DNA of 64,000 nucleotides from an uncultured Roseicyclus sp. (GTDB lineage: Bacteria > Pseudomonadota > Alphaproteobacteria > Rhodobacterales > Rhodobacteraceae), in contig CANMRT010000003.1 of the NCBI GenBank assembly GCA_947500415.1, positions 310,001 to 374,000 on the forward strand, in the 5' to 3' direction. The notes under the pieces are model-generated. The model was not told the DNA's origin. It ran no database searches and was given only the letters and a program-made list of their open reading frames with translations. Below, piece after piece: positions 1-64,000 of the stretch. The stretch's first letter is position 1. Every line of letters begins with the position of its first letter. The position numbers and the translations under genes are program-made.

Positions 1-1
1 C

Positions 2-703
2 GACCGCGTCGTCCGCTCTGCCAAAGCACTCTCGCTCATTCCAGGAAAGACCGGTGAAGAAATTTTTGACATCGTCTGGGAAGGCCTCAAGCGCTATCCA
101 AAGGATACACCCGTCTACATTCGCCCAAATTTCTTCGGCATCGACGGCGGCGCTTACGGAATTGTTCCGGCCGAGACAGAGGCCGGCTTCTTCGTTTGCC
201 TCGAAGAGGTTCCCATCGGCGCACCCGATGCCCATTCCACGCTCACGACGACCCGCTTCCACCGCCCCATCCTGAACACCGCCGTTCTGGATGCAAAGGC
301 TGGCTGCCTCTACCCCAACAACGCCCGCATGCTGATGGAGGCGCGCTCCAAAGGCTACGACAACGCCCTTGTGACAGACGCCATGGGCAACGTGGCTGAG
401 ACCGCCACCGCCAACATCTTCATGATCCGCGACGGCGAAGTGTTCACTCCCATCCCCAACGGCACATTCCTCAACGGCATCACACGGCAGCGGCACATGA
501 AGAACCTGCGCGCGGACGGCTATGCCGTCACGGAGGCCGTCCTGTCATACGACGACTTCCGGGCGGCGGATGAGATCTTCATGTCCGGCAACCTCAACAA
601 GGTCACACCGGTTCTGGAATTCGATGGCACCCACTACCAACACGGGCCTGTCACAAAGCGCGCGCGTGAACTCTATTGGGATTGGGCGGCATCAGCGGCT
701 TAG
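2..703 (+). CDS. ilvE: Branched-chain amino acid aminotransferase (5'-truncated by window edge)
   Basis: PLP enzyme of fold type IV that interconverts branched-chain amino acids and their 2-oxo acids in the cytosol. The window opens inside the gene, so the N-terminus is missing; 233 residues are visible in frame 2, against about 290 for the short alphaproteobacterial form. Seen: the probable Schiff-base lysine in DAKAGCLYPNNAR, the segment GNVAETATANIF that lines the cofactor phosphate, and NGITRQ near the C-terminus. A D-amino-acid aminotransferase is the main alternative, but these motifs fit BCAT better. Its TAG stop shares the four bases TTAG with the stop of the convergent gene. Confidence 0.88.
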   Translation, partial: DRVVRSAKALSLIPGKTGEEIFDIVWEGLKRYPKDTPVYIRPNFFGIDGGAYGIVPAETEAGFFVCLEEVPIGAPDAHSTLTTTRFHRPILNTAVLDAKAGCLYPNNARMLMEARSKGYDNALVTDAMGNVAETATANIFMIRDGEVFTPIPNGTFLNGITRQRHMKNLRADGYAVTEAVLSYDDFRAADEIFMSGNLNKVTPVLEFDGTHYQHGPVTKRARELYWDWAASAA

Positions 704-975
704 CCACGCGGCAGGGTCAGGCCTTCGATCATCGGTATCAGCGCTAGTCCAACTATCAGGAACCAGACGAACAGGATCGCCAGCAGCATCAAAAGGCGCA
801 CACCGTGGGCCCACATGAACCGCATTCGACGGGGGCCATCGAAGCTGCCCGCATCGGCCCAATCTTCCCGCGACATGCTACGCCTAATGTAGCGAAACAC
901 GATAATCCCGGCGACGAGTATCCCGCCGAGCATCAACCCGGCGATCAGCATGTCGGCTGTCTGCGGTGCCAGCAT
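700..975 (-). CDS. Small two-helix membrane protein, unknown function
   Basis: 91 residues from the chosen ATG. Two hydrophobic stretches are visible, about residues 8-28 (ADMLIAGLMLGGILVAGIIV) and about 57-80 (LLMLLAILFVWFLIVGLALI), separated by a polar, arginine-rich loop, so it is probably an inner-membrane hairpin protein. The ORF track starts 17 codons upstream, but GAAAGGGAG sits just before the internal ATG (MLAPQ), which decides the start. It is convergent with the aminotransferase and overlaps it by four bases. I do not recognise a named family; similar small proteins are common in Rhodobacteraceae. Confidence 0.7.
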   Translation of the reverse strand: MLAPQTADMLIAGLMLGGILVAGIIVFRYIRRSMSREDWADAGSFDGPRRMRFMWAHGVRLLMLLAILFVWFLIVGLALIPMIEGLTLPRG

Positions 976-1089
976 TGCGCGCTCCCTTTCACCGTCATCT
1001 TGCGATAGGTCACACGCAAGGCGCAATCGCGGCTAGACAGACCCGCCCCCCTCGGTCATCCTCCATCGCCGGAGAAGGGGTCCAATCCT

Positions 1090-1545
1090 ATGCGCAAGTT
1101 TCTCGTCATTCTCGATGACACCCGTGAATGCCTCAACGCCATGCGCTTTGCTGCCATGCGCGCCCACAACACTGGCGGCGGGGTCGAAATTCTCTCGGTC
1201 ATTCCGCCCGATGAATTCAACCACTGGATCGGCGTGGGCGAGGTTATGCGCGCCGAGGCCCGCGAACGGATCGAGGCGCATTTCAACGTCTTCGCAAAGT
1301 GGATGCGCGACAAACAGGATATCGACCCGACCCTTGTGATCCGCGAGGGCATCCCTGTCGAAGAAATCCTGACCCACATCCATTCCGACAAGGAAATCGG
1401 CGTGCTGGTCTTGGGTGCCAACTCCGGCAAGGGTGGCCCGGGACCGCTGGTGACCGACCTCACCAAACAGGCAGGCAATCTGCCCGTGCCAATGACCGTT
1501 GTTCCGGTTGAGCTCAGCAAAGAGCAGCTCGAAGCGATCACCTGA
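1090..1545 (+). CDS. Universal stress protein (UspA family)
   Basis: 151 residues, the usual length of a single USP domain. It opens with the MRKFLVILDDTRECLNAMRF strand-helix unit and ends with a nucleotide-loop-like segment, VLVLGANSGKGGPGPLVTDL, close to the G-2X-G-9X-G(S/T) signature of ATP-binding USPs, followed by the VPMTVVP strand. Cytoplasmic; the role is inferred only from the family (stress survival, AMP/ATP binding). AAGGGG nine bases before the ATG is the ribosome site. It stands alone between a convergent pair and the NADH dehydrogenase. Confidence 0.9.
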   Translation: MRKFLVILDDTRECLNAMRFAAMRAHNTGGGVEILSVIPPDEFNHWIGVGEVMRAEARERIEAHFNVFAKWMRDKQDIDPTLVIREGIPVEEILTHIHSDKEIGVLVLGANSGKGGPGPLVTDLTKQAGNLPVPMTVVPVELSKEQLEAIT

Positions 1546-1598
1546 TACGCTGCGATGCAGCATTCGTCTGGCGCACATGCAGAATAGTGCCTATATAT

Positions 1599-1618
1599 CC
1601 GGTGTCCCAAACCGGAGG
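1599..1618 (+). promoter_or_regulatory. Small hairpin whose 3' arm overlaps the Shine-Dalgarno of the NADH dehydrogenase
   Basis: CCGGT (1599-1603) and ACCGG (1611-1615) can pair around a 7-base loop. The 3' arm runs into the GGAGG (1614-1618) that lies eight bases before the ATG at 1627. This could mask the ribosome site. The stem is only five base pairs, so it may be chance. Confidence 0.3.
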
Positions 1619-1626
1619 CCGCCCCC

Positions 1627-3261
1627 ATGCCCAAACCCCGCATCGTAATCCTTGGCGGCGGCTTCGGTGGCCTCTACACCGCTCGCGCCCTCAAGCGCGA
1701 ACTCCGCGATACCGCTGAGATAGAGCTGATCACAGCCGAGAACTATTTTGTTTTCCAGCCGCTTCTGCCCGAAGTCGGCGCAGGTTCCGTCACGCCGATC
1801 CACGCCACCTCGCCTTTCCGCTTCCTTCTTAAGGGCGTCACCATCCGCAAAGCCCTGATCGACAGCGTCGATTTTGTCGCCAAGACCGTGACAGTCTTTC
1901 AAGGCGTCCAACGCCGCCCGACGGAAATCCCCTACGACCACCTTGTCGTCGCCCTTGGCCAAACGGTCGACCTCTCCCGCACGCCAGGCCTGCAAGCACA
2001 TGCGCTAACCATGAAGGGCCTCGAAGACGCCCGCCGCCTGCGAGGCCATGTGATCGAACGTCTGGAACACGCCGACATCACCAACTTGCCCGAAGTCAAA
2101 CGCGGCGCGCTCACTTTCACGGTCATCGGCGGCGGCTTTTCTGGCATCGAAACGGTGGGCGAGATGGCCGAACTCATCGACCGTTCGCTAAAATACTACC
2201 CCAATGTTTCCCGCGATGAGGTCCGCATCATCGTGCTGGAATTCGCCGACAAGATCCTCGCAGAAATGCCCGAAAGCCTCGCCAAATACGCAGGCGAACA
2301 ACTCGAAAAACGCGGCATCGAAATCCGCCTGAACACCGGTATCGCCAGCGCCACCGGCACCCAAATAACCACCACTACCGGCGACGTCATCGACTGTCGC
2401 ACAATTGTTGCCACCATCGGCAATGCGCCCGCGCCTGTTGTCGAACGCATGGACCTGCCCCTGCAACACGGCCGCATCGCCGTTGCCCGCGACCTCTCCG
2501 TCTCGGACCGGGACAATGTCTGGTCCCTCGGCGATTGCGCCCTGATCCCTATGAAAGACAACGCGACTGAGCGCTCGGACTTCGCACCGCCCACCGCTCA
2601 ATTCGCTGTGCGAGAGGCCAAGCAACTCGCCGCCAACATCGCGCGCGCCATCAATGGCCAACCCTGCAAGCCGTTCGAATACACGTCCAAAGGCTCCATG
2701 GCGTCTCTCGGTGGGCGGCGCGGCATTGCCGATGTCATGGGCATCCGCCTCAAGGGCTTCATCGCCTGGCTCCTCTGGCGCGCCTACTACGTTGCGTTTC
2801 TACCGGGCTTTCCCGCGAAGGTCTGGGTGCTGAGCCACTGGGTGCTGGATTGGGTCACGCCCCGCAGTCTCGTGAACCTCACCTCCCACACACCCCCCGC
2901 CGCACGTCACGTCCACTATCGCGCAGGCGACCGGATATATGAGACCGGAAACCGCGCCGACGGCCTTTACACCGTGATCGAAGGCGCAGTGGAAATCACC
3001 CGTCACAACGATGATGCCCCCGCCCCCAGACGTGTCGGACCGGGGGATCACTTCGGTGAACGTATGGTCTTCGGGGCAACCCGACGCCTCGCCACGGCCC
3101 GCGCCATTGAGGATACGACTGTCCTGGTCCTCAACCGCGCCGAGTTCCTCAAGCTTTACGAAGGGCTTCCCCCCTTCCGCGACTATTTCGAGGACCACCT
3201 GAAACGCGAGGGCCTGGACTGGCCACTGGATCAACGGGAACGCCCGGAAGCCGCTGAGTAG
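1627..3261 (+). CDS. Type II NADH dehydrogenase fused to a C-terminal cyclic-nucleotide-binding domain
   Basis: 544 residues. Residues 1 to about 410 are a pyridine nucleotide-disulfide oxidoreductase of the NDH-2 type: FAD site ILGGGFGGLYTARAL at the N-terminus, NAD site FTVIGGGFSGIETVGEMAEL near residue 170, and a late FAD motif NVWSLGDCA. A hydrophobic or amphipathic region (FIAWLLWRAYYVAFLPGF) near residue 380 probably attaches it to the inner membrane, where NDH-2 passes electrons from NADH to quinone without pumping. Ordinary NDH-2 proteins end near 430-450 residues. Here about 110 more residues form a CRP/PKA-type cNMP-binding fold, with GDHFGERMVFGATRRLATARA matching the phosphate-binding cassette and keeping its arginine. 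The function of the fusion is inferred; ligand binding is not shown. Confidence 0.9.
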   Translation: MPKPRIVILGGGFGGLYTARALKRELRDTAEIELITAENYFVFQPLLPEVGAGSVTPIHATSPFRFLLKGVTIRKALIDSVDFVAKTVTVFQGVQRRPTEIPYDHLVVALGQTVDLSRTPGLQAHALTMKGLEDARRLRGHVIERLEHADITNLPEVKRGALTFTVIGGGFSGIETVGEMAELIDRSLKYYPNVSRDEVRIIVLEFADKILAEMPESLAKYAGEQLEKRGIEIRLNTGIASATGTQITTTTGDVIDCRTIVATIGNAPAPVVERMDLPLQHGRIAVARDLSVSDRDNVWSLGDCALIPMKDNATERSDFAPPTAQFAVREAKQLAANIARAINGQPCKPFEYTSKGSMASLGGRRGIADVMGIRLKGFIAWLLWRAYYVAFLPGFPAKVWVLSHWVLDWVTPRSLVNLTSHTPPAARHVHYRAGDRIYETGNRADGLYTVIEGAVEITRHNDDAPAPRRVGPGDHFGERMVFGATRRLATARAIEDTTVLVLNRAEFLKLYEGLPPFRDYFEDHLKREGLDWPLDQRERPEAAE

Positions 3262-3337
3262 TTTAGAACCATTCCAATCGCCTTGACTCCCGGCCCCTCC
3301 AATCGCATATCTGACTTAACCAGTAAGGATACGCGCC

Positions 3338-3901
3338 ATGTTCATCCAAACCGAAGCCACGCCAAACCCCGCCACGCTGAAATTCCTGCCCGGCCAGACC
3401 GTGCTGGAAGCAGGCACCGCCGATTTCCCTTCGGCAGAGACGGCGGACAAATCCCCCCTCGCCACCCGCATCTTCGCGGTTGAAGGCGTGACAGGCGTAT
3501 TCTTCGGCACCGATTTCATCACGGTGACCAAGGCCGATGCGATCGACTGGGATCATATCAAACCGGCGATCCTGGGCGCAATCATGGAGCATTTCCAGTC
3601 CGGCGCACCCGTCATGGATGGGGAGGCTCAGGCTGCAGGTGGCCATGCCGAGCATACCGGTGAGGACGGCGAGATCGTTGGCCAGATCAAGACACTGCTC
3701 GACACTCGCGTGCGCCCCGCCGTGGCCCAGGACGGTGGCGACATCACCTTCCACGGCTTTGATCGCGGCGTCGTTTACCTGCATATGCAGGGTGCCTGCG
3801 CCGGTTGCCCCTCCTCGACCCTGACGCTGAAGATGGGCATTGAAAACCTCTTGCGCCACTACATCCCCGAAGTCGTCGAAGTACGCCCGGTTGCCGTCTG
3901 A
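3338..3901 (+). CDS. NifU/NfuA-type Fe-S cluster scaffold protein
   Basis: 187 residues with two parts: an N-terminal Nfu_N domain (MFIQTEATPNPATLKFLPGQ) and a C-terminal NifU domain carrying the cluster-binding CxxC in GACAGCPSSTLTLKMGIENLL. This is the alphaproteobacterial NfuA/Nfu1 layout that carries Fe-S clusters to client proteins such as aconitase or lipoyl synthase. AAGGA eight bases before the ATG supports the start. It is followed by GFA, tsaB and rimI genes on the same strand. The distance to the neighbours and the lack of other isc/suf genes suggest a housekeeping carrier, not part of an assembly operon. Confidence 0.93.
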   Translation: MFIQTEATPNPATLKFLPGQTVLEAGTADFPSAETADKSPLATRIFAVEGVTGVFFGTDFITVTKADAIDWDHIKPAILGAIMEHFQSGAPVMDGEAQAAGGHAEHTGEDGEIVGQIKTLLDTRVRPAVAQDGGDITFHGFDRGVVYLHMQGACAGCPSSTLTLKMGIENLLRHYIPEVVEVRPVAV

Positions 3902-4313
3902 GCCACCAATCACCGGCCATTGCTATTGCGGGCGGACGCACCTTGCGGCCACCGCCCGCCCCCTGACCGTCACCTATTGCCACTGCTCCGACTGCCGACG
4001 CCTGTCCGGCGCACCGGTCGCGGCCTTCGCCGCCTTCGCGCCGCATCAGGTGGCGTTCTCCCCTTCTCGCGGCCCACGCAAAAGCTTCACCAAAGGCGTA
4101 AACCGTTGGTTCTGCGTCGACTGCGGCACCCAGCTCTGCGCCACCTACGATTACCTGCCCGACCAACTCTACGTCCCGCTCGGCCTGCTCGACCAAGCCG
4201 ACACGCTCGCGCCCCAAGGCCACAGCCACGCCGACAGCGCGCTACCCTGGCTCCACATCTCCGATGATTTGCCCCGCGATGCCGGCTCCGGACGCGAGCG
4301 CCTCAAGGACTGA
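3891..4313 (+). CDS. GFA-family zinc-binding protein
   Basis: About 140 residues. The zinc-ligand pattern of the GFA (glutathione-dependent formaldehyde-activating-like) family is complete: GHCYCG near the start, YCHCSDCRRLSGAP, and WFCVDCGTQL. The activity of most members, including this one, is unknown despite the family name. Start choice is uncertain: the ORF track begins at 3840 inside nifU; a TTG at 3891 puts GHCYCG about nine residues in, as is usual for the family, and overlaps the nifU stop by 11 bases. No strong Shine-Dalgarno is visible for either. Confidence 0.8.
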   Translation: MPSEPPITGHCYCGRTHLAATARPLTVTYCHCSDCRRLSGAPVAAFAAFAPHQVAFSPSRGPRKSFTKGVNRWFCVDCGTQLCATYDYLPDQLYVPLGLLDQADTLAPQGHSHADSALPWLHISDDLPRDAGSGRERLKD

Positions 4314-4424
4314 GCCCGCCTCCTTCATCTTGGCCAATACACCTCCAGGGGCGTCGCCTCTGGCGACGGAGACCGTGCGCCCTGCTCCCTTGCACCATTG
4401 CGCTATCCCACTTAACCCGTGTCC

Positions 4425-5060
4425 ATGATCCTCGGTTTTGACACGTCCGGCCCTTGGGTGGGCACCGCCCTCTACCGCGACGGCGATGTGGCCGCCGCCC
4501 ATTATGTCGACATGGCCAAAGGACAAGCCGAACAGCTCATGCCAATGATCGAGCGGACCCTGACCGACGCGGATGCCTCCCTCCGGGACCTCACGGCAAT
4601 TGGTGTCGGCATCGGGCCGGGAAATTTCACCGGCATTCGCATTTCCGTTTCCGCGGCCCGTGGCTTGGCCCTCGCGCTCGAAATCCCCGCCATCGGCGTG
4701 TCGCTTCTCGACAGCTTGGCCTTCGGGGCCAAGGGCCCGACGCTCGCAACGATCAACGCGCCCCGTGATCACCTCTACCTGCAACGCTTCGCCGTTGATG
4801 CGGACCGGGCACCGGAACTCGTTGCCAAAGCCGACATCACCGACTGGCTTATCCCGGGGATCACCCTGATCGGTCAGGACTCACCCATTTTGTCCGCCGA
4901 ACTCGGTATCAATCACGCGCCTGCGGCCTATGCGCCGGCCTCTGCCATCGCGCGGATCGCCGCAACACGTCTCAGCAGCGCGCAGCCTCGCCCTGCCCCA
5001 CTCTACATCAAACCCGCCGATGCGGCCCCCAGCCGCGAGACCGGGCCGACAATCCTTTGA
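4425..5060 (+). CDS. tsaB: tRNA N6-threonylcarbamoyladenosine biosynthesis protein TsaB
   Basis: 211 residues, ASKHA-fold protein that forms the TsaB-TsaD complex needed for t6A37 on ANN-decoding tRNAs. Seen: N-terminal ILGFDTSG, and GIGPGNFTGIRISVSAARGLA, the family's hallmark GPGSFTGLR-type loop. A GTG at 4419 is the ORF-track start; the ATG at 4425 gives the usual M-I-L-x-x-D-T-S opening and is preferred. The gene ends in TTGA shared with rimI, the conserved tsaB-rimI pairing, so the two are translationally coupled. Confidence 0.92.
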   Translation: MILGFDTSGPWVGTALYRDGDVAAAHYVDMAKGQAEQLMPMIERTLTDADASLRDLTAIGVGIGPGNFTGIRISVSAARGLALALEIPAIGVSLLDSLAFGAKGPTLATINAPRDHLYLQRFAVDADRAPELVAKADITDWLIPGITLIGQDSPILSAELGINHAPAAYAPASAIARIAATRLSSAQPRPAPLYIKPADAAPSRETGPTIL

Positions 5061-5485
5061 CTCTTGCTGAAACCCTCGCAGCGCTCCACGCCGCCAGCTT
5101 TCCACGCGGTTGGGCAGCCCATGAATTCGAGAGCCTGCTGGCGAACCCGGCCTACAAGATCGTCACCTCCGGCCACGGCTTCGCGATGCTCCAAATCATC
5201 CCACCGGAGGCCGAGTTGATTACAATCTCAATCCTGCCAACCGCCCGCAAAAAAGGCCACGGCCGCGCGCTGTTGAACCAAGCGCTTGATGCCGCGCGCG
5301 ACGCGGGCGCGACCTCGGTCTTCCTCGACGTGGATGCCACCAACACAGCCGCCATCGCTCTCTACCAATCCACGGGCTTCACCGAATTCGCACGCCGCGC
5401 TGGCTACTACGCCTCCGATGACAAGACGCAATCGGACGCAATCCAAATGGTGCTTGAAATCCCCGCTCAATCTGCGGGCAAATGA
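5057..5485 (+). CDS. rimI: GNAT acetyltransferase, probable RimI (ribosomal protein S18-alanine N-acetyltransferase)
   Basis: 142 residues. GNAT core motif A is seen in ISILPTARKKGHGRALLNQAL, and motif B in FLDVDATNTAAIALYQSTGF. The start is a TTG that overlaps the tsaB stop (TTGA); no better in-frame start keeps the N-terminal strand. Family knowledge: RimI acetylates the S18 N-terminus and sits next to tsaB in many proteobacteria, so the assignment leans partly on position. Confidence 0.85.
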   Translation: MTLAETLAALHAASFPRGWAAHEFESLLANPAYKIVTSGHGFAMLQIIPPEAELITISILPTARKKGHGRALLNQALDAARDAGATSVFLDVDATNTAAIALYQSTGFTEFARRAGYYASDDKTQSDAIQMVLEIPAQSAGK

Positions 5486-5493
5486 CGCCAATA

Positions 5494-5509
5494 CGGGCAC
5501 TGACGCCCG
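5494..5509 (+). terminator. Hairpin after rimI, weak terminator candidate
   Basis: CGGGC and GCCCG pair around a six-base loop nine bases after the rimI stop. There is no T-run after it, so it could equally be an RNA-stability hairpin or chance. Confidence 0.3.
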
Positions 5510-5546
5510 GTCACCCGCCAGAATCCGGTTGACCCTTCCCGCCCGA

Positions 5547-5621
5547 CTTGCCCTTATTCAAGGCAAGGATTCCGTCGCACAGGCGGGGTTTCTGCTTCGG
5601 GGACAGGCCAGACCAATGGCC
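5547..5621 (+). promoter_or_regulatory. Possible structured leader of the BMP transporter operon
   Basis: Two short inverted repeats lie in the 167-base gap before the binding-protein gene: CTTGCC/GGCAAG (5547-5567) and GGCCA/TGGCC (5606-5621). Together they may fold the 5' leader. I could not match it to a known riboswitch consensus. Confidence 0.25.
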
Positions 5622-5652
5622 GGCAACCCCAGAACCAACCGGGAGACCACAT

Positions 5653-6654
5653 ATGACCATGATGAAATCGCTTCTTGGCGCTGCCGCCGTTATCGCCATG
5701 TCCGCCACCGGCGCGCTGGCCGATGGCCCCGCCGTCATCTTCGACCTGGGCGGCAAGTTCGACCGCTCCTTCAACGAATCCGCCTTCAATGGTGCGGAGC
5801 GTTGGGCAGAAGAGACCGGCGGCACCTACCGCGAGATTGAGCTTCAGAACGACGCGCAGCGTGAGCAAGCCATGCGCCGTCTGGCCGAAGCAGGCTCCAA
5901 CCCCATCGTAATGGCAGGCTTCAGCCAGGCCTCCGCGCTTGAAGTTGTCGCCCCTGACTACCCCGACACCACGTTCGTCATCATCGATGGTGTGGTTGAT
6001 GCGCCCAACGTACAGTCGATCATCTTCTCCGAACATGAAGGCTCCTACCTCGTCGGCATGATGGCGGCGATGGCGTCCGAGACGGGCACTGTTTCCTTTG
6101 TGGGCGGCATGGACATCCCGCTGATCTCGCGCTTCGCCTGCGGCTATGCGCAGGGTGCCGTTGCGGCCAACCCCGACGCCACCGTCATCGCCAACATGAC
6201 CGGCACGACGCCTGCCGCATGGAACGACCCCGTGCGCGGGGGCGAGCTGACGCGCGGTCAGATCGGCCAGGGATCGGACGTCGTGTTCGCAGCGGCTGGC
6301 GGCACCGGCCTCGGCGTTCTGCAAACCGCAGCCGATGAAGGCATCCTGTCGATCGGCGTGGACGCGAACCAGAACTACCTGCACCCCGGCATGGTCCTGA
6401 CCTCGATGGTCAAGCGCGTGGATGTGGCCGTCTATGACAGCTTCACCGCAGGTGCCGACGGTATCGAGCCTGGCATCTTCGTCTATGGCCTGGCCGAAGA
6501 AGGCGTGGGCTTCGCACTCGACGAATTCAACGCCGAGCTTGTCACGGAAGACATGGTAGCCGCCGTTGAAGCCGCACAGGCCGAGATCATCGCGGGCACC
6601 CTTTCAGTGCACAACTTCACCGATGACGGCACCTGCCCGGTGGAAATGCAGTAA
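5653..6654 (+). CDS. BMP-family ABC transporter substrate-binding protein
   Basis: 333 residues, periplasmic. Signal peptide MTMMKSLLGAAAVIAMSATGALA is cleaved before DGPAVIFDLGGKFDRSFNE, the typical opening of the Bmp (basic membrane protein / Med / PnrA) family, whose characterised members bind purine nucleosides. The ORF track extends 35 codons upstream, but GGGAG eight bases before this ATG and the signal peptide fix the start. First gene of a transporter operon; the ligand here is not known, nucleosides being the family-based guess. Confidence 0.92.
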   Translation: MTMMKSLLGAAAVIAMSATGALADGPAVIFDLGGKFDRSFNESAFNGAERWAEETGGTYREIELQNDAQREQAMRRLAEAGSNPIVMAGFSQASALEVVAPDYPDTTFVIIDGVVDAPNVQSIIFSEHEGSYLVGMMAAMASETGTVSFVGGMDIPLISRFACGYAQGAVAANPDATVIANMTGTTPAAWNDPVRGGELTRGQIGQGSDVVFAAAGGTGLGVLQTAADEGILSIGVDANQNYLHPGMVLTSMVKRVDVAVYDSFTAGADGIEPGIFVYGLAEEGVGFALDEFNAELVTEDMVAAVEAAQAEIIAGTLSVHNFTDDGTCPVEMQ

Positions 6655-6682
6655 GGCCCGGCCTTTGCTGTAACGAAACAGA

Positions 6683-6712
6683 CGGGCCGCGCCTTTCCCA
6701 AGGTGCGGCCCG
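6683..6712 (+). other. Strong intercistronic stem-loop between binding-protein and ATPase genes
   Basis: CGGGCCGC (6683-6690) pairs exactly with GCGGCCCG (6705-6712), and the stem continues inward through one G-T pair and CCTT/AAGG to a TCCC tetraloop, 13 base pairs in all. It begins 29 bases after the stop and has no T-run. Such stems after binding-protein genes usually protect the upstream mRNA from 3' decay and raise its expression over the ATPase and permeases. Confidence 0.75.
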
Positions 6713-6751
6713 CTCCTTATCCGGCCAGAATCCCAAGCAGAGACCGCGCCC

Positions 6752-8290
6752 ATGACAGCCCCTGCCATCGAACTCAAAGGCATCTCCAAAGCGTTCGGGC
6801 CGGTTCAGGCCAACAAGGACATTTCCCTGTCCGTGGCCAAAGGCGCGATCCACGGCATCGTCGGCGAAAACGGTGCGGGCAAGTCGACGCTGATGTCCAT
6901 CCTCTACGGCTTCTACAAGGCCGACGCCGGTGAGATCTGGATCAACGGCAACCACACTCAAATCCCCGACAGCCAGGCCGCCATCCGCGCCGGTATTGGG
7001 ATGGTCCACCAGCACTTCAAGCTGGTCGAAAATTTCACCGTCGTCGAAAACGTCATACTCGGTGCAGAAGACGGCGCCATGCTGCGTCCCTCCATCTCCA
7101 AAGCGCGGAAGGTCCTAATCGACCTTGAGAAAGAATACGGGCTCGAAGTGAACCCCGACGCTATCGTCGAAGACCTCTCCGTCGGTCACCAGCAGCGTGT
7201 TGAAATCCTCAAGCAGCTCTACCGCGAAGCCGACATTCTGATCCTTGATGAGCCCACCGGCGTGCTCACCCCGTCCGAAGCTGACCAGCTTTTCCGCATC
7301 CTTGGTCGCCTGAAGGATGAGGGCAAAACCATCATCCTCATCACCCACAAGCTGCGCGAGATCATGGATATCACCGACACCGTCTCCGTAATGCGTCGTG
7401 GTGAAATGACCGCCACGGTCAAAACTGCTGAGACCTCGCCCGCAGAAATTGCTGAGCTGATGGTAGGCCGCAAAGTCCTTCTGCAAGTCGACAAGACCGA
7501 AGCCAAACCCGGCGATGTTGTCCTCGATGTGCAAAACCTCCGCGTGGTTGATCCAACGGGTGTGGAGCGCGTCAAATCCATCTCCTTCCAGATCCGAGCA
7601 GGCGAAATCCTCGGCATCGCAGGGGTCGCCGGGAACGGACAGACCGAATTGCTGGAAGTGCTCGGCGGCATGATCCCGGCCCAAGGCGGCACGGTTAGCC
7701 TCCACGGCGAACAGATCGACCTCACAGGCCGCGAAAGCGACGGCCAATCCCGTCGGAGGCGGGGCATCGGCCATGTGCCCGAGGATCGGCAGGTCGAAGG
7801 TCTCATCATGCCCTATGAGGCGTGGGAAAACGTGGCCTTCGGCTACCACCATGACGTGAAATACCAGTCCGGGCCCCTGATGAACAACGCAGCCATCAAG
7901 GCCGATTGCGCCGAAAAGATGGAACGCTACGACGTCCGACCGCCCAACCCGCGCCTGCCTGCCCGCAACTTTTCCGGCGGAAACCAGCAAAAGATCGTTG
8001 TCGCCCGCGAAATGGACCGCCAGCCCGAGCTTCTCCTGATCGGCCAGCCCACGCGCGGCGTCGACATCGGCGCCATCGAATTCATCCATAAACAGATCAT
8101 CGCGCTCCGTGACGCGGGCAAGGCTGTGCTATTGGTCTCCGTGGAACTGGACGAAATCATGGGCCTCAGCGACCGCATCGCCGTCATGTTCGACGGCGTC
8201 ATCAGCGGCGAACGCCTACCGTCAGAGACCAACGAAGGCGACCTTGGCCTGCTTATGGCTGGCGTGAACGAGACCAAGGGGGCCGCGTAA
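6752..8290 (+). CDS. BMP-type ABC transporter, duplicated ATP-binding protein
   Basis: 512 residues with two nucleotide-binding domains, as in sugar and nucleoside (CUT2/BMP-like) importers. Domain 1: Walker A GENGAGKST, signature LSVGHQQRVEIL, Walker B ILILDEP followed by TGVLTP. Domain 2: a degenerate Walker A (GVAGNGQTELLEVLGG), signature FSGGNQQKIVVAREM and LLLIGQPTRGVDIG. The altered second site is normal for this class. Cytoplasmic face of the inner membrane; pairs with the permeases at 8293 and 11075. Confidence 0.95.
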   Translation: MTAPAIELKGISKAFGPVQANKDISLSVAKGAIHGIVGENGAGKSTLMSILYGFYKADAGEIWINGNHTQIPDSQAAIRAGIGMVHQHFKLVENFTVVENVILGAEDGAMLRPSISKARKVLIDLEKEYGLEVNPDAIVEDLSVGHQQRVEILKQLYREADILILDEPTGVLTPSEADQLFRILGRLKDEGKTIILITHKLREIMDITDTVSVMRRGEMTATVKTAETSPAEIAELMVGRKVLLQVDKTEAKPGDVVLDVQNLRVVDPTGVERVKSISFQIRAGEILGIAGVAGNGQTELLEVLGGMIPAQGGTVSLHGEQIDLTGRESDGQSRRRRGIGHVPEDRQVEGLIMPYEAWENVAFGYHHDVKYQSGPLMNNAAIKADCAEKMERYDVRPPNPRLPARNFSGGNQQKIVVAREMDRQPELLLIGQPTRGVDIGAIEFIHKQIIALRDAGKAVLLVSVELDEIMGLSDRIAVMFDGVISGERLPSETNEGDLGLLMAGVNETKGAA

Positions 8291-8292
8291 AC

Positions 8293-9384
8293 ATGGACAA
8301 GATGCCAAAATGGGCCGACATCCTGCTGATCCCGCTGATCAGCGTTGTCCTTGCCCTCTTCGCCTCCGGCCTCGTGGTCTACTTCATCATCGGCGAAAAC
8401 CCCTTCCGCGCCATGGCGATCATGGTCAACGGGGCATTTGGCTCGGCGTACGGCTGGGGCTACACGCTGTTTTACACCACGAATTTCATCTTCACGGGCC
8501 TCGGTGTTGCTGTCGCCTTCCACGCACGCCTGTTCAACATCGGTGGCGAGGGGCAGGCCTATGTCGCGGGCATCGGTGCCGCCATCGCCTGCCTCTTGAT
8601 CCCTTGGCCCCATTGGTCCCTGGCCCTTCTGGCCGTCACGATCCTGACCTCCGTTTTCGGGGCCGCCTGGGCCGCGATCCCAGCTTACCTGCAAGCCAAG
8701 CGCGGCAGCCACATCGTGATCACCACGATCATGTTCAACTTCATCGCGGCCTCGCTGATGATCTACGTCTTGAACAACATCTTCACGATCCCCGGCTCGG
8801 CCGAGACCGCCTCGGTCCGTTTCCCCGAAACCACGCATCTTCCCAATGCAGGCGAGTTCGCAAGCTTCCTCGGTTTCCGCTCCTCCACACCGCTCAACGT
8901 CAGCTTCTTTATCGCGCTGGTCGCCGCTGTCGGCGTCTGGCTCCTGATCTGGCGCACGCGGCTTGGCTACGAAATCCGCGCTTTCGGCCATTCTGAAACC
9001 GCCGCCGTCTACGCCGGCATCAACCCCATCAAGATCACCATGATCGCGATGCTCATCTCGGGCGCGCTGTGTGGGATGATGGCGATCAACGCCGTGCAGG
9101 GCGAAAGCGAGCAACTCCGCCTCGACTTCGTGGCTGGCGCGGGCTTCGTTGGCATCGCCGTGGCGCTTATGGGCCGCTCCCACCCCGTCGGCGTCTGCTT
9201 CGCCGCCCTGCTCTTCGGGATGCTCTACCAAGGCGGTGCTGAGCTTGCGTTCGAAATGCCTGCCGTTTCACGTGAGATGATCCTCGTGATTCAGGCCCTT
9301 GTGATCCTGTTCACCGGCGCGCTCGACAACATGGTTCGGATGCCGATGGAACGGCTCTTCCTCTCTTTCCGGCGAGAGGGCTGA
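8293..9384 (+). CDS. BMP-type ABC transporter permease (first)
   Basis: 363 residues, about eight to ten membrane helices. The conserved permease stretch is AFHARLFNIGGEGQAYVAGIGA, and GFVGIAVALMGRSHPVG matches the loop that contacts the ATPase in the BPD_transp_2 family. It follows the ATPase gene by two bases with GGGGG as ribosome site, so it is co-transcribed. Its usual partner permease is separated from it here by three other genes. Confidence 0.94.
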   Translation: MDKMPKWADILLIPLISVVLALFASGLVVYFIIGENPFRAMAIMVNGAFGSAYGWGYTLFYTTNFIFTGLGVAVAFHARLFNIGGEGQAYVAGIGAAIACLLIPWPHWSLALLAVTILTSVFGAAWAAIPAYLQAKRGSHIVITTIMFNFIAASLMIYVLNNIFTIPGSAETASVRFPETTHLPNAGEFASFLGFRSSTPLNVSFFIALVAAVGVWLLIWRTRLGYEIRAFGHSETAAVYAGINPIKITMIAMLISGALCGMMAINAVQGESEQLRLDFVAGAGFVGIAVALMGRSHPVGVCFAALLFGMLYQGGAELAFEMPAVSREMILVIQALVILFTGALDNMVRMPMERLFLSFRREG

Positions 9385-9390
9385 ATTAGG

Positions 9391-9801
9391 ATGAGCGCTA
9401 CCAGATCAGACAACCCGGACCTTGGATTTGCTTGGGCTTGCCTTCTGGCCGGTGCAATCACGTTCGATGAGTTTCGCACCTGGGCGGAACACGTTGTCAC
9501 CGTTACGCCCGCCGATGATCTGCCGCCCTACATGATCGACGTGATGATGGCTGAAGACCGGCTCTCCGTCACAACCGGCCTGCGCAATCTGATCGGCTTC
9601 TGGCCCAGTGATCCGCTGTTGGAGGGCGACGGCCGCTCCGCCGCCCTGTCCGGCCTGACGGCCTTGCGCGGAACCCATCGCCCCGACGACGCAGGCATGA
9701 GCGCGCAGCAATCCTTGGCCGCCCTCACCCGTCACCCAGAAATCGCTGCGCGCTTCGCGGCCGTCTTTCCGTTCCTGCCCAACCCGCAGGTGGCCGCATG
9801 A
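9391..9801 (+). CDS. Hypothetical protein within the transporter operon
   Basis: 136 residues, soluble, no signal peptide or clear motif; contains ACLLAGAITFDEFRTWAEHV and ends in a proline-rich tail. It starts six bases after the permease stop and overlaps the following LysE gene by ATGA, so it is part of the operon. I do not recognise the family and give no function. Confidence 0.75.
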   Translation: MSATRSDNPDLGFAWACLLAGAITFDEFRTWAEHVVTVTPADDLPPYMIDVMMAEDRLSVTTGLRNLIGFWPSDPLLEGDGRSAALSGLTALRGTHRPDDAGMSAQQSLAALTRHPEIAARFAAVFPFLPNPQVAA

Positions 9802-10436
9802 TCGAGACGCTCCTGCCTTTCCTGCCCGCCTTCATCGCCGCCTATGGCATCCTGCTGGTCGGCGCGTCTTCACCGGGCCCAGCCGTCGCCATGCTGATGG
9901 GCCTATCCCTCAGCCAAGGCCGCACCCCCGCTCTGATTGCCTGCGTCGGCATCGCCTTTGGGTCCACCACGATCAACCTGCTGACGATCCTGGGCGTCGG
10001 CTTGATTCTCAGCCAAGCCGCCTGGGCAATGACAGCCCTCAAGCTCATCGGTGCGGCCTATCTCGCATGGCTCGCCTATGGCGCCTTCCGAAAGGCCGTG
10101 AACCCGCCGACCCTGACAGTGCAGAGCGAACCACGCCAATCAGGCCGCGCGCTCTTTGCGAAGGGCTACTTGCTGCAAGTCACCAACCCCAAGGCCATCG
10201 CCTTCTGGCTCGCCATAGCCGCCGTCGGCGCGACCGAAAACGCACCGCCCTGGGTCATCGCGCTGTACGTGGCGACGATGTGGATTATCAGCTTTGCCTG
10301 CCATGCCGCCTGGGCTTTGGCGTTGTCCGCCAATCCCGTGCGCACGGCCTATGCCCGTGCGCGGCGCTACGTCGAGGCCGCGATCGGCTTCTTCCTTGCC
10401 TTCACCGCCTTCAAACTCGCCACGAGCCGGATCTGA
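9798..10436 (+). CDS. LysE/RhtB-family amino-acid exporter, copy 1
   Basis: 212 residues, about six membrane helices. The N-terminal GASSPGPAVAMLMGLSLSQGR matches the LysE/RhtB motif (SPGPxxxxxxxxxxxxGR) and TNPKAIAFWLAIAA the second conserved block. Inner-membrane exporter of amino acids or similar small metabolites; substrate unknown. It overlaps the preceding ORF and is followed one base later by a second LysE gene; both end in KLATSRI, pointing to tandem duplication. Confidence 0.92.
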   Translation: MIETLLPFLPAFIAAYGILLVGASSPGPAVAMLMGLSLSQGRTPALIACVGIAFGSTTINLLTILGVGLILSQAAWAMTALKLIGAAYLAWLAYGAFRKAVNPPTLTVQSEPRQSGRALFAKGYLLQVTNPKAIAFWLAIAAVGATENAPPWVIALYVATMWIISFACHAAWALALSANPVRTAYARARRYVEAAIGFFLAFTAFKLATSRI

Positions 10437-10437
10437 C

Positions 10438-11070
10438 ATGGCTGAGCTTACCCCCCATCTTCCAGCCCTCTTCGCCGCTCTCGGCTTTTTCAGCCTCGGG
10501 TTTCTGGTGATCGGCCCGAACATCGCCGCGATCATCGGTACCTCCATGGCCCGTGGCCGCACGGCAGGCCTGTCGCTGGCTGTCGGCGTGGGCCTCGGCT
10601 CCGGCCTATGGGCGACACTCACCGTGGCAGGCCTTGCGTCGTTGCTGACCGCCTATGCAAGCGCCCTCATCGCGCTGAAACTCTTCGGCGTTGCCTTCCT
10701 GCTTTGGCTCGCCTTCAAATCATTCCGGTCCGCGCTCCGCCCTGAAGCCCCACCGCCGCAAACCCGCGCCTTGGGCGAACGCAATTTGATCCTCACCGGT
10801 CTCACCATTCAGATGACCAACCCCAAAGCCGCGCTGCAGTGGATCGCCATCGCAGCCATCGCGATGAATGGGGAGGCCCCCTGGGCCATCGGCGCGCTGC
10901 TCGTCGTCTCCGCCACGCTTCTGTCGCTCATAGGACACGCCACCTATGCGCTGACCTTCTCCGCCACGCCCATCGTGGCGCTCTATACCCGCGCGCGGCG
11001 CTGGATTGATGCCACTCTCGGCGTCTTCTTCGCCTTCGCCGCTTACAAACTCGCTACGTCAAGGATCTGA
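10438..11070 (+). CDS. LysE/RhtB-family amino-acid exporter, copy 2
   Basis: 210 residues from the ATG one base after copy 1 (the ORF track begins inside copy 1). Same architecture, with MTNPKAALQWIAIAAIAM in place of the second block and an identical C-terminal KLATSRI. The first block is altered: SLGFLVIGPNIAAIIGTSMARGR, where SPGP has become VIGP. The pair may act as a heteromer or may have diverged in substrate; this is inference. Confidence 0.9.
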   Translation: MAELTPHLPALFAALGFFSLGFLVIGPNIAAIIGTSMARGRTAGLSLAVGVGLGSGLWATLTVAGLASLLTAYASALIALKLFGVAFLLWLAFKSFRSALRPEAPPPQTRALGERNLILTGLTIQMTNPKAALQWIAIAAIAMNGEAPWAIGALLVVSATLLSLIGHATYALTFSATPIVALYTRARRWIDATLGVFFAFAAYKLATSRI

Positions 11071-11074
11071 GCCC

Positions 11075-12250
11075 ATGGATTTCATGACAATCCTGCAACT
11101 CTCCGACAGCTCGCTCCGGCTGGCCACGCCGCTTCTGCTGGCCTGTCTCGCGGGGCTTTTCTCGGAACGAGCGGGGATCTTCGACATCGGGTTGGAGGGC
11201 AAGATGCTCGCCGCCGCTTTCTTCTCCGCCGCCTTCGCCTATTCGTCCGGCAACGTCTGGGTCGGCCTCGGCATCGGCATTCTCGCCTCCGTCGTCCTCA
11301 GCCTCCTGCACGGGCTCGCGTCGATCACCTTCCGCGGCAATCAGCTGATCTCAGGCGTGGCCATCAACTTCCTCGCTGCGGGCCTAACGGTGGTCATTTC
11401 TCAAACGTGGTTCAGCCAGGGTGGTCGAACCCCAGCCCTCACCGGTGATGCACGTTTCAACGAGATCGTCCTGCCCGGCGCCGCCTCCCGCATCCGCGAC
11501 ATCGCCCAGCAGGAGCCTTTGGGGCAGGTTTATTCCGAGCTTCTGTCGGGCCATTCCATCCTCGTCTATATCGCGCTCTTGATCGTGCCACTGACATGGT
11601 GGGTCCTCTACCGCACCCGCTTCGGCCTGCGCCTGCGCGCCGTGGGTGAAAACCCCGCCGCCGTCGACACCGCAGGTATCTCGGTCGTGGGCCTGCGCTA
11701 CGCCGCCGTTGTCATCTGCGGCGTCCTCTGCGGCCTTGCTGGCGCCTACCTCGCCACAGGCCTCTCCGCAGGCTTCGTGAAAGATATGAGCGCGGGCCGG
11801 GGTTTCATCGCGCTGGCCGCCCTTATCTTCGCCAAATGGCGCCCTTGGGAGGCGCTCGGCGCTTGCCTCCTGTTCGGTTTCCTCGACGCACTCGGCAACC
11901 GGTTCCAGAATATTGAGCTTCTGACCCTCTTCAGCCTCATCTTCCTCTTCGTCGTGCTGATCGGCGGCATCCTGTTGCTCCTGCGCTGCATCTCCGTCCT
12001 GCGCGGCACCACCAGTGTCCGCGACCTCATCGGCCCCGCCATCACGCTCGTTGTAGGCCTTGTCTTCGCCATCGGCTTCCCGCAACTCGATCCGGACAGT
12101 GGGCTTGCCACATGGCTCTCTTCAGTCGTCCTGCCAGTCCAGCTGATGCAGGCCCTGCCCTACATCCTGACAGTGGTGATCCTCGCAGGCTTCGTTGGCC
12201 GCGCAATACCGCCGCGCGCGGGCGGTGAGCCCTACGTGAAGGAACGCTAG
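11075..12250 (+). CDS. BMP-type ABC transporter permease (second)
   Basis: 391 residues, about nine to ten membrane helices. It has ERAGIFDIGLEGKMLAAAFF, the second-permease counterpart of the NIGGEGQ motif, and GRGFIALAALIFAKWRP, the coupling loop. The start at MDFMTIL follows the LysE stop by four bases. Normally this gene directly follows the first permease; here a 1.7-kb three-gene insertion separates them without breaking the operon. Confidence 0.94.
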   Translation: MDFMTILQLSDSSLRLATPLLLACLAGLFSERAGIFDIGLEGKMLAAAFFSAAFAYSSGNVWVGLGIGILASVVLSLLHGLASITFRGNQLISGVAINFLAAGLTVVISQTWFSQGGRTPALTGDARFNEIVLPGAASRIRDIAQQEPLGQVYSELLSGHSILVYIALLIVPLTWWVLYRTRFGLRLRAVGENPAAVDTAGISVVGLRYAAVVICGVLCGLAGAYLATGLSAGFVKDMSAGRGFIALAALIFAKWRPWEALGACLLFGFLDALGNRFQNIELLTLFSLIFLFVVLIGGILLLLRCISVLRGTTSVRDLIGPAITLVVGLVFAIGFPQLDPDSGLATWLSSVVLPVQLMQALPYILTVVILAGFVGRAIPPRAGGEPYVKER

Positions 12251-12284
12251 GCGGAAGCTGCAAACGGCTCGTCCACAAACGCGC

Positions 12285-13859
12285 CTACCTGAACCAGAAG
12301 TCCCAACCGCGCTGATAGGCTGCCACCAGCGGATGGCCCTGGATCGTGTTCACTGGCACATCACCGGCCGGATACTGATCCTCGCCAAAGGCCTGCGCTC
12401 CTGACCAGACCTCCGCGTTCAGATACCGCAACCCCTCCGGCAAGTCCGGCATTCGGCCCTCCGCGACACCAAGCGGCGAGGCCATCACAAACCCCCAGTT
12501 TCCGAAGCTCGGCAAATAGACCTGATAGGGCACCGTCGACAGCCCCTGATCAGGCACCATCGGATTGCGCGTCGCCGCCAGCGTGGCCTCGGTGATCCAG
12601 AACGCCTCCGCCGCAAAGGTCGGCGATCCCGCCTGCGTCACCATCATCCCGCTGCCAGACAGCCGCTCCATCAGCATCGCGTAGAATTCCACCGAATAAA
12701 GCTTGCTCAACGCGATGCTCTTCGGGTCCGGCAGATCGGCAATGATTACGTCGAACAGCGCATCCCCATGCGCCTCCGCCGCCCAGACCCAGGCGTCCGT
12801 GTTCACAATCTCTACCCGCTCATCCAGAAGCGCGCCGTCGTTCAGCGCCACCAGATCCGGGTTCGTTGAAAACAACTCCGTCACGCGCGGGTCCAGATCC
12901 ACCAGAACCACCCGCTCCACCCCCTCATGGCGCAGCACCTCACGCACGGCCATCCCGTCGCCACCGCCCAAAACCAGCACGCTCCGCGCGTCCTCCACCA
13001 GACCCATGGCGGGGTGCACCAAGGCCTCGTGATAGCGGTGCTCATCGAGTGAATCGAACTGGATCGAATGGTCCAGGAACAGCCGGTAACGCTCATCAAA
13101 CCGCGTGATAACGATGCTCTGATAGGCCGTCGTCTCCGAGAAGATCACCTCATCTTGAAACAACCGCGCATCGACCGCCGAGACCATCCGTTCACTCATT
13201 GCAAATGCGAGGAGCGAAGCGAGGAGGAACCCGGCCCATGGCACCCAAAGCCCCCGCCCCAACCGATCCCGGAACAGATAGAGCGAGAACCCCGCCACCA
13301 GCAGGTTCAGCGTCCCGAACGCAAGTGAGGCGCTCATCAATGGCAGGTTCGGCACAATCAGAAGCGGGAAAGCCAGCGAAGCGGCCAGCGCCCCGATGTA
13401 ATCCGCCGTCAGGACATTCTCGAACCGAAACTCCGCCGCGCCGATCTCTTTGAGCACGCGGCTGATCAGTGGAATTTCCATGCCCGACAGCACGCCAATC
13501 GCAATCAGCCCGCCATAAAGCGGCAAGCCCACGGTGCCGTAGATCGCATAGGCAAAGAACAACAGCGGCCCCAAAGCGCCACCAATCACACCCAGCGCGA
13601 TCTGTGCCCGCACGAAGCCGCCCAAGGCGTCGCCCACAAACCGCGAGGCCCACGCACCCACGCCCATCGCACTCAGGAAGACACCGATCACGAAAGAGAA
13701 TTGGCGGATCGAGTCCCCCAGCAAGTAGCTGGAAATCGTGGCCGCGATCAGCTCGTAGATCAGGCCCGCCACGGCCACCACAAAGGTCGCGGCCAGAAGC
13801 CACGCCACCTTGGGCGTCAACTCAGGGGTCGCGCCCGGCTCATCACTTGGAGGTGTCAA
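12285..13859 (-). CDS. Membrane-fused polyamine aminopropyltransferase (spermidine synthase-like)
   Basis: 524 residues. About residues 18-225 form seven or eight membrane helices. The C-terminal half is a spermidine synthase-like Rossmann domain: VLVLGGGDGMAVREVL (decarboxy-AdoMet site), VVLVDLDPRVTEL, and FDVIIADLPDPKS, where DLPDP stands at the place of the DSTDP catalytic loop. It would transfer an aminopropyl group from decarboxylated AdoMet, but no AdoMet decarboxylase gene is nearby, so the true substrate is open. Last gene of the DUF4178/DUF350 operon, 33 bases after DUF350. Confidence 0.9.
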   Translation of the reverse strand: MTPPSDEPGATPELTPKVAWLLAATFVVAVAGLIYELIAATISSYLLGDSIRQFSFVIGVFLSAMGVGAWASRFVGDALGGFVRAQIALGVIGGALGPLLFFAYAIYGTVGLPLYGGLIAIGVLSGMEIPLISRVLKEIGAAEFRFENVLTADYIGALAASLAFPLLIVPNLPLMSASLAFGTLNLLVAGFSLYLFRDRLGRGLWVPWAGFLLASLLAFAMSERMVSAVDARLFQDEVIFSETTAYQSIVITRFDERYRLFLDHSIQFDSLDEHRYHEALVHPAMGLVEDARSVLVLGGGDGMAVREVLRHEGVERVVLVDLDPRVTELFSTNPDLVALNDGALLDERVEIVNTDAWVWAAEAHGDALFDVIIADLPDPKSIALSKLYSVEFYAMLMERLSGSGMMVTQAGSPTFAAEAFWITEATLAATRNPMVPDQGLSTVPYQVYLPSFGNWGFVMASPLGVAEGRMPDLPEGLRYLNAEVWSGAQAFGEDQYPAGDVPVNTIQGHPLVAAYQRGWDFWFR

Positions 13860-13892
13860 TCGCGTCGCCCCGGTCAGGCTATGCGCCCATCA

Positions 13893-14117
13893 TCAAGACA
13901 GGATAACGGCCGCGATGATGATCGCCATCGAAACGAAGACAGACCCGATCAGAATGGCGAGCGAGGTGTTCTGATCCTCCTCGATCTCCTTCACAATCGG
14001 AAACGGCGACAGCATCTCGATGATCTTGTAGGCAATGAACATCAGCACCATGCCGATGACACTGTAAAACAACATCGAGATGAGTTCAGCGAGGATGATT
14101 TGGTCGAACATCTGCAA
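13893..14117 (-). CDS. DUF350 small membrane protein
   Basis: 74 residues with two hydrophobic segments (about 8-30 and 50-72) around the acidic linker VKEIEEDQNTSLAILIGSVF, a typical DUF350 (YjfL-like) layout. Inner membrane, function unknown. The family is often found beside spermidine synthase-like, PspA-like or DUF4178 genes, as here. It sits 23 bases downstream of the 60-residue membrane peptide. Confidence 0.88.
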   Translation of the reverse strand: MQMFDQIILAELISMLFYSVIGMVLMFIAYKIIEMLSPFPIVKEIEEDQNTSLAILIGSVFVSMAIIIAAVILS

Positions 14118-14140
14118 AGGCTCCTATTCCGTAGGGCTGT

Positions 14141-14323
14141 TCATTTGATCCGTCCGAAGGCGAAGAAGCCTCCGCTGCCGCCACCGGTGGACCCGGTGCG
14201 GATGGATTGGGTTGAGGCCGCCAGATCGCGGCTTTCGCGTCCGACGCCGTAGTAACTCAGGTAACTGGCACCCATCAGCGCCATGACCGCGCCACCGATG
14301 ATGATAAGTCTGATCGGGGTCAT
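14141..14323 (-). CDS. 60-residue single-helix membrane peptide
   Basis: The ORF track gives 80 residues, but the ATG at 14323 (MTPIRLIIIGGAVMALMGASYL) starts a clean N-terminal membrane helix four bases after the DUF4178 stop, which is the likely start. After the helix comes a short glycine-rich tail, TGGGSGGFFAFGRIK. No family recognised. It keeps its place and frame inside the polyamine operon, which supports its being a real gene. Confidence 0.7.
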   Translation of the reverse strand: MTPIRLIIIGGAVMALMGASYLSYYGVGRESRDLAASTQSIRTGSTGGGSGGFFAFGRIK

Positions 14324-14327
14324 CGGC

Positions 14328-15611
14328 TCAGTCCTCGCTCGTCCAGTCGGACCCGGCGAACCGCCGGCTTGTATGCATGGCACGCCGGCCAGTGACGTAA
14401 AGCCATCCCAGCCCCGAAATGCTCGCCAGAACCAGCAGCCAGAAGGCCGTGGGTTTGCCCTCGCTCACCCGGACCGTCAGCGTGAAACCGTCGGACGCGT
14501 TACCCCCTTCCGCGCGCTCCAGGCGCAGAGTGTGGGTTCCAACTTCCTCCGGGCGGAACCGGAACCACGCCCGGCGGGAGCCCTCAGACCAGCTTTCGCC
14601 GCCAGACCGTCCGGAATAGTAGGAAATCGCACGTTCGGCGGCGACGACGGGGTGTCCATCGGGCCCCAGTACCTCAACCGCAAACACGCCCCATGCGTTC
14701 TGCAAATTGCTGTCAAGCCGTACGCGGGCCAACTGGCTCCGGTTTGTCACTTCGAAGCTATAGCTTTCCGGCAATTGGGCCAGCGTGGCGGCAGGCGTAT
14801 CAAGCACCAACCGCCCTCCACTCAGCCAGAACAGTAGTCCAATCACCAGCGACACCACGGCCGTGAACGCCAACACCTTACGCAGCAGCCCTTCCTCAGC
14901 CATCGGCTTGTAGGGCTCAAGCGGATGCTTCTTGGGTGCGCCAAGGGCGGACGGATCAAAACCCATATCCCGCGCCACTGTGGCACCGTCCATCAACTGC
15001 GTCAGCTCTACTTCGCGCTCGCGGCTGGATTTCACCAACCCCAGCATCGCGTCAGGCCCAAGCAGGCTCACTACCTGCTTTTTCTCGCCCAACTGCGGCA
15101 CCCAGTTGAATTCACCTTCCATGTATTCGATCTGCGTGACCGAGGTCTCATAGTATTTGTAGGTCTTGCCCGCATAGCTGCGTCGCGGCGGCGTCTCGGC
15201 ACGCTCCACAGTCGAGGGGCTCAACCAATGGCCCATGTTGTAGTCGCGCACCTTGCGCGTGAAGGTGACATGCCCGTCCTCGACGTTCAGCCACAGATAG
15301 CCATGCGTTGGCGAAAACACCTGATGCTCCACCCAGCGCCAGGTCCGCCCACCATACTTTTCCATCAGGCCCAACGTGCCGATGACGGTGAACTCCACAC
15401 CCTCATAGGTCAGCGTCATGCCGATGGTGATCGGGCTTGCCGGATGATCCCGCTTCCCGATGCTGTCGAGCACCTTGTAGTTGTCCTGCGTATCCAGAAC
15501 CGCGCCGCAATAGCCGCACACATGGCTCTGCACCCGGCCCCCGCCCAGAACCGAAAGACCGGCCCCACACGACGTGCAATTGATCGAAGAAAGACCCTGC
15601 GCCGCCGTCAT
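14328..15611 (-). CDS. DUF4178 protein with N-terminal zinc ribbon and two C-terminal membrane helices
   Basis: 427 residues. Residues 10-45 hold a zinc ribbon (CTSCGAGL ... CGYCGAVLD). A DUF4178 domain follows (MTLTYEGVEFTVIGTLGL, then WVEHQVFSPTHGYLWLNVED). A membrane helix lies near residue 240 (VLAFTAVVSLVIGLLFWLSG), then a beta-rich, probably extracytoplasmic region, and a last helix near residue 395 (FWLLVLASISGLGWLYVTG). It overlaps the upstream DUF4178 gene by ATGA. Function unknown. Confidence 0.85.
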   Translation of the reverse strand: MTAAQGLSSINCTSCGAGLSVLGGGRVQSHVCGYCGAVLDTQDNYKVLDSIGKRDHPASPITIGMTLTYEGVEFTVIGTLGLMEKYGGRTWRWVEHQVFSPTHGYLWLNVEDGHVTFTRKVRDYNMGHWLSPSTVERAETPPRRSYAGKTYKYYETSVTQIEYMEGEFNWVPQLGEKKQVVSLLGPDAMLGLVKSSREREVELTQLMDGATVARDMGFDPSALGAPKKHPLEPYKPMAEEGLLRKVLAFTAVVSLVIGLLFWLSGGRLVLDTPAATLAQLPESYSFEVTNRSQLARVRLDSNLQNAWGVFAVEVLGPDGHPVVAAERAISYYSGRSGGESWSEGSRRAWFRFRPEEVGTHTLRLERAEGGNASDGFTLTVRVSEGKPTAFWLLVLASISGLGWLYVTGRRAMHTSRRFAGSDWTSED

Positions 15612-16243
15612 GCCACCCGGCTCCCGTCCAGCCGTTCAACCTTCAACGTGAACGGGTCAAGCCATTCGCCATCGCTCCACCCGTGGCCGCCTTCCCAGAA
15701 CTCACCGGACAGAAGCTGCCCCGACGGGCCGGAGGCATTGATGAAGTAATGCTCGTCATCCACCTGAATCAGTTCAGGGAATTGCCCGCGCACCGCGATG
15801 CACTTGGCCGTATCACCCTCGGTTACTGTGTAGTCGCGGCCGTTGTAACTCACGGTCTCACCCACCGCAGGGGGATCACTCCGGCGCGGTCCGGCATTGC
15901 CGTGAAACGGATATTGCACCGCCACATCGCCTTCGTCGATCGACACCCAGGCGCCTTCGCCATTGCTGTTCTCTACCCAGAACTCATCCCAGGTCCCGCG
16001 CCCGTAGTCATACCGCGCATGGCCCACGACGATGCACTTCTGCCCACCGATCTCGACCGTGTCATTCACGCTCAACAGCATCGGATAATCATGCATCTCG
16101 CCATTGTTGCCGATGGGATTGAGCGCAGCGCCCTCGCGAAACAGCGTCGTGTCGCAGGACGGGCAATCAAACATCCGCGTGGATTTGCGAAGGTTCTCAA
16201 ACCCATAGCCGCAATTTGGGCATGTGACGTGTGTGTCAGACAT
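15608..16243 (-). CDS. DUF4178 protein with N-terminal zinc ribbon (soluble)
   Basis: 211 residues, no membrane helix. It starts with a zinc ribbon (CPNCGYGFENL ... CPSCDTTLF), then one clear DUF4178 unit (LLSVNDTVEIGGQKCIVVGH, then WDEFWVENSNGEGAWVSIDE) and a second weaker one (GETVSYNGRDYTVTEGDTAK). First gene of the five-gene operon. The zinc ribbon plus SH3-like repeats suggest an adaptor binding a ligand or protein, which is inference. Confidence 0.82.
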   Translation of the reverse strand: MSDTHVTCPNCGYGFENLRKSTRMFDCPSCDTTLFREGAALNPIGNNGEMHDYPMLLSVNDTVEIGGQKCIVVGHARYDYGRGTWDEFWVENSNGEGAWVSIDEGDVAVQYPFHGNAGPRRSDPPAVGETVSYNGRDYTVTEGDTAKCIAVRGQFPELIQVDDEHYFINASGPSGQLLSGEFWEGGHGWSDGEWLDPFTLKVERLDGSRVA

Positions 16244-16339
16244 CTATCGCGCTGTTCCGAAATGCATTGCCTGTAATTGCGCCCAACCTAGCCGGATCGC
16301 GCTGCAGCCGTAAAGGGGCGCGACCAATATGGTTTCCCC

Positions 16340-17710
16340 TTACCCCAACACCTCATCGACCGACGCCCGCGCGACACCCGCCACCAGATCGGCCTCTTCC
16401 CGGGTCAGGCACAAGGGCGGCGCAAACCCAATCGTATCCGATTGTGGCATCGCCCGTGCAATCACGCCGCGCCGCGCCATCGCCGCCACGATCTGCGGCA
16501 CCATCTTGTCGCCCGGATCAAACGCCTCTCGCGTGCCGGGCGTCTTCACCAGCTCAACTGAGCTCAACATCCCGCCTCCGCGCACCTCGCCCAGACGCGC
16601 CTGCCCCTCCATCGCATCCCGCAACGCTTGCGTCAGATATGGCCCGACCTCGCCCGCATTCGCCACCAACCCCAAACTGTCGAGCAGCTTCAGGTTCGCC
16701 ACCCCGGCCGCCGCACCGATGGGATGCGCCGAATAGGTCCAGCCATGGCCAAACGGCCCATTCTCATCCGTCCCCCGCGCCAGCACATCCCACACGCGGT
16801 CATGCACAATGGACCCCGACAGAGGCGCATAGGCGCTCGTCAGCCCCTTGGCGATTGTGATCAAATCCGGCTCCAACCCATAAACGGGCGAGCCAAACAT
16901 CGACCCCAACCGCCCGAACCCGGTGATGACCTCATCCACGATCAAAAGGATGTCGTGCTTTTTCAGGATCGGCTGGATCGCCGCCCAATACCCCTCCGGC
17001 GGCGGCACGATCCCACCCGTCCCCATCACAGGTTCCGCCACAAAGGCCGCAATCGTGTCCGCGCCCTCGTCGGCAATCAGAGCCTCCAGATCTGCGGCAC
17101 ATTGCGCCACGAACTCTGCCTCGCTCTGCGCCTCGTCCTCCCGCTGGAAATAGTAAGGCGCCGTTGTATGCCGCACCATGTCGAGCGGCAGATCGAATTT
17201 GTTGTGAAACAGGCTCAGCCCCGTCAACGACCCACTCATGATCCCCGCGCCATGATAGCTTCGCCACCGCGCGATGATCTTCTTCTTTTCCGGCCGCCCG
17301 AGAATGTTGTTGTAATACCAGACCAATTTGATGTTGGTCTCGTTAGCATCCGAGCCACCTTGCCCGAAATAGGTCCGGTTGAACCCCTCCGGTGCGCGCT
17401 CCGCCACCATCCGCGCCAATGTGACCGAGGCCTCCGTGCCGTGCCCAACGTAGGAGTGGTAATACGCCAGCTCCCGCGCCTGTGCCGCAATCGCCTCCGC
17501 CACCTCCTGTCGCCCATAGCCAATGTTCACACAGAACAGCCCCGCAAAGGCATCCAGCAACCGGTTCCCGTCGCGGTCGGTAACGTAGCACCCCTCCGCC
17601 GTCTGAATAATCCGCCCCGGCGCCTCCCCCCGTGCGTGCTGGCCAAGGTGCGTCGAAGGGTGGAAGAAATGCTCCCGGTCCCATTTGTCGAGTTGGTCGT
17701 TGGTCAGCAT
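16340..17710 (-). CDS. Class III omega-aminotransferase, candidate diaminobutyrate transaminase of ectoine breakdown
   Basis: 456 residues, PLP enzyme of the ornithine/omega-amino-acid class: YFGQGGSDANETNIKL, the cofactor aspartate in ILLIVDEVITGFGR, and the Schiff-base lysine in ITIAKGLTSAYAPL. AGGAGG eight bases before the ATG at 17710 sets the start 13 codons inside the ORF-track version. It is divergent from doeA-doeB across 138 bases. In ectoine degradation DoeD transaminates L-2,4-diaminobutyrate to aspartate semialdehyde; position makes that role likely, but a beta-alanine or GABA transaminase is possible. Confidence 0.82.
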   Translation of the reverse strand: MLTNDQLDKWDREHFFHPSTHLGQHARGEAPGRIIQTAEGCYVTDRDGNRLLDAFAGLFCVNIGYGRQEVAEAIAAQARELAYYHSYVGHGTEASVTLARMVAERAPEGFNRTYFGQGGSDANETNIKLVWYYNNILGRPEKKKIIARWRSYHGAGIMSGSLTGLSLFHNKFDLPLDMVRHTTAPYYFQREDEAQSEAEFVAQCAADLEALIADEGADTIAAFVAEPVMGTGGIVPPPEGYWAAIQPILKKHDILLIVDEVITGFGRLGSMFGSPVYGLEPDLITIAKGLTSAYAPLSGSIVHDRVWDVLARGTDENGPFGHGWTYSAHPIGAAAGVANLKLLDSLGLVANAGEVGPYLTQALRDAMEGQARLGEVRGGGMLSSVELVKTPGTREAFDPGDKMVPQIVAAMARRGVIARAMPQSDTIGFAPPLCLTREEADLVAGVARASVDEVLG

Positions 17711-17848
17711 GGGCGTGGCCTCCTTGAATGCGCTCCGCCACGCTATCAATCAAAAGCCGTCGCGCAAGCCGGTCATGAACCAATGTCGCAAACGGGCTGG
17801 ACGCCGCACCTCCCCTCGGCAACGCTCCCACTAATAGGAGATCCCGCC

Positions 17849-19027
17849 ATGCCAGACCGCATCCCCAATTTCTCGCCCGAGGAATATGCCACCCGCCTCA
17901 CCAAGACCCGCCGCGCGATGGAGGCGCAGAACCTCGAATGGCTCATCCTCACCGATCCCTCCAACATGTCCTGGCTCACCGGCTACGACGGCTGGTCCTT
18001 CTACGTCCACCAGGCGGTCATCGTGCCGCCCACCGGCCTGCCGCTGTGGTGGGGCCGCGCGATGGACGGCCTCGGCGCGCTGCGCACCGTCTACATGCCC
18101 GACGATCACGTCATCGGCTACGATGACACCTACGTGCAAAACCCTGCCAAACACCCGCACGAAACCCTCGCAGACCTGATCCGTCAGCGTGGCGGCTCCG
18201 GCACGCGCATCGGCGTCGAGCTTGACAATTACTACTATTCCGCCGCCGCCCACCAAACGCTGCTGCAACACCTCCCCGACACCCAATTCATCGACGCCAC
18301 AGGCCTGGTGAACTGGCAACGCGCCATCAAATCCGAGGCCGAAATCACCCGCATGCGCAAGGCCGCCAAAATCGTGGAGGCGATGCACAATCGCATCCTG
18401 GAGGTCGCCGAACCGGGCCTGCCCAAACACCACCTCGTCGCCGAAATCCTCGCCACCTCCGTGCGGGGCAGCGACGACGCCTGGGGCGACTACCCCGCCA
18501 TCGTCCCCCTCACCCCCTCCGGCCTGGACGCCACCGCCCCCCACCTCACGTGGGACGACAAGCCAATGCAAACGGGTGAGGCCACCTTCTTCGAGATCGC
18601 CGGCGTCTTCCGCCGTTACCATTGCCCGCAATCCCGCACCCTATTCCTGGGCTCCATGCCGGACCACTTCAAAGAAGCCGAAAAAGCCGTCGTTGAGGCC
18701 ACCCACTACGCCCTCGACCAGGCCAAGCCCGGCAACACCTGCGAAGACGTCGCCAACGCCTTCAACGGCACCCTCAACAAACTCGGGTTCGAGAAAGACA
18801 GCCGCACGGGCTACGCCATCGGCCTCTCCTACCCGCCCGATTGGGGCGAGCGCACCATGTCCTTCCGGCGCGGCGACACCACGCCCCTCCAACCCGGCAT
18901 GACCTTCCACTTCATGCCCGCCCTCTGGCTCGACGATGGCGGCATCGAGATCACCGAACCCATCCTGATCACCGACACCGGGCACGAATGCCTCTCCACC
19001 CTCCCGCGCGAGGTCTTCGTCAAATGA
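17849..19027 (+). CDS. doeA: Ectoine hydrolase DoeA (M24 peptidase family)
   Basis: 392 residues with creatinase-type layout: N-terminal domain to about residue 165 and an M24 pita-bread domain after it (EAEITRMRKAAKIVEAMHNR onward). DoeA opens the ectoine ring to N-acetyl-2,4-diaminobutyrate in the cytosol. Features that recall DoeA rather than prolidase are LTDPSNMSWLTGYDGWSFYV and FRRYHCPQSRTLFLG. The track ORF runs 407 codons further upstream as antisense of the aminotransferase; TAGGAG eight bases before this ATG fixes the start. It overlaps doeB by ATGA. Confidence 0.9.
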   Translation: MPDRIPNFSPEEYATRLTKTRRAMEAQNLEWLILTDPSNMSWLTGYDGWSFYVHQAVIVPPTGLPLWWGRAMDGLGALRTVYMPDDHVIGYDDTYVQNPAKHPHETLADLIRQRGGSGTRIGVELDNYYYSAAAHQTLLQHLPDTQFIDATGLVNWQRAIKSEAEITRMRKAAKIVEAMHNRILEVAEPGLPKHHLVAEILATSVRGSDDAWGDYPAIVPLTPSGLDATAPHLTWDDKPMQTGEATFFEIAGVFRRYHCPQSRTLFLGSMPDHFKEAEKAVVEATHYALDQAKPGNTCEDVANAFNGTLNKLGFEKDSRTGYAIGLSYPPDWGERTMSFRRGDTTPLQPGMTFHFMPALWLDDGGIEITEPILITDTGHECLSTLPREVFVK

Positions 19028-20037
19028 CCTCTCTCACCATCCCGCTCGACCAACCCGGCAAGCACTTCGGCCATTTCCGTATTCCCCATTCCGCCGACGA
19101 CAGCGCATGGGGCCACGTCATGATCCCGCTCTGCATCATCAACGGCACCCGCCCCGGCCAGACCGCTCTGGTCACCGGCGCCACTCACGGTGACGAATAT
19201 GAGGGGCCCATCGCCATCCGCCACCTCATCCGCAACGCCGAGCCGTCCAACGTTCTCGGCCGTCTCATCCTGATCCCCTCCCTCAACCACCCCGCCTTCA
19301 TGGCCGCGACCCGCACCTCGCCAATCGACGGCGTGAACCTCAACCGCGCCTTCCCGGGCGATCCCTCCGGCACCCTCACGCAAAAACTCGCCGCCTTCTT
19401 CAACGACCATCTGATCCCCGCTGCCGACCTCATCATCGACATGCATTCAGGTGGCAAAACCCTCGACTTCCTGCCCATGGCCGTCAGCCACATCCTTGAG
19501 GACGCCGAGCAAGATCGCCGCTGCGCCTATGCTGCCCGCGCCTTCTCCGCCCCCTACACCGCACGCCTGCGCGAAATCGACGACACCGGAATGCTCGATG
19601 GGGCCGCTGAACGGGCCGGAAAGACCTTCGTCACCACCGAACTTGGCGGCGCGGGCACGTCCACCGCAACCAGCGCCGAGATCGCCATAAGCGGCCTGCG
19701 CCAATGCCTCGCCAACCACGTCATCTACGACTGGCCGGCAGGCATGAAACCCTCGCGTGCGCTCGATCTTTCGGATCCGGAGGGCTTCCACTTCGCCACC
19801 CAGCGCGGCCTCTTCCACGCGCAGGTCAACCTCGGCGACACTGTCGAACAAAACCAGTGCCTCGCCAATATCTACCACCCCGAAGACCTCGAAGCCGCGC
19901 CGAAACCCATCTACGCCCAGCGCGCTGGCCTCGTCGCCGCGCGCCACGTTCCGGGCCTGATAAAACCCGGCGACTGCGCTTTCGTTATCGGCACCGATGA
20001 AGGCCCTGTTGGCTTCCCGGACCCCTCGACCCGTTAA
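19024..20037 (+). CDS. doeB: N-acetyl-L-2,4-diaminobutyrate deacetylase DoeB
   Basis: 337 residues, zinc carboxypeptidase-like amidohydrolase of the succinylglutamate desuccinylase/aspartoacylase family. Zinc ligands are seen in GATHGDEYEGP (HxxE) and IIDMHSGGKTLDF. It removes the acetyl group from the DoeA product, giving 2,4-diaminobutyrate for the transaminase. Coupled to doeA by a 4-base overlap. The regulator, transporter and doeC usually found with these genes are not in the window. Confidence 0.9.
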   Translation: MTSLTIPLDQPGKHFGHFRIPHSADDSAWGHVMIPLCIINGTRPGQTALVTGATHGDEYEGPIAIRHLIRNAEPSNVLGRLILIPSLNHPAFMAATRTSPIDGVNLNRAFPGDPSGTLTQKLAAFFNDHLIPAADLIIDMHSGGKTLDFLPMAVSHILEDAEQDRRCAYAARAFSAPYTARLREIDDTGMLDGAAERAGKTFVTTELGGAGTSTATSAEIAISGLRQCLANHVIYDWPAGMKPSRALDLSDPEGFHFATQRGLFHAQVNLGDTVEQNQCLANIYHPEDLEAAPKPIYAQRAGLVAARHVPGLIKPGDCAFVIGTDEGPVGFPDPSTR

Positions 20038-20202
20038 CCCTCTGTTTCAAATTGTTTGTTTCCGCATCACGCATTGATTGCCGTGATCCGGATCGCTACC
20101 TCCATCCCGCGCCCAAGCGCTGACGCCGCCGAAATCGGCCCCGCGGGAGAACCCCGGTCATTTCTCTTCCTTCAAGATCGGAGGCGGCAAAGACCGAACC
20201 CC

Positions 20203-20508
20203 ATGGAAAACGCCCACGAAACCCTTCTCGAACAGGTCCTTGCAGCTGTGATGGACACAAATGCCGAGCCCCTGACACTCCTCCACAACCTACGCCATTC
20301 CGTGCCCGACGCACGCACCACGGCGCTCATCCGCGCGCTGCTCGACGCGGATCGGGTCATCGGCGAAACCTTCAACGGCAACAGCCCCGGACGCGCCGAT
20401 GCAGCTCTCGCGCGCTCCATGGCGTTAACCATCGCCGAAGCGGCAGACGAAGCAGAAGCCTCCGAAAATCCCACCGCGCCCCTCCGCCTCAGCGATTTGT
20501 CGATCTGA
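20203..20508 (+). CDS. Hypothetical protein, about 100 residues
   Basis: 101 residues from the ATG in MENAHETLLEQVLAAVMDTN; acidic, helix-rich, soluble, no known motif. The ORF-track version begins 49 codons earlier in poorly coding sequence. No good ribosome site stands close to the chosen ATG (GGAGG is 18 bases away), so the start and even the gene are uncertain. Same strand as the helicase 40 bases downstream. Confidence 0.5.
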   Translation: MENAHETLLEQVLAAVMDTNAEPLTLLHNLRHSVPDARTTALIRALLDADRVIGETFNGNSPGRADAALARSMALTIAEAADEAEASENPTAPLRLSDLSI

Positions 20509-20548
20509 CGCTCTCGCATGTCCCGACGGCGGCGGTTAGGGTCCGCCC

Positions 20549-22090
20549 ATGACCGCCGCGCTCGCCCCTACCTTCTCCGACGATCAGGCCATGGCCCACG
20601 ACCGCATCGCTGAGGTGTTGCGGGATATGGGCGTGGACATCGACGACGAAACCCTGACCCCGGCGTCTGAGGGCAAAGGCGCGGTCCTCGCCATCACCGG
20701 CAAGGCGGGATCGGGCAAGACCCTTCTGCTGGCCGAAGTCGTTAAGGCGCTCCAGCGTACCGGCGTTGATCTGATCTCCGGCGATTGGGAGGGCAAACGC
20801 CGCAAAGATCGCCGCACCGTCGCGGTCCTCGCCCCCACCAACAAAGCCGCCTCCGTGCTGCGCAACCGGGGTGTTCCCGCGACCACGATCCACCGCATCC
20901 TCTACACGCCCGTCTATGACCCGGAGTTCGAGAAAGTCGCCGAATGGATGGCGGGCCAGGGTGAGCGGCCCGTGATTGAGGCGCTGACCGACGCGGCCCT
21001 CGACCGCGCGAAAGAAGTCTACGACAACACCAAATCCGTCCCCGCCGCCCTCGCCTCCGCAGGCCTGCGTGGGTCCGATTTCATCACCGGCTGGAAACGC
21101 CGCGAAGATGCGCTCGACATCGGGCTGGTCGACGAATCCTCTATGCTCGACGACAAACAATATCAGGACCTCAAGGAAATCTTCCCGGTCCTGATCCTCT
21201 TCGGCGACCCGGCCCAGCTCGCTCCCGTGGGCCAATCGGGGGAGATGGTTTTCGACAAGTTCAAAGGCCCGAACCTGATGCATCTGGGCCGCGTCCACCG
21301 CCAAGACGCCGACAATCCGATCCTCGACCTCGCCCATGCGCTCGGCGACCCCGATCTCGAATTCCCCGACTTCGAACGCATGATTACCGAGGCCGCCGCC
21401 CGCGATGACCGCGTCCAGGTTACCCCGCGTGTGAATTCCGACATGATGGCGCGCTCGCCGGTTCTGGTCTGGCGCAATGCCACCCGCATCCGCCTGATCT
21501 CCGCCTTCCGCAACGCCCATGGCGCCGCCGACGACGAACTCCTTCCCGGTGAGCCGCTTATTTGTGACGGCATCGAATTGCCACTCAAGCACCGCAAAAA
21601 ACGCATCGACCTTGAGGCACGTGGCCTCATCAAAGGTGCGCCCGTCATCTATCTCGGCCCCGGCAACCGCCCCGGCTTTTCGCGGCTCCATGTTATCGGG
21701 GCCGAAACCCCGCGCTTCTCCGCCGCCTCCATCGTGAAAATCGAAAAACCGGACGAGGATGAACCGTTCATCCCGTACGCCGCCCGCATGGGCGCCGCGT
21801 TCCTCCATGGCGCGGCGGTCACGACCCACAAAGCGCAGGGCTCCCAATGGCCCGAGGTGCAGGTCTTTGCCCCCGACCTCTACGCAGCATCGCGGGCTGG
21901 CAGGATGGAAGCAGGCCAAGCGCTGTGGAAACGCTTGGCTTACGTCGCCATCACCCGCGCTGAGGAGCGTCTGATCTGGGTCACGCGCTACATGCTTTCG
22001 CGCCCGACTGCGGCGCTTGGGATCGATGATTTGGAGGTGAAGGTGGCTCCGCTGGAACTCGCGTCCGAAGATGCCCAGTTGGATGGGTGA
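20549..22090 (+). CDS. RecD-like ATP-dependent DNA helicase
   Basis: 513 residues, superfamily 1 helicase. Motif I (Walker A) AITGKAGSGKTLLLAEVV at about residue 48, motif Ia VAVLAPTNKAASVLRNRG, motif II LDIGLVDESSMLDD, motif III ILFGDPAQLAPVG, and a C-terminal UvrD_C_2 region with TTHKAQGSQWPEVQVF and YVAITRAEERLIWV. Shorter than RecD2 and without RecBC partners, so probably a stand-alone helicase. Known relatives are annotated as AAA/viral-helicase-like proteins; a repair role is inferred. Confidence 0.88.
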   Translation: MTAALAPTFSDDQAMAHDRIAEVLRDMGVDIDDETLTPASEGKGAVLAITGKAGSGKTLLLAEVVKALQRTGVDLISGDWEGKRRKDRRTVAVLAPTNKAASVLRNRGVPATTIHRILYTPVYDPEFEKVAEWMAGQGERPVIEALTDAALDRAKEVYDNTKSVPAALASAGLRGSDFITGWKRREDALDIGLVDESSMLDDKQYQDLKEIFPVLILFGDPAQLAPVGQSGEMVFDKFKGPNLMHLGRVHRQDADNPILDLAHALGDPDLEFPDFERMITEAAARDDRVQVTPRVNSDMMARSPVLVWRNATRIRLISAFRNAHGAADDELLPGEPLICDGIELPLKHRKKRIDLEARGLIKGAPVIYLGPGNRPGFSRLHVIGAETPRFSAASIVKIEKPDEDEPFIPYAARMGAAFLHGAAVTTHKAQGSQWPEVQVFAPDLYAASRAGRMEAGQALWKRLAYVAITRAEERLIWVTRYMLSRPTAALGIDDLEVKVAPLELASEDAQLDG

Positions 22091-22127
22091 GACCCACCAT
22101 ATCGCACCTCCCCTGAATCTCTCATGC

Positions 22128-22172
22128 ACTACAATTGTAGTTACAGAAAAACTACAGGTTCACTACAGGTTC
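22128..22172 (+). promoter_or_regulatory. Palindrome plus tandem 11-bp repeats upstream of the SDR gene
   Basis: ACTACAATTGTAGT (22128-22141) is a perfect 14-base palindrome. Ten bases later ACTACAGGTTC occurs twice head to tail (22151-22161, 22162-22172). All three share ACTACA, and the last lies 32 bases before the SDR start. The arrangement looks like an operator with repeated half-sites; the regulator is not evident nearby. Confidence 0.55.
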
Positions 22173-22203
22173 TTGCACCCTGCACGGCAAAGGACAGCGA
22201 CCC

Positions 22204-22932
22204 ATGAAAACTATCCTGATCACCGGCGCGTCCAGCGGCATCGGCCACGCCACAGCACGCGCGTTTCTTGAAGACGGCTGGCACGTCGGCCTCCTCGCCC
22301 GCCGCGCTGAGCCGCTCGCGGAATTGGCCGCTTCCCACGAGAACGCCCTCGCTCTGCCCGGTGACGTGACTGATTTATCTCAAGTAGAACAAGCGGTTGC
22401 GCAGCTTGTCGCAACATGGGACCGCCTTGATGCCATCTTCAACAACGCAGGCATTTTCACGCCCCAAGGCACGATCGACGAAATCGACCCCGCCGATTGG
22501 CACAATAGCGTTGCAGTGAATCTCACAGGCATGTTCAACACCGCCCGCGCCGCGTTTTCAGCCATGCGCGCCCAAAACCCACAAGGCGGCCGCATTATCA
22601 ACAACGGCTCCCTCTCCGCCCACACTCCGCGCGAGGGAAGTCTCTGTTATACAACAACAAAACACGGGGTGACGGGCCTCACGAAGACCCTCGCCCTCGA
22701 CGGTCGCCCCTTTAACATTGCCGCCTGCCAAATCGACATCGGCAACGCCCAAACCGAGCTCGTCAACGCCCTCAACGACCGCCTCATCGCCGAGGGTAAG
22801 CCCTTGATGCCAATGATGAAAGTCGAGGATGCAGCCCGATCAGTCCTGCACATGGCCAATATGCCGCTTTCGACCAACGTCCTGTTCCAGACCGTTATGG
22901 CCACTAACATGCCCTATGTCGGCCGCGGCTAG
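22204..22932 (+). CDS. Short-chain dehydrogenase/reductase
   Basis: 242 residues, single classical SDR domain: NAD(P) site TGASSGIGHATARAF, NNAG at about residue 80, catalytic serine near GGRIINNGSLSAH and the YTTTKHGVTGL segment with the Y-x-x-x-K pair. Cytosolic oxidoreductase, substrate unknown. AAGGA ten bases before the ATG. It is transcribed alone from the repeat-rich promoter region and shares CTAG with the convergent NTF2-like gene at its stop. Confidence 0.92.
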   Translation: MKTILITGASSGIGHATARAFLEDGWHVGLLARRAEPLAELAASHENALALPGDVTDLSQVEQAVAQLVATWDRLDAIFNNAGIFTPQGTIDEIDPADWHNSVAVNLTGMFNTARAAFSAMRAQNPQGGRIINNGSLSAHTPREGSLCYTTTKHGVTGLTKTLALDGRPFNIAACQIDIGNAQTELVNALNDRLIAEGKPLMPMMKVEDAARSVLHMANMPLSTNVLFQTVMATNMPYVGRG

Positions 22933-23315
22933 TCCCCCGGCCTCCGCACCCATTGCCGCCGCCAGGCTGGTGCCTCGAAAGGATCCGGCCAGAATTCTCT
23001 TTGCAAAGCAATGAGTTCGCCGCGCACCGTGTGAAATGTGATGGCCGTTGCGCGCATCTGACCATCGCTGATGCCAACCTCGGTGACGATCTGATCTCCT
23101 TCGCCGACAATCCGGCGCAGGTCAAAGGTCCAAAGGCCATTGGCCGGATAAGCCGCGTTCAGCGCCGCAAAATTCTCGCGGCCTTCGATCATCTCTTCAG
23201 ATTGCGGCCATTGCAGGCGGAAATCCTCTGTTAGACAAAGGCTTGCAGCGCGGAAATCATTGGTCGCCATCGCCTTCCAATACTGGCGAACGACCTTTTG
23301 CGCTGCGGCGGACAC
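22929..23315 (-). CDS. NTF2-like (SnoaL-like) protein
   Basis: 128 residues with the cone-shaped NTF2 fold pattern: N-terminal helix VVRQYWKAMATNDFRAASLC, then LTEDFRLQWPQS and the long strands ITFHTVRGELIALQREFW. Members act as small ligand-binding proteins or isomerase-like enzymes; nothing here shows a specific activity. Six bases separate it from the TIGR02186 gene upstream, so it may be the last gene of the TauE operon. Confidence 0.85.
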   Translation of the reverse strand: MSAAAQKVVRQYWKAMATNDFRAASLCLTEDFRLQWPQSEEMIEGRENFAALNAAYPANGLWTFDLRRIVGEGDQIVTEVGISDGQMRATAITFHTVRGELIALQREFWPDPFEAPAWRRQWVRRPGD

Positions 23316-23321
23316 CGCCCG

Positions 23322-24083
23322 TCAGGCCCGGATATAGCGGAAAACGGCTGAGGCCAGCCATCCAGCCGCAATGGCAATGGCGAGCGAAAGGATGCCGTAA
23401 ACCAACGGCCGATCATGGGCGAGATTGTAGATAAACCGTTCCAATCCGACTTTCCGCACCGCGATATCCTGCTCATATACGTCGAGGACCTGGCCCCCAC
23501 GCGTCAAGAATATGCGGGTCCGGTAGTCACCTTCAACAAGGTTTGCAGGCAAACGGATGGAAGTATCGAACAAGGTTTCGTTACGAAGCGTGACGCCGCC
23601 TTCGATGGTTTGGTAAAGATCCTCGGATTCTCGTATACGGATCAAGGCGTTGGTGAAGTCTTCCGGGTGCTCGACACCGACACCAACCGCCCGGATCGCA
23701 CGGGAAATCGAAACGTGATGGCGCAGGTCTTCGACCTGACTTAGTGCATCCTCGAAGGTTCCAGTCGTGGAAACGGCGTAAAATGACGGGGCTTCGTCAA
23801 CCTCAACCGCCTCCGTATTCACCCAAATGCCAAACCGTCGGTCCTTGCGCCGCACGGCGACGGGTTGCGTTGGCCCTTCGACTGTGATGATGACCTCCAG
23901 CTCGCCCTCAGGCGCCGGAGCATCCCGGCTGACCGCTCCGAAAATCAGGATTTCCGAACCGACGAAGTTCGCCGTGATGTTGATGGCATCACGGCTCAAG
24001 CCTGCAACCACAGTCTCAGCGCGCAAGGGCAGACAAAGTGCGAGGAGGGCTGCAAGCCCGAGGAGCGCGCGACGGAAGGTCAA
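23322..24083 (-). CDS. TIGR02186-family exported membrane protein
   Basis: 253 residues. A signal peptide (RALLGLAALLALCLPLRA) precedes ETVVAGLSRDAINITANFVG, a beta-rich periplasmic domain, and a C-terminal anchor, VYGILSLAIAIAAGWLASAVF. This matches the alphaproteobacterial conserved family TIGR02186, which is usually encoded directly after a TauE/SafE permease. The overlap with the TauE gene by ATGA supports joint action, perhaps in export of a sulfur compound. The molecular role is unknown. Confidence 0.85.
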   Translation of the reverse strand: MTFRRALLGLAALLALCLPLRAETVVAGLSRDAINITANFVGSEILIFGAVSRDAPAPEGELEVIITVEGPTQPVAVRRKDRRFGIWVNTEAVEVDEAPSFYAVSTTGTFEDALSQVEDLRHHVSISRAIRAVGVGVEHPEDFTNALIRIRESEDLYQTIEGGVTLRNETLFDTSIRLPANLVEGDYRTRIFLTRGGQVLDVYEQDIAVRKVGLERFIYNLAHDRPLVYGILSLAIAIAAGWLASAVFRYIRA

Positions 24084-25003
24084 TGTCCGCCCCCCGCACC
24101 CAGAGAATAAAGCTCCGACGGCATAACCAGCAGGTCAAACGCGAGCTTTCCGCACACGGCCAGCACCATCACGGCCAGCAAGATCCGCAACTGCTCCGCC
24201 TTCATTCGCGTCCCGATCCGTGCACCGATTTGCGCGCCGACGACACCACCAACCAGCAGCAGCACAGCCAGCACCATATCGACGGTGTAGTTCGTCGTTG
24301 CGTGCATCAGCGTCGCAAACCCGGTCACAAAAATGATCTGGAACAACGACGTGCCAACAACAACTTTCGTCGGCATTCCAAGCAGATAAATCATGGCAGG
24401 CACCATAATGAAGCCGCCACCAACACCCATGATCGCGGCCAGAACACCAACGAACAGTCCGACGATCAGCGGCGGAATGACCGAGATATAAAGGCCAGAG
24501 GTCCGGAACCGCATCTTGAAGGGCAACGCATCGATCCAGCCACGCTGGCGACGCTTGGGCGGCGCAACGCCCCCGGCAGAGCGCGCCTTGCGAATGGCGT
24601 TCAGGCTTTCGAAGAACATCAGCCCGCCGATGATGCCCAGGAACACCACGTAGCAAAGCTTCACCAACAGATCGACCTGGCCGATTGCCGTCAAAGCCGC
24701 AAAAACCTGCACCCCGATCGCGGCCCCCGCAAGGCCGCCGATCAACAGGACAAACCCCATTTTGAGGTCCACCGTCTTTCGTTTGAAATGCGCCAAGACG
24801 CCGGAAAATGAGGAGGCTACGATCTGGTTCGCTTCGGTCGCAACTGCGACAGCAGGCGGTATGCCGATGAAAAACAGCAGCGGAGTCATCAGGAATCCGC
24901 CGCCCACACCGAACATGCCCGACAGGATGCCGACAAGCCCACCCAGCCCCAGCAGAAGGAAAGCGTTCACGCTCACCTCGGCGATGGGGAGATAGATCTG
25001 CAT
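24080..25003 (-). CDS. TauE/SafE-family sulfite or organosulfonate exporter
   Basis: 307 residues, about eight membrane helices in two repeats: GGLVGILSGMFGVGGGFLMTPLL and VLAAIMGVGGGFIMVPAMIY, the paired GVGGGF signature of TauE/SafE. The ORF track starts 85 codons upstream; MQIYLPIAEVSVNAFLLLGL is the usual opening in this group and is preferred, although no strong ribosome site is seen. Divergent from the sigma factor gene. The substrate is inferred from the family only. Confidence 0.88.
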   Translation of the reverse strand: MQIYLPIAEVSVNAFLLLGLGGLVGILSGMFGVGGGFLMTPLLFFIGIPPAVAVATEANQIVASSFSGVLAHFKRKTVDLKMGFVLLIGGLAGAAIGVQVFAALTAIGQVDLLVKLCYVVFLGIIGGLMFFESLNAIRKARSAGGVAPPKRRQRGWIDALPFKMRFRTSGLYISVIPPLIVGLFVGVLAAIMGVGGGFIMVPAMIYLLGMPTKVVVGTSLFQIIFVTGFATLMHATTNYTVDMVLAVLLLVGGVVGAQIGARIGTRMKAEQLRILLAVMVLAVCGKLAFDLLVMPSELYSLGAGGGH

Positions 25004-25250
25004 TGGCACTGAGCTTTCGTTGAGTCGCGTCGCGTGTACCCCGCCTACAGGGGATTGGCACTGCGTCACCATGGCCAATCGCAACAAGAGACTCAGCCAA
25101 TAGGGCAGTGCCCCGGTGTGGGACGGAGCGATTACCCTCGTCAAGGGCATTTTGAGAACGATGGTCTCAATTTCTAACCTAGGCGCGCGTAGAGATTTTT
25201 TCCGTAACGGACCCAAGGATCGCCCCGCGGGCGCCGTCATAAGGTATGAC

Positions 25251-25793
25251 ATGCGCATGGATGTGAGTGACGAAGACCTGGCCCTGGCGGCCGCAGGCGG
25301 TGACGCGACCGCGTTCGAGCTTTTGCTCGCGCGGGTCTATGACCGGCTGTTCGGCCTTTGCTTCCGCCTGACCGGTGCCAAAGTCGAGGCGGAAGACCTC
25401 ACACAAGACATATGCCTCGCCCTGCCCGGCAAGCTGGCGGGATACCGGGGTGATGCGAAGGTTACTACGTGGCTCTACCGGGTGGCCGTGAACGCCGCGA
25501 CCGACCGACGTCGACGCGCGGCAAGTTACAGCCGGGCCGCGGATGGGTGGGCGGATTGGGAAGCGGATCGACAGAAGACGGTGGCCGAAACGGCTGAAGG
25601 CGTCGATTGGCTCTACCGCGCCATGGCGGGTTTGTCTCCCAGTCTGCGCGACACACTGGCTCTGGTTCTGGATGACGTTACTCAGGCGCAAGCCGCTGAA
25701 ATCCTTGGAGTATCCGAGGGAACGATCGCATGGCGCGTATCTGAGGCAAAGAGGATGCTGCGCGAGATGAAAACAAGGGAGGAGGCACAATGA
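25251..25793 (+). CDS. ECF-type RNA polymerase sigma factor
   Basis: 180 residues: region 2 (YDRLFGLCFRLTGAKVEAED, then YRGDAKVTTWLYRVAVNAA) and region 4 (LALVLDDVTQAQAAEILGVS, then GTIAWRVSEAKRMLR). AAGG six bases before this ATG; an alternative ATG lies six bases further on. The last four bases overlap the VWA gene, so the two are coupled. ECF sigmas usually answer to a membrane partner encoded next door, here the VWA protein. Target promoters are not known. Confidence 0.9.
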   Translation: MRMDVSDEDLALAAAGGDATAFELLLARVYDRLFGLCFRLTGAKVEAEDLTQDICLALPGKLAGYRGDAKVTTWLYRVAVNAATDRRRRAASYSRAADGWADWEADRQKTVAETAEGVDWLYRAMAGLSPSLRDTLALVLDDVTQAQAAEILGVSEGTIAWRVSEAKRMLREMKTREEAQ

Positions 25794-27904
25794 CCTCCGA
25801 CGATATGGATCTGAACGACCTGAAACGCGCGATGGAGGCGGCGACGCCCGCGCCCGATGCCGCGCGCAAGGCCGAGACACTGGCACGGTCCCAGGAAATT
25901 TTCGCATCGGCCCAAGGATCGCTGCAGGCGACCCGTCAAAGCTCTGACCCTTCCCCGAAGAAGGGATTTTTCAGAGGAGCTTTTGATATGCTTTTGACCC
26001 GCACCACTGGCGCATTGACCGCCACCACCGCTTTGGTCGCGGTGGGTTTCCTTTTCCTGAGCCCTCAGGGCCAAGACCTTTTGCGCGGACCCCAGTCGCT
26101 TGTTGACCCCGGCGTGAGCGAAGTGGATTTCGAGGAGCTTGTGCCTGAAAGCGGCAGCGTTCCGGCAGCACAGGCAGACACTGTGCCAGACAGACGAGAA
26201 CAAGAGACGGACGTTGTCGCAACGGATGGCGACATCGCCCCGGAAGCCCCAAGCCCGGCTCCAGTGCAGCAGCCCCGAGCGATGACAGGCGCGCCAAATG
26301 ATGTCCAGCAGCCCGCCTTGCCCGGAGTTCTTTCGCCTGAAATTGGGTCAGCTTTTGACACGATCGGCGCTTTGGCGTTGGAAGAAGCTGCTGGAGGCAC
26401 AATCACCCAATTCGGCAACGGCAACGCCGCTGTGATCCAACAGGAAGGCCGCATAGCGACGGGCCTCTTCAATGACGCAGCGCCCGCCCCTCAGCCAGCA
26501 AACACCGAAGAATTCGCCAACGCGGACGACAACCCGGTACAGGTCGTGGCCGAAAACCCCGTCTCCACCTTCTCTAGCGACGTGGACACGGCGGCCTATT
26601 CCCTGCTGCGGTCCTCCCTGAACCGCGGGCAATTGCCCAACCCCGATGCCATCCGGATCGAGGAGATGATGAACTACTTCCCCTACGACCTGCCCGCCCC
26701 TGATGCAGGTGACGTCAGCCCGTTTCGTCCGACGGTTGAGGTCTTCCAGACCCCATGGAACCCCGACACGCAGCTGGTTCACATTGGCATTCAGGGGGAA
26801 CTTCCAGCCATTGAGGACCGGCCACCGCTGAACCTGGTTTTTCTGATCGACACATCCGGCTCCATGAACGACCCGGCCAAACTGCCGCTACTGATTCAAT
26901 CGTTCCGGCTGATGCTCGACCGGCTGAACCCCGAAGATCAGGTCGCGATCGTGACCTATGCGGGCAATGCGGGCGTGGCGCTGGAGCCGACCTCGGCCAG
27001 TGACACGGCCACGATTTCGGCGGCGCTGACGGCGTTGCAGGCAGGCGGCTCCACCAATGGCGTGGGTGGGTTGCAGGCGGCCTATGATCTGGCGGCTGAG
27101 ATGACCGACGATGGTGAAGTCTCTCGTGTGCTTCTTGCCACCGATGGCGATTTCAACGTTGGCATCAGCGATCCAACGGCGCTGGAGGATTACATTAGCG
27201 AACAGCGCGAGACAGGCATTTACCTTTCCGTCCTTGGCTTCGGGCGTGGCAACCTGCAGGACGACACGATGCAGGCGCTGGCCCAGAACGGGAACGGCAC
27301 CGCCGCCTATATTGACACGTTGCACGAAGCGCAGCGGGTGTTGGTCGACCAACTGGCGGGCGCGCTCTTCCCCATCGCGGACGACCTGAAAATCCAGGTG
27401 GAGTTCAACCCCGAGGTCATCGCAGAATACCGTCTGATCGGGTATGAGACGCGTGGCCTGGCCCGCGAAGATTTCGCCAATGACGCCGTCGATGCGGGCG
27501 AGTTGGGCGCAGGCCATTCCGTCACGGCGATCTACGAAGTCACGCCGGTCGGCTCGCCGGCCACGCTGGTCGCACCATTGCGCTATGCCGCTGATGATGG
27601 GGCTGAAACGGAGTTCGGTGATGAGCTTGGGTTCATCTCCCTGCGCTGGAAAGAACCGGGCGAAGACGAAAGCACACTCGTTGATTTCGCGATCCCCACA
27701 GCGCCAGTGGACCCGGGCAGTGAGGCCCAGTTCGCCGCCGCAATCGCGGGCTTCGGTCAGCTGCTGCGTGGCAACGAGTTCCTCGGCGATTGGGGATATG
27801 ACGAAGCCATTGCGCTCGCCAATGCCAACCGCGGCGAGGATGAATTCGGCTACCGGCAAGAGGCCGTGCAATTGATGCGCCTGGCGCAAAGCTTGTCGCG
27901 TTAA
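25790..27904 (+). CDS. Membrane-anchored VWA-domain protein (YfbK-like), possible sigma-factor partner
   Basis: 704 residues. Residues 1-60 are cytosolic and charged, then a single membrane helix (TTGALTATTALVAVGFLFLS, about 68-87), a low-complexity linker, the YfbK N-terminal domain (FSSDVDTAAYSLLRSSLNRG), a VWA domain with intact MIDAS (FLIDTSGSMND, about residue 353) and a C-terminal DUF3520-like region ending LMRLAQSLSR. Start overlaps the sigma gene (ATGA). The topology, a short cytosolic head plus a large outside sensor, fits an anti-sigma role, but no ZAS motif is visible, so this is inference. Confidence 0.88.
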   Translation: MTSDDMDLNDLKRAMEAATPAPDAARKAETLARSQEIFASAQGSLQATRQSSDPSPKKGFFRGAFDMLLTRTTGALTATTALVAVGFLFLSPQGQDLLRGPQSLVDPGVSEVDFEELVPESGSVPAAQADTVPDRREQETDVVATDGDIAPEAPSPAPVQQPRAMTGAPNDVQQPALPGVLSPEIGSAFDTIGALALEEAAGGTITQFGNGNAAVIQQEGRIATGLFNDAAPAPQPANTEEFANADDNPVQVVAENPVSTFSSDVDTAAYSLLRSSLNRGQLPNPDAIRIEEMMNYFPYDLPAPDAGDVSPFRPTVEVFQTPWNPDTQLVHIGIQGELPAIEDRPPLNLVFLIDTSGSMNDPAKLPLLIQSFRLMLDRLNPEDQVAIVTYAGNAGVALEPTSASDTATISAALTALQAGGSTNGVGGLQAAYDLAAEMTDDGEVSRVLLATDGDFNVGISDPTALEDYISEQRETGIYLSVLGFGRGNLQDDTMQALAQNGNGTAAYIDTLHEAQRVLVDQLAGALFPIADDLKIQVEFNPEVIAEYRLIGYETRGLAREDFANDAVDAGELGAGHSVTAIYEVTPVGSPATLVAPLRYAADDGAETEFGDELGFISLRWKEPGEDESTLVDFAIPTAPVDPGSEAQFAAAIAGFGQLLRGNEFLGDWGYDEAIALANANRGEDEFGYRQEAVQLMRLAQSLSR

Positions 27905-28016
27905 TCCCTTTTCCATGATGTTCAGGCACCCGGACCGAAAGGCTCGGGCGCCTTATTTTGTTGCAAGTGAGAGCATTTCCGCACACGGTGACGCCCGGGT
28001 AACGCGAATTAATAGA

Positions 28017-29207
28017 ATGTCGGATTTTAGCCGGTTCACCGGCCTGCAATATTATCTCGCCCATGCGCGCAACACGGTGCATGCGGTTTTGGACCTCCCC
28101 GGTCCGGTGACCGAGGATGCGTTCCGGGCGTTGGTTGGGGACGTCGTCGAGGCCACACCGCATCTGCTGTGGCGTGAGTCTTTACGCGATGGCGGGCACC
28201 ACAGAGATACCACCGGCGATTGGTCCGGCCAATATGCGTTCATCAGCTACAATGACGCCGCCCTTGCGCCACCTGACCTTGCCGCACGGATGGCGGAACC
28301 CTTGCACGACACGGACCGCCCTGCCTTTCGGGCGATCTGCCAAATCGTTCCTACAGCCGAGGGGCCGCGCGCCCGCATCACTTTCCAAACCACACACGCC
28401 TTGATGGAAGGCGGCGATGTGGCTGACCTATTGCGAGGTCGCGGAACCGAACGCGCGGCCCGCCCGACCGTCTCGGCCCAAATCCCGCTTGCTGCACGAT
28501 TGGCCGTTTGGCTGGTGATCCCCCTGTTTTGGATCATCAACCTGACCATGGCCGCGCTGGAGCGGAAAGATCGCGGCACCTTTGCTATGGCGCGCATTGT
28601 CATCAGCCGTGTCGACCTGCGCAAAGCCGCACGCCGTGCGGGCATCAGCCAAAGGGATCTGGCTTTCGCGTTGACCACTCACCACCGCAAAGCTGGAAAG
28701 AAAGCGATATTCGCTGCCTACTCCAACCGCCCTCCCGCGCGTATCCATCTGTGTGATGACGAGTTTTTGAGCGTGCGGATGGACGAAGTACGCATTCCGC
28801 TTTCCACGGATTTTGAAAGCTATGCCAAGGGCTTATCGGAAACGCTGCACAAACGCGGGCCAAGCCCAATGTTCACCCAGATGTGGTATCGCCGGATCAA
28901 TCAGGTGCATCGCTGGCTGCACAGCCGGGCACCCCGGCTCTACCCCAAGGCCCTGTTCGGCTTCGCGCCCTACGACGTGGTTTTATCACTCCTGCCTCCC
29001 GTTCGCGCGGGGCAGGCCTTTCCCTTGCTCGAAGGTGCGCGGGTTTTCACAGGCAGCGACACAGGCACCGCTGAAAGCTGCATTTTCGCAATGAGTAAGG
29101 ACGAAGTGACGATCAGCCTGTGGAGCGGCGCGGATCGCGCGGCCAACGTCGACGCGATCCTCGACCGCGCGGCAACCTTGGGTATTGCGGCGGAGGTTGC
29201 CGCCTAG
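28017..29207 (+). CDS. Condensation / WS-DGAT-like acyltransferase, uncharacterised
   Basis: 396 residues from MSDFSRFTGLQYYL. The segment ITFQTTHALMEGGDVADLLR resembles the HxxxDG active-site loop of the chloramphenicol acetyltransferase/condensation superfamily, in the altered form HALMEGGD, and the late FAPYDVVLSLLPPVR, then FTGSDTGTAESCIFAMS, resembles the second half of such folds. A hydrophobic stretch (ARLAVWLVIPLFWIINLTMA) may bind membrane. The gene stands alone after the VWA gene. Family assignment is tentative; substrate unknown. Confidence 0.6.
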   Translation: MSDFSRFTGLQYYLAHARNTVHAVLDLPGPVTEDAFRALVGDVVEATPHLLWRESLRDGGHHRDTTGDWSGQYAFISYNDAALAPPDLAARMAEPLHDTDRPAFRAICQIVPTAEGPRARITFQTTHALMEGGDVADLLRGRGTERAARPTVSAQIPLAARLAVWLVIPLFWIINLTMAALERKDRGTFAMARIVISRVDLRKAARRAGISQRDLAFALTTHHRKAGKKAIFAAYSNRPPARIHLCDDEFLSVRMDEVRIPLSTDFESYAKGLSETLHKRGPSPMFTQMWYRRINQVHRWLHSRAPRLYPKALFGFAPYDVVLSLLPPVRAGQAFPLLEGARVFTGSDTGTAESCIFAMSKDEVTISLWSGADRAANVDAILDRAATLGIAAEVAA

Positions 29208-29974
29208 CCGCGGTAGGCTGGGTCGTAGAGCCAGCCAAGCGTCGGCTCGGTCGGGCCGTTGGTTTTGTATTCTGCGCCAAGGGGCGTGGTCCATCCAAGC
29301 TTCCGGATGTGATGAAAGATGTGAGGATAGTTGAGAGCACCCCTGTCTGGCGCGCCTCTGTCTGGGACCGACGCAAACTGAATATGGCCAATGATCGGGA
29401 GGCAGTCCGTCAGCAAACGCGTCAGATCACCTTGCATGATTTGCAGGTGGTAGCAGTCAAACATGAGCTTGAGGTTTGGCGCAGCAACCGTATCTATGAT
29501 CTCTCGCGCCTTGTGGGTCGTCTGCAGGTGATATCCTGGCGCGTCCTGTTGGTTCAGAGGCTCAATGAGGATCGTGATCCCATGTGGTGCGGCCTGCTCA
29601 CAGGCATAGGCCAGGTTGTCACGAAAGGTACGATCCGCGACTTGCCCTTGTGCAAAGCCCGACATGACATGAACGGATCGCGCGTTGATGCCGCTGGCAT
29701 AGGCGATGGCTTGGTCGATCGCATAGCGCGCCGCCTCCACGCGGTCAGGCAGGGCGGAAAGACCCATCTCGCCCGCCTCCACCGCACCACGTGAAGTATT
29801 GAGGCCAAGCATGCGGAGGCCAGCATCTTCCAAGGCGGCTTTGACGTCTTCCGGCGCCGTATCGTAAGGCCAATGGCATTCTACGGCGTCGAATCCTGCG
29901 GTTTTTGCCGCAATGATGGCATCGGGGAGAGGCAATTCGGCCCAGAGGAACCCAAGATTGGCTGAGAAGGACAT
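29204..29974 (-). CDS. Hydroxypyruvate isomerase-like TIM-barrel protein
   Basis: 256 residues, AP endonuclease 2/xylose-isomerase-like barrel. ANLGFLWAELPLPDAIIAAK, ILIEPLNQQDAPGY (metal glutamate), LKLMFDCYHLQIMQGDL and GAEYKTNGPTEPTLGWL are typical of Hyi/OtnI proteins, which isomerise hydroxypyruvate and tartronate semialdehyde or related 2-oxo acids. Metal ligands E, D, H and E appear in place. It lies downstream of the tRNA-Ala repeat region and shares CTAG with the convergent acyltransferase gene. Confidence 0.86.
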   Translation of the reverse strand: MSFSANLGFLWAELPLPDAIIAAKTAGFDAVECHWPYDTAPEDVKAALEDAGLRMLGLNTSRGAVEAGEMGLSALPDRVEAARYAIDQAIAYASGINARSVHVMSGFAQGQVADRTFRDNLAYACEQAAPHGITILIEPLNQQDAPGYHLQTTHKAREIIDTVAAPNLKLMFDCYHLQIMQGDLTRLLTDCLPIIGHIQFASVPDRGAPDRGALNYPHIFHHIRKLGWTTPLGAEYKTNGPTEPTLGWLYDPAYRG

Positions 29975-30024
29975 GTCAGGTTGGATATCGGCCCGAAGTG
30001 GCAGTGTCCAATTACGGAAAAGAA

Positions 30025-30126
30025 CTTGGCCTTTCGGGACGTCCGCTGCGCGAACACCCTGTCGGCCGACGCGCTTTTGCTGTGCAAAAGCGCTTGGTGG
30101 AGCCTAGCGGGATCGAACCGCTGACC
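30025..30126. repeat. 102-bp direct repeat, copy A (tRNA-Ala 3' end plus flank)
   Basis: This stretch matches 30194-30295 with four differences in 102 bases at an offset of 169 bases. It contains the last 32 bases of tRNA-Ala (on the minus strand), a hairpin with arms GCGCTTTTGC and GCAAAAGCGC, and the palindrome GTCGGCCGAC. It sits between the isomerase gene and the intact tRNA. Confidence 0.92.
30095..30126 (-). pseudogene. tRNA-Ala 3' fragment (T-arm, acceptor strand and CCA only)
   Basis: Read on the minus strand, the fragment has the T-arm AGCGG-TTCGATC-CCGCT, AGGCTCC and ACCA, identical to the intact tRNA-Ala 169 bases away. Upstream of it there is no D-arm, anticodon arm or matching 5' acceptor strand; instead a different hairpin (GACCC with GGGTC, enclosing GGTTTC and GAAACC) precedes it. 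It therefore cannot be a normal tRNA. Confidence 0.75.
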
Positions 30127-30193
30127 CCACGGGTTTCACAGAAACCGCAAGGGTCATGCACGTGCCGCTAGATAGGTGAGCGATGGTGGGGCG

Positions 30194-30295
30194 CTTGGCC
30201 TTTCGGGACATTCGCTGCGCGAATACCCTGTCGGCCGACGCGCTTTTGCTTTGCAAAAGCGCTTGGTGGAGCCTAGCGGGATCGAACCGCTGACC
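30194..30295. repeat. 102-bp direct repeat, copy B (overlaps intact tRNA-Ala)
   Basis: Partner of copy A. Its right end lies inside the intact tRNA gene (T-arm and acceptor 3' strand), its left end about 70 bases beyond CCA. The hairpin GCGCTTTTGC/GCAAAAGCGC directly after CCA could serve as the 3' processing or termination structure of the tRNA transcript. Confidence 0.92.
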
Positions 30296-30339
30296 TCCTG
30301 CATGCCATGCAGGCGCTCTCCCAGCTGAGCTAAGGCCCC
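30264..30339 (-). tRNA. tRNA-Ala (anticodon GGC)
   Basis: 76 bases including encoded CCA. Acceptor GGGGCCT/AGGCTCC closes with one G-T pair, D-arm GCTC..GAGC, anticodon stem CCTGC/GCAGG with loop ATGGCAT (anticodon GGC, reads GCC/GCU), T-arm AGCGG/CCGCT with loop TTCGATC, discriminator A. All arms pair. Transcribed from the minus strand. Confidence 0.97.
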
Positions 30340-30426
30340 ATCAGTCGCGCGGTTTAAGGCCGGGGCGCGGGCCGTGCAAGTGAAAATCGACACTCACGCG
30401 GCGCAAAATCCCGGCCTCAGACCAAG

Positions 30427-30771
30427 TCAGTCGTCGTCGCTACCTTCAGCGGCAACATCGGCCAGATCATCGAGCGCGACGGTATCCTCGTCGTCGTCAT
30501 CATCCAGCACATCGTCATCATCGATATCCGCATCGGCATCGTCTTCGATGTCAATATCGTCATCGAGGATTACTTCTTCGTCCTCGGACTCCGCTTCCTT
30601 CGCTTTGGTCGCGGCTTTATCGGCGACGAGGCTCTGTGCACCGCCTTTGCCGGTTTCAAGCACAACGACCTCACCCGTGTACGGGCTGACGATCGGGCTT
30701 GCACCGAGATCGTAGAAGCGTTTTCCAGTGGTGGGACAGACGCGTTTAACGCCCCATTCCTCTTTGGGCAT
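30427..30771 (-). CDS. TIGR02300 (FYDLN-acid) protein
   Basis: 114 residues. The conserved head KRVCPTTGKRFYDLGASPIV is followed by a very acidic tail of aspartate and glutamate runs, the layout of the FYDLN_acid family found almost only in alphaproteobacteria. The track ORF starts 33 codons earlier; MPKEEWGVKR is the family's usual start. The tail could mimic nucleic acid or bind cations, but the role is unknown. Confidence 0.92.
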   Translation of the reverse strand: MPKEEWGVKRVCPTTGKRFYDLGASPIVSPYTGEVVVLETGKGGAQSLVADKAATKAKEAESEDEEVILDDDIDIEDDADADIDDDDVLDDDDDEDTVALDDLADVAAEGSDDD

Positions 30772-30900
30772 GACACCCCCTTGCATAATCGGTATGGCGG
30801 GATGCGGTCCTCTGCCATAGTGTCGGAAGACTGTCAAAGGCTTTCGGGAACCGCTTGGAATAGGTGTCATTTGGCCGCTCGTCCGCCCGTTTCAACCCAT

Positions 30901-31587
30901 GTGCTGCCCGGGGACCCTCCGGTTGAGGTTTTGCTGCGCCGAAACGCGCGCGCAAAGCGGTTTTCACTGCGTGTCAGCCGAGCGGATGGGCGCGTTTCAA
31001 TGAGCCTGCCAACATGGGCGCCCGAGGCCGAGGCCTTGGCATTTCTGCGCGCCCGCGAAGATTGGTTGCGCACCCATCTGGATCGTGCGCCGGACGTGCA
31101 GCGGGCCCGGATCGGGGTTCGGGTTCCCGTTTGTGGGGTGCCGCGCGATGTCGTGGCGGGCAAAGGCCGTGCCGCGCGTTTTTTGGACGGGTGCATCGAA
31201 GTGCCCGAAGGCCCGCGCGAGGGGCCGCGCATCAAGGCGCTTCTGACCGCGATGGCGCGGGAACGCCTCACCGCTGCTACAACGGCACATAGCCAGACTC
31301 TTGGCCGCCCGTTCAGCAAGATCACCTTGCGCGACCCACGCTCGCGGTGGGGCAGTTGTTCCTCCAAAGGCGATCTAATGTTCTCCTGGCGGCTCATCAT
31401 GGCCCCGCCCGAGGTGCTGGACTACGTCGCCGCCCATGAGGTCGCGCATTTGGCGGAGATGAACCATTCTGACCGTTTCTGGGCCGTATGCCGCAGGCTT
31501 TGCCCTGCAACCGACACCCAAAGGCGCTGGATCAAGCAAAACGGCGCGGACCTGCTGGCCTGGCGCTTTGAAGGAGATCCCACCTGA
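30901..31587 (+). CDS. YgjP/SprT-like M48-type metallopeptidase
   Basis: About 228 residues from a GTG at VLPGDPPVEVLLRR (the track ORF starts 40 codons upstream at 30781). Zinc motif VAAHEVAHLAEMNHSDRFWA (HExxH plus downstream H) and the block RWGSCSSKGDLMFSWRL are those of the YgjP-like DUF45 family. Cytosolic zinc peptidase of unknown substrate. Divergent from the FYDLN gene. The start is uncertain because no clear ribosome site precedes any candidate. Confidence 0.85.
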   Translation: MLPGDPPVEVLLRRNARAKRFSLRVSRADGRVSMSLPTWAPEAEALAFLRAREDWLRTHLDRAPDVQRARIGVRVPVCGVPRDVVAGKGRAARFLDGCIEVPEGPREGPRIKALLTAMARERLTAATTAHSQTLGRPFSKITLRDPRSRWGSCSSKGDLMFSWRLIMAPPEVLDYVAAHEVAHLAEMNHSDRFWAVCRRLCPATDTQRRWIKQNGADLLAWRFEGDPT

Positions 31588-31588
31588 T

Positions 31589-32242
31589 ATGCTGATGAAC
31601 CCCCGCCCGACCGAGACCGGCGCCGCCGTTGCCCACGACCGCGTTTACCGCGCCCTGCGCACGCGGATCATGTATGGCGAAGTTGGGCCGGGTGAGGCGA
31701 TGACATTGCGTGGCCTTGGCAAGGAATTCGGGACCTCCATGACTCCTGCGCGGGAGGCCGTGCGACGGCTGGTCAGTGAGGGGGCCTTATTCCTATCGAC
31801 GTCAGGCCGTGTTTCAACGCCTGAGCTCTCCAACGAGCGCATTGAGGAGCTGGCCGCCATTCGTGCCCTGCTGGAGCCTGAGCTCGCCTCTCGCGCCCTG
31901 CCCCGCGCTCATCCGGCCCTTATCGAGCGGATGGAGGCAATCAACGCCCAAGTCGCCCAGGTCATAGCCCGGCGTGATGCTGTGGGCTACATACGCGCGA
32001 ACCTTGAATTCCATCGCACGCTCTACCTGCGCGCACAGGCCCCGGCGATGCTGGCATTGGCGGAGACGGTTTGGCTGCAAATGGGTCCAACAATGCGCGC
32101 GCTGTATGGACGTTTGGGGCGAACCGAGGCCCCGCCACACCACAAGCTGATCCTCGCCGCCTTGAAGGCGGGGGATGAGCCGGGGCTGAGATTAGCCCTG
32201 CGGGCGGATGTCACGCAGGGGCTGAGGCTTTTGGCGAACTAG
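31589..32242 (+). CDS. GntR-family (FadR/FCD subgroup) transcription regulator
   Basis: 217 residues. N-terminal winged helix (RVYRALRTRIMYGEVGPGEA, then GLGKEFGTSMTPAREAVRRL) and a C-terminal helical FCD ligand domain (ELAAIRALLEPELASRAL, then NLEFHRTLYLRA, then HHKLILAALKAGD) with likely metal-binding H residues. It begins one base after the peptidase stop. Its effector and targets are unknown; nothing in the window links it to a pathway. Confidence 0.92.
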   Translation: MLMNPRPTETGAAVAHDRVYRALRTRIMYGEVGPGEAMTLRGLGKEFGTSMTPAREAVRRLVSEGALFLSTSGRVSTPELSNERIEELAAIRALLEPELASRALPRAHPALIERMEAINAQVAQVIARRDAVGYIRANLEFHRTLYLRAQAPAMLALAETVWLQMGPTMRALYGRLGRTEAPPHHKLILAALKAGDEPGLRLALRADVTQGLRLLAN

Positions 32243-32303
32243 GACACCTCCGTTGGCGGAAACCCCTACTTGCTGAACCCAGTCAGGCTTGGGACACTGA
32301 GCC

Positions 32304-32726
32304 ATGTTCATGAAGATGAAATTGCCAAGTTACGCGGCGCTTGGGGTCATCGCCCTGTTCGCACCGACCCTCGCCGATGCGGATAGCCTTTGGAGCTTGG
32401 CCGATGGGTCGATCCTGCGCCTGTCCGACGCGGGGCAATCCCGAATTGTCCGCTATGTGACGCCAAGCGAAGAGGCCGCTTATGCAGGTGAGTATCCCAA
32501 CGCGACGCTATTTCAAGGCCGCCTTAACGGAAGCACCCTGACCGGGGCCGTAATAACTCGAAGTGAGGTTTGCGGCGAAACAACCTTCCCTGTTACCGGT
32601 CAAGTCGAACAAGACCCGTTGAGAATTGTGCTGATCGGTCAAAGTATTGTGCGCGACTGCCTTATCCCAACCAGTCAAATGCGTGACGAGCGTCTTGTGC
32701 TGGACTTCATTGGGCCCGCTGATTGA
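32304..32726 (+). CDS. Exported hypothetical protein
   Basis: 140 residues with a signal peptide (KLPSYAALGVIALFAPTLADA) and two cysteines in the mature part (SEVCGETTF and VRDCLIP), which could form a disulfide. No family recognised. Convergent with lpd across 62 bases; a weak CCAGA/TCTGG inverted repeat in that gap might be a shared terminator. Confidence 0.72.
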   Translation: MFMKMKLPSYAALGVIALFAPTLADADSLWSLADGSILRLSDAGQSRIVRYVTPSEEAAYAGEYPNATLFQGRLNGSTLTGAVITRSEVCGETTFPVTGQVEQDPLRIVLIGQSIVRDCLIPTSQMRDERLVLDFIGPAD

Positions 32727-32788
32727 GCCACAGGGGCCCCGTCAACCTCCGCGATTCCGACTTCGCCGCTAAACCCAGATTTTTCTGG

Positions 32789-34177
32789 TCAGCTATGGAT
32801 CGGCCCATCGCCACAGGCCAAAGCGGCCTCGCGCACCGCTTCCGAATAGGTCGGATGTGCGTGGCACGTCAGAGCCAGATCCTCAGCCGAGGCACCAAAC
32901 TCCATGGCCACGCAGACTTCGTGGATCAGGTCACCCGCCATCGGCCCAATGATATGGGCCCCCAGAATGCGATCCGTTTCCTTGTCGGCCAATAGCTTCA
33001 CGAACCCATCACCCGCGAAATTTGCCTTGGCCCGACCATTTCCCATGAAGCTGAATTTGCCGACCTTGTAAGCACGACCCGCCTCTTTCAGGCTTTCTTC
33101 AGTCTCCCCGACGGTCGAAACCTCAGGATGCGTGTAAATCACGCCCGGGATCACACCATAGTTCACGTGGCCATGTTTGCCCGCCGCAACTTCGGCCGCA
33201 GCCATGCCCTCATCTTCCGCCTTATGCGCTAACATCGGGCCCTTGATCGCGTCGCCAATGGCCATGACGCCTTCCACTGAAGTGCGATACTGACCGTCCA
33301 CCTCAATCTGCCCGCGATCCGAAATCTTCACTCCAAGCGCCTCAAGCCCGAGGCCATCGGTGTAGGGCTTCCGCCCTGTCGCAACCAACACCACGTCGGC
33401 ATCCACCGCCGCTTCGCTATCATCCTTGCGCAGCTTGTAGGTAACTTTTGCCTTCGTCTTCGTGGCATCCACCTTCTGTACGGCGGCACCCATGATGAAT
33501 TCCAAGCCCTGCTTCTTGAGCGTGCGCTGGAACACCTTTGAGACCTCGGCATCCATTCCCGGCGTGATGTGGTCAAGGAATTCGATAACCTTCACTTCGG
33601 ATCCAAGACGCGCATAAACGCTGCCCAACTCAAGGCCGATCACACCTGCACCAATCACCACCATCTTCTTCGGGATCTTCGGCAGGCTCAGCGCGCCTTC
33701 GCTGTCCACGACAATCTTCTGGTCGATCTCGATGCCCGGCAGGCTCGAAGGCTCGGAACCGGACGCGATTATGATATGTTTGGCCTCGTGGACCTCATCA
33801 CTGACCTTCACCTTGCCCGCCTCAGGGATGGAGCCCCAGCCCTTCAACCAATCGATCTTGTTCTTCTTGAACAAGAACTCGATGCCCTTGGTGTTCTGTC
33901 CGATAACGTCCGTCTTGTAGGCCTGCATCTGCGTCCAATCGACGGAGGGGCTTTTGCCCTTCAGGCCCATCTTGGCGAAGTTGTGCTCGGCTTCATGCAA
34001 CTGATGCGACGCATGCAGCAGTGCCTTTGACGGAATGCAGCCAATGTTCAGGCAGGTGCCCCCAAGTGTCTCGCGCCCCTCGACGCAGGCTGTCTTCAAC
34101 CCAAGCTGTGCACAGCGAATTGCGCAGACATAGCCCCCTGGGCCGGAGCCGATTACGATGACATCATAGCTGGACAT
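32789..34177 (-). CDS. lpd: Dihydrolipoyl dehydrogenase (E3 of 2-oxoglutarate dehydrogenase)
   Basis: 462 residues. FAD site [20 protein letters not shown], redox disulfide [19 protein letters not shown] site [20 protein letters not shown] and C-terminal catalytic [13 protein letters not shown]. It reoxidises the lipoyl groups of E2 and makes NADH. AGGAGG five bases before the ATG fixes the start 23 codons inside the track ORF. Last TCA gene of the minus-strand series; a TGTGATCACA site 111 bases upstream suggests a promoter of its own. Confidence 0.97.
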
Positions 34178-34287
34178 GGGGACCTCCTGAGGCGTGCTGG
34201 TCATTAGGCCAAACCTATGGAGCAGCGGCCCCCGCAACAACCCCAAGTTGACGCACTTGCCTGCATGATGCGGACAATTTCAACGGC

Positions 34288-34297
34288 TGTGATCACA
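34288..34297. promoter_or_regulatory. TGTGATCACA operator candidate upstream of lpd
   Basis: Perfect 10-base palindrome in the 129-base gap between the MAPEG stop and lpd, 111 bases before the lpd ATG, the same distance as the nearest site before sucC. Single copy here, paired copies at sucC and sdhC. Confidence 0.65.
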
Positions 34298-34306
34298 AAT
34301 GGCGGT

Positions 34307-34720
34307 TCAGGAGATGAGCGCCGCCACTATCATCGCAAGCGTTGCGAGAAATCCGACAAACCATATGAAGCTGCGCCACGGTACCCAGCCGAACGCGTAG
34401 GCCGGAACGTATAGAATGCGCGCGCCCAGATAGACCCACGCGCAGGCAACAGTGAACGGCGTCGAGGCATTACCGAGCGTCACAACAACCACCGCAATAG
34501 TGAATAAGATCAGCGCCTCGAAATGGTTGTTCATCGCCCGGATTAACCGACCGGTGCGCGGGCTGACCTGCTCTTCGATCGACCCACCGGATCGCCCTTT
34601 GTCACGCGGCGATAAGGTCTTTCCTGTGCCGACCTCCAGATTGGCCGGGATCGCCATAAGGGTGAATTGGAGGGCCTGCAAAAGGCCCGCCAGGGCGAGA
34701 ACAGTCAGTTCGGGGGTCAT
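34307..34720 (-). CDS. MAPEG-family membrane protein
   Basis: 137 residues, four membrane helices, with the family's NNHFEALILFTIAVVVVTLG segment (the E in the second helix is typical) and CAWVYLGARILYVPAYAFGW. MAPEG proteins include membrane glutathione transferases, but bacterial members of this short type are mostly uncharacterised. GGAG eight bases before the ATG. It lies between msrB and lpd in the suc operon. Confidence 0.88.
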   Translation of the reverse strand: MTPELTVLALAGLLQALQFTLMAIPANLEVGTGKTLSPRDKGRSGGSIEEQVSPRTGRLIRAMNNHFEALILFTIAVVVVTLGNASTPFTVACAWVYLGARILYVPAYAFGWVPWRSFIWFVGFLATLAMIVAALIS

Positions 34721-34772
34721 CGATATCTCCGGGGTTCACTTCGTCGGCAATGTGCGCCGATACCCCGCGGCG

Positions 34773-35300
34773 TCAACTCGCCTCGTCCGGCGCGAAGTCG
34801 AGCGCGGCCCCGTTGATGCAATGCAACATGTCGCCCTGCACCTGAAGATAGTGGCCCAAGTGGCTGCCACAGCGGCGGCAATGCACCTCGGTCACTTGGC
34901 GAACTTCCTCGATCTCGGTTTCAGACATTTGGGCTGGCCACTCGTCGATGCCAAGCAGCACATTGTCTGGCCGCGCGTGATGGAAGAAGACCCAGCCAAT
35001 CAGGCGGATGGTCTTCTGGTCGCTGTCGTAGATCGTCAGATCGCAACCGCGGCAATGATAGTGGCCAGCCTCTTCAGTTTCCCAGTAATCCGAGGAAAAG
35101 CGCGACTCTGTCCCGAACTCTCGCATGATGCGGTATTGCTCTTCTGTCAGCAGATCGCGCCATTCGGCTTCGGTGCGAGTGACTTCGTAAGCGAAGTCTT
35201 CGCTTCCGGGCGCTTCGGTGTGAGCCTTGGCCATCGGGGCCGCCAGCGCAGTTGCAGCGGCAGTCCCGAGGAAGGCCCGGCGGTTTGGGTTCAGTGTCAT
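34773..35300 (-). CDS. msrB: Tat-exported methionine-R-sulfoxide reductase (MsrB)
   Basis: 175 residues. A twin-arginine signal (NRRAFLGTAAATALAAPMAKA) is followed by a MsrB domain: zinc pairs CRGCDL and CRRCGSHLGH, and the catalytic cysteine in LHCINGAALDF (family RxCxN). It would repair oxidised methionine in periplasmic proteins. AAGGAG nine bases before this ATG excludes the track's earlier start. The tryptophan-rich GWVFFHHARPDN segment differs from the usual G(W)PSF motif, so activity should be viewed with some caution. Confidence 0.88.
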   Translation of the reverse strand: MTLNPNRRAFLGTAAATALAAPMAKAHTEAPGSEDFAYEVTRTEAEWRDLLTEEQYRIMREFGTESRFSSDYWETEEAGHYHCRGCDLTIYDSDQKTIRLIGWVFFHHARPDNVLLGIDEWPAQMSETEIEEVRQVTEVHCRRCGSHLGHYLQVQGDMLHCINGAALDFAPDEAS

Positions 35301-35397
35301 AGGCGTGTCTCCTTGTCCTGCGGGCAAGGTCGCACGCGGCGGCGATCACTGGGAAAACACGAAGGCGGGAGGTGCCGGGGATGTGAGAATTGCGCGC

Positions 35398-35958
35398 TCA
35401 CGCCATGGAGGTTGCAATGGCAGAAGCCAACTTTTCGGCGCGCGCATCGAACGACAATCCGCGTGCAGAGGGATGCGCGGTTTCGATATGACGCACGCCA
35501 CGTTGGCGTAAAACCCGCGCGGAATCCGTTCCCAAAGCAACAGGGATACGACCCAATATCTCAAACCGCGTAACAGCATCGAAGGAGGCGAGGGCGTCCC
35601 GGTTTGGCAATGCAAACGACCGCTCGGGCACCAAAAGGCAGAATACCGGGGCCACGTGAATATCTGCCCGGGTCATGCCGATACGCGCAAGCGCACGGTC
35701 GAGAACTCGATTGAAGGGCATGTCAGCAATATAACCAGTAGCCGCCAGATCAGCCCGGCGCAGCCGCGCGGTCGGCGCATCCAGCCAGTCCTTGCTCATC
35801 AGGAGCGGGCCGTTTAGCGCACCTGAGGACATCTGGATCGGGCTAACATAGGGGCCATCGAACCCCGCCTCGGCCAATGTCGTGTATCCGTCCAACCGAA
35901 AGCTGCGGCGCCGTGCGACCGCATCTGCATATGCGGCCGCACGCTGGTCTGACCTCAA
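35398..35958 (-). CDS. Hypothetical protein, possibly uracil-DNA-glycosylase-like fold
   Basis: 186 residues, overlapping the sucB stop by ATGA, so it is translated from the suc mRNA. No firm family. The end of the protein, [16 protein letters not shown] then ETAHPSARG, resembles the UDG superfamily pattern in which a LG-x-x-A strand is followed by an H-P-S motif, and the N-terminal [10 protein letters not shown] may stand for the first active-site loop. This is a weak resemblance; the catalytic residues cannot be confirmed by eye. Confidence 0.65.
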
Positions 35959-37508
35959 AGATCCATGAGCAGACGCCGCGGATCCTCGAGCGCCTCTTTC
36001 ACCCGCACAAGGAACGTCACAGCCCCCTTCCCGTCCACGATCCGGTGATCATAGGACAGCGCCAGATACATCATCGGACGGATCACGACCTCTCCATTGA
36101 TCGCCATCGGACGGTCCTGGATCTTGTGCATCCCCAGAATACCTGACTGCGGCGGGTTCAGGATTGGCGAAGACATCAGCGAGCCATAGACACCGCCATT
36201 CGAGATCGTGAACGTCCCACCCTGCATTTCGGCCATCGACAGCTTGCCGTCTCGCGCCCGCGCTCCCTTCTCGGCAATCGCCTTCTCAATCTCCGCAAAG
36301 CTCATCGCATCGGCATCACGTATCACCGGCACCACGAGACCCTGCGGCGTGCCCGCTGCAATACCCATATGGACGAAGTTCTTATAGACGATTTCCTGCC
36401 CGTCGATCTCGGCGTTCACCTCAGGCACTTCGCGCAGCGCATGCACACAAGCCTTGGTGAAGAAGGACATGAAGCCGAGCTTCACGCCGTGCTTCTTTAG
36501 GAACAAGTCTTTGTATTCATTGCGCAACTCCATCACCGCGCCCATGTCGACCTCATTGTAGGTCGTCAGGATTGCAGCGGTGTTCTGCGCATCCTTCAGG
36601 CGGCGCGCGATGGTCTGGCGCAGGCGGGTCATCTTGACCCGCTCCTCACGGCTGGCATCCTCGGCCGGGCTCGGCGCGCGCGGCGTTTGGGCAGGCGGGG
36701 CGGGCGCGGTCGCCGCAGGCGCCGGGGCCGCAGCCGCCTTCATCACATCCTCTTTCATGATCCGGCCATCCCGGCCCGACCCCTGCACCTGATCAGCCGT
36801 CAGGCCTTTCTCGGCCATCATCTTTTCTGCCGACGGTGCATTCTGCACATCCGCCGCATCCCGGCCTGCCGGAGGCGTAGTGTATTGGTCACCGCCGGTC
36901 TCTCCATCTCCCGCACTCGCAGGTTGAGCGGATTGGGCTCCACCAGCAGATGCGCCGCCGATCACGGCCAGCTTTGCGGATGCCTCAACGGTTGATCCCT
37001 CAGGCGCGAGGATTTCCGACAAAACCCCAGCTGCAGGCGCAGGCACCTCGACCGAGACCTTGTCGGTTTCCAACTCGCACAGCATCTCATCCTGCGCGAC
37101 CGTGTCTCCCACCGCCTTGAACCATGACGATACCGTCGCCTCCGTCACGCTTTCGCCAAGCGTCGGGACCATCACGTCGATGCTTCCACCCGACACTTCT
37201 TCGCGAGGTGCAGCGCTCGCACCGTCCTTAGCCGCCTCTTTGGCCTTGGGCGCGGCCGCCGACCCGGCATCACCTTCGCTCAACGTCGCCAGCAATGCGT
37301 CAACGCCGACCGTTTCACCCTCGGCAGCAACAATCTCACCCAACGTGCCGGCCGCGGGCGACGGCACTTCAACCGTCACCTTGTCCGTTTCCAGCTCGCA
37401 TAGCATTTCATCTACGGCGACAGCGTCGCCCGGCTTCTTGAACCAGGTCGCCACAGTGGCCTCGGTTACGCTTTCCCCCAGCGTCGGCACTCGGATTTCT
37501 ACGGACAT
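35955..37508 (-). CDS. sucB: 2-oxoglutarate dehydrogenase E2, dihydrolipoyl succinyltransferase with two lipoyl domains
   Basis: 517 residues. Two lipoyl domains are seen, with [12 protein letters not shown] (about residue 43) and [12 protein letters not shown] (about residue 150), each with the lipoyl lysine in DKV. An Ala/Pro-rich linker, a peripheral subunit-binding domain ([20 protein letters not shown], then [20 protein letters not shown]) and the catalytic domain with [14 protein letters not shown] follow. Most SucB proteins have one lipoyl domain. AAGGA nine bases before MSVEIRV favours this start over the ATG six bases earlier. Confidence 0.97.
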
Positions 37509-37514
37509 GGTCAT

Positions 37515-40469
37515 TTATCCTTCGATGGTCAGGGCACTGTCTACGAGTGCCGCTTGTTGGGATTTGTGGGCGGAGGCCAGGCCCGTCGCGGGCGAGGCCG
37601 AGGCATTGCGGCCCGCGTAGCGCGGGCGTGTGGTATCTGCGCCGATGCGCGTCAGAACCCATTCCAAATTCGGCTCGATGAACGACCAAGCCCCCTGGTT
37701 CTTGGGCTCTTCCTGGCACCAAACGATTTTGGCCTGTTTGAAACGTTCCAACTCTTTAACCAGCGCCAGGGCCGGGAAGGGATAGAATTGTTCAAGTCTC
37801 AGCAGGTAAATGTCGTCGATCCCGCGCGCATCACGTTCTTCCAGCAGGTCGTAGTAGACCTTGCCGGAGCAGATGACGACCTGCTGGATCTTGTCGTCAG
37901 GCTTCAATTCCGTATCTGAATTGCCCTTCTGCGCATCGTCCCACAGGCAGCGGTGGAAACTGGAGCCGGTGGTGAAATCCTCGACCTCGCTGACGGCCAT
38001 CTTGTGCCGGAGCAGCGACTTGGGCGTCATCAGAACCAGCGGCTTGCGGAAGTCGCGGTGGATCTGACGGCGCAGGATGTGGAAGTAGTTCGCAGGCGTC
38101 GTGCAATTCGCGACGATCCAGTTGTCGCCGCCACACATCTGCAGGAACCGTTCCAGCCGGGCCGAGGAGTGTTCTGGCCCCTGCCCTTCGAACCCGTGGG
38201 GCAGCAGCATCACCAAACCGGACATGCGCAACCACTTCGCTTCACCGGAGCTGATGAACTGGTCGAACATGATCTGTGCGCCATTGGCGAAGTCACCAAA
38301 CTGCGCCTCCCACAAGGTCAACGCGTTGGGTTCGGCCAGTGAATATCCGTATTCAAACCCAAGCACCGCGTATTCCGACAGCATCGAGTCGATGACCTCG
38401 TAATGCGCTTGTCCGTCCCGGATGTGGTTCAGCGGATAGTAACGTTCCTCGGTTGCCTGATCGATCAGACCAGAGTGTCGCTGGCTGAACGTGCCACGGG
38501 TCGAGTCCTGTCCAGATAAGCGGACAGGATAACCCTCGGTCATGAGCGAGCCGAAGGCCAACGCCTCACCCGTCGCCCAATCAAAGCCTTTGCCTGTCTC
38601 GAACATCTGCTTTTTGGTCTCAAGCAAACGCCCGACTGTCTTATGCAGCGCAAACCCATCCGGCGCGGTGGTAAGCGCGCGGCCAATCTCTTCGAAGGTT
38701 TCGGGCTTAATCGCCGTCTGCCCCCGCTCGTAGACATCCCCGTCCTTGCGATCGAGGTGGCTCCAGCGCCCGTCAAGCCAATCGGCTTTGTTGGGTTTGT
38801 AATCCTTCCCGGCCTCGAACTCATCATTCAGGTGGCTTTGGAAGGCCGCCTTCATGTCCTCGATTTCGCCTTCCGGGATCAATCCGTCCTTCACCAGCCG
38901 TTCCGTATAGAGAGCAAGGGTCGTACGGTGGCCCTTGATCTTCTTATACATGATCGGGTTGGTAAACATGGGCTCATCACCTTCGTTATGGCCGAAGCGG
39001 CGATAACAGATGATGTCGAGCACGACGTCCTTGTGGAACATCTGGCGATACTCTGTGGCCACACGCGCGGCGTGAACCACAGCTTCCGGGTCGTCACCAT
39101 TCACGTGGAAAATCGGCGCCTCCACCATCAGTGCAATGTCCGTCGGATAGGGGGACGAGCGGCTGAAGTGCGGCGCTGTGGTAAAGCCGATCTGGTTGTT
39201 CACAACGATATGGATCGTGCCGCCGGTCTTGTGACCCTTCAGGCCCGAAAGGCCAAAGCCCTCGGCCACAACACCCTGTCCGGCAAAGGCCGCATCACCG
39301 TGCAGCAGAATACCCATGACCTTGGTGCGATCCACATCGCCTTTCTGGTCTTGTTTGGCGCGGACCTTGCCCAGAACCACGGGGTTCACGGCCTCCAGGT
39401 GGGACGGGTTGGCTGTCAGTGACAGGTGCACTGAATTCCCGTCAAACTCCCGGTCACTCGACGCGCCAAGGTGGTATTTCACGTCGCCCGAGCCATCGAC
39501 ATCCTCCGGCTTGAACGACCCGCCCTGAAACTCGTTGAAGATCGCGCGATAGGGCTTGCCCATCACGTTCGCCAGAACGCTCAGGCGCCCGCGATGGGGC
39601 ATCCCGATAATGATCTCTTCCAGTCCCAGCGCTCCGCCGCGTTTGATGATCTGCTCCATCGCCGGGATCAGGCTTTCGCCGCCATCCAGACCGAACCGCT
39701 TCGTGCCCATGTACTTGACATGCAGGAACTTTTCGAAGCCCTCGGCCTCGACCATCTTGTTTAGGATCGCCTTCCGCCCATTCTTGGTGAAGGCAATTTC
39801 CTTGCCATACCCCTCGATCCGCTCTTTCAGCCAGCTCGATTGCACCGGGTCCGAGATGTGCATGTATTGCAGCGCAAAGGTGCCACAATAGGTGCGCCGC
39901 ACGATCTCCACGATCTGCCGCATAGAGGCCATTTGAAGCCCCAGTACGTTGTCGATGAAGATCGGGCGATCCATGTCGGCATCGGAAAATCCGTAGGAGG
40001 CTGGATCAAGTTCCGGATGCGGGGTCTGATCACGCATACCAAGCGGGTCGAGATCAGCCACCAGATGCCCCCGGATCCGGTAGGCGCGGATAATCATCAG
40101 CGCGCGAATACTGTCCAGAACGGCACGCTGGATCTGATCATCCGTCAACTCGACTTTCGCATCGGCCGCCTTCGCCGCAATCTTCTTGCCCGCCGATTTC
40201 GCCTCTTCCACTGGCCATTCACCGGTCAGCGCTGCGGTCAGATCGTCGCCGGGAACCGGCGGCCAATCCTTGCGCGCCCACGATGGACCTTCCGCTTCCG
40301 CCGGGGCCGCATCGGCATCGCCAAGCGCTTTGAAGAAATCCGCCCATGCCGCATCCACGGCACCCGGATCACGCGCGTATTGGGCGTAAAGCTGCTCCAA
40401 GTACTCCGCGTTATGCCCCTGCATGAAGCTGGAGGCATGGAACTGGTCGTTGGGGGATTGGTCGGTCAT
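37515..40469 (-). CDS. sucA: 2-oxoglutarate dehydrogenase E1
   Basis: 984 residues, full length. Thiamine-diphosphate enzyme that decarboxylates 2-oxoglutarate and passes the succinyl group to SucB. Seen: MPHRGRLSVLANVMGKPYRA, the ThDP/Mg region LLHGDAAFAGQGVVAE ... VNNQIGFTT, and the C-terminal RNA-E2 region MLLPHGFEGQGPEHSSARLE. The ATG overlaps the stop of a 58-codon ORF (ATGA). Downstream sucB starts six bases after its stop. Confidence 0.98.
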   Translation of the reverse strand: MTDQSPNDQFHASSFMQGHNAEYLEQLYAQYARDPGAVDAAWADFFKALGDADAAPAEAEGPSWARKDWPPVPGDDLTAALTGEWPVEEAKSAGKKIAAKAADAKVELTDDQIQRAVLDSIRALMIIRAYRIRGHLVADLDPLGMRDQTPHPELDPASYGFSDADMDRPIFIDNVLGLQMASMRQIVEIVRRTYCGTFALQYMHISDPVQSSWLKERIEGYGKEIAFTKNGRKAILNKMVEAEGFEKFLHVKYMGTKRFGLDGGESLIPAMEQIIKRGGALGLEEIIIGMPHRGRLSVLANVMGKPYRAIFNEFQGGSFKPEDVDGSGDVKYHLGASSDREFDGNSVHLSLTANPSHLEAVNPVVLGKVRAKQDQKGDVDRTKVMGILLHGDAAFAGQGVVAEGFGLSGLKGHKTGGTIHIVVNNQIGFTTAPHFSRSSPYPTDIALMVEAPIFHVNGDDPEAVVHAARVATEYRQMFHKDVVLDIICYRRFGHNEGDEPMFTNPIMYKKIKGHRTTLALYTERLVKDGLIPEGEIEDMKAAFQSHLNDEFEAGKDYKPNKADWLDGRWSHLDRKDGDVYERGQTAIKPETFEEIGRALTTAPDGFALHKTVGRLLETKKQMFETGKGFDWATGEALAFGSLMTEGYPVRLSGQDSTRGTFSQRHSGLIDQATEERYYPLNHIRDGQAHYEVIDSMLSEYAVLGFEYGYSLAEPNALTLWEAQFGDFANGAQIMFDQFISSGEAKWLRMSGLVMLLPHGFEGQGPEHSSARLERFLQMCGGDNWIVANCTTPANYFHILRRQIHRDFRKPLVLMTPKSLLRHKMAVSEVEDFTTGSSFHRCLWDDAQKGNSDTELKPDDKIQQVVICSGKVYYDLLEERDARGIDDIYLLRLEQFYPFPALALVKELERFKQAKIVWCQEEPKNQGAWSFIEPNLEWVLTRIGADTTRPRYAGRNASASPATGLASAHKSQQAALVDSALTIEG

Positions 40470-40642
40470 GGGGTCACCTCATATGGGTTGGGACCGTCGT
40501 GAGTTGGATTGGGTGCCAAGGCGCGGCGCAAAGCAAAGGATGCCTGGTGGACTTCAATGTTGAACATGGTGTCGACCACCGTGCTTCCAAGCGTTCCGTC
40601 AGTTAGATTGTCGTGGTGCAAGGTCGCTCTGGTAAAATTCAT
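40466..40642 (-). CDS. 58-residue ORF coupled between DUF805 and sucA
   Basis: Not listed separately in the track, where it is the tail of a longer antisense ORF. From the ATG at 40642 it reads MNFTRATLHHDNLTDGTLGS and ends in GPNPYEVTP. Its ATG overlaps the DUF805 stop by ATGA, and its own TGA overlaps the sucA ATG by ATGA. Four-base overlaps at both ends strongly suggest a translated, coupled gene. Soluble, no known family; it could be a real small protein or a leader that sets sucA translation. Confidence 0.6.
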   Translation of the reverse strand: MNFTRATLHHDNLTDGTLGSTVVDTMFNIEVHQASFALRRALAPNPTHDGPNPYEVTP

Positions 40643-41058
40643 CCCAGCGGATCCTCCCCATACTGGTTCGGCCCTACAGTCCCGCGCGAAGCCCAGAAGA
40701 CGATGTTGACGATGGACAAGATGACCACGCCCGCAAGCCCAAGCCAGAACAGCGGGCCGGTCGGGTTCAGGGGATCGCCCGCAAACATTCCGATGAGCAG
40801 CAGGATCAATGGGATCAGCGGCGCGAGCGTCCATAGACCCGTGCGATTTGTGTCGTGCAAACGCCGCCACGCAACCGCCGCGTATGGCAAAAGCGTTCCG
40901 AGGTTCCACAAACCCGACAGGGCCTCGCTGAACAGCGAAAGCGCGATGTCCACGATGGCCAGAAACAGGGCAAACCACCAAAACTCCGACCGCTGCGCGC
41001 GACCCGAGAAATCGACGTATTTGCTAAAGCAGGTGCTGATCGATTCTCCAAACGTCAT
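40639..41058 (-). CDS. DUF805 membrane protein, third of three
   Basis: 139 residues. It starts MTFGESISTCFSKYVDFSGR with AQRSEFWWFALF, the DUF805 opening, then four membrane helices with AVAWRRLHDTNRTGLWTLAP between them, and closes with RGTVGPNQYGEDPLG. Inner membrane, function unknown. Overlaps the second DUF805 gene by ATGA. The shared PN-R/Q-YGEDP end in all three shows they are tandem duplicates. Confidence 0.92.
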   Translation of the reverse strand: MTFGESISTCFSKYVDFSGRAQRSEFWWFALFLAIVDIALSLFSEALSGLWNLGTLLPYAAVAWRRLHDTNRTGLWTLAPLIPLILLLIGMFAGDPLNPTGPLFWLGLAGVVILSIVNIVFWASRGTVGPNQYGEDPLG

Positions 41059-41645
41059 CCGATTGGGTCCTCCCCGTGACGGTTCGGGCCTTTCGTGCCA
41101 CGGGTTGCCATCCAGATGATGATCAACAAGCTCGGCAAAGTCTGAATGCCAGACAGGATGGTCGAGGTGCGGTTGAAATCCTCAAAATCGGCCAAAGCCC
41201 TGTTCAATTCAGTGATGGACGAGTTCGGATCGAAGGCCACGATCATCAGGTCCGCAGATTGCGGGCCGGTGATGTTAAATACGATCACCGACATGATGGT
41301 CACAAAGACAATGGTGACGATGAACCACCACGCGGGCTTATCCTGATCATTCATCCGCCGCACGCCGCAGGCAAGGACCGGCAGGTAATTCAGCAGATAC
41401 CAGAAAGTCGTGATCGGCATGACGTTGATGTAGAAATCGGTGATCGAACGGAAATTATCGGACAGAAACTGTGCAATCCTCCCTTCCCCGGCAGACGGCC
41501 AGAAGATGATGAAGTCGAGCACAAAGCCGACCATCGCGCCGAGCGAGACAAACAGCACATACCACCAATAGGCTGACCGCGGATCACGGTCGCGGAAGTT
41601 GGTGCAGTGGACGATGTTGTGCCGGATGGATTCAGTAAACGTCAT
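41055..41645 (-). CDS. DUF805 membrane protein, second of three
   Basis: 196 residues, with an insertion of about 50 residues between helices compared with the third copy. N-terminus MTFTESIRHNIVHCTNFRDR with DPRSAYWWYVLF, middle ACGVRRMNDQDKPAWWFI, end RGTKGPNRHGEDPIG. It starts one base before the stop of the first copy's region (one-base gap) and so is coupled. Function unknown. Confidence 0.9.
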   Translation of the reverse strand: MTFTESIRHNIVHCTNFRDRDPRSAYWWYVLFVSLGAMVGFVLDFIIFWPSAGEGRIAQFLSDNFRSITDFYINVMPITTFWYLLNYLPVLACGVRRMNDQDKPAWWFIVTIVFVTIMSVIVFNITGPQSADLMIVAFDPNSSITELNRALADFEDFNRTSTILSGIQTLPSLLIIIWMATRGTKGPNRHGEDPIG

Positions 41646-41646
41646 A

Positions 41647-42300
41647 TCAAATACTCTGATTGGAAATGTCTGTAGCAGAGGCCATCAACGGGTCCTCTCC
41701 GTAGCGGTTTGGTCCATCAGTGCCTTTGGTGCACATCATGATAAGAACCACGATTCCTGCCACGAATTGCAGAAGTGACAGAACCGACAAGATCCCCGTG
41801 TACCGGATAACCTCCGCAAAGGTTTCGTCATCATCGAATGGCGACAGACCCGGCCCGCCCAGTTCCGCCGAGGTCAATACGAAGTCCTGGAAGATGCCCA
41901 TGAACTGGAACATCATTGCGATCCCAAGAACACTGGCCACAAGACCTGCCAGGTAGATCACCGCAAACATGACGCCCGACTTGTCACAATCGTGCCTGCG
42001 CCGAATGCCGCAAGAAAACAGCGGCACCAGGTTCACAAGCATCCAGATGAGCGAGACAGGGAAGAACGAGACGTAGAACCACGGGTCTCCGAAGATCACA
42101 TCGAACATGGCCTCCGGGGTCTCCAACATGTCCAGCAGCGCCTCAGCCCGGAAGACAAGAAGCATGCCGTCGACTGTATTGGCTGCAATCGACCCCAGGA
42201 AATAGAACAGCACATACCACCAAAACGCCGAGCGCGGATCGCGCCCGGAGAACCGGAACATGCTCCGGATGTTATGGGATATGGCCTGTCCGAATGTCAT
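41647..42300 (-). CDS. DUF805 membrane protein, first of three
   Basis: 217 residues, the longest copy. N-terminus MTFGQAISHNIRSMFRFSGR with DPRSAFWWYVLF, middle SCGIRRRHDCDKSGVMFAVI, and CTKGTDGPNRYGEDPL before a short extra tail. Begins three bases after the sucD stop, so it belongs to the suc operon. The three copies differ in loop length, perhaps forming a heteromeric membrane complex; that is inference. Confidence 0.9.
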   Translation of the reverse strand: MTFGQAISHNIRSMFRFSGRDPRSAFWWYVLFYFLGSIAANTVDGMLLVFRAEALLDMLETPEAMFDVIFGDPWFYVSFFPVSLIWMLVNLVPLFSCGIRRRHDCDKSGVMFAVIYLAGLVASVLGIAMMFQFMGIFQDFVLTSAELGGPGLSPFDDDETFAEVIRYTGILSVLSLLQFVAGIVVLIMMCTKGTDGPNRYGEDPLMASATDISNQSI

Positions 42301-42303
42301 GGT

Positions 42304-43185
42304 TTAGCCAATCGCCTTCAACACAGCTTCGCCTAGGGTTGCGGGGCTATCCGCCACAACGATCCCGGCGCTTTTCATCGCCTCGATCTTGTCTTCGGCG
42401 CCACCTTTGCCGCCTGCAACAATCGCGCCCGCGTGGCCCATGCGACGGCCCGGAGGGGCGGTGCGACCTGCGATGAACCCTGCAACCGGCTTCTTGCGCC
42501 CGCGCTTGGCCTCATCCGCCAGGAACTGAGCGGCTTCTTCTTCCGCGGAGCCGCCAATCTCACCGATCATGATGATCGAATGCGTCTCGTCATCGGCCAG
42601 GAACCATTCCAGCACGTCAATGTGTTCGGTCCCTTTGATCGGGTCGCCGCCTATGCCCACGCAGGTCGACTGACCAAGTCCGACGTCCGAGGTCTGCTTC
42701 ACGGCCTCATAGGTCAGCGTGCCCGAACGCGACACAACGCCCACGCTGCCGCGCCGGTGGATATGACCCGGCATGATGCCGATCTTGCAGGCGTCGGGCG
42801 TGATAATCCCCGGGCAATTCGGCCCGATCAAGATGCTGCTAGACCCTTCCAACGCGCGCTTCACACGCATCATGTCCAGAACCGGAATGCCTTCAGTGAT
42901 GCAGCAGATCAGCTCCATCTCGGCATCAATCGCCTCAAGTATCGAGTCTGCGGCGAAGGGTGGTGGCACATAGATCACCGAAGCGTTCGCCTCAGTCTTG
43001 GCCTTCGCTTCATGCACGGAATTGAACACCGGCAGATCAAGATGCGTCATGCCACCTTTGCCGGGCGTCACGCCGCCAACCATTTTGGTGCCATACTCAA
43101 TGGCCTGCTCCGAGTGGAACGTGCCCTGGCTGCCAGTGAAGCCCTGACAGATCACTTTGGTGTTTTCATCAACGAGTACGGCCAT
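42304..43185 (-). CDS. sucD: Succinyl-CoA ligase, alpha subunit
   Basis: 293 residues. CoA-binding N-terminus ([20 protein letters not shown]), [20 protein letters not shown], and the phosphohistidine loop [18 protein letters not shown]. With SucC it converts succinyl-CoA to succinate with formation of ATP or GTP. In most genomes sucC and sucD are adjacent; here four other genes (about 2.5 kb) separate them on one strand with small gaps, so they probably still share a transcript. Confidence 0.98.
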
Positions 43186-43245
43186 TGGGGCCTCCTTGGG
43201 TCGTTACATTGGTTTGCGACGCGCAGGCCATCGCCTGCCCGTCGG

Positions 43246-43914
43246 TCATAGGAATGCGAGCCTTTGTTTCAGCCAGCGGTATGGTTCGGTTTCGTTCACA
43301 AAAAGGGCGTCCGCCGCCCATTTTCTCATAAGGTGGTGGTTCGGCAGCGCTGCCGCGATCCGGTCCAGCGACCACTGCGTTTCATAGAATTCGCCGTCGT
43401 CATATTCGGTGTAAAAATACCGCGTGTGCGCAAGCGTACTTGGACCGCCCTCAACCAGATCACCTTCGGCGCCTTGGACGTCAGCCCAGATGAAATCGAC
43501 ATCCGCTATTCCATGCTCTGCAGCCCAATTGTCGAGGCTGCGTAATGGTACGGTGACAGTTCCCTTGAATTTCAAACTGGGATGCGCATCGCACACCGCC
43601 TTTGGCTTATGGATGGAACCTGAATAGTCCCATGGGACATCTTCGCCACCGCGCGAGTAGCTATCGGATTGGTGGAATTCCACCACCCCGTCCTGTGCGC
43701 CGATGGCAATCTCGAACAAGGTCGCGCGCGGGCTTTTCACTTGGCTGCGCCACCGCTCGGCGGCACGTGGATCAGGCTCGAAGCAATAGACCGACGCATC
43801 CGGGAAATTATCCAGAAACCGAAGCGTATCGGTTCCGTCATTGCACCCGATCTCAAGTATCGTCGGGTCCGCTTTGCCCAAAAGGCGCGATATCGATTTG
43901 TGTTTCAATGCCAT
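43246..43914 (-). CDS. FkbM-type methyltransferase
   Basis: 222 residues, Rossmann SAM site ILEIGCNDGTDTLRFLDNFP and CFEPDPRAAERW, then the FkbM pattern VPLRSLDNWAAEHGIADVDF followed by IWADVQGAEGDLVEGG. FkbM enzymes O-methylate sugars or other small molecules. First of two methyltransferase-type passengers counted from sucD. Acceptor unknown; surface glycan methylation is a guess in view of the neighbouring methyltransferase. Confidence 0.88.
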   Translation of the reverse strand: MALKHKSISRLLGKADPTILEIGCNDGTDTLRFLDNFPDASVYCFEPDPRAAERWRSQVKSPRATLFEIAIGAQDGVVEFHQSDSYSRGGEDVPWDYSGSIHKPKAVCDAHPSLKFKGTVTVPLRSLDNWAAEHGIADVDFIWADVQGAEGDLVEGGPSTLAHTRYFYTEYDDGEFYETQWSLDRIAAALPNHHLMRKWAADALFVNETEPYRWLKQRLAFL

Positions 43915-43933
43915 GTGCAGTCCCGGACTTCAT

Positions 43934-44494
43934 TCATGGCGCGATCGGCATCAGCCGCTCCACAAACATGAAGGTTTCAACGCCGTGGGGGCCGGGCCGT
44001 GTGCCTACGTGAACAACCGCAATGCGCCGTGGGTTCAAGAAGCGCGCGCCCAACAGGGCTGTGCCTTGCGTTGAGCGATACCGGTCGGGCACCGGCGCTT
44101 CGTTGCGAATGCCTTCCATCTCCAAACCGGATACAGCAGCACTTGCCGCAAGCTCAGCAAAATCCCCGTCGAAAGCGACTTCGCACCGACGATCCGTGCC
44201 AGCGGTTGCAGGGCGCCCCGTCACCGGCGATGGCGCGACTGACGAGAATGGATCAAGGTCATAGAAATCCACACGCACCCCGGCCTGATCAAGTACACGC
44301 TCTGCACGATCCGCCGTCATGAAAGGGCTGAAACAATTCGCTGCAAAAGCCGCGCTGCCGCGTTCGGCCACCTGCGCTGCCGTTAGCTCTTGTTGCGCCT
44401 GAACCCGCACGGTGGCGAGCGCCACAAGGGCCACAACACCTGACAGATGCAGGGTCGCCCAGACAAGGCTGCGGATGCGCTTCGGGCCCGTCAT
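43934..44494 (-). CDS. Exported hypothetical protein (passenger between sucC and sucD)
   Basis: 186 residues. Signal sequence or anchor RSLVWATLHLSGVVALVALA ends at VQAQQ; mature part has FAANCFSPFMTADRAERVLD and a second cysteine in TDRRCEVAFDG. The spacing of these blocks loosely matches the exported protein at 45303 ([20 protein letters not shown]), hinting at distant kinship. Overlaps the methyltransferase stop by ATGA. No family name recognised. Confidence 0.75.
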   Translation of the reverse strand: MTGPKRIRSLVWATLHLSGVVALVALATVRVQAQQELTAAQVAERGSAAFAANCFSPFMTADRAERVLDQAGVRVDFYDLDPFSSVAPSPVTGRPATAGTDRRCEVAFDGDFAELAASAAVSGLEMEGIRNEAPVPDRYRSTQGTALLGARFLNPRRIAVVHVGTRPGPHGVETFMFVERLMPIAP

Positions 44495-45303
44495 GCAGCG
44501 TCTCTTTCGAACAGGACGTTAATGTTGTCGTCGAGTGGCAAACGGATCGGGTTCAGCAAGCGCATTGTGAAACCGGTGCGTTGCGCCAAATCGCGCAGCG
44601 TATCCAGCGTGAAGTATTGAACGTGATCGGGATAACGCAGCCCGACCCATTTGCGTTGGAAGATCCGGCGTCCGACAGAGTTGAAATTCGGCACCCGAAC
44701 ATAGGCGCGCCCACCAGGTTTCAGGATGCGAGCCACATGCTGCAAGACCGGGCGCGGATGCTCCTCATGCTCCAAGTACGAGCGCAGGATCACGCCGTCG
44801 AACATGGCATCAGGAAAGGCCTGGATCGCCTCAGCTCCGGGGCCGTGAATGCAATATCCACCATGGGCGCGCAGATTTGCATCGGCCATCGTCGCCAACT
44901 CTTCCGAGATTTCGATGCCGTATTGCGTGAAGCCCGGATATTGCAACGACGCGCTGGAGCAGCCCACGTTCAACAGGTTACCGCTGCCGAACCACTCCGC
45001 ATATCGCACGGCATCGGGTTTGCGTCCGATCTTATGCCGCCATCTGGTCGCGAGGTCCGCCCGCTGCAAAAGTGGTTGAGCCTCCATCCGCGCGGCCTTC
45101 TCAGTGACCCACGTTTTTTCCCAAGCAAAATCCTCGACCAGCGCCTCATATCCCGGCGGGTTTGTCAGATAGACAAGATCGCATGACCGGCACCGCCCCA
45201 TCCGCCAGTCATCGCGATGGAACTTGGGGAATTCCGCTGGCTCCCCCTCGCCGCACGAAGGACAAAGCCGTTGTTGGGTTTGCGATGCAGCGCCGTCAGC
45301 CAT
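44491..45303 (-). CDS. Class I SAM methyltransferase with N-terminal zinc ribbon
   Basis: 270 residues. A zinc-ribbon-like head (CPSCGEGEPAEF ... CRSCDLVYLTNPP) and a methyltransferase core (GNLLNVGCSSASLQYPGF, FDGVILRSYLEHEEHPRPVL, ARILKPGGRAYVRVPNF). This layout is known in sugar C- or O-methyltransferases of glycan clusters. GAAGGG eight bases before the ATG at 45303 favours it over the ATG at 45309; that ATG forms TGATG with the preceding stop. Confidence 0.87.
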   Translation of the reverse strand: MADGAASQTQQRLCPSCGEGEPAEFPKFHRDDWRMGRCRSCDLVYLTNPPGYEALVEDFAWEKTWVTEKAARMEAQPLLQRADLATRWRHKIGRKPDAVRYAEWFGSGNLLNVGCSSASLQYPGFTQYGIEISEELATMADANLRAHGGYCIHGPGAEAIQAFPDAMFDGVILRSYLEHEEHPRPVLQHVARILKPGGRAYVRVPNFNSVGRRIFQRKWVGLRYPDHVQYFTLDTLRDLAQRTGFTMRLLNPIRLPLDDNINVLFERDAA

Positions 45304-45725
45304 CACCATTGCCCTTCAATACTGGCGCGCAGGTAGAGACCTTCGACATCTTCAATGCGGACAATCTCAATATCATTGGATCGCGGGCCAATGACCTGGG
45401 CGGTCGATTGACGGAAAGCGGCGCGGTCGGCACCATCTTGGTTTGCCGCAAAGACCATCGAACAGACTTGCCCCGCAGGATTCACCGACATGTCGAATTG
45501 CTGGTGAAAATAGGTTCCCGTCTCAGGGTTCGGCACCATTCCGGCATTGGCCAGCATCGTCTGCGCCTCAAACAACGACCCGCTTTCCAAACATGCTGCC
45601 GCGAACAGACGTGCCAACACGGCCGGGTTCGCCACGGCATCCCCGACAGATGGCGCCTGTGCCTGCGCAGGTGCGCCCAAGAATAGCACACCGGCGACAG
45701 CTGTCAGAATGCGGAAGCGGCCCAT
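45303..45725 (-). CDS. Exported hypothetical protein directly after sucC
   Basis: 140 residues: signal peptide [20 protein letters not shown], then an alpha-beta mature domain with two cysteines (FAAACLESG and QVCSMVF). It starts five bases after the sucC stop. No recognised family; loosely like the exported protein at 43934. Position inside a TCA operon gives no functional clue by itself. Confidence 0.78.
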
Positions 45726-45730
45726 CGGGC

Positions 45731-46924
45731 TTACCCTTTCACGGCCTGCACGATCTTTTCGGCACCGTCTTTGAGGTCGTCGGCGGCGATCACGTTCAAC
45801 CCGGACGTATTGATGATCTCTTTGCCCTTTTCGACGTTTGTGCCTTCCAGGCGCACAACCAATGGCACTTCCAGACCGACCTCTTTCACAGCCGCAACCA
45901 CGCCTTCCGCGATGATGTCACAGCGCATGATGCCGCCGAAGATATTCACCAGAATGCCCTTCACGTTCGGATCGGACGTGATGATCTTGAAGGCCTCCGT
46001 CACCTTCTCTTTCGTGGCGCCACCGCCCACATCAAGGAAGTTCGCAGGCTCGGCCCCGTACAGCTTGATGATGTCCATCGTTGCCATTGCCAGACCCGCA
46101 CCATTGACCATGCAGCCAATCTCACCATCCAGCGCGATGTAGTTGAGGTCATATTTCGATGCGGCGAGTTCCTTGGGGTCTTCTTCCGTTTCGTCGCGCA
46201 GGGCTGCAATGTCCTGATGGCGATAAACCGCGTTTCCGTCGAAGCCGACCTTCGCGTCCAACACCTTCAGATCACCGCTGTCGGTCACGATCAGCGGGTT
46301 GATCTCTAGCATCTCCATGTCCTTCTCAACGAAGGCACTGAACAGCTGACCCATCAACTTCACACATTGCTTGACCTGTTGGCCTTCCAGTCCCAGCGAA
46401 AACGCAACGCGGCGGCCATGGTAGGGTTGATAGCCAGTGGCCGGATCAACGCTGAAGCTGAGGATTTTCTCGGGCGTCTCGGCAGCGACCTCTTCGATGT
46501 CCATGCCACCTTCGGTTGAGCATACAAAACTGATGCGGCTGGTCTGGCGGTCCACCAACAGGGCCAGATACATCTCTGTCTCGATGCCTGAGCCGTCTTC
46601 GATGTAGATGCGATTGACCTGCTTTCCGGCAGGGCCTGTCTGGTGCGTCACGAGCGTGCGACCAAGCATCTTCTTGGCCTCATCCGCAGCTTCCTCAACC
46701 GATTTGGCAAGGCGCACGCCGCCCGCGTCACCGGCATCCGCTTCCTTGAAGCTGCCTTTGCCGCGACCCCCTGCGTGGATCTGTGCCTTCACCACCCATA
46801 GTGGTCCATCCATCTCGCCCGCAGCCGTCTTGGCGTCTTCCGCCTTTAACACGACGCGTCCGTCCGAGACCGGAGCCCCATATTGCCGCAGAAGCGCCTT
46901 CGCCTGGTACTCATGGATGTTCAT
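45731..46924 (-). CDS. sucC: Succinyl-CoA ligase, beta subunit
   Basis: 397 residues, ATP-grasp enzyme: [20 protein letters not shown], nucleotide site [19 protein letters not shown], metal and phosphate region [20 protein letters not shown], and the CoA-ligase domain [36 protein letters not shown]. First gene of the long suc transcript; two TGTGATCACA palindromes lie 111-141 bases upstream. Confidence 0.98.
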
Positions 46925-47034
46925 GGGATCGGTCCGTTTTGTTGGTCAGGTTACGCTAGACCTCGCACAACTTTTAGGTGCAAGGAAACGAGAAAGTTCA
47001 GGTTTTACAGGGTTTCAGGGCAAAATTCTACATT

Positions 47035-47065
47035 TGTGATCACAGTTAGAAAAAGTGTGATCACA
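47035..47065. promoter_or_regulatory. Paired TGTGATCACA operators between sucC and a divergent glycosyltransferase gene
   Basis: Two exact copies (47035-47044 and 47056-47065) separated by 11 bases, 21 bases centre to centre, two helical turns. They lie in the 246-base divergent gap, 111 bases before sucC and 106 bases before the glycosyltransferase ATG. The same pair with the same spacing precedes sdhC. Confidence 0.75.
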
Positions 47066-47170
47066 AATTCTGACCTGTATACCGCTACACCCGACTCACT
47101 GCGGGCTTGCCGATTTTCACGATCCGGCGCAGCGTAGTCCAAGATCAATGCGTCAACGCGGCGAGGGAAC

Positions 47171-48184
47171 ATGACAGGCACAGCGCGTTGGGGGATCGTG
47201 GCCACAGTGGCCGAACCTGCGCCGCTGGTGATGGCCTTTGTGGCGCACTACCTTCAGCTCGGCGCATTCGAGATCCACATTTATCTGGATGAACCGGACG
47301 ATCCCGTCGGCGACATTCTCAAGTGGCTTCCCCCTGTCCACGTCACCCGATGCGACGAAGCCTATTGGAAAGCTACCGCGCCCCGCCGCCCGCGCCGCCA
47401 CAACAACCGCCAATCGGCCAATGCCACCCATGCGCAGGCGAAGTCGAAGGTTGAATTCCTGCTTAGCTGCGATGCGGATGAGTTTCTGCGCCCTGCCTCG
47501 GATGTCCCCGCACAATTGGCCGAAATCCCGGAGCGGTTGACTTGGCTAAAGGTCTTCAACCTCGAACGCACCATGATCCGAGGCACTCCCCAACGCACAA
47601 TTTTCGACGGTGCCTTCAAGGTTCACTACCAAGGCAGCACCGAAACACCGCTGCGCACGTCAGATTTGGCACCGATGGGCTTTACCGGCCACGCCGCAGG
47701 CAAGCCTTTCGTCCGCACCAAAATCGGTATGAACATCGGCATCCACGTTCCACGGCACGGCCATATCAAAGCGCGGGTTGTGCCACCGCACCATCCCGCC
47801 GATCAGATCGAGCTCATCCATTTCGACGGCCTCACACCGCTCCATTGGGCGGGAAAGTTCATTCGCCAAGCCGCGCAAACACCGGATCGGTTGGAACAGC
47901 TACCCCCTTTCCGCATCGCGCAATGGCGAAGGATCGCCGCTTGCCTCAGCGACCCAGAGGCACTGCGCGCGCTCTATGATGAAATCAACGGATACGACTC
48001 GCCGGAATTGGATGCTTTAGAAGTGGACGGCTTTATCGTTCGCGAGGTCTTTGATCCCACCCCTGCCCTCGCAAGTGCGTTTCCCGGACACTCTGTCGAC
48101 CTTACCCCGCAGGCCTTCGACGATCTCCTGCAGCCACGCATTGATCGCTGGCTGCGCATCGCCCGGAAGAACGGCGTCCTCTAG
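47171..48184 (+). CDS. Glycosyltransferase family 2-like protein
   Basis: 337 residues. The N-terminus WGIVATVAEPAPLVMAFVAH and the DxD-like metal motif FLLSCDADEFLRP fit the GT2/GT92-type proteins in which a short N-terminal GT-A core meets a variable C-terminal part. No membrane helix, so it acts in the cytosol on a nucleotide sugar and an unknown acceptor. Divergent from sucC; its stop shares CTAG with the LicD gene stop. Confidence 0.8.
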   Translation: MTGTARWGIVATVAEPAPLVMAFVAHYLQLGAFEIHIYLDEPDDPVGDILKWLPPVHVTRCDEAYWKATAPRRPRRHNNRQSANATHAQAKSKVEFLLSCDADEFLRPASDVPAQLAEIPERLTWLKVFNLERTMIRGTPQRTIFDGAFKVHYQGSTETPLRTSDLAPMGFTGHAAGKPFVRTKIGMNIGIHVPRHGHIKARVVPPHHPADQIELIHFDGLTPLHWAGKFIRQAAQTPDRLEQLPPFRIAQWRRIAACLSDPEALRALYDEINGYDSPELDALEVDGFIVREVFDPTPALASAFPGHSVDLTPQAFDDLLQPRIDRWLRIARKNGVL

Positions 48185-49047
48185 GCGGCAACAGCCTTCA
48201 AAAAAACTTCAAACTTTGCGTTGGCCTCTTTCCAACCAAAGGTCCAACCCTCGTTTGGCACCCGCCAGTTGTCCCCGTAATTCGACGCCAACATCGCCTC
48301 GGCATCTGCAGGGATTTTCAACCCCGTAACCGCGTGATCACCAAAGGGCAGTAGCTGTCCTCGGCTCAAGTTTCCGAACGTATGGGGATAAACGAAAACT
48401 CGGTCCTCTGCGTCGATCCACGCCGGAAAAAGATCGACACCAAAAACGCCTATCTTGTTCAATTTCAGCGTCACACCGCTCCACGATGATCGCTCAACAC
48501 CGACGCCTTCCGCGATCAACCGGTCACACAGCGCGATCCACTCGCGGGCGGCCCCGGCTTCATCGCGCGCTTCAAGCAGCACGCCCAAATCGATGTCGTT
48601 GTCGTACTGCAACAAAGTGCCTTCGCGCACGATCCCAAGCAGCGTCCCGGAATTGGCGAACACCTCCAACCCCAGCTCAGCCATCCGCGCCGCCAAGGCG
48701 TGGCAATCGGCCATCACGGCATCGACGTCTGCGCCCCGAAAACTCGCGGTGTAGGAACTGCCATTGGGCAGGTAGAACCCCAGGTCATCCTCAATCACCC
48801 GCAGAAATTCGTAATACTCCGCTTCCTGCCCCGCTTTCCGGCTCACCCGGCTGAGGCGTGCGATCAGGCGTTGTGCTGCAAATGCTTTGTTCCGCGTCGC
48901 GCAGTGCAAAACGATCCACGCCTGCATCCAGGCCGTGTCGTTCCGGTCCCGCACAGCCTCAAGCGCCTCGAAATAACGCTCATAGTCCGCCTTCGAGAAC
49001 CTATCGCCACGCGCCTTGTCCCAAACTTCGGCAATCAGATCGCTCAA
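48181..49047 (-). CDS. LicD-family phosphotransferase-like protein
   Basis: 288 residues. The LicD core is clear: EVFANSGTLLGIVREGTLLQ then YDNDIDLGVLLEARD (DxD metal site), and LASNYGDNWRVPNE near the end. LicD proteins transfer phosphocholine or similar alcohol phosphates from CDP-activated donors to glycans. An N-terminal helical region of about 90 residues is extra. It overlaps the cytidylyltransferase gene by ATGA, which would supply a CDP-activated donor. Confidence 0.88.
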   Translation of the reverse strand: MSDLIAEVWDKARGDRFSKADYERYFEALEAVRDRNDTAWMQAWIVLHCATRNKAFAAQRLIARLSRVSRKAGQEAEYYEFLRVIEDDLGFYLPNGSSYTASFRGADVDAVMADCHALAARMAELGLEVFANSGTLLGIVREGTLLQYDNDIDLGVLLEARDEAGAAREWIALCDRLIAEGVGVERSSWSGVTLKLNKIGVFGVDLFPAWIDAEDRVFVYPHTFGNLSRGQLLPFGDHAVTGLKIPADAEAMLASNYGDNWRVPNEGWTFGWKEANAKFEVFLKAVAA

Positions 49048-49502
49048 AGGGAGGCCGCCTTGTCATTCAGGGTCTCAATCAAGTGTTTGATCTCGCCCAG
49101 TTGCTCACTGCGCAGCGCATCCATGTAGGCCTTCAGCGACGTTGTCGAGATATCCTCGGTCCGCGGCAGATAGACGACCTCACACAGGTCGCCCAGATCA
49201 TCAAATTTGCCACTCCAATCGTTGCCCATGGCGAAGATATCGATCTTCTGCTCAACGATGTCCGTGCGTTTCTGCGCCCAGTCGTTCTCCGGCAACACGG
49301 CATCAACAAAGCGGCAAGCCGACAGGATTTCTGCCCGCTGATCATATGGAATGACCGAGCTTTTGCCCTTGATGGCGTTGAATTCATCGGTGGAGACGCA
49401 CACCGTCAAATGGTCGCCAAGGCTCGCCAAGCGCTGCAACAGGCGCACGTGGCCGATGTGGAACAGGTCGAACGTTCCGTAGGTGATCACACGTTTTGGC
49501 AA
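49044..49502 (-). CDS. Glycerol-3-phosphate cytidylyltransferase-like (TagD family)
   Basis: 152 residues, HIGH-superfamily nucleotidyltransferase: ITYGTFDLFHIGHVRLLQRL (GTFDxFHxGH), FNAIKGKSSVIPYDQRAEIL, and the terminal signature RTEDISTTSLKA (RTxGISTT). It activates glycerol phosphate or a similar alcohol phosphate with CTP. Coupled to the LicD gene, it suggests a two-step route for decorating a glycan or lipid with a phospho-alcohol. Exact substrate unknown. Confidence 0.9.
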   Translation of the reverse strand: MPKRVITYGTFDLFHIGHVRLLQRLASLGDHLTVCVSTDEFNAIKGKSSVIPYDQRAEILSACRFVDAVLPENDWAQKRTDIVEQKIDIFAMGNDWSGKFDDLGDLCEVVYLPRTEDISTTSLKAYMDALRSEQLGEIKHLIETLNDKAASL

Positions 49503-49594
49503 GGTCTGCTCTCTGCCTTATTTTGTTAGCCCCGTTAGAATCCACTCCGCCCGCGCGTTCAAGAATTATTTGGGGTTTCGCCAAGGTCGCCCTT

Positions 49595-49627
49595 CAAACG
49601 AAAACGGCCGGGTACAAGACCCGGCCG
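49595..49627 (-). terminator. Rho-independent terminator of mdh
   Basis: On the minus strand CGGCCGGGT pairs perfectly with ACCCGGCCG around a five-base loop and is followed by TTTTCGTTT, 25 bases after the mdh stop. Nine GC-rich pairs plus a T-rich run make this a convincing intrinsic terminator that separates mdh from the cytidylyltransferase gene. Confidence 0.9.
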
Positions 49628-49651
49628 AATAAGTCGTCTTATGCAAATGGC

Positions 49652-50704
<1,053 letters not shown>

Positions 50705-50718
50705 TCAATCCCATGCGA

Positions 50719-51024
50719 TCAGAGGTCTTCACCGCCTGGCTGGGGCTCCATGGTTGAGAAATGCTGGCCCGCCGCCATCAGGCATGTTGTGCCATTTGGC
50801 GAGGTCACCGTGATCGTCCAAGTGCCTGTTTCCTCTGAAACATAGACCTCGACGATGCGATTTTGGTGTGCCAGCCCCATGCCGCGAACTTGCTCTCCGT
50901 AGCGGCCGGTCAATTCATTCACGACCATCTCGCGCTGACCACAGAGCATATTTTGCGCAGATGCCGGATTGGTGGCGAAAATGGCGAGGCCGACAATGGC
51001 CAAGGATGCGATTCTGTTCATCAT
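50719..51024 (-). CDS. Small exported hypothetical protein
   Basis: 101 residues with signal peptide RIASLAIVGLAIFATNPASA and a mature part of about 78 residues with two cysteines (NMLCGQREM and TTCLMAAGQ). Typical of small periplasmic proteins seen often in Rhodobacteraceae; I know no function. Ends 104 bases upstream of mdh on the same strand. Confidence 0.75.
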   Translation of the reverse strand: MMNRIASLAIVGLAIFATNPASAQNMLCGQREMVVNELTGRYGEQVRGMGLAHQNRIVEVYVSEETGTWTITVTSPNGTTCLMAAGQHFSTMEPQPGGEDL

Positions 51025-51326
51025 GTCGTCAGTCCCATTCTTTGGGGCGCGACGTCATGCAAACCGAAGAAAATGCAATTCGGCGCCCAGTTCCTTTTGG
51101 AACGACCTCCGAATTTCCGGGGCTCTTTGGGCCCCTGCTGCACCAAGATGACCAGAAAAAGGTTAATGTCACGTGAACTACGCTGCAAATTCTGGGCCGG
51201 CACTGATCCATTGGGTTTTTTGCGCGTAATATTGTTGCGCAACATTCCGCAGTGCAGCAAGAGACTTGCGCTTGCAGCATGAATGTGGTCCCTCAAGGGA
51301 AACGACAGCAAGGAATCCACCTCGCC

Positions 51327-52184
51327 ATGATCCGCCCTTACCGCTCCGTTCTCTACATCCCGGCCTCGCGCGCCCGCGCGCTGGAAAAGGCGAAATCACT
51401 TCCCGTGGACGCGATTATCTTCGATCTGGAAGATGCCGTGGCGGTTGAGGAAAAGGCCAACGCACGCGCACTTCTACGTGACACGCTTATCGAAGGCGGT
51501 TTTGGAACCCGTGCACAAATTGTGCGGATCAATGGCATTGATACCGATTGGGGCGCCGATGACCTCGCCATGATCGCCTCAGCCAAACCCCAGGCGATCC
51601 TTCTGCCCAAAGTGAACAGCGCGCAGGATATCGAGGCGCTTGCAGCGTTGCTCGACGCCAACCCTGACACGGCAGACACCGAAATCTGGGCGATGATGGA
51701 AACACCAGAAGGCATCCTCAATGCCGCTGAAATTGCCGCGGCACCCCGCATGGCCGGGTTTGTGATGGGCACCAATGACCTTGCCAAAGACCTCGGCGCC
51801 CGAACGCGTGAGGCGATGGTGACGTCGCTGCAAATCTGCCTTCTCGCCGCCCGCGCCCATGGCCTCGCGTGTATTGATGGCGTCTACAATGCGTTCCGCG
51901 ACGAAGAAGGTCTCGCGCAGGAATGCGCACAGGGCCGCGATTTCGGTTTCGACGGCAAAACCCTGATCCACCCGGCGCAAGTCGCCACTGCCAACGCCGT
52001 CTTCGCCCCAAGCCCCGAGGAAATCGACCTCGCCCGCCGCCAGATCGAGGCCTTTGAGCAAGCCGAAGCAAGGGGCGAAGGGGTCGCCGTTGTTGATGGC
52101 AAGATCGTCGAAAACCTGCACGTCGCCACCGCCCGCGCCACCCTGGCCAAGGCGGATGCAATAGCCACAAGCGAGGCCGCATAA
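51327..52184 (+). CDS. mcl2: CoA ester lyase family, probable (3S)-malyl-CoA thioesterase Mcl2
   Basis: 285 residues, CitE/HpcH-like TIM barrel: RSVLYIPASRARALEKA, IIFDLEDAVAVEEKANAR, WAMMETPEGILNAAEIA, GTNDLAKDLGA, GKTLIHPAQVATANAVF. In Rhodobacter the 285-residue form is Mcl2, which hydrolyses (3S)-malyl-CoA in the ethylmalonyl-CoA pathway, while the longer Mcl1 (about 318) is the lyase; length and the nearby mch favour Mcl2. The track ORF starts 25 codons earlier. Overlaps nnrU by one base (TAATG). Confidence 0.85.
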   Translation: MIRPYRSVLYIPASRARALEKAKSLPVDAIIFDLEDAVAVEEKANARALLRDTLIEGGFGTRAQIVRINGIDTDWGADDLAMIASAKPQAILLPKVNSAQDIEALAALLDANPDTADTEIWAMMETPEGILNAAEIAAAPRMAGFVMGTNDLAKDLGARTREAMVTSLQICLLAARAHGLACIDGVYNAFRDEEGLAQECAQGRDFGFDGKTLIHPAQVATANAVFAPSPEEIDLARRQIEAFEQAEARGEGVAVVDGKIVENLHVATARATLAKADAIATSEAA

Positions 52185-52735
52185 TGGGTTGGGTTCTTCT
52201 GATCGCCGGTGTCGCCCTGTGGTGGGGCGCGCACCTGTGGAAACGCATGGCCCCAGCGTCGCGCGAGCGTTTTGGTGACGCAGGCAAAGGCATCGTCGCA
52301 GGTCTGCTGGTCGTGTCGATCGTCCTGATGGTCATCGGCTACAGAAACGCGGATGGACCGATCTGGTGGGGCCGCTCTTCAGCTCTGGTCGGTATCAACA
52401 ACCTGTTGATGGTGTTCGCGTTTTACCTCTTCGCCTCTTCCGGTGCGAAGACACGCATCACCCGCAAGATCAAAAACCCGCAGCTGACCGCCTTCAAGAT
52501 TTGGGCCTTCGCACATCTGCTGGTAAACGGTGACCTGGCATCATTCGTTTTGTTTGGCGGACTGCTGGCTTGGGCGGTTGCTCAGGTCATCATCCTGAAA
52601 CGCGCGGGGGTCCCATGGGAGCCGCCGCATCCCGTCCCCGTCAAGAAGGAAGTCACGGCCGTTGTCGCCACGCTTGTCGTGGCGGCAGTGGTCATGGGCA
52701 TCCACTATTGGCTCGGCGTAACGCCTTGGGGATAA
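52184..52735 (+). CDS. NnrU-family membrane protein
   Basis: 183 residues, five membrane helices, with GVALWWGAHLWKRMAPASRE, IWWGRSSALVGINNLLMVFA and NPQLTAFKIWAFAHLLVNGD, features of the NnrU family first linked to nitrite/nitric oxide reduction. Here it lies between mcl2 and mch, so a denitrification role is doubtful. Starts at the mcl2 stop (TAATGG) and so is co-translated. Confidence 0.9.
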   Translation: MGWVLLIAGVALWWGAHLWKRMAPASRERFGDAGKGIVAGLLVVSIVLMVIGYRNADGPIWWGRSSALVGINNLLMVFAFYLFASSGAKTRITRKIKNPQLTAFKIWAFAHLLVNGDLASFVLFGGLLAWAVAQVIILKRAGVPWEPPHPVPVKKEVTAVVATLVVAAVVMGIHYWLGVTPWG

Positions 52736-52738
52736 CAG

Positions 52739-52942
52739 ATGAAGATCTACCGTTTGCTGACCGAAGATGACACTTCGGCCTTCTGCCACAAGGTGTCCGA
52801 GGCATTGTCAAAAGGCTGGGTGCTTCACGGCGACCCGACCATGACATTCGACGCCGCGCGCGGCGTGGTCCGGTGCGGGCAGGCCGTAACCAAAGACATC
52901 GATGCGCCCTACACGCCAGACATGAAGCTTGGCCAACAATGA
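52739..52942 (+). CDS. DUF1737 protein
   Basis: 67 residues: MKIYRLLTEDDTSAFCHKVS and LSKGWVLHGDPTMTFDAARG match the DUF1737 pattern (YRLLxGxDDxxFC..V...L..GW.L.G.P). Small cytosolic protein of unknown function. Three bases after nnrU and overlapping mch by ATGA, so an ordinary member of the mcl2-mch operon. Confidence 0.9.
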   Translation: MKIYRLLTEDDTSAFCHKVSEALSKGWVLHGDPTMTFDAARGVVRCGQAVTKDIDAPYTPDMKLGQQ

Positions 52943-53976
52943 GCACGTCCAAGACCAATCCCGGCTTTTTCTTTGAGGATTACCACGTCGGTCAGATCCT
53001 CAAACACGCGATTCCGCGCACGCTGCATGACGGCGATGTGGCAATGTATCAAGCGCTCTACGGCCCACGGTTCGCGCTGCAAAGCTCGTGGGATTTTGCG
53101 TCACCGGGCAGCGCTTTGCGCAATCCAGTCATGGACGACCTGATCACGTTCCACGCGGTGTTCGGGAAAACCGTTCCTGATATCTCTCTCAATGCGGTCG
53201 CCAACCTGGGCTATGCCGAAGGTAGGTTTCTGGCCCGGGTCGAAAGCGGCGATACGATCCACTCGATCTCCGAAGTCATAGGGCTCAAGGAAAACTCCAA
53301 CGGAAAGACTGGCATTGTTTGGGTCCGCACACGCGGGTTCAAAAACTTTGATGTGCCGGTGCTGGAATACGTCCGCTGGGTGATGGTCCGCAAACGCGAC
53401 GGCACCGCTCCCGCCCCTGCTCCCGTTGTGCCAGACCTCGCCAGTGCTGTGCTTTCTGACGATCTCCACGTTCCCGAAACGCTCGATTGGTCTAACTACG
53501 ACTTTGCCGCCGCAGGGGAGCCGCATCGTTGGGGCGATTATGCGGTGGGTGAGATCATCGACCATGTCGATGGTGTCACCCTCACGGACCCAGAGCATAT
53601 GATGGCCACACGCCTGTGGCAGAACACCGCCAAGGTGCATTTTGACGTCTCCGCCCGCCCCGACGGCAATCGCCTGATTTACGGCGGACACATCATCTCC
53701 ATGGCCCGCGCCCTGTCGTTCAATGGCCTTGCCAACGCGCAGCTGCTCGCAGGTATCAATGCAGGCGCCCATGCCAACCCGGCAATGGCAGGCGATACGA
53801 TCTATGCTTGGTCGGAGGTTTTGGACATGGCAGAGACGGCAAACACCCACGTTGGCGCCCTGCGCCTGCGCCTTGTGGCGACAAAGGGCAAAGCCGGCGA
53901 CCTCCGCGGCGAGGATGGCAAATACCTGCCGCAGGTTCTGCTGGATTTGGACTACTGGGCCTTCATGCCTCGGTAG
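52939..53976 (+). CDS. mch: Mesaconyl-CoA hydratase
   Basis: 345 residues, two MaoC-like hot-dog halves: FFEDYHVGQILKHAIPRTLH with FALQSSWDFASPG in the first, and HRWGDYAVGEIIDHVDGVTL with RLIYGGHIISMARALSFNGL in the second. It interconverts mesaconyl-C1-CoA and beta-methylmalyl-CoA, a late step of acetyl-CoA assimilation by the ethylmalonyl-CoA pathway. The track start lies 22 codons earlier inside the DUF1737 gene. Its presence implies growth on C2 compounds without isocitrate lyase, an inference. Confidence 0.92.
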   Translation: MSTSKTNPGFFFEDYHVGQILKHAIPRTLHDGDVAMYQALYGPRFALQSSWDFASPGSALRNPVMDDLITFHAVFGKTVPDISLNAVANLGYAEGRFLARVESGDTIHSISEVIGLKENSNGKTGIVWVRTRGFKNFDVPVLEYVRWVMVRKRDGTAPAPAPVVPDLASAVLSDDLHVPETLDWSNYDFAAAGEPHRWGDYAVGEIIDHVDGVTLTDPEHMMATRLWQNTAKVHFDVSARPDGNRLIYGGHIISMARALSFNGLANAQLLAGINAGAHANPAMAGDTIYAWSEVLDMAETANTHVGALRLRLVATKGKAGDLRGEDGKYLPQVLLDLDYWAFMPR

Positions 53977-53984
53977 CCACAGTT

Positions 53985-54015
53985 TGTGATCACACTATCT
54001 GTTCGTGTGATCACA
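53985..54015. promoter_or_regulatory. Paired TGTGATCACA operators upstream of sdhC
   Basis: Exact copies at 53985-53994 and 54006-54015, 11 bases apart, the same pair geometry as before sucC. They begin nine bases after the mch stop and end 145 bases before sdhC, in the 183-base gap, so they mark a separate sdh promoter. Confidence 0.75.
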
Positions 54016-54159
54016 CTCGGCCATTCTGCGGCGTTAAGCCCCAATATTCACCGTATTTTCAACAGCCCGCCCCGTGACAGCGCGCTGAAACTTGCTATTG
54101 ATAATGTAACGACCGGCACCAGCCATACCCAAGCGCTCAACCCTAGGGGGACTCCAGCC

Positions 54160-54543
54160 ATGGCCGACGTGAACCGCGGCAACCGCCCGCTTTCACCGCA
54201 TCTGTCGATTTATCGACCGCAGCTGAATTCCATGACGTCGATCCTTGTTCGGGTCACGGGCAACGCGATGCTGATCTCGGCAATCCTGGTCGTGTGGTGG
54301 ATGATGGCCGCCGCATCGGGGCCTGAGTATTTCGCCACGATCGACGGCATCATCACCAGCTTCTTCGGCGATATCGTCATGACCCTTAGCGTTCTTGGCC
54401 TTTGGTATCACGCGCTTGGCGGCGTGCGGCACCTGATCTGGGACGCGGGCTATGGCCTCGATGTCGACACGTCCGACAAGATGGGTTGGGGCATGTTGAT
54501 CGGCTCCGTCGCGCTCACCTTCCTGACACTCATCGCGATCTGA
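54160..54543 (+). CDS. sdhC: Succinate dehydrogenase cytochrome b556 subunit
   Basis: 127 residues, three membrane helices. RPLSPHLSIYRPQLNSMTSI is the family signature, and the haem histidine lies in LGLWYHALGGVRHLIWDAG. It anchors SdhAB and binds quinone and haem. The track ORF adds 58 codons of promoter region; GGGGG about ten bases before MADVNRGN fixes the start. First gene of the sdh operon. Confidence 0.95.
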   Translation: MADVNRGNRPLSPHLSIYRPQLNSMTSILVRVTGNAMLISAILVVWWMMAAASGPEYFATIDGIITSFFGDIVMTLSVLGLWYHALGGVRHLIWDAGYGLDVDTSDKMGWGMLIGSVALTFLTLIAI

Positions 54544-54557
54544 GCGGGGGCAGACAC

Positions 54558-54929
54558 ATGGCATTCGTAACCGACCGCAAACGCGTCACTGGCCTTGGTG
54601 CGGCCCGCTCCGGCACTGGCCATCACTGGACCATGACGGTCACATCCGTCGCGCTGCTGGTTCTCACACCCTTTTTCCTCGGGATCATCGGCTCGGCCCT
54701 TGGCTCTGATCACGCCGATGTAGTGGCCACACTGTCGCGCCCCATTCCCGCGCTCATTGTTGCGGCCTATCTCATTGTAGGCAGCCATCACCTGCGTTTG
54801 GGTATGCAAACCCTGATCGAAGATTACATCCGTGGTCTGTCGCGCAAGATCGCGATCATCGTCACCACGATCCTGTGCTACGGCATCGCCCTCGGCGGCC
54901 TTGTGGCGCTTGTTCAAATCGCTCTCTGA
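54558..54929 (+). CDS. sdhD: Succinate dehydrogenase membrane anchor subunit
   Basis: 123 residues, three membrane helices: MTVTSVALLVLTPFFLGIIG, IPALIVAAYLIVGSHHLRLG and IAIIVTTILCYGIALGGLVA. GSHHLRLGMQTLIEDYI with its histidines and the acidic pair is conserved in SdhD and serves haem or quinone binding. Fourteen bases after sdhC and twelve before sdhA. Confidence 0.95.
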   Translation: MAFVTDRKRVTGLGAARSGTGHHWTMTVTSVALLVLTPFFLGIIGSALGSDHADVVATLSRPIPALIVAAYLIVGSHHLRLGMQTLIEDYIRGLSRKIAIIVTTILCYGIALGGLVALVQIAL

Positions 54930-54941
54930 GAGGCATTTCAG

Positions 54942-56762
54942 ATGAAAGATACCGTTTCCCCGGCCTATGATGTGACCCACCACACCTATGACGTTGTCGT
55001 TGTAGGGGCAGGCGGTTCCGGGCTTCGCGCAACGCTTGGCATGGCCGAACAGGGCCTCAAGACCGCCTGTGTCTCCAAGGTGTTCCCGACGCGCTCGCAC
55101 ACCGTGGCAGCGCAAGGCGGCATCGCGGCATCGCTCGGCAACATGGGGCCAGACCATTGGCACTGGCACATGTACGACACCGTCAAAGGCTCCGATTGGC
55201 TCGGTGACACGGATGCGATGGAATACCTCGCCCGCGAGGCGCCCAAGGCCGTTTATGAGCTGGAACACTACGGCGTTCCGTTCTCCCGCACCGAGGATGG
55301 CACGATCTACCAGCGCCCCTTCGGCGGCCACACCACTGAATTCGGCGAAGGCCCCCCGGTGCAGCGGACATGTGCCGCCGCCGACCGGACCGGCCACGCG
55401 ATCCTGCACACGCTCTATGGCCAGTCGCTCAAGAACGACGCGGAATTCTACATCGAATACTTCGCCACCGACCTTCTGATGGATGACGACGGCCAGTGTG
55501 TCGGTGTCGTGGCCTGGAAACTCGACGACGGCACGATGCACGTCTTCCACGCCAAGATGACAGTGCTGGCCACCGGCGGCTATGGGCGCGCCTATTTCTC
55601 CGCCACCTCTGCGCACACTTGCACCGGTGACGGCGGCGGCATGGTTGCGCGGGCAGGTCTTCCGCTTCAGGACATGGAATTCGTGCAATTCCACCCCACG
55701 GGCATCTACGGCTCAGGCTGCCTGATCACTGAGGGCGCACGCGGCGAAGGCGGTTACCTGACCAACTCTGAGGGCGAGCGGTTCATGGAACGCTACGCGC
55801 CCACTTACAAAGACCTTGCCTCCCGCGACGTGGTTTCGCGCTGCATGACCATGGAAATCCGCGAAGGCCGTGGCGTGGGCCCGGATGGCGATCACATCCA
55901 CCTGCACCTCAACCACTTGCCGCCAGAAACGCTGGCCGAACGCCTGCCAGGCATCAGTGAGTCCGCGCGCATCTTCGCAGGCGTCGACCTCACCAAGGAG
56001 CCGATCCCGGTGCTGCCTACCGTCCACTACAACATGGGCGGCATCCCTACGAACTACTGGGGCGAAGTCCTGAACCCGACCAAGAAAGACCCCGACGCCA
56101 TCGTGCCCGGTCTTATGGCCGTGGGTGAAGCGGGCTGTGCCTCCGTGCACGGCGCGAACCGTCTCGGTTCCAACAGCCTCATCGATCTCGTCGTCTTCGG
56201 CCGCGCGGCCGCGATCAAGGCAGGTGAGAAAGTGGACCCGAACTCGGCCACTCCGAAAGCCAGCCAAGCCTCCATCGATAAAGCGCTCAGCCGCTTCGAT
56301 GCGGTCCGCTACGCCGACGGTGGCACGCCCACCGCCGAGCTGCGCCTCGAGATGCAGAAGACGATGCAGGCCGACGCTGCCGTCTTCCGCACGGACAAGA
56401 CGCTGGCCGAAGGGCTGGAAAAGATGACCAGCGTTGCCGGCAAACTCGACGACATCGCCGTCACCGACCGCTCCCTGATCTGGAACTCCGACCTGATGGA
56501 GACGCTGGAACTGGGCAATCTCATGCCCAACGCTCTGGCCACCATCGCAGGCGCCGAGGCGCGCAAGGAATCCCGCGGTGCCCACGCGCATGAGGATTAC
56601 CCGGATCGCGACGACAACGACTGGCGCGTCCACACGATCAGCCGCGTGGATGGCAACAAGGTCGGCCTCGAATACCGCCCCGTCCACCTCAACCCTCTGA
56701 TGGGCCACAACGAAGGCGGCATCGACCTCGACAAGATCAAGCCGAAGGCGCGGGTCTATTGA
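54942..56762 (+). CDS. sdhA: Succinate dehydrogenase flavoprotein subunit
   Basis: 606 residues. FAD site [20 protein letters not shown], covalent flavin histidine in [38 protein letters not shown] (substrate site), and [19 protein letters not shown]. Oxidises succinate to fumarate at the membrane. Its TGA overlaps the ATG of the next small gene (TGATG). Confidence 0.98.
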
Positions 56763-57043
56763 TGCGTCGCCTCGCCATTTTCGCTGCCCTCGTCTTCGCA
56801 GCGCCTGCCTTTGCTCAAACCCCGCAGGAGCAGGCCGCTGAAATCATGGTCACCAACACGGTGGCTGAAGGTTTCTCGCAAGACCTGTCTGAACAGATCG
56901 CCGAGTGCTTCGTCAGCCGCATGACTGACGCTGAGGCAGAGGCCTTCGTCGCAGCAGAAGATCTGGAGGCACAACAAGACGCGGCCGCCGCAATGACGGA
57001 CTATGCGCAAGCCGTCCTTTGCGTGGCCGAGGCGATGGAATGA
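56762..57043 (+). CDS. Small exported protein between sdhA and sdhB
   Basis: 93 residues: signal peptide [19 protein letters not shown], mature helical part with two cysteines (IAECFVSRM and AVLCVAEAME) and many acidic residues. No known family. It begins with the last base of the sdhA stop and overlaps the next gene by ATGA, so it is made with SDH. Function unknown; a periplasmic accessory of SDH assembly cannot be excluded. Confidence 0.82.
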   Translation: MRRLAIFAALVFAAPAFAQTPQEQAAEIMVTNTVAEGFSQDLSEQIAECFVSRMTDAEAEAFVAAEDLEAQQDAAAAMTDYAQAVLCVAEAME

Positions 57044-57393
57044 GGGCGCTCGCCATCATAGCCCTGCTCACGCTCTCCGCCTGCGTCGGCAACCTGCAAG
57101 GGCCCGCCGACCAATTCGCGCGTGATCAGGCCCGCACTTACGTGAACCAAGAGGTTGAGCGTCGCTTCCCCGGCGTCGATGCAACCCTCGTAACCGATTG
57201 CGTCATCAACAACGCCTCCGCCCAGGAGATCATCACGATTGCGGGTGGCATCGCGCTCGGCAACACGCAAGCCGCCTCAGACACGGTTGGCAACATCCTG
57301 TCCCGCCCCTCCACCATCCAATGCACCGCCTCTGGCGCGCTTGGTCCCTTGGTTGGCGGTGGGCAGAGCATTCTTCAGGGGCTGCTGCAATGA
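57040..57393 (+). CDS. Putative small lipoprotein between sdhA and sdhB
   Basis: 117 residues. The N-terminus MRALAIIALLTLSACVGNLQ has a lipobox (LSAC), predicting a lipoprotein, followed by DQFARDQARTYVNQEVERRF and two further cysteines (VTDCVINN and TIQCTASG). The glycine at +3 does not act as an inner-membrane retention signal, so outer-membrane sorting is possible. Coupled to the preceding small gene. Function unknown; ends 42 bases before sdhB. Confidence 0.82.
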   Translation: MRALAIIALLTLSACVGNLQGPADQFARDQARTYVNQEVERRFPGVDATLVTDCVINNASAQEIITIAGGIALGNTQAASDTVGNILSRPSTIQCTASGALGPLVGGGQSILQGLLQ

Positions 57394-57435
57394 CACGCAT
57401 CCCCCGCACCCGAACGACCCGAGTGGAGAACTGAT

Positions 57436-58215
57436 ATGGTTGAACTCGCCCTTCCGAAGAATTCCCGCATCCGCACGGGCAAGACCTGGCCCAAACCCGA
57501 GGGTGCAACCAACGTGCGCAAGTTCCAGATCTACCGCTGGAACCCCGACGATGGCGAAAACCCGTCCGTCGACACCTATTTCGTCGACATGGACACCTGC
57601 GGTCCGATGGTTCTGGACGCGCTGATCAAGATCAAGAACGAAATCGATCCGACACTGACCTTCCGCCGCTCCTGCCGCGAAGGTATCTGCGGGTCCTGCG
57701 CGATGAACATCGACGGCATCAACACGCTGGCCTGCATCTATGGCCATGACGAGGTGAAGGGCGACGTGAAGATCTACCCCCTGCCCCACATGCCCGTCGT
57801 GAAGGACCTGATCCCCGACCTCACACATTTCTACGCCCAGCACGCTTCGATCATGCCGTGGCTGGAGACCAAAACGAAACGCCCCGAAAAGGAATGGCGT
57901 CAGTCCATTGAGGATCGCAAGAAGCTCGACGGACTTTATGAATGCGTCATGTGCGCATCCTGCTCCACCTCCTGCCCGTCCTACTGGTGGAACGGCGACC
58001 GCTACCTTGGGCCAGCAGCCCTCCTGCACGCCTATCGCTGGATCATCGACAGCCGGGATGAGGCAACCGGCGAGCGTCTGGATGAGCTGGAAGATCCCTT
58101 CAAGCTCTACCGCTGCCACACGATCATGAACTGCACCAAGACCTGCCCCAAGGGCCTGAACCCTGCAGCGGCGATTGCGTCGATCAAGAAGATGATGGTG
58201 GAGCGGCAGTTGTAA
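57436..58215 (+). CDS. sdhB: Succinate dehydrogenase iron-sulfur subunit
   Basis: 259 residues. [2Fe-2S] ligands in [15 protein letters not shown], [4Fe-4S] in [17 protein letters not shown], and [3Fe-4S]/[4Fe-4S] in [19 protein letters not shown]. It carries electrons from FAD to quinone. GTGGAGAA lies before the ATG. Last gene of the sdh operon. Confidence 0.98.
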
Positions 58216-58238
58216 CAGGCAAGGGTCGCACCATATTT

Positions 58239-58256
58239 CCGGTTTTCGGGAACCGG
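58239..58256 (+). terminator. Hairpin after sdhB, weak terminator candidate
   Basis: CCGGTT and AACCGG pair around a six-base loop 23 bases after the sdhB stop. No T-run follows, so it may be a 3' stability hairpin instead. Confidence 0.35.
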
Positions 58257-58300
58257 ACGCTGTCCCGCGCGTTCCCAAGCATTGCAACGGGTGACGCACC

Positions 58301-59674
58301 ATGCCTGAACAAGACAGCTCTGATGGCTGGTCACGCGACATGCGGCGAACCCAGGCAAGCGCCCGCTTCGCGATCCTGCGGCTCAGCCCGGCCAAGCTTT
58401 TGCTTTTGGGGTACAGCAGCTACATCATCATCGGATGGCTGCTCCTGAGCCTGCCCATTGCACAGGCCGTCGATCTCGACGCCATCGACAACCTCTTCAT
58501 TGCCACGTCCGCTGTCTCGACCACGGGCCTTGTCACGGTCGATCCCGGCACAAGCTATACGTTCTTCGGCCAGATCATCATCCTGCTGCTGATCCAGATC
58601 GGCGGTCTTGGCTATATGACCCTCGGCTCGTTCATCGTGCTGTCCGTCTCCAACAATCTCGGGCGCCTGAGAGAGCAGGCAACCCAGCGCGCCTTCAACC
58701 TGCCCGAGACGATCAAACCAAAGCAGTTCGTGAAATCCGTCGTCGTGTTCACACTGATTTGCGAGACCATCGGCGCGGTCGCGCTTTACCTGATGTTTGC
58801 CGCCTCCGGTGTCGAAAACCCGGTCTGGAGCGCGATCTTCCATTCCATCTCGGCTTTCTGCACAGCGGGCTTCAGCCTCAATTCCACAAGCTTCGAGGCG
58901 TTCAGCAGCGATGTCGGCGTTAATCTTGTGATCTCCGCCCTCAGCATCCTCGGCGCAATGGGCTTTCTCATCGTGCTCGACGTCTCGCGCACCCTGACCG
59001 GCAAGACCAGTCATCTGGGCTTCACCACCAAGATCATCGTACGGATGACAATGCTGTTCCTGTTGGTCGGCACTGCGCTGTTCTTCGTGATCGAGCCCAG
59101 CGTGCAATCGCTTGACCCGACCGACCGATTGCTCGCCTCGTTTTTCCAGGTGATGACCGCCTCCACGACCGTCGGCTTCAACACCTTGCCAATCTCCGGG
59201 CTGTCGGCCTCGATCCTGCTTGTTCTGTTTTTCCTGATGATTATCGGGGCGTCACCGGCAGGCACCGGTGGGGGGCTCAAGACCACGTCCTTCGCTGCAC
59301 TTGTTGGCCTTGTCCGATCCACACTCAAGGGCCGCGACCGCATTCGGTTCTTCAAACGTCAGATACCCTTGGGTCAGTTGCAAAACGCGACCGCGGCCTT
59401 CAGCTACTACATCTGCCTCGCGACCATCGCCGCGTTTCTTCTGTTCCTGACCGAACCCGGGGCTACATTCGAGCATGTGCTGTTCGAAGTCTTCTCGGCC
59501 ATGGGCACAGTCGGGCTCAGCATGGGGCTTACCGGCGAATTGAGCGAATTAGGCAAACTGCTGATCATCATCCTGATGACGGCAGGCCGGATCGGAATAC
59601 TGACTTTCGGCATTGCCTTGGCGTCTCGCGATGAAAGCCGGGCCGAGGAAGAAGACAACGAACTCGTGCTGTGA
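58301..59674 (+). CDS. TrkH/KtrB-type potassium transporter subunit
   Basis: 457 residues, ten or so hydrophobic segments in four repeats. The selectivity-filter glycines appear four times: TSAVSTTGLVTVD, SISAFCTAGFSLNS, VMTASTTVGFNTLP and FSAMGTVGLSMGL. Length is closer to KtrB than to TrkH. It moves K+ inward through the inner membrane and needs a TrkA/KtrA regulator, which is not in the window. Five bases separate its stop from the convergent phosphoesterase gene. Confidence 0.93.
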   Translation: MPEQDSSDGWSRDMRRTQASARFAILRLSPAKLLLLGYSSYIIIGWLLLSLPIAQAVDLDAIDNLFIATSAVSTTGLVTVDPGTSYTFFGQIIILLLIQIGGLGYMTLGSFIVLSVSNNLGRLREQATQRAFNLPETIKPKQFVKSVVVFTLICETIGAVALYLMFAASGVENPVWSAIFHSISAFCTAGFSLNSTSFEAFSSDVGVNLVISALSILGAMGFLIVLDVSRTLTGKTSHLGFTTKIIVRMTMLFLLVGTALFFVIEPSVQSLDPTDRLLASFFQVMTASTTVGFNTLPISGLSASILLVLFFLMIIGASPAGTGGGLKTTSFAALVGLVRSTLKGRDRIRFFKRQIPLGQLQNATAAFSYYICLATIAAFLLFLTEPGATFEHVLFEVFSAMGTVGLSMGLTGELSELGKLLIIILMTAGRIGILTFGIALASRDESRAEEEDNELVL

Positions 59675-59679
59675 AAGGC

Positions 59680-60375
59680 TCAGGCCAACACTTTCAATTC
59701 GTCGAAGCGTGTCATGTCGGCGAATTGGCAGAACGCGGGCGGGCTGAGGGGTAGCACCGGTGCGGCTGCCACCAAGTCCGCCTCGATCTGCGCCAGCCCT
59801 TCTTCCCAGACCGGCACCAGCGCATCCGGCAGCCAATCCAATGCATAGGCAAACGTCATGTGGAAGGCGTAGCGGTCATGCTCCGCCTGCCGATAACCGA
59901 ACGCTTCGGCCAACGCCTCGCGCCACCTGCGCATCAGCGCCTCATCCGCATCTGTCGCGCCCGCCAGCTGCATCCCGCCAGGCCGTACTTGCACCACCAT
60001 CACATCAAACGGACCGAGGCTTTCGAATTGTTCCAATCGCCCAAGCATGCTGTCCGTCACATCCGCGACCGGCGCATCCGGACCCATCCATTCAGGCCAT
60101 GCGTCCGCAACTCGCCTATTGTCCAAAACCCCTTCGAAAAGGGTCATGTGCAGGCTCTCAACCGGTGTGAACAGAAACCGGTCTGCCCCCGGCAGCGCCA
60201 TCATCGCCTCTCGCGCCGCAAGAACAGCCTTACCCCCGGGCGCATCCAGATCCAGATGGCACACCACCGTGTTGCCCGGATCGGGCAAGAAACGCTCGCG
60301 GTCATAGCGATGTCCCAATCGCTCCGGCGGCCCCGACCGGTTACGTGCCGCGACGAATTCCACGCCCTGCTTCAT
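59680..60375 (-). CDS. DUF1868-type 2H phosphoesterase-like protein
   Basis: 231 residues. Two H-x-T motifs, VESLHMTLFEGVLD and YAFHMTFAYALDWL, about 100 residues apart, define the 2H phosphoesterase superfamily, whose members open cyclic phosphates or ligate RNA. The N-terminus ERFLPDPGNTVVCHLDLDAP resembles DUF1868. Cytosolic, substrate unknown. Start at MKQGVEFVAARN preferred over the track start 16 codons upstream. Confidence 0.8.
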   Translation of the reverse strand: MKQGVEFVAARNRSGPPERLGHRYDRERFLPDPGNTVVCHLDLDAPGGKAVLAAREAMMALPGADRFLFTPVESLHMTLFEGVLDNRRVADAWPEWMGPDAPVADVTDSMLGRLEQFESLGPFDVMVVQVRPGGMQLAGATDADEALMRRWREALAEAFGYRQAEHDRYAFHMTFAYALDWLPDALVPVWEEGLAQIEADLVAAAPVLPLSPPAFCQFADMTRFDELKVLA

Positions 60376-60643
60376 GCTCAATCTCCGCTTGGAAAACGCC
60401 CTTTCCCGACATGCTACTCGCAACGGCAGATGGCCGCACGGTCATTCGCCAAAGACGATCCCGAGCTGCGCTGATAGCAATGGCAGCCACCTGCTCCACA
60501 GGTCTAAAAAACTGCTACACGTCCGTCGTTGGGCGTCGATGGGGCTGTGGCATCAACTCCCAATTGCCCACCCTTCAACGATCCATTCCGATAAACGTAC
60601 CCTTCACTGGCACCGCGCCGTCATTGCTCCTAACGTCTGCAAG

Positions 60644-61369
60644 ATGCTCGCATTTCTCGAAACCCTTCCCGGCGGCCTTTTGCTTGCAACTCTTGCGGGT
60701 CTCTCGATCCCCATAGGTGCGGCCCTGTCGCGCGTGCCAACCTTTCTTCCGGGGTGGAGCTCCGAGGAATACCGCCATGGAGTCATGGCTTTCGGCGGCG
60801 GCGCTCTGGCTTCCGCGATCTGCTTCGTTTTGGTGCCCGAGGCGGCCCACCGCCTGCCAGCCGCCCTGACGGTTTTGCTTTTCATCGCTGGCGGCCTCCT
60901 CTTCCGCCTCATCGACGGCGCATTGGAAAAGCGCGGCGGCGCAGGCTCCATGTTTATGGCCATGCTTCTCGATTACCTGCCCGAAGCGCTGGCTTTGGGC
61001 GCGATCCTTATGATCGACCCCGGCGCTGCACTGCTGACAGCGGGCCTCATCTTCCTGCAAAACGTCCCCGAAGGTTTCTCCGCCTGGCGCGAGATGGAAC
61101 GCGCTCACACCATCCCCAAGACGCGCCTCTGGCTCCTGTTCGCCCTGACGGTTCCCCTCGGCCCCATCTGCGCGTGGATCGGTCGCGATATTCTCGCAGA
61201 GGTCCATCTACTTCTCGGCTCAATCCTCGCAGTTGCCGGCGGCGGTATCCTCTACCTGCTGTTCCAAGACATCGCCCCCCAAGCTCAGCTCAAAACATCG
61301 ACCCGCCCCGCCCTTGGGGCTGTTTTCGGCTTCGCACTAGGTCTGGCCGGGCACCTTGCCGTGGCCTAG
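60644..61369 (+). CDS. ZIP-family metal permease
   Basis: 241 residues, about seven or eight membrane helices. VMAFGGGALASAICFVLVPE, LDYLPEALALGAILMIDPGA and IFLQNVPEGFSAWREMERA correspond to the ZIP transport helices, where Q-N-x-P-E-G replaces the common H-N-x-P-E-G and D-Y-x-P-E-A the H-E-x-P-H-E. Inner-membrane carrier of a divalent metal; which one is unknown, and the missing histidines suggest altered selectivity. The track adds 90 codons of non-coding lead. Confidence 0.85.
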   Translation: MLAFLETLPGGLLLATLAGLSIPIGAALSRVPTFLPGWSSEEYRHGVMAFGGGALASAICFVLVPEAAHRLPAALTVLLFIAGGLLFRLIDGALEKRGGAGSMFMAMLLDYLPEALALGAILMIDPGAALLTAGLIFLQNVPEGFSAWREMERAHTIPKTRLWLLFALTVPLGPICAWIGRDILAEVHLLLGSILAVAGGGILYLLFQDIAPQAQLKTSTRPALGAVFGFALGLAGHLAVA

Positions 61370-61404
61370 GCTCTAGAGCGCTACAGGCCTCAAGGAAATT
61401 CACC

Positions 61405-62187
61405 ATGTCCGATCTCTGGAACAAGCTGCGCCGCAACCTCTGGCGCGAGAGGTCGCCCGACATCGCCACGGAACCGACCGGCCCGATGCTCAGCGAAGCC
61501 GCGCTGAAGGCAGCCCTCGAACGCACCTGTCAGCCCTTCACCGTTGGCGGCTTCCGTCCAACAGATAGCCCGACCGCTTCCGTCTTCGGCGGTGTCCGCG
61601 TCGCCACGCCCGGTAGCGAATGGCCCACCTGCGACGGCAAACCCATGATCCCACTTTGCCAGATCAACCTGTCTGAGCCCGATCTGGTCCCCGAACGTCT
61701 CGCCGACCTCGCCATGCTCCAGATCTTCGTCGCATCAGGCAGGTTCGACCCACACACCCACATCCTCGACAGCGCCAATCCCACACCAGACGTCCCCGCC
61801 GTCATCCGCGCGTTCAGGTCGCTCGACGACCTTTCCTTGGTCCCCACCCCCGATCTCGAACACGCGCTCAAACCGTTTGAGCTTTCCTGGCCAGCTCCCG
61901 CGCCGGACTATGCGAACCACGACGTCGCCCCACTCGAGATCGACCGCAAGGCCAACGACATCTACGCCTACGATTGGGCCAAAGGCGTCGAGACCTCGAA
62001 ACTCGGCGGCTGGCCCGCGACGATCCAGTCCGAGCCATGGTGGGATTATCGCAAGACACCCCACACTTTCGAGTATGTCCTGCAAATCAGCGCAGAGCCC
62101 AAATCCGGTTGGGGTGCCGACAGCCTGTTCCTTGCCCGTGCCTCCGATGACCCAACGAAATGGGCCATGGACGTCCAAATGTTCTAG
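61405..62187 (+). CDS. DUF1963-like hypothetical protein
   Basis: 260 residues, soluble. The segments SVFGGVRVATPGSEWPTCDG then KPMIPLCQINLSEPD resemble the YwqG/DUF1963 pattern (KFGGxPxLPxxxxWP...PxxFLAQINL), though much altered. Function unknown. CAAGGAA lies before the ATG. The track ORF runs 217 codons upstream in a frame antisense-like to the ZIP gene and is not credible. Confidence 0.72.
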   Translation: MSDLWNKLRRNLWRERSPDIATEPTGPMLSEAALKAALERTCQPFTVGGFRPTDSPTASVFGGVRVATPGSEWPTCDGKPMIPLCQINLSEPDLVPERLADLAMLQIFVASGRFDPHTHILDSANPTPDVPAVIRAFRSLDDLSLVPTPDLEHALKPFELSWPAPAPDYANHDVAPLEIDRKANDIYAYDWAKGVETSKLGGWPATIQSEPWWDYRKTPHTFEYVLQISAEPKSGWGADSLFLARASDDPTKWAMDVQMF

Positions 62188-62204
62188 GCAGTAGCCTCGC
62201 AACT

Positions 62205-63836
62205 ATGACCTACGACACGATCATCATCGGGGCGGGCCTGTCCGGTCTGGTCGCCGCCCACCACGCGGCTGAGCGCGGCCGCAAAGTCGCTCTTCTCGAC
62301 ATGGAAGGCCCGCAATCGCTTGGCGGTCAGGCGTGGTGGAGCCTGGGTGGCCTCTTCATGGTCGACACCCCCGAACAACGCCGCCTTGGCCTGCGCGACA
62401 GCCGCGATCTGGCAGCCTCCGACTGGTTCGGCTCCGCCCAATTCGACCGCCCCGAGGATGCCATGCCAAAGGCCTGGGCCGAGGCCTATCTTGACTTCGC
62501 CGCAGGCCCGATGCGCGACTACCTCCACAACCTAGGCCTGCGCTGGTTCCCCGTCGTCGGATGGGCCGAACGCGGCGGCGGCCACGCGGATGGCCACGGC
62601 AACTCCATCCCCCGCTTCCACGTCACATGGGGCACGGGCACCGGCGTCGTGAAACCCTACGCCGAACGGGTCCAAGCACACCCCAACATCACCCTACACT
62701 TCCGCCACCGCGTCACGTCGCTCATTATCGAAGGCGGCATTGTAAAAGGTGTCGAAGGAGAAACTCTCGCCGACGACCCCGCCGAACGGGGCCAAAGCAC
62801 AAACCGCACCGTCACTGGCCAATTCAGCCTTCGCTCTGAAACGACTGCCATCACCACCGGCGGCATCGGCGGTAACCACGACCTCGTCCGCGAACATTGG
62901 CCCACCGACCGCCTCGGCCCTCCTCCCATCCACATGATCTCCGGCGTGCCCGACTACGTCGACGGCCAGATGGCGAGCCAAGCCAAAGCCCAGGGCGCGG
63001 GCGCGATCAACGAAGACCGCATGTGGCACTACACCGAAGGCCTCCGGAACTACGATCCCATCTGGCCCAACCACGGCATCCGTATCCTGCCCGGCCCCTC
63101 GTCGATGTGGTTCGACGCCGAAGGCACCCGGATGGAGGCCCCCTGTTTCCCCGGCCACGATACGACAAGTACCCTCAAACGCATCCTGCAAACTGGCCAC
63201 GACCACAGCTGGTTCATCCTGACGCAAAGCATCATCGAAAAGGAATTCGCGCTCTCCGGCTCGGAACAAAACCCAGACCTCACCTCCGCCAAATGGCGCG
63301 CCGTCCTCAAGGAACGCCTGGGTAAAGGCGCCACCGCCGCCGTCGAAGCCTTCAAGGAAAAGGGTGAGGATTTCGTCGTCGCCACCGACCTCGACACCCT
63401 CATCGCGGGCATGAACAAGATCACCCCCCAGGCCCCCCTCGACCCGGCCAAAATCCGCGCCCAGATCGAGGCGCGTGATGCCCAGCTCACCAACAAGGTA
63501 TCCAAGGACGCGCAGATCAACGCGATCCGCGCCACCCGCAAATATATCGGCGACAAGCTGATACGCGCCGCAAAGCCGCACAAGATCCTCGACCCCGCCC
63601 ACGGCCCCCTCATCGCCGTGCGCCTCAACATCATCACCCGCAAATCGCTCGGCGGCCTGCACACCGACCTCTCCGGCCAATGTCTCCGCCCCGACGGCTC
63701 GCCCCTCCGCGGCCTCTTTGCAGCAGGCGAAGTCGCAGGCTTCGGCGGCGGCGGCTACCACGGCAACAACGCGCTGGAAGGCACCTTCCTCGGCGGCTGC
63801 ATCTTCTCAGGCAAGACCTTAGGCGAAACGCTCTAA
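62205..63836 (+). CDS. FAD-binding dehydrogenase (fumarate reductase/KSTD-like flavoprotein)
   Basis: 543 residues. FAD site TYDTIIIGAGLSGLVAAHHA, substrate-side RKVALLDMEGPQSLGGQAWW, late flavin motif LFAAGEVAGFGGGGYHGNN and GTFLGGCIFSGKTLGE. Family members reduce or dehydrogenate steroids or dicarboxylates, and this subgroup is annotated only as FAD-binding dehydrogenase. No signal peptide, so cytosolic. Starts 17 bases after the DUF1963-like gene. Substrate unknown. Confidence 0.88.
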   Translation: MTYDTIIIGAGLSGLVAAHHAAERGRKVALLDMEGPQSLGGQAWWSLGGLFMVDTPEQRRLGLRDSRDLAASDWFGSAQFDRPEDAMPKAWAEAYLDFAAGPMRDYLHNLGLRWFPVVGWAERGGGHADGHGNSIPRFHVTWGTGTGVVKPYAERVQAHPNITLHFRHRVTSLIIEGGIVKGVEGETLADDPAERGQSTNRTVTGQFSLRSETTAITTGGIGGNHDLVREHWPTDRLGPPPIHMISGVPDYVDGQMASQAKAQGAGAINEDRMWHYTEGLRNYDPIWPNHGIRILPGPSSMWFDAEGTRMEAPCFPGHDTTSTLKRILQTGHDHSWFILTQSIIEKEFALSGSEQNPDLTSAKWRAVLKERLGKGATAAVEAFKEKGEDFVVATDLDTLIAGMNKITPQAPLDPAKIRAQIEARDAQLTNKVSKDAQINAIRATRKYIGDKLIRAAKPHKILDPAHGPLIAVRLNIITRKSLGGLHTDLSGQCLRPDGSPLRGLFAAGEVAGFGGGGYHGNNALEGTFLGGCIFSGKTLGETL

Positions 63837-63881
63837 CGCCCTGCCCCTTATCCGGGCCATACAACTCAGCAGACAGGCGAT

Positions 63882-63920
63882 CTTTTTCCTAAGAAAAAGC
63901 GCCGGGGAGGCAGCGCCTCC
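63882..63920 (+). terminator. Two adjacent hairpins after the flavoprotein gene
   Basis: CTTTTTC and GAAAAAG (63882-63899) pair around CTAA, and GGAGGC and GCCTCC (63906-63920) pair around three bases just after. The remaining sequence to the window end has no gene. The pair could end transcription of the flavoprotein gene, or be an interspersed intergenic repeat; only one copy is in the window. Confidence 0.4.
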
Positions 63921-64000
63921 GTTCCGGCCACGGGCCAGACCACCGCCCGCCCACAATATCCCAATGTAAAGACCTGAAAACCTGCACAAGACCTGCACAC

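Follow-up and report, generated by a model that had tools for sequence, protein, structure and literature searches.

A five-gene operon in a 64,000-nucleotide stretch of DNA from an uncultured Roseicyclus sp. (the whole stretch is called the window here) encodes an aminopropyltransferase (APT) fused to seven transmembrane (TM) helices, and with it a small membrane peptide, P60, that ends in lysine. The best explanation, which we favor with moderate confidence from comparison of sequences, is that the 7TM-aminopropyltransferase post-translationally aminopropylates the C-terminal lysine of this co-encoded peptide. The enzyme family itself is already known; the lysine-tailed peptide partner is the new result. 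It provides a specific candidate residue, the terminal lysine of P60, for membrane-fused aminopropyltransferases whose substrate is described as unknown in the available parts of the cited literature. If true, this would be a new protein modification, and AdoMet decarboxylase (AdoMetDC) would gain a role outside polyamine synthesis.

The operon lies on the minus strand (16243-12285), flanked by ABC permease and aminotransferase genes (Table 1). A preliminary description of this DNA reported five same-strand genes with gaps of at most 34 bases, and the junctions, read 5' to 3', indeed measure a 4-base ATGA overlap followed by gaps of 4, 23 and 33 bases. It counted three membrane proteins; the correct count is four of five, because the larger DUF4178 protein, with two TM helices in its AlphaFold model (pLDDT 91), is itself a membrane protein. 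The identical five-gene order is found in Rhodobacterales loci, except in a second subtype (L034, L040, L041, L112). A genome search on the point of whether the order is conserved only in close relatives, a check named in the preliminary description, recovered DUF4178-DUF4178-peptide-DUF350-APT in Acidobacteriota and Novosphingobium as well. Conservation of the gene order is far beyond chance.

Table 1 Operon genes in 5' to 3' order, and the terminal lysine codon of P60 (window positions)
Feature	Position	Strand	Description	Basis
DUF4178 protein A	15608..16243	-	211 aa; soluble protein with CxxC...CxxC zinc ribbon at the N-terminus; first gene of conserved order	PF13785, 83.3 bits
DUF4178 protein B	14328..15611	-	427 aa; zinc ribbon and DUF4178 beta domain, then TM helix 240-263, a beta-sandwich domain and TM helix 390-420	PF13785, 65.9 bits; AlphaFold
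P60 (Lys-tail peptide)	14141..14323	-	60 aa with a single TM helix and a Gly/Ser-rich tail; S-[IV]-R-x-G-S motif; end -GRIK; proposed aminopropyl acceptor	Homologue comparison
K60 codon	14144..14146	-	Invariant C-terminal lysine; directly 5' of stop codon	36 Rhodobacterales homologues
DUF350 membrane protein	13893..14117	-	YjfL relative of half length with two TM segments; 74 aa	PF03994, 45.5 bits
7TM-aminopropyltransferase	12285..13859	-	524 aa; TM helices in residues 16-220; APT domain ~236-465; GGGDG 298-302; DLPDP 375-379	NF002956, 619 bits; AlphaFold

The enzyme is a full-length member of NCBIfam family NF002956 / PRK03612 (polyamine aminopropyltransferase; match over residues 15-521, cut-off 472 bits), and its Pfam Spermine_synth match reaches 104.4 bits against a cut-off of 22.9. 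It falls short of both SpeE models (TIGR00417, 124.6 versus 249.55 bits; PRK00811, 149.3 versus 260 bits). The preliminary description gave it about eight helices fused to an APT domain with DLPDP; the fusion and the motif stand, whereas the AlphaFold model (pLDDT 92) contains seven TM helices and a short polar linker helix. A fold search with the model matched the APT folds 1uir, 6bq2 and 7xif at TM-scores (target) of 0.74-0.80. The donor-site and catalytic residues of GGGDG, DxxDP and YHE are common to fused (n=33) and soluble (n=17) enzymes at conserved positions. Soluble SpeE shares the fold and these residues with the window enzyme, but the latter has a membrane domain and carries invariant DxPDP and PSFGxWG where SpeE has DSTDP and PTY. 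The acceptor-side swaps, fused versus soluble, are P377/T, S412/V and F452/Y, and P, S and F occur in 33/33 fused enzymes.

Both these replacements and the low TIGR00417 score argue against an explanation that we consider unlikely, in which the enzyme is, apart from its membrane tether, a spermidine synthase of the ordinary kind acting on putrescine, and the peptide and DUF proteins only localize or regulate it. So does the statement that bacterial membrane-SpdSyn fusions are uninvolved in spermidine or spermine synthesis (Li et al. 2019, as cited in the available part of PMC12803844). As far as those fusions are described in the accessible portions of PMC12803844 and PMC11237479, they resemble the window enzyme in family (NF002956), in an N-terminal membrane and C-terminal APT domain, in a genomic AdoMetDC and in an undefined acceptor. 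That the product of related DUF350/DUF4178/spermidine-synthase neighborhoods in other bacteria had not been defined was also the view of the preliminary description, and the same portions give no acceptor for the family. The proposed lysine-tailed-peptide acceptor, the seven-TM model and the predicted periplasmic catalytic domain are additions of the present analysis, and speD is unlinked here.

The preliminary description reported no AdoMetDC gene, which is correct for the window but not for the genome (G000), where one speD lies on another contig (G000:C2:91959-92270). AdoMet itself as donor, considered on the basis of an absent speD, was rejected since speD is present in the genome. Within 121 family genomes, speD accompanies the fused enzyme in 10/10 cases and occurs in 18/111 genomes without it (p=1e-7). 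The fused enzyme is present in 30/299 sampled Pseudomonadota genomes, as well as in several other phyla, and 27 of these 30 encode an AdoMetDC (class-2 AdoMetDC included); none was found in G157, G177 and the 71%-complete G286. Some of these data would also suit an ordinary spermidine synthase: the window enzyme is the sole Spermine_synth protein, and the sole aminopropyltransferase, of a genome that has speD and ornithine/arginine-decarboxylase-family genes and in which a family search found no nspC-type carboxyspermidine decarboxylase, and speD is kept without a soluble speE in G000, G054 and G085. Against this, the relative G025 has a soluble speD-speE pair alongside the fused enzyme, and putrescine as acceptor leaves the lysine rule described below unexplained.

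P60 has no Pfam or NCBIfam match. Among 36 Rhodobacterales homologues, G26, S40, R42 and K60 are invariant, and the lysine at position 60 (36/36) is encoded by AAA in 27 cases and AAG in 9. The suggestion that the peptide is a fixed member of the system is borne out: in the 121 family genomes it occurs in 7/10 with the enzyme and 0/111 without, all 7/7 matches being in enzyme-bearing genomes, and equivalents exist in other phyla. When Gly/Ser-tailed TM proteins encoded close to the enzyme were collected with the terminal residue ignored, a K-ending candidate was present in 100/114 loci, and the runner-up, S, in 23. After reading of the misses and removal of one spurious match (L087), 107/112 evaluable operons had a small TM or lipoprotein partner with a Gly/Ser-rich, K-ending tail; no clear lysine tail was seen nearby at the other five evaluable loci (L087, L159, L166, L175, L178). 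Independent plasmid loci had the lysine tail in 5/5. A strict pre-set filter recovered 12/29 new loci and 13 others were found only on reading longer proteins and fusions, so the rule is partly post hoc. Operon layouts vary and the carriers are unrelated, comprising peptides of 48-100 aa, TM proteins of ~200 aa, lipoprotein-like proteins of 310-580 aa and C-terminal tails fused to DUF4178; the lipoprotein-type partners of gammaproteobacterial relatives likewise end in lysine. Enzyme and lysine-tailed partner are paired in seven or more phyla, a pointer to the lysine as the target of the enzyme family, and P60 is probably the substrate of the window enzyme.

All evidence gathered is consistent with the membrane-bound system for aminopropyl transfer proposed in the preliminary description, acting on a target other than a polyamine. 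The further suggestion made there, a lipid target, did not gain from the analysis: nothing found favors lipid, and the invariant C-terminal lysine of P60 points to a protein target. Aminopropylation of a membrane lipid such as phosphatidylethanolamine, with the lysine-tailed peptide as a regulatory subunit, would fit a membrane-embedded enzyme with membrane partners and the published link between relatives and PspA genes of envelope stress (PMC11237479). We nevertheless judge it improbable, as none of the genes that recur in the neighborhoods examined is of a lipid-binding or lipid-enzyme kind and a lipid target does not explain why unrelated proteins share an invariant C-terminal lysine. The lysine could also be kept for another purpose (charge at the membrane edge, signaling for docking or degradation, or envelope attachment) and the acceptor be something else. 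Conservation indicates constraint without telling which reaction uses the lysine, and the topology evidence is mixed; yet glycine-rich tails that vary except for a fixed final residue resemble a presented terminal group, and YgiC/YjfC, an annotated peptide ligase, has partner tails that end in another fixed group, -GG. There seems little chance that such a purpose accounts for the lysine.

The positive charges of the enzyme lie at the N-terminus, L2, L4 and L6 in 31/31 homologues, a distribution that predicts an N-in, C-out protein, and the catalytic domain therefore probably faces the periplasm. For 64/76 small tails, positive charge is greater on the C-terminal side of the TM helix than on its N-terminal side, a pattern that favors a tail in the cytoplasm and is at odds with a catalytic domain in the periplasm. 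The orientation of the peptide itself is the main weakness of the reading in which lysine is the acceptor. Many operons encode a flavin amine oxidase bearing Tat-type signals; the count from a simple Tat scan, 21/43, is a rough lower bound because the scan places the FAD motif wrongly where ORFs overlap. A bolder reading, which we put forward tentatively and with some doubt, is a widespread periplasmic 3-aminopropylation of C-terminal lysines on small membrane or lipoprotein tails, in which the 7TM enzyme would also carry decarboxy-AdoMet to the periplasmic side and a flavin amine oxidase, exported by the Tat route in many lineages, could then convert the new amine into a cross-linking aldehyde.

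In the mechanism that we favor, aminopropylation of the P60 lysine, SpeD encoded elsewhere in the genome would make decarboxylated AdoMet, and the 7TM-aminopropyltransferase would transfer its 3-aminopropyl group to the C-terminal lysine, at the amine of the side chain. This side chain has the same four-carbon amine end as putrescine, the usual acceptor of the APT fold. The 7TM part would anchor the catalytic domain and perhaps pass the dicationic donor through the membrane, while DUF350 and the two DUF4178 proteins may act as scaffold and/or sensor. The modification might serve to alter charge or allow cross-linking in the envelope.

Modification of a protein terminus by this architecture has a precedent in the fungal N-terminal histidine methyltransferase NHMT, which combines seven TM helices with a SpdSyn-like domain and modifies protein N-termini on the secretory side (PMC10349129). 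The shared architecture would also allow the window enzyme to be a methyltransferase or to transfer another AdoMet-derived group. We regard this as very improbable: NHMT methylates with AdoMet, and the acidic residue of GxG(D/E)G is gone from it, whereas the fused enzymes keep that residue invariantly (D301). Both DxxDP aspartates are likewise invariant in them, and AdoMetDC accompanies the enzyme.

Two further systems combine related components. Operons of the PspA-CesT/Tir type contain a 7TM-spermidine-synthase-like protein, DUF350 and DUF4178 together, with a lipoprotein in some (Ravi et al. 2024; PMC11237479). The window operon has DUF350 and DUF4178 in common with them, but neither PspA nor CesT/Tir is adjacent to it or among its five genes, and it has two DUF4178 genes and the 60-aa peptide. 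In the available part of PMC12568646, E. coli YgiBC and YjfIJKLMC are cited as peptide-spermidine ligase systems (Pederick et al. 2023). Their YgiC/YjfC enzymes, annotated 'peptide--spermidine ligase' in RefSeq, adjoin DUF350 proteins and DUF1190 proteins whose tails end in -GG, and -GG ends DUF1190 tails in 18/24 readable phylum homologues and both E. coli proteins, with -K in none. These systems resemble the window operon in a DUF350 partner (yjf), in a Gly/Ser-rich tail on a partner that is a membrane protein or lipoprotein, and in polyamine-type chemistry. They differ from it in pairing an ATP-grasp amide ligase with -GG tails, where the window has an APT with a -K tail (P60). DUF1190 was not found in the window genome, and none of the five operon genes has an ATP-grasp match in Pfam or NCBIfam. 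The parallel is not exact, because the E. coli ligases are not known to be membrane-fused. If the lysine reading is true, ATP-grasp peptide-spermidine ligases (-GG) and aminopropyltransferases (-K) would be united as systems that apply different chemistry to envelope tail proteins of one type.

Both DUF4178 proteins score well above the PF13785 cut-off of 25 bits, and the zinc ribbons noted as intact in the preliminary description are complete, with cysteines C8, C11, C27 and C30 in protein A and C12, C15, C32 and C35 in protein B, the latter four unchanged in 29 homologues. A fold search with protein B returned only unrelated beta proteins at full-chain, query-normalized TM-scores <0.2 and gave no functional lead. 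For DUF4178, put forward as a possible sensor or adaptor in the preliminary description, a tie to the lysine tail comes from the fusions of one to the other in some bacteria. The DUF350 protein exceeds its gathering score of 26 bits at half length, covering PF03994 profile positions 3-65 of 133; another possible ATG start for its gene lies at 14111.

The five minus-strand genes form a member of a known family with undefined function; the variant here carries two DUF4178 genes and has its speD elsewhere. The genes lie where the preliminary description had placed them (see table), joined in gene order by a 4-base ATGA overlap and then gaps of 4, 23 and 33 bases. Family searches bore out the identities of the two DUF4178 proteins, DUF350 and the membrane-fused polyamine aminopropyltransferase (the fused enzyme), and gave no match in Pfam or NCBIfam for the 60-aa peptide. 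AlphaFold models the enzyme (pLDDT 92) with seven TM helices instead of the roughly eight counted earlier; a short polar linker helix then leads into the catalytic domain, which matches aminopropyltransferase structures (e.g. 1uir, 6bq2, 7xif). The larger DUF4178 protein is modelled (pLDDT 91) as a beta domain flanked by two TM helices. Ectoine-degradation neighbours lie directly upstream of the operon. Between the two ABC permease genes are two genes that we named LysE-like exporters from sequence reading.

Coordinates of the operon, its neighbours and related features
Feature	Location	Strand	Remark
Five-gene operon	window 16243-12285	-	
Class III aminotransferase	window 16340-17749	-	ectoine-degradation neighbour
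Ectoine hydrolase DoeA	window about 17866-19027	+	TIGR02993, 606.7 bits, just below cut-off 613
Deacetylase DoeB	window about 19030-20037	+	TIGR02994, 379.7 vs cut-off 402.7
Two ABC-transporter permease genes, B6/nucleoside type	window 8293-9384, 11006-12250	+	well under curated cut-offs
speD of the window genome	G000:C2:91959-92270		loci L001, L045
Rhomboid-GNAT fusion	L041:6196-7482, L112:4940-6253, L034:10417-11730		second Rhodobacterales subtype
Flavin amine oxidase	L158:8249-10006, L187:7445-9061		about 40 other loci
Weak speD match	G047:C55:295343-295606		

Ravi et al. 2024 (PMC11237479) described operons that combine DUF350 and DUF4178 with a 7TM spermidine-synthase-like protein, and suggested that these sense polyamines or aminopropylate other substrates. 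A 2025 paper (PMC12803844) states, with reference to Li et al. 2019, that bacterial membrane-aminopropyltransferase fusions had been shown to take no part in making spermidine or spermine. The general idea of a membrane-bound aminopropylating system is already in the literature; the acceptor is not.

What is new is that the window peptide is one of a set of tail proteins that end in lysine and occur alongside the fused enzyme across phyla. In Rhodobacterales loci the peptide sits between the second DUF4178 protein and DUF350. Its profile found matches in 7 of 121 family genomes, all with the fused enzyme; in the other three fused-enzyme genomes its place is taken by another partner, about 200 aa long. 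Only four positions are invariant in 36 Rhodobacterales sequences: G26, S40, R42 and the terminal K60 (27 AAA and 9 AAG codons). A short ORF with a TM helix and often an S-[IVL]-R motif occupies this place in Acidobacteriota, Planctomycetota, Riflebacteria, Desulfobacterota and Myxococcota, ending in -GGK, -RGGK, -PGK or -HGGK. The betaproteobacterial counterpart, of 50-60 aa and adjoining speD, ends in -GGHK or -GSHK; a second Rhodobacterales subtype has a protein about 200 aa long with the ending -SGGLRAGK, and the lipoprotein-like gammaproteobacterial partner (310-350 aa) ends in -RFGGK or -RRGK. Several loci have the lysine tail fused to the DUF4178 C-terminus (-GGYTSGGSHK; L156, L158, L160, L162, L088, L095, L167). 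Loci of the second Rhodobacterales subtype also encode a rhomboid-GNAT fusion, placed between speD and the gene for the lysine-tailed protein.

We filtered both strands within 6 kb for proteins with a TM segment and a Gly/Ser-rich stretch over the final 20 residues, whatever the terminal residue. Of 114 loci, 100 yielded a lysine-ending protein; serine was the second commonest terminal residue (23 loci). After the misses had been read and one spurious match discarded, the tail was present in 107 of 112 evaluable loci; the exceptions were L087, L159, L166, L175 and L178, loci that also lack most or all of the other partners nearby. The 29 phylum loci were gathered after the rule had been stated: 12 passed the strict filter, and 13 more were assigned by reading of longer or fused proteins, which makes part of this evidence post hoc. 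All five further plasmid loci (Tritonibacter, Novosphingobium, Ensifer, Gemmatirosa, Alteromonas) carry the tail, one of them on an annotated 48-aa protein between DUF4178 and DUF350 (-GPSHK). The preference for terminal lysine was not seen in the other operon proteins.

Comparison of the fused family (33 proteins) with 17 soluble spermidine synthases (SpeE) of relatives revealed that the donor and catalytic residues are kept (Q247, Q267, D272, Y276, H277, GGGDG, D323, D355, D370, D375, D378, P379). Three conserved positions are changed, P377 for T, S412 for V and F452 for Y (33/33 vs 17/17), on the established acceptor side of the fold. This pattern fits an active enzyme that would use another acceptor. 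A lysine side chain and putrescine present the same terminal aminobutyl group. The window peptide is probably the acceptor of the fused enzyme, and this proposal of a lysine-ending tail peptide is a new, testable result.

Two E. coli proteins, YgiC and YjfC, offer a parallel: RefSeq names them peptide--spermidine ligases (Pederick et al. 2023, as cited in PMC12568646). The tails of their partners YgiB and YjfM are rich in Gly/Ser and end in -MGG and -WGG, and 18 of 24 readable phylum DUF1190 proteins have such tails ending in -GG, with a lysine terminus in 0 of the 24. The E. coli partner tails thus end in -GG, whereas those of fused-enzyme operons end in -K. Since an amide ligase requires a carboxylate and an aminopropyltransferase an amine, the two tail types fit their respective chemistries. 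A fungal 7TM-SpdSyn-like enzyme, which requires its TM domain, acts as a methyltransferase on the N-terminal histidine of secreted proteins (PMC10349129); from PMC12803844 we infer that this enzyme and the fungal homologues of the bacterial fusion are members of one family.

The AdoMet decarboxylase gene reported missing is indeed absent from the window, but the genome has one speD on another contig, adjoining genes that we read from sequence as rplM/rpsI. The window enzyme is the sole Spermine_synth protein in this genome. Within the family sample, where 10 of 121 genomes have the fused enzyme, speD occurs in all 10 vs 18 of the 111 without it (Fisher p=1e-7), and beside or near the operon in 6 of the 10. 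In the phylum sample (299 genomes), class-1 speD is found in 24 of 30 fused-enzyme genomes and class-2 AdoMet decarboxylase in 3 of the remaining 6. In a tree, the window genome's SpeD falls among the SpeD proteins that normally have a soluble SpeE partner (support 99/98) and not with operon-linked SpeD, though this genome has no soluble SpeE. From this placement, three genera (G000, the window genome, G054 and G085) that have the fused enzyme kept SpeD but not its soluble partner. Together these results make decarboxy-AdoMet the likely donor, here supplied in trans. Among the control genomes, that of Corynebacterium glutamicum gave a match to the fused enzyme above cut-off and none to class-1 AdoMet decarboxylase. 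One genome (G047) is the only one in the family sample with a speD match, a weak one, and neither a soluble nor a fused aminopropyltransferase above cut-off.

Lysine and arginine favour the N-terminal/L2/L4/L6 side in 31/31 fused-enzyme homologues (mean 8.9 vs 2.5), which together with seven helices predicts an N-in topology and a periplasmic catalytic domain. A periplasmic domain agrees with the lipoprotein-type partners, the DUF4178-TM-tail fusions and the Tat-type signals on a flavin amine oxidase encoded in 43 loci, mostly adjoining the enzyme. Counting against it, charge is more positive after the TM segment than before in 64 of 76 small tails. With a periplasmic catalytic domain the donor would be needed outside, and the invariant E36 (TM1) and E128 (TM4) could, as a suggestion, serve its cationic passage. 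The Tat-type signal of the amine oxidase often contains a lipobox, and its gene usually adjoins that of the aminopropyltransferase outside Rhodobacterales.
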